In this document: piece by piece, positions 1 to 8,768 of the stretch
How positions within the stretch are numbered: position 1 is the first letter of the stretch
How the letters are laid out: each line of letters starts with the position of its first letter
NCBI GenBank assembly: GCA_020348925.1
Contig: CP070758.1
Location: forward strand, 3,702,688 to 3,711,455
DNA from: Gemmatimonadota bacterium
Lineage (GTDB): Bacteria > JBHIER01 > G020348925
DNA: 8,768 nucleotides
Direction: 5' to 3'
Notes under the pieces: generated by a model
Database searches by the model: none
Seen by the model: the letters and a program-made list of their open reading frames with translations, nothing else
Told to the model about the DNA's origin: nothing
Translations under genes and position numbers: made by a program

Positions 1-579
1 AACGAACCGGCTTGCGCCTCCGCCTGCCTCGTAGGTGCCTTCAAGAAGACGCCTGAGGGAGCAGTTACATACAATGAGGATATATGTATCGGTTGCCGAT
101 ACTGCATGACTGCCTGCCCCTTCTACATCCCCGCCTATGACTACGCCAGCCCCTTCAGTCCAAGGGTTAGCAAATGTACGCTCTGCTATGACAGGATTAA
201 AGGGGGCGATGTGACGGCATGCGCCGAAGCTTGCCCTGCTGAAGCTATCCTATTCGGCAAAAGGAACGAGCTGATCGATATTGCCCGGCAACGGATTCGG
301 GAAGATCCAGACGCATACGTAAACCATATTTATGGTGAGTATGAAGCCGGGGGAACGAGCTGGTTGTACCTTTCAGCAGTTCCCTTCGAGAAAATCGGAT
401 TCCAGAAGGACATCGATAAAACTCCACCTCTGGCCCGTGCCGGGGGATTTCTCTCAATGGTTCCTGCCGTACTCGTGATATGGCCGGCTCTTCTGGGAGC
501 CTTTTATTCTGTGGCAAAACGTCGGGATACAATTGCTGAAGTCACAGACACGACTAAAAAAAGAGAGGGGGTGAAATAA
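1..579 (+). CDS. HybA/HmcB-type 4Fe-4S ferredoxin subunit with C-terminal membrane anchor (5' partial)
   Basis: The frame is open from base 1, so the gene starts upstream of the window; 192 residues are visible. The protein should carry electrons through several [4Fe-4S] clusters between a catalytic or multiheme partner and the membrane subunit encoded next. Visible cysteine groups are CASAC at the left edge, CIGCRYCMTACP, CTLC, and CAEACP, the usual multi-cluster arrangement of the HybA/DmsB/HmcB ferredoxins. The stretch GGTSWLYLSAVPFEKIGF is typical of HybA-like proteins. A hydrophobic helix at about nt 442-513 (GGFLSMVPAVLVIWPALLG) followed by a basic tail is the C-terminal membrane anchor seen in HybA and HmcB. 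The stop codon overlaps the next start (TAATG), which implies translational coupling. The enzyme it serves cannot be named because upstream genes are missing. Confidence 0.93.
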   Translation, partial: NEPACASACLVGAFKKTPEGAVTYNEDICIGCRYCMTACPFYIPAYDYASPFSPRVSKCTLCYDRIKGGDVTACAEACPAEAILFGKRNELIDIARQRIREDPDAYVNHIYGEYEAGGTSWLYLSAVPFEKIGFQKDIDKTPPLARAGGFLSMVPAVLVIWPALLGAFYSVAKRRDTIAEVTDTTKKREGVK

Positions 580-1799
580 TGGAGGAGATCGCCGTTCGTA
601 CTGGAGACTTTCAATCGTGGGCCAGGGAAAAGGTCTTCATGAGCAAGACCTTTGCTCAATATATGAAATCACTTTTCACCCCATTCAACCTTATCACTGG
701 ACTGATCCTTCTCTTCGGACTTTCTCTCATTGTACTTCGATACATCCAGGGTCTGACGGTTGTCATGCATCCTTCCAATACGTATCCGTGGGGACTGTTT
801 ATCGGTTTCGGACTCCTTTGCGTTGTTCCCCTTGCAGCTCCGGGATTTGTTATGGCCTCGGCCGTATATCTGTTTGGTCTCAGAGAATACCGTCCCCTCC
901 TCAGACCCGCTGTTCTTATAGGTCTATTGGGCTATATTTCCGCCGTCGTCTTTCTTCTTATTGACCTGGGTCGTCCGTGGCGACTTCCTTATCCCATGCT
1001 GGTCTCTTACGGTACCGCCTCGATTCTTTTCTTCGTGTCCTGGTCGGTGGCATCACATGTGTTTCTCTATTTGATCGAGTTCTTTCCGGCCATTTTGGGG
1101 TGGCTTGGTGAGACTCGTTTCCGTCGCTGGATTTCGAAGTTGACTGTCGGTGCTGCCATGTTGGTCGTCATGTTGTCGACACTCCATCAGTCTGGTCTGG
1201 GAGCTCTCTTTCTCCTCATGCCGGGAAAAGTACATCCCCTCTGGTACTCGCCCTATCTTCCCGTGTTCTTCTTCATCTCCTCCATCTTCGCCGGACTTTC
1301 CATGGTTATCCTTGTGAGCACACTCTCTGCGAAACTACTTCGCGACAGAGCCGATGTGAGCTTCCTGGCAAACTTGGACAACCTCACTCTCGGGCTCGGG
1401 AAAGCTGCATCTGTTGTGCTCTTCACCTATTTCGCGATGAAGGTTGTCGGGATTGCCCATGGAAGCCATTGGAACTTCCTGAGCACACCATATGGTCTCT
1501 GGTTTCTTTTCGAGATGGTCTTGTTCGTACTTCTCCCCTGTTTTCTCTTCGCATCTGGCTTCAGAAACAGAAATGTCGCTCTTATACGATTTTCGTCCGT
1601 AATAACCATCGTGGGCCTCATCCTTAACCGGCTAAACGTTTCTATCATCACATTTAATTGGACTCTTCATCATCGTGAGTACCCCAAATGGACGGAATAC
1701 GTTATTGCCGTAACCATTATTACTATAGGAGTTCTCGTTTACAGATGGATTGTGAACCGAATGGCCGTACTCAGAGAATATGGGGGTGAAGAACATTAG
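579..1799 (+). CDS. HybB/NrfD (PsrC)-family integral membrane quinone-interacting subunit
   Basis: A 406-residue, very hydrophobic protein with about ten predicted membrane helices; the first is near residues 37-56 and the last near 374-392. HybB/NrfD/HmcC proteins exchange electrons between the membrane quinone pool and a partner ferredoxin subunit, here the gene immediately upstream. Family-like stretches are MHPSNTYPWGLFIGFG (63-78), the LIDLGRPWR loop (127-135), and HQSGLGALFLLMPGKVHPLW (203-222), which closely resembles HybB. The start at 579 is chosen because it overlaps the upstream stop by one base and follows a purine-rich GAGAGGGGG Shine-Dalgarno region. Whether it feeds electrons into or out of the quinone pool cannot be decided from this window. 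Family assignment is confident; membership of a particular complex (Hyb, Hmc, Cbc-like) is not. Confidence 0.93.
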   Translation: MEEIAVRTGDFQSWAREKVFMSKTFAQYMKSLFTPFNLITGLILLFGLSLIVLRYIQGLTVVMHPSNTYPWGLFIGFGLLCVVPLAAPGFVMASAVYLFGLREYRPLLRPAVLIGLLGYISAVVFLLIDLGRPWRLPYPMLVSYGTASILFFVSWSVASHVFLYLIEFFPAILGWLGETRFRRWISKLTVGAAMLVVMLSTLHQSGLGALFLLMPGKVHPLWYSPYLPVFFFISSIFAGLSMVILVSTLSAKLLRDRADVSFLANLDNLTLGLGKAASVVLFTYFAMKVVGIAHGSHWNFLSTPYGLWFLFEMVLFVLLPCFLFASGFRNRNVALIRFSSVITIVGLILNRLNVSIITFNWTLHHREYPKWTEYVIAVTIITIGVLVYRWIVNRMAVLREYGGEEH

Positions 1800-2083
1800 A
1801 GAAAGGAGGATTATACCTACTAAAATGTGGAGTATACAATTCGCTCACTCATGACCAAAGATGTTCTCATTGGGATTCTCATGTTATGTAATTCTCTTGA
1901 TGAAAGCCCATAGTCAGGAAGGCAGAATGAGTCCATTACCTCTTATTACAATCCATGATGATTGCTCTCCGTTGAAAAGGGCCGCTGATGGAGTTAGTAT
2001 GTTTTTACGGTTTAAGCCGGCGCAGTTTTTTGGAGGGCTGCCCCTGAAAACTACTCACACAATACCTAAGGAGGATATGCATT
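1800..2083 (+). other. Intergenic leader with orphan ribosome-binding site
   Basis: This 284-base stretch separates the membrane-subunit gene from the first GcvH-like gene. A strong Shine-Dalgarno-like AAAGGAGGA (1802-1810) is followed only by very short reading frames: ATG 1825 gives 9 codons and ATG 1851 gives 20 codons (MTKDVLIGILMLC...). A longer frame (from 1861, or from ATG 1927) runs out of frame into the next gene and has no recognisable protein features. The site may mark a decayed small gene, a leader peptide, or nothing functional. A promoter candidate inside it is listed separately. Confidence 0.4.
1972..2000 (+). promoter_or_regulatory. Candidate sigma-70 promoter for the GcvH-like genes
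   Basis: TTGAAA (1972-1977) and TAGTAT (1995-2000) are separated by exactly 17 bases. This is five of six matches at -35 and four of six at -10. Transcription would start near 2007, giving a leader of about 77 bases before the ATG at 2084. It would let the GcvH-like pair be expressed apart from the upstream membrane genes. The call rests on sequence match only. Confidence 0.4.
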
Positions 2084-2779
2084 ATGAATACCCTGTTAGA
2101 TTATATGACTCGGACGTTGGGAATTGAGTACCTCATAGCAGTCGTGTTCATTGTCGGATTCGTCCTGTATTGGCGTTTCCTGACGGGTCCGGAGCAGATG
2201 AGAGTGAGAGAGGTCATAAGAAGGATCAGAGATGTCGTTGGTGGATTTGTGCTCCCGGATCACGTCTTCTATCACCAGGGTCATGCCTGGGCAAGAATAG
2301 ACGACAAGAACGTGGCCACCATCGGACTGGACGATTTTGCTCAGAAACTTGTGGGTAAAATCGATGCCGTTCACATGCCGGGCGTCGGTTCCCCACTCAG
2401 ACAGGGGGAGAAGGGATGGTCCTTGGAGGTCAATTCGCGACCAATCGACATGCTTTCGCCGGTAGACGGAGAAATCCTTTCGGTGAATGAAGAACTCATC
2501 AATTCACCCGAAACAGTTAATACTGATCCCTATGGTAAAGGCTGGTTGATGAAGGTTCGTGCACCGAGGATTTCAGCGAATGTCAAAAGTCTCCTGTCTG
2601 GTGATCTTGCCAAAAGGTGGATAGAAGAGGCGAGAGAAAATCTCCTGTCCAGGGGCAATTATGAGCTTGGCCTCATGTATCAAGATGGAGGTTTGCCCGT
2701 TGATGGTATGGCGAGAAACTTAGATCCAGAGAGATGGGATACAATAGCGAAGGAATTTTTTCTCATCACCGAAGAATGA
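2084..2779 (+). CDS. Membrane-anchored GcvH-like protein lacking the lipoyl lysine
   Basis: A 231-residue protein. Residues 15-32 form one hydrophobic helix (IEYLIAVVFIVGFVLYW), and a GcvH/biotinyl-lipoyl-like fold follows at about 57-160. Recognisable GcvH landmarks are HAWARIDDKNVATIGLDDFA (67-86), SPVDGEILSVNEEL (125-138), INSPETVNTDPYGKGWLMKV (139-158). In true glycine-cleavage H protein a lysine eight residues before the Pro of the 'SP.SGE' segment is lipoylated; here that position is Ser118. The protein therefore cannot carry lipoate in the usual way and is unlikely to act in glycine cleavage. The C-terminal extension (about 165-231) contains DGGLPVDG, similar to the tail of the next gene, which suggests duplication. 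The start follows a strong AAGGAGG (2068-2074) at 9-base spacing. Length is well above the roughly 130 residues of normal GcvH. Function unknown. Confidence 0.88.
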   Translation: MNTLLDYMTRTLGIEYLIAVVFIVGFVLYWRFLTGPEQMRVREVIRRIRDVVGGFVLPDHVFYHQGHAWARIDDKNVATIGLDDFAQKLVGKIDAVHMPGVGSPLRQGEKGWSLEVNSRPIDMLSPVDGEILSVNEELINSPETVNTDPYGKGWLMKVRAPRISANVKSLLSGDLAKRWIEEARENLLSRGNYELGLMYQDGGLPVDGMARNLDPERWDTIAKEFFLITEE

Positions 2780-2855
2780 GAAATAGGTGCGTTGCGCCTT
2801 ATTGACGAAGATTACATTTCTTTTCTTCTTTTAGGTTGAAGGAGACGATGATATT

Positions 2856-3707
2856 GTGAAAAAAGAAAAGGGACGAAAAGAGCGAAAAGGGCGTCTCATC
2901 CCCGAAGGGGAATTGAAGTGTGTCTGGATGGAAGCCGGGGTCGTCTCGTACAAGTTGTGCGATTACGAGTATGAGTGCGAGAGATGTCCCTTTGATCAGG
3001 TTCTGAAAAAGAGAGCAAAAGCATCTGTTTCTCAAAACACACTTTCGGGGAGACACTCAGGCTTACAAAGGATATCGACAGAAAAGGAGGCTGCGAAAAA
3101 TCCACCGGTGGTTAACGAAACCATAAATTTTGACAAGATCTTTCAAGAATTTTACGACATAGAATTTCAAGAGGGTTTATTCTATCACCCCGGACATACC
3201 TGGGTCGATATCGAAAATCCTAACATCGTGAAGATAGGCCTTGACGGTTTTGCTGGGAAATTTCTTCTCGGAATAAAGATGGCCATTCTACCAACAGTGA
3301 GGAATAGAACGGACCGTGGGCAGGTTTGTTGTTGGATTGTTGAAGAGGAGGGAACGCTGCCCATTATTGCTCCACTTACCGGGGCCGTGATTGCCATCAA
3401 CCACCGACTCTCCAGGGAACCAACTCTCATTAACAGAAATCCCTATGAACAGGGTTGGCTCATGAAAATAGAACCTGAAGACTTGCACCGCGACCTTCAA
3501 TACCTCTCTCGTGAACATGAGATACCTCCTCACCATAAAATGGAACTGGAGACATTGAGAACAACACTTGAATCTCACTTGAGAGGAAACTGGAAGCATG
3601 TGGGGCCGACACTGTGTGACGGCGGAAGAATGCTCGATCATATCCGGGATATGATCGGTCCGAAAAGATATTTCGAAATCGTAAGCACCTTTTTCAAGAT
3701 AAAGTAA
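2856..3707 (+). CDS. GcvH-like protein with N-terminal Cys-rich motif, lacking the lipoyl lysine
   Basis: A 283-residue protein starting at GTG 2856, preceded by AAGGAGA (2839-2845). The nearby ATG 2848 meets a stop after three codons, so GTG is the likely start. The N-terminus is highly basic, followed by a cysteine motif with C22, C35, C41, C44 (CVWMEAGV...KLC...YECERCPFD), which could bind a metal or an iron-sulfur cluster (inference). A GcvH-like domain spans about 105-205: GLFYHPGHTWVDIE, NIVKIGLDGFAGK, IIAPLTGAVIAIN, NPYEQGWLMKIEP. The residue aligned with the lipoyl lysine is Glu165. The C-terminal part, with CDGGRMLD, parallels DGGLPVDG of the preceding paralogue. No membrane helix is evident. 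A weak GC hairpin (2785-2799) lies between the two genes, but 76 bases and a shared theme suggest co-transcription. Function not known. Confidence 0.87.
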   Translation: MKKEKGRKERKGRLIPEGELKCVWMEAGVVSYKLCDYEYECERCPFDQVLKKRAKASVSQNTLSGRHSGLQRISTEKEAAKNPPVVNETINFDKIFQEFYDIEFQEGLFYHPGHTWVDIENPNIVKIGLDGFAGKFLLGIKMAILPTVRNRTDRGQVCCWIVEEEGTLPIIAPLTGAVIAINHRLSREPTLINRNPYEQGWLMKIEPEDLHRDLQYLSREHEIPPHHKMELETLRTTLESHLRGNWKHVGPTLCDGGRMLDHIRDMIGPKRYFEIVSTFFKIK

Positions 3708-3779
3708 GCGGTTTTCAAGCAATCTTCTGTGATCTGAGACACTGGCGAGTGAAACCCCATATAACTAAAATATACAAGT

Positions 3780-3831
3780 ATCCCCTCATTGCACGAGTTC
3801 GTGAGAATCTGAAGCTGAGGGGATCTTTTTT
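3780..3831 (+). terminator. Intrinsic terminator after the GcvH-like pair
   Basis: ATCCCCTCA (3780-3788) pairs perfectly with TGAGGGGAT (3816-3824) and is followed by C and a run of six T. The 27-base loop contains a second small dyad (CACGA/TCGTG). It lies 73 bases after the stop of the second GcvH-like gene and separates that block from the two-component operon. Confidence 0.85.
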
Positions 3832-3840
3832 GCATAATAA

Positions 3841-3930
3841 CGAAAAAATTTCGTTTTTGATTTTAACGTCAGTTTTATATATTAGTATCTGATCGATCGC
3901 ACTCTGACAATCTTTTCACGGCGCAGGAGA
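3841..3930 (+). promoter_or_regulatory. AT-rich leader of the two-component operon with weak promoter candidates
   Basis: The stretch between the terminator and the kinase gene begins with a small dyad CGAAA-AAA-TTTCG followed by five T (3841-3858), which may be a weak second terminator. TTGATT (3857-3862) and TATATT (3878-3883) resemble -35 and -10 boxes, but the spacer is only 15 bases. AGGAGA (3925-3930) is the ribosome-binding site for the kinase. No sigma-54 -24/-12 motif and no copy of the 17-bp dyad found near 7500-7620 was seen here. Confidence 0.3.
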
Positions 3931-3933
3931 ACG

Positions 3934-5493
3934 ATGAAATTCACAAGATTACTCAGTTTCCGACTTGTCTGCCTTATGCTAACAGTTATGATCGTCTTTT
4001 TCGGACTCTATACGTATATCAATATTCACGTTCATACCTCCCACCTCATGGAAAACGTACACCTCTCCGCCAACCGGGTCAGTGACGTGATCAAAAGATC
4101 GACCCATTACAGCATGCTCTTGAATCGCAGGGATGACCTGTACCACACAATCCAAACCCTCGGTGACGAACCCGGAATGGACGGGATCAGAATTTACAAC
4201 AAACGGGGTGAAATCATGTTTTCCACCACCCCGGGTGAGGACGGAACAAGTGTCGATCTCCAGGCTGAAGCCTGCTACGTGTGTCACGCCGAGGAGAAAC
4301 CCCTGGAAGCTTTACCCATCACAAAACGCTCCCGAATCTTTTCCTCGCCTCAGGGCCATCGCGTCATGGGCGTCATAAATCCCATCATGAACGAGCCCGG
4401 TTGTTACAACGCCGAATGCCATGCTCATCCCTCCACGCAAGCAGTTCTCGGCGTTCTGGATGTGAAAATGTCCTTGGCTCAGGTGGATACAAGAGTGGCC
4501 GAAAGCAGAACACGAATGATCTCGTATGCGGTTCTCCTGATTGTGATAGTCACCATACTCTCGGCAGGATTCATCTTTTTTATGGTCCACTCTCCTGTGA
4601 AAAAACTCATAGCAGGCACTCAGGAGATTTCCAGCGGCAATCTGAACCATGAAATAGACATCCAATCGTCCGATGAGATAGGTCATCTCGCCCAGTCTTT
4701 CAATCTCATGACGCGCAACCTCTCCAAAGCGCAGGATCACTTGTGTCAGATGGAAAAGATGGCTTCCGTCGGAAAGCTTTCCGCCACAGTCGCTCATGAG
4801 ATCAACAATCCTCTGGCAGGAGTGCTCACCTATACGAAACTCGTCATGAGAATGCTCAAAAAGGAGCGTGTAACATCCGAGGAAAAAAAGTCGGTGGAGA
4901 AGTATCTGACGTTTATTAAAAGCGAAACAGCGCGCTGCGGTGATATTGTTAAGAATTTGCTCCTCTTTTCCAAGAGAACCGGGGGCGATTTCCGGCATGA
5001 GAGTCTCGACACGATCATAGAGAAGAGCCTCCAGTTGGTGAATCACCACCTGGAAATTCAGGGGATCACTCTGGAGAAAGTTCTATGTGAGGAGGACGAC
5101 ATCATTTTCTGCGACGCCAACCAGTTACAACAGGCCTTCATTGCCCTCTTCGTCAACAGTGTCGAGGCCATGCCCAAGGGTGGGACCTTGAAGGTAAAAA
5201 CCGACTGTAAGAAAGGCGATGATACCGTCCGCATTGCCATTTCGGATTCAGGCCACGGAATTCCCGAGGAGGTGAGGCCGAATATCTTTGATCCCTTTTT
5301 CTCAACCAAAAAGGACGAGAAACGGATCGGACTCGGTTTGTCTGTCGTCTACGGAATCATACAGCGACATGGCGGCGCAATTGACGTTCAATCGGAACCT
5401 GACAAGGGAACGATCTTCACTATCACGCTGCCCAGACAAGAACCTGAAAAGGACGAGAAACGCGTTGAATTAATAGAAGAAGCTGTCGCTTAG
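3934..5493 (+). CDS. Membrane sensor histidine kinase with two periplasmic c-type heme motifs
   Basis: A 519-residue kinase. Membrane helices at about 8-30 and 196-219 bracket a periplasmic sensor region. That region holds a CXXCH heme motif (CYVCH, 114-118) and a CX4CH motif (CYNAECH, 157-163), a spacing known from multiheme cytochromes such as c3. A HAMP linker follows at about 219-272. The HisKA H-box is SATVAHEINNPL with phospho-acceptor His288. The ATPase domain has its N box at NSVEAMPKGG (Asn408), G1 at DSGHGIP (438-444), and G2 at GLGLSVV (466-472). Covalent c-heme attachment fits the periplasmic location. The likely signal is redox state or a heme ligand such as NO, CO or O2 (inference). 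The gene ends 16 bases before the response regulator, its obvious partner. The start at 3934 follows AGGAGA (3925-3930). The specific ligand is unknown. Confidence 0.94.
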   Translation: MKFTRLLSFRLVCLMLTVMIVFFGLYTYINIHVHTSHLMENVHLSANRVSDVIKRSTHYSMLLNRRDDLYHTIQTLGDEPGMDGIRIYNKRGEIMFSTTPGEDGTSVDLQAEACYVCHAEEKPLEALPITKRSRIFSSPQGHRVMGVINPIMNEPGCYNAECHAHPSTQAVLGVLDVKMSLAQVDTRVAESRTRMISYAVLLIVIVTILSAGFIFFMVHSPVKKLIAGTQEISSGNLNHEIDIQSSDEIGHLAQSFNLMTRNLSKAQDHLCQMEKMASVGKLSATVAHEINNPLAGVLTYTKLVMRMLKKERVTSEEKKSVEKYLTFIKSETARCGDIVKNLLLFSKRTGGDFRHESLDTIIEKSLQLVNHHLEIQGITLEKVLCEEDDIIFCDANQLQQAFIALFVNSVEAMPKGGTLKVKTDCKKGDDTVRIAISDSGHGIPEEVRPNIFDPFFSTKKDEKRIGLGLSVVYGIIQRHGGAIDVQSEPDKGTIFTITLPRQEPEKDEKRVELIEEAVA

Positions 5494-5509
5494 GGAGTAA
5501 GAAACGGTC

Positions 5510-6853
5510 ATGGAAAATATAGATGTCGGGATCCTGGTTGTGGACGACGAGCTCGTTGTGAGAGACTCGCTGTACAATTGGTTCAAAGAGGACGGCTACC
5601 GGGTGGACACGGCCGAAGACGCCAAAATGGCTTTGAAAAAGCTGCAGGAGAGCTCCTGGGATATCGTGCTCCTGGATATCAAAATGCCTGGTATGGACGG
5701 CATGGAACTCCAGAAGAGAATCAAAGAGATCGACGCCAATATGATTGTGATCATGATTACGGCCTACGCCTCTGTGGACACGGCCGTGCAGGCACTCAAG
5801 GAGGGCGCCTTCGATTACATCACCAAGCCCTTTGATCCGGACGACATGGGCCACCTCATCAGAAATGCCGTTGCCCAGCGAAAACTGACAGAGGAGAACA
5901 TCCAACTCCGCCAAAAAATTGACGAGTTGTCCAAATTCGATGAAATCATCGGCGACAGCCCAGCCATGAAACGGGTCTTTGAGCTGGTCGAAACGGTCGC
6001 GCAATCCGACGCCACTGTCGTCATTCACGGTGAGAGCGGGACCGGCAAGGAACTTGTGGCCCGGGCCGTTCACAGCAACAGCCCGCGCCGCTATTTTCCC
6101 ATCATCCCTGTCAACTGTGGAGCTCTGCCAGAGGGGATACTCGAGAGTGAGATTTTCGGACACGAGAAGGGAGCCTTCACAGGCGCCCAATACCGGCGCA
6201 AAGGGAAACTTGAGATGGCCGACGGAGGCACCCTCTTCCTGGATGAGATCAGCAGTATCGGTACAAAGACGCAGATGGATCTGTTGCGGGCGCTGGAGAC
6301 GAAGCAGTTCACACGTCTGGGCGGAACCAAGGAGATCACTGTCGATTTCAGGATTATATGTGCTACGAACCAGAACCTTGAAAAGATGGTCGAGGAGGGA
6401 ACCTTTCGAGAGGACCTCTATTATCGCATCAATGTCTTCTCCATCTACCTCCCCCCTCTGCGGGAGCGGCGTTCGGACATCCCGCTCCTGGCGAACCACT
6501 TCGCCCAGAAATATGCCTTGGCGATGAACAAAAAAATCACCCAGATCTCACCCGGGGCTTTGGATCTATTGGTTCAGCACGACTGGCCGGGCAATGTCAG
6601 AGAATTGGAGAACGCCATTGAGCGGGCCATGGTTGTCGGCAAACCGCCCCGTATTATGGCAGAGGATCTTCCCTTTCAGCTCAGTGCGAAGAAAACGGAT
6701 CTGACGTCCGATTCCCTGGAGGAAATCGAAAAAACTCATATACAGCATATTTTGGAGCGCATGGAGTGGAACATCACACGCTCTGCCGAGGTCCTCAAAA
6801 TCGATCGTGTCACCCTCTACAACAAAATTAAAAAATACGGCCTGAAAAGATAA
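5510..6853 (+). CDS. NtrC-family sigma-54-dependent response regulator
   Basis: A 447-residue activator with the full three-domain layout. The receiver domain (about 5-120) has acidic pair D12/D13, phospho-acceptor Asp56 (LLDIKMPG), Thr84 and Lys106. The AAA+ domain (about 145-380) has Walker A GESGTGKE (174-181), the sigma-54-contacting loop GAFTGA (221-226) intact, and Walker B GGTLFLDE (239-246). A Fis-type helix-turn-helix is at the C-terminus (about 421-447, NITRSAEVLKIDRVTLYNKI). Intact GAFTGA means it should activate sigma-54 promoters. It is co-transcribed with the heme kinase and should be phosphorylated by it. GGGAG (5493-5497) serves as ribosome-binding site. A candidate target promoter with enhancer-like dyads lies at 7506-7749 in this window. 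Confidence 0.96.
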   Translation: MENIDVGILVVDDELVVRDSLYNWFKEDGYRVDTAEDAKMALKKLQESSWDIVLLDIKMPGMDGMELQKRIKEIDANMIVIMITAYASVDTAVQALKEGAFDYITKPFDPDDMGHLIRNAVAQRKLTEENIQLRQKIDELSKFDEIIGDSPAMKRVFELVETVAQSDATVVIHGESGTGKELVARAVHSNSPRRYFPIIPVNCGALPEGILESEIFGHEKGAFTGAQYRRKGKLEMADGGTLFLDEISSIGTKTQMDLLRALETKQFTRLGGTKEITVDFRIICATNQNLEKMVEEGTFREDLYYRINVFSIYLPPLRERRSDIPLLANHFAQKYALAMNKKITQISPGALDLLVQHDWPGNVRELENAIERAMVVGKPPRIMAEDLPFQLSAKKTDLTSDSLEEIEKTHIQHILERMEWNITRSAEVLKIDRVTLYNKIKKYGLKR

Positions 6854-6858
6854 CGTGA

Positions 6859-7404
6859 ATGGCTTTCATCTGTGTTGTTCCTGTACATCTGCCACAAGAA
6901 TCCCTCCTCATCCCTCTTCTGGAACACATCTCATCATCCTTCCATCGAGAAACACGAATCGTTTTTCTCCCCATCGATCCCTCTTTCGCTTACGACCACT
7001 CCAGGAAACAGCATAACTCTTCCCTGCTCCTGGCCAAGCTGGTGGATATCAAGCCAAAGGACGCTCTCAGGATAGTGGGCGTCACCGATCTCGACCTCTT
7101 CATTCCTATCCTCACCTTCGTTTTCGGCGAAGCCCAGCTCAGCGGTCCTGCCTCCATCGTCTCAACGCAGAGGCTGAGAAACGAATTTTACGGTCTCCCA
7201 AAAAACGACGGACTGTTGCAGCAACGTTTGGAGAAAGAAGCGATCCACGAGCTCGGCCACACCTTCGGCCTCGTCCATTGCCGGAATGATCTGTGCGTGA
7301 TGAGACCCTCAACCTACGTCGAGAACATCGATCTGAAGCCACCGCAACTGTGTTACTCCTGCCTGAAAACCATCGACGAAAAATTGAAGGCCATTCCCCC
7401 CTAA
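6859..7404 (+). CDS. amzA: Archaemetzincin-type zinc metallopeptidase
   Basis: A 181-residue protein matching the archaemetzincin pattern. The zinc-binding site is HELGHTFGLVH (130-140; His130, His134, His140; catalytic Glu131). A second, structural zinc site is formed by Cys141, Cys146, Cys165 and Cys168 (HC-X4-CVM, then CYSC), and Met148 follows as expected. Archaemetzincins are small soluble peptidases found in archaea, some bacteria and vertebrates; a bacterial physiological substrate is not established to my knowledge. The start at 6859 lies five bases after the regulator's stop with no clear Shine-Dalgarno, so translation is probably coupled to the regulator. There is no signal peptide, so it should act in the cytoplasm. 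Its tight linkage to the two-component pair suggests involvement in the same response (inference). The gene symbol is assigned by family only. Confidence 0.93.
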   Translation: MAFICVVPVHLPQESLLIPLLEHISSSFHRETRIVFLPIDPSFAYDHSRKQHNSSLLLAKLVDIKPKDALRIVGVTDLDLFIPILTFVFGEAQLSGPASIVSTQRLRNEFYGLPKNDGLLQQRLEKEAIHELGHTFGLVHCRNDLCVMRPSTYVENIDLKPPQLCYSCLKTIDEKLKAIPP

Positions 7405-7505
7405 TCTTTCCGCTCCGAACACCCCTCAAAAATGAAGCGGACTGAAAATCGTAAAGTGCCGGCGTGACATTCTGGGAAGTGAGCCCCCCGAGGGAGAACC
7501 CGAAA

Positions 7506-7522
7506 TGGCGGAAAATGCGAGG
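7506..7522 (+). promoter_or_regulatory. Enhancer-like dyad, site 1
   Basis: TGGCGGAAAATGCGAGG matches 13 of 17 positions of the best site (site 2 read on the minus strand). Its centre (7514) is 21 bases, two helical turns, from the centre of site 2, as expected for adjacent dimers of an NtrC-type activator. It lies about 246 bases upstream of the predicted sigma-54 start site. Confidence 0.45.
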
Positions 7523-7526
7523 GGAG

Positions 7527-7543
7527 TGTCGTATTTTCCGACA
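7527..7543 (-). promoter_or_regulatory. Enhancer-like dyad, site 2 (best copy)
   Basis: The plus strand reads TGTCG-N7-CGACA, a perfect 5-bp dyad spanning 17 bases; the minus strand reads TGTCGGAAAATACGACA. The size, symmetry and distance (about 225 bases upstream of the predicted start) fit an upstream activating sequence for a Fis-HTH regulator. The gene for such a regulator is 5510-6853. Confidence 0.55.
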
Positions 7544-7606
7544 ATCGTATAACTCATGAATATAGTAGAAACATACGGCACTTTACGGATATACAACAAA
7601 TTCTAT

Positions 7607-7623
7607 TGTCGGAAAATCCTACG
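7607..7623 (+). promoter_or_regulatory. Enhancer-like dyad, site 3
   Basis: TGTCGGAAAATCCTACG matches 14 of 17 positions of site 2, including the whole left half TGTCGGAAAAT. It lies about 145 bases upstream of the predicted start. The right half-site is weaker (CTACG instead of CGACA). Confidence 0.5.
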
Positions 7624-7733
7624 TTTTAATGCTGTTTTCTTCCACTCCAAGACCCACCGTTTTTTTTATTCATCATTCATAATTTATAAATAAACATAGT
7701 CTTAGATTGCAAAGATTTTCGAAGCACGAATTC

Positions 7734-7749
7734 CGGCACACTTCTTGCA
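7734..7749 (+). promoter_or_regulatory. Sigma-54 (RpoN) -24/-12 promoter
   Basis: CGGCACACTTCTTGCA fits the sigma-54 consensus TGGCAC-N5-TTGCA at every position except the first base, with correct GG-N10-GC spacing. Transcription should begin near 7760. It sits downstream of three enhancer-like dyads and upstream of a 45-codon ORF, and the window encodes a sigma-54 activator. Basis: motif match seen in sequence; activity is inferred. Confidence 0.8.
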
Positions 7750-7791
7750 ATTTTATATACCTGACAAGTTTTCAATCAAGGGCACGGTTCA

Positions 7792-7929
7792 ATGAAAAAT
7801 GCACCGGTTTTCACACCCGATGAACTTCGTACAGCGACAAGAAGCAGCGACTCACGTGAACAGGGATTTTCGGATATTAATTTCTCAGAGAATGTCGAAG
7901 AAGGCACTCACTTTTTTCAATCTTTTTAG
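7792..7929 (+). CDS. Putative 45-residue small protein under the sigma-54 promoter
   Basis: ATG 7792 to TAG 7927-7929 encodes a polar, somewhat acidic peptide beginning MKNAPVFTPDELRTATRSSD and ending NFSENVEEGTHFFQSF. There are no cysteines, no membrane helix and no signal peptide. AAGGG (7778-7782), nine bases before the ATG, is a weak ribosome-binding site. The ATG is 32 bases after the predicted sigma-54 start, a normal leader length. Its last 27 bases overlap the left arm and loop of a long hairpin. I recognise no family. The alternative is that the transcript is a non-coding RNA and the frame is chance. A longer overlapping frame (7799-8020) is highly basic and starts less well. Confidence 0.45.
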   Translation: MKNAPVFTPDELRTATRSSDSREQGFSDINFSENVEEGTHFFQSF

Positions 7930-7981
7930 AAAATCATTCATTGCACGCAATCGAAAAGTGAGTGCCGTGTATTTTTCTTTT
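7903..7981 (+). terminator. Long hairpin with T-rich tail at the end of the sigma-54 transcript
   Basis: GGCACTCACTTTT (7903-7915) pairs perfectly over 13 bp with AAAAGTGAGTGCC (7954-7966), followed by GTGTATTTTTCTTTT. The loop of 38 bases holds a small dyad ATTG/CAAT. It could be an intrinsic terminator with an unusually large loop, or a 3' structure of a small RNA. The left arm lies within the small ORF, which links structure and coding sequence. Confidence 0.5.
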
Positions 7982-7988
7982 CATCGGA

Positions 7989-8046
7989 GGAATGGGAGAA
8001 TTCTCCTTAAAAAGATTTGAATGGGGGCAGGGGATTCTCCCGTTCC
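7989..8046 (+). repeat. 13-bp inverted repeat with nested 12-bp palindrome
   Basis: GGAATGGGAGAAT (7989-8001) pairs with ATTCTCCCGTTCC (8034-8046) with one G-T pair. Nested in the left arm is the perfect palindrome GGAGAATTCTCC (7995-8006), so two alternative folds compete. There is no T-run, so this is not a standard terminator. It lies directly downstream of the 7903-7981 hairpin and may be part of the same structured RNA or a short repeat element. Confidence 0.5.
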
Positions 8047-8072
8047 CCACTGAAGAAGTAGAGGGAACATAA
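7992..8072 (+). CDS. Possible 26-residue small ORF
   Basis: ATG 7992 to TAA 8070-8072 encodes a peptide starting MGEFSLKRFEWGQGILPFPT and ending EEVEGT. GGAGG (7986-7990) is present but only one base from the ATG, which is too close for efficient initiation. The composition is protein-like, with aromatic and proline residues in an ordered pattern, but the frame coincides with a 13-bp hairpin and may be chance. No family recognised. Confidence 0.2.
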   Translation: MGEFSLKRFEWGQGILPFPTEEVEGT

Positions 8073-8356
8073 AGCGGAGTTAAGTTCAACCTGGGGCAGT
8101 ATGTAATAATTTCTTCCCGCCTCATGGTTCATTCTCTATGATTAGGAACATTTCTCGAAGGGAGAGATGGTTTGCTGCTATCGTATCCGTCGGGTCACAG
8201 AACGCCTTCTTTCCGCTCGTTTGAAAAAACGAGGAAGGGGCGTTTTTTCACTGTAGGGGTTCGAGGATTCGAGGAGCCTGTTGTCTCCCCTATTATCGTC
8301 CCCCATATCAAGGGGGGACAACAGGAGGGTGTTAAGAACAGGAGAGACATAACAGA
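8073..8356. other. Non-coding stretch with two hairpins
   Basis: No convincing gene. A 29-codon frame at ATG 8167 (MVCCYRIRRVTERLL...) follows GGGAG too closely to be persuasive. TGAAAAAACG (8222-8231) and CGTTTTTTCA (8241-8250) form a perfect 10-bp dyad with a 9-base loop. A tandem 8-mer TTCGAGGA occurs twice (8260-8275). A 14-bp hairpin at 8277-8325 is listed separately. Confidence 0.5.
8277..8325 (+). repeat. 14-bp stem-loop with an alternative inner pairing
   Basis: CCTGTTGTCTCCCC (8277-8290) pairs with GGGGGGACAACAGG (8312-8325) with one G-T pair. Inside the loop GTCCCCC (8298-8304) can pair with GGGGGAC (8313-8319) instead, so two folds are mutually exclusive. No T-run follows. Role unknown. 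Confidence 0.55.
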
Positions 8357-8664
8357 GAGAAGATTAAAGATCAAAGATGTGACCCCAAATTATGAAGCTT
8401 GAGCCGCAGATGGTCCCGGCGAAGGCTTTGGGTTGGACTTTCTTTTTGCTTCTTCCACCTTTCGGAAATTGTCAATATTTCCGAAAGGTACATCAGGTGG
8501 TTCGGAGGAAAGGATGCACTTTCCTCCGAGGGGTAACAGGATTTCGATGCGAGCTGGCGGAGCATAGAAATCCGCCATAGGGGCGAGAGCCCCTTGGAAG
8601 TGTTGAGCAAAGCGAACACACTTCTTCTTGGCCAGCAAAGAAAAAGAATGGGATTCATATCAAC
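8357..8664. repeat. Structured repeat element, full copy (box A - hairpin core - box B)
   Basis: Box A (8357-8388, AAGATTAAA...AAAGATGTGACCCCAA) and box B (8634-8664, AGCAAAGAAAAAGAA...TTCATATCAAC) both recur, in the same order, at 8694-8768. Between them are five consecutive hairpins: ACCTTTCGGAAAT/ATTTCCGAAAGGT (8457-8489, 13 bp perfect); TCGGAGGAAA/TTTCCTCCGA (8502-8529, 10 bp); TGGCGGA/TCCGCCA (8555-8577, 7 bp); AGGGGC-GAGA-GCCCCT (8579-8594, GNRA-type tetraloop); GAAGTGT/ACACTTC (8597-8624, 7 bp). Read on the minus strand, box A gives TTGGGGTCACATCTTT, reminiscent of REP-type sequences mobilised by REP-associated tyrosine transposases (inference from memory, no search). No transposase lies in the window. 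Long minus-strand frames cross it, but they begin at non-ATG codons or lack a ribosome-binding site and are probably not genes. Confidence 0.55.
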
Positions 8665-8693
8665 TTAGGGACGTTACCATCAAAAAACTGGGA

Positions 8694-8768
8694 GGGAAGA
8701 TTAAACTTTAAAGATGCGACCCCAATAGCCTTTTACTAGCAAAGAAAAAGAAGGGCTTTCATATCAAC
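8694..8768. repeat. Second, internally deleted copy of the repeat element (may continue past the window)
   Basis: Box A' (8694-8725) matches box A at 27 of 32 positions, and box B' (8738-8768) matches box B at 28 of 31. Only 12 bases separate the boxes, against 245 in the full copy, so the whole hairpin core is absent. Order and orientation are the same as in the first copy, 29 bases upstream. Box B' ends exactly at the window edge, so the true end is unseen. Confidence 0.6.

Follow-up and report, generated by a model that had tools for sequence, protein, structure and literature searches.

A putative sigma-54-dependent small RNA unit beside a heme-kinase two-component system in a Gemmatimonadota bacterium

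Our analysis suggests that a short unit downstream of a two-component system operon is a sigma-54-dependent small RNA gene that lies beside its own regulators. The unit is contained in an 8,768-nt stretch of DNA (hereafter the window). We consider a small RNA the best overall explanation of the unit, with about an even chance of being correct. The promoter and dyads of the unit occur at a level above chance, the motif class to which they belong is common to other lineages and to a paralogous operon of the same genome, and the open reading frame within the unit carries no coding signal.

The kinase-regulator module and its partner redox operon

A sequence-only reading of the window had described the neighboring operon as one encoding a heme kinase and an NtrC-type activator, and had linked it to an archaemetzincin. 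All three genes were confirmed: the kinase contains two heme motifs, the NtrC-type regulator contains GAFTGA, and the third product is an archaemetzincin. The genes upstream of the unit are as follows.

1 to 3707, plus strand: partner operon containing genes for an HmcB-like Fe-S protein (5′ end cut by the contig edge), an HmcC-like NrfD protein and two GcvH-like proteins
3934 to 5493, plus strand: membrane sensor kinase with HAMP, HisKA and HATPase domains and the c-heme motifs CYVCH (residue 114) and CYNAECH (residue 157)
5510 to 6853, plus strand: NtrC-type response regulator with GAFTGA and a Fis-type HTH (recognition region IDRVTLYNKIKKYGL)
6859 to 7404, plus strand: archaemetzincin (peptidase family M54; PF07998, and NF033823 above its cut-off)

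The kinase was present in 28 of approximately 390 diverse genomes searched, and a scan of genome contigs returned one distant kinase only; all of the compared genomes belong to phyla other than that of the window genome. Both heme motifs (CxxCH and CxxxxCH) occupy fixed positions in 23 of the 24 kinases examined, with the remaining one keeping only the second, and the HTH sequence IDRxTLYxKI is kept in most of the linked regulators. The kinase, regulator and archaemetzincin genes recur across unrelated bacterial lineages, at many loci beside GcvH-like, HmcB-like Fe-S and HmcC-like NrfD genes, and the gene order of this module is rearranged between lineages.

The HmcC-like protein scored 436.6 against a cut-off of 550 and thus falls below the Hmc-complex equivalog threshold. 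The lipoyl-accepting lysine is absent from all 30 aligned GcvH-like proteins of the module (window 2084-2776 and 2856-3704; loci L043, L047-L065 and L109-L118), and it is present in the true GcvH of this genome (G000:C1:1720518). By their sequences, the module proteins appear to serve an Hmc/Nrf-type complex, either as a subunit or as an accessory, without being lipoylated. We also observed that the N-terminus of one GcvH-like protein (2084-2190) matches the HmcD model with 41.4 bits, over a cut-off of 34, which suggests an HmcD-GcvH fusion.

Sigma-54 promoters were found just upstream of the gcvH operon at L047, L048, L054, L055 and L115, each with a frequency of at most 1 in 300 shuffles; those at L051 and L065 were weaker, and those at L052 and L110 were unconvincing. 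A motif search was carried out on 12 regions upstream of gcvH operons, two of which (L109 and L043) came from the window's own genome, while the window itself was left out. The two top-ranked motifs were TGTTG-N7-CAACA in 7 of the 12 regions (0.1 expected) and GTTGA-N5-TCAAC in 8 of the 12 (0.2 expected), which are the same dyad in another register. The conserved target of the regulator, as predicted from these comparisons, is the gcvH-like/HmcB-like/HmcC-like redox operon, whose products would transfer electrons at the membrane.

Two loci of the same genome bear on how this operon is controlled. L043 is a complete paralogous operon with the order gcvHa-FeS-NrfD-gcvHb-HK-RR-AMZ, preceded by the promoter TTAGGCATACCTTTTGCAAA and the dyad TGTCGGATTATCCTACG. 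At L109, the promoter ATTGGCACACTCTTTGCGAT (near 8801) precedes gcvHa and an Fe-S gene within which the contig ends. The window coincides exactly with a single contig of a draft assembly joined by 100-N spacers, and the last 443 bp of L109 (10250-10692) match window positions 1-443 at 94%, such that the match reaches both contig ends as a dovetail. No second close NrfD gene that could be paired with L109 was found in the genome. Most simply, L109 and the window would be two pieces of a single operon that the assembler broke at a variable stretch, although two copies of the Fe-S gene are possible instead. If they are one operon, the redox operon of the window probably carries a sigma-54 promoter of its own on the L109 contig, outside the window. 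Because the dyads at the L109 promoter are degenerate copies (8/10) of the TGTTG type, one and the same regulator might bind the two promoters with unequal strength. Neighbors in the assembly were considered as part of the unit and rejected, since the window spans an entire contig and genes beyond the 100-N joins are uninformative. The other end of the contig (8186-8768) consists of a dispersed repeat; dozens of partial copies of this repeat family are spread over the genome.

Given that a sigma-54 promoter precedes the redox operon in the L043 and L109 arrangements, the small unit would be an additional output of the circuit rather than its end point, as had been proposed. The same proposal recommended searching for the promoter and dyad at related operons, and the outcome was divided. 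The dyad class and sigma-54 promoters were recovered upstream of the gcvH operons as described above, but 12 other archaemetzincin loci showed no such small unit after their last gene, with no more than 150 bp of sequence to inspect at one of these loci. Thus, the unit is lineage-restricted as far as sampled.

The promoter and dyads of the intergenic region

The elements found between the archaemetzincin gene and the predicted transcription start are the following; positions of dyad centers are relative to that start, and no strand is assigned to the dyads.

7506 to 7522: D3, weak copy of the enhancer motif (TGGCGGAAAATGCGAGG), matching 7 of 10 half-site positions
7527 to 7543: D1, perfect dyad TGTCG-N7-CGACA (TGTCGTATTTTCCGACA), centered at about -225; proposed regulator site
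7607 to 7623: D2, dyad with one perfect and one 3/5 half-site (TGTCGGAAAATCCTACG), centered at about -145
7734 to 7749, plus strand: sigma-54 -24/-12 promoter (CGGCACACTTCTTGCA), identified by pattern match and shuffles; expected start at about 7760

The promoter had been called near-perfect, and this description held. In TCCGGCACACTTCTTGCAATTT, GG (7735-7736) and GC (7747-7748) are separated by the exact 10-nt spacing, which predicts a start at 7760. The sequence matches the TGGCACR-N4-TTGCW context of the sigma-54 test, with the T at -26 replaced by C. An equally good match was found in 0 of 1000 dinucleotide shuffles of 400 bp, and the pattern YYGGYACN5TTGCW turned up in 2 sequences when the whole intergenic region was shuffled 4000 times. 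In our estimate, it is highly likely from its sequence that this promoter is functional, and likely that it is controlled by the neighboring regulator or by the genomic paralogue of that regulator.

Of the three 17-bp dyads originally listed, D1 is perfect and D2 is good, whereas the 7/10 score of D3 is at background level. A perfect 5-7-5 dyad was contained in 6 of 4000 shuffles, and D1 is the sole perfect copy in the intergenic region. D1 and D2 share one half-site, and the core CGGAAAAT is common to all three. D2 is identical at 15 of 17 positions to TGTCGGATTATCCTACG (L043 4757), which lies upstream of the paralogous gcvH operon (0 of 3000 shuffles), and the distance from D2 to the GG of the -24 element is 128 bp in the window versus 127 bp at L043. 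In a genome-wide regulon check that covered pattern matches and selected genome stretches, 33 perfect dyads were found, and a convincing sigma-54 promoter lay within 500 bp of D1 alone. D1 represents the TGTCG version of the cross-lineage TGTTG-N7-CAACA dyad, and mixed variants occur at L054 (TGTCGAAGAATGCAACA) and L055 (TGTTTAATATATCGACA). A perfect 12-bp inverted repeat (CGTAAAGTGCCG; 7450-7461 and 7576-7587, 114 nt apart) was also noted, and it brackets D3 and D1.

Since the search that left out the window identified TGTTG-N7-CAACA upstream of the linked gcvH operons, the dyads of the window are very probably sites for the family of the neighboring regulator. The earlier view that the dyads and promoter belong together is upheld by the same observation, as this dyad class and sigma-54 promoters accompany the linked gcvH/NrfD operons of other lineages. 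The paralogous regulator encoded at L043 has a similar HTH and could bind D1 and D2 instead.

The putative transcript and rival explanations

Downstream of the promoter we recognized the following features.

7760 to 7985, plus strand: proposed sigma-54-dependent transcript of about 210-225 nt, favored as a small RNA and predicted from the promoter and the 3′ stem
7778 to 7782, plus strand: AAGGG, weakly resembling a ribosome-binding site when read from the sequence, 9 nt before the ATG
7791 to 7980, plus strand: possible closing helix of 7791-7804 with 7967-7980
7792 to 7929, plus strand: ORF45, an open frame of 45 codons with no family or homologue, probably incidental
7903 to 7966, plus strand: perfect 13-bp stem (7903-7915/7954-7966) with a 38-nt loop, followed by a T-rich stretch (7972-7981); probable 3′ end

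The 13-bp stem was found in 0 of 1000 shuffles, and the fold z-score for 7895-7975 is -3.35. The T-rich stretch begins about 5 nt past the stem, which is late for a textbook terminator. The possible closing helix, noticed post hoc, has 12 of 14 positions complementary (10 of 2000 shuffles) and would cover the ATG and the U-rich tail. Folding of the whole transcript is ordinary (z about -0.8), and no match to any Rfam RNA family was found in the window. Predicted RNA duplexes with the start regions of the module genes had energies of -31 to -43, and none beat the controls (mean -40, minimum -54). A second strong hairpin (7985-8050; z -3.28), lacking a T-run, follows immediately after the unit.

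The small open reading frame with a 3′ hairpin was thus found in part as originally described: the frame is open and the stem is perfect, but neither homologues nor codon usage support coding. Searches of 58 other genomes returned chance-level matches only, and searches of plasmids, Pfam and NCBIfam returned none. The codon score of ORF45 is below that of 99% of real-gene slices and resembles that of mechanical ORFs, 45 codons providing weak statistics. From these sequence properties ORF45 is probably incidental. The product had been read as a 45-residue protein or a small RNA and not an enzyme; indeed no recognizable enzyme is encoded in the transcript unit, and of the two remaining candidates a small RNA appears to fit better. 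We estimate that the product is somewhat more apt to act as RNA than as protein. A model in which translation of ORF45 antiterminates an operon was dropped, as no recognizable plus-strand gene lies between the stem and the contig end.

Three rival explanations were weighed against the small RNA. ORF45 might encode a real regulatory or accessory protein of 45 residues (MKNAPVFTPDELRT...FFQSF) that responds to the same signal as the redox operon. Its frame opens 32 nt downstream of the predicted start, AAGGG lies 9 nt ahead of the ATG, its stop codon lies inside the stem-loop, and atypical codons are frequent in small proteins. However, the failure to find a homologue, codon usage that scores within the bottom 1% of real-gene slices, and the strong GGAGG-type ribosome sites of the linked operons, in contrast to AAGGG at ORF45, make this explanation unlikely. 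Similarly doubtful is the possibility that the promoter and enhancers are a relic of a former copy of the gcvH operon, left by duplication or rearrangement and driving nothing useful. This would account for the similarity between the D2 region, including its distance to the -24 element, and the paralogous gcvH operon's promoter, and is consistent with the rearranged gene order of the module and the dispersed repeats just downstream. A relic would be expected to decay, however, and the promoter and D1 are intact, form the best dyad-promoter pair that we found and are better than the dyads at L109; nor did inspection reveal a gcvH remnant after the promoter.

That the dyads and the -24/-12 element are coincidental seems very improbable. 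Strict sigma-54 motifs numbered 16 in the genome versus 7 with a reversed control, and some of the genomic motifs are therefore chance matches; D3, for its part, scores at background level. Against coincidence, a perfect dyad, a paralogue-like D2 and a strong promoter occur jointly in one intergenic gap beside the regulator. Taken together, the small RNA remains our preferred reading of the unit.

Proposed circuit and comparison with known systems

In the proposed mechanism, a heme or redox signal would lead the periplasmic two-heme sensor kinase to phosphorylate the NtrC-type regulator, which would bind dyads of the TGTYG-N7-CRACA type and activate sigma-54 RNA polymerase via DNA looping. Two kinds of promoter would respond: a conserved one that precedes the gcvH-like/HmcB/HmcC-like redox operon and, in this genome, an additional one at 7734-7749 downstream of the archaemetzincin gene. 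The latter would give rise to a transcript ending after the 7903-7966 stem, most likely a small RNA. Regulator binding, transcription, and the function and targets of the RNA are what we infer here. More tentatively, a heme-sensing two-component system of many unrelated lineages, wired through sigma-54 to a redox complex with non-lipoylatable GcvH, may have gained a lineage-specific sigma-54 small RNA, or a peptide, with a feedback effect on respiration, in which case the RNA family would be an undescribed one.

Our literature searches returned no paper that treats archaemetzincin together with sigma-54 or that links GcvH to NrfD and Hmc, and nothing of relevance came up when the terms were combined more loosely. 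The analysis thus provides a testable regulon (signal, activator motif and sigma-54 promoters) for a widespread module for which we found no matching description, together with a predicted small RNA beside its own activator.

The redox operon resembles Hmc/Nrf/Qrc-type NrfD complexes in its HmcC-like NrfD protein, Fe-S dicluster subunit and GcvH-like protein with an HmcD-like N-terminus. It differs from them in its HmcC score below the cut-off, its non-lipoylatable GcvH-like proteins, and its association with a heme kinase and sigma-54 regulation. For the small unit, the relevant comparisons are with CrcZ and GlmY. CbrA is not known to be a c-heme kinase, and CrcZ has a known mechanism, sequestration of the Crc repressor, whereas the RNA of the window is predicted from sequence and the main target of the circuit would be the redox operon. 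Otherwise the arrangement is like that of CbrAB-CrcZ/CrcY in Pseudomonas, a two-component system with a sigma-54 activator and a separate downstream unit, which is a regulatory RNA there and a putative one here (PMC8871633, PMC6296734). crcZ forms a unit of its own downstream of cbrAB (PMC8871633) and is activated by CbrB (PMC6296734), which, unlike the regulator predicted to bind the dyads of the window, uses unusual, non-palindromic subsites (PMC6296734). In Enterobacteriaceae, glmY adjoins qseEGF and has three QseF sites upstream (PMC8745638). QseEF (GlrKR)-GlmY likewise places a sigma-54-controlled small RNA gene, putative in our case, beside a two-component system; glmY, however, is upstream of the kinase gene and kept across the family, in contrast to the window unit, which has no Rfam match. 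The likeness to CrcZ and GlmY that we propose is one of layout and control, and we do not assign the unit to any RNA family. Should the RNA prove real, it would extend the CrcZ/GlmY pattern to heme-based redox sensing.
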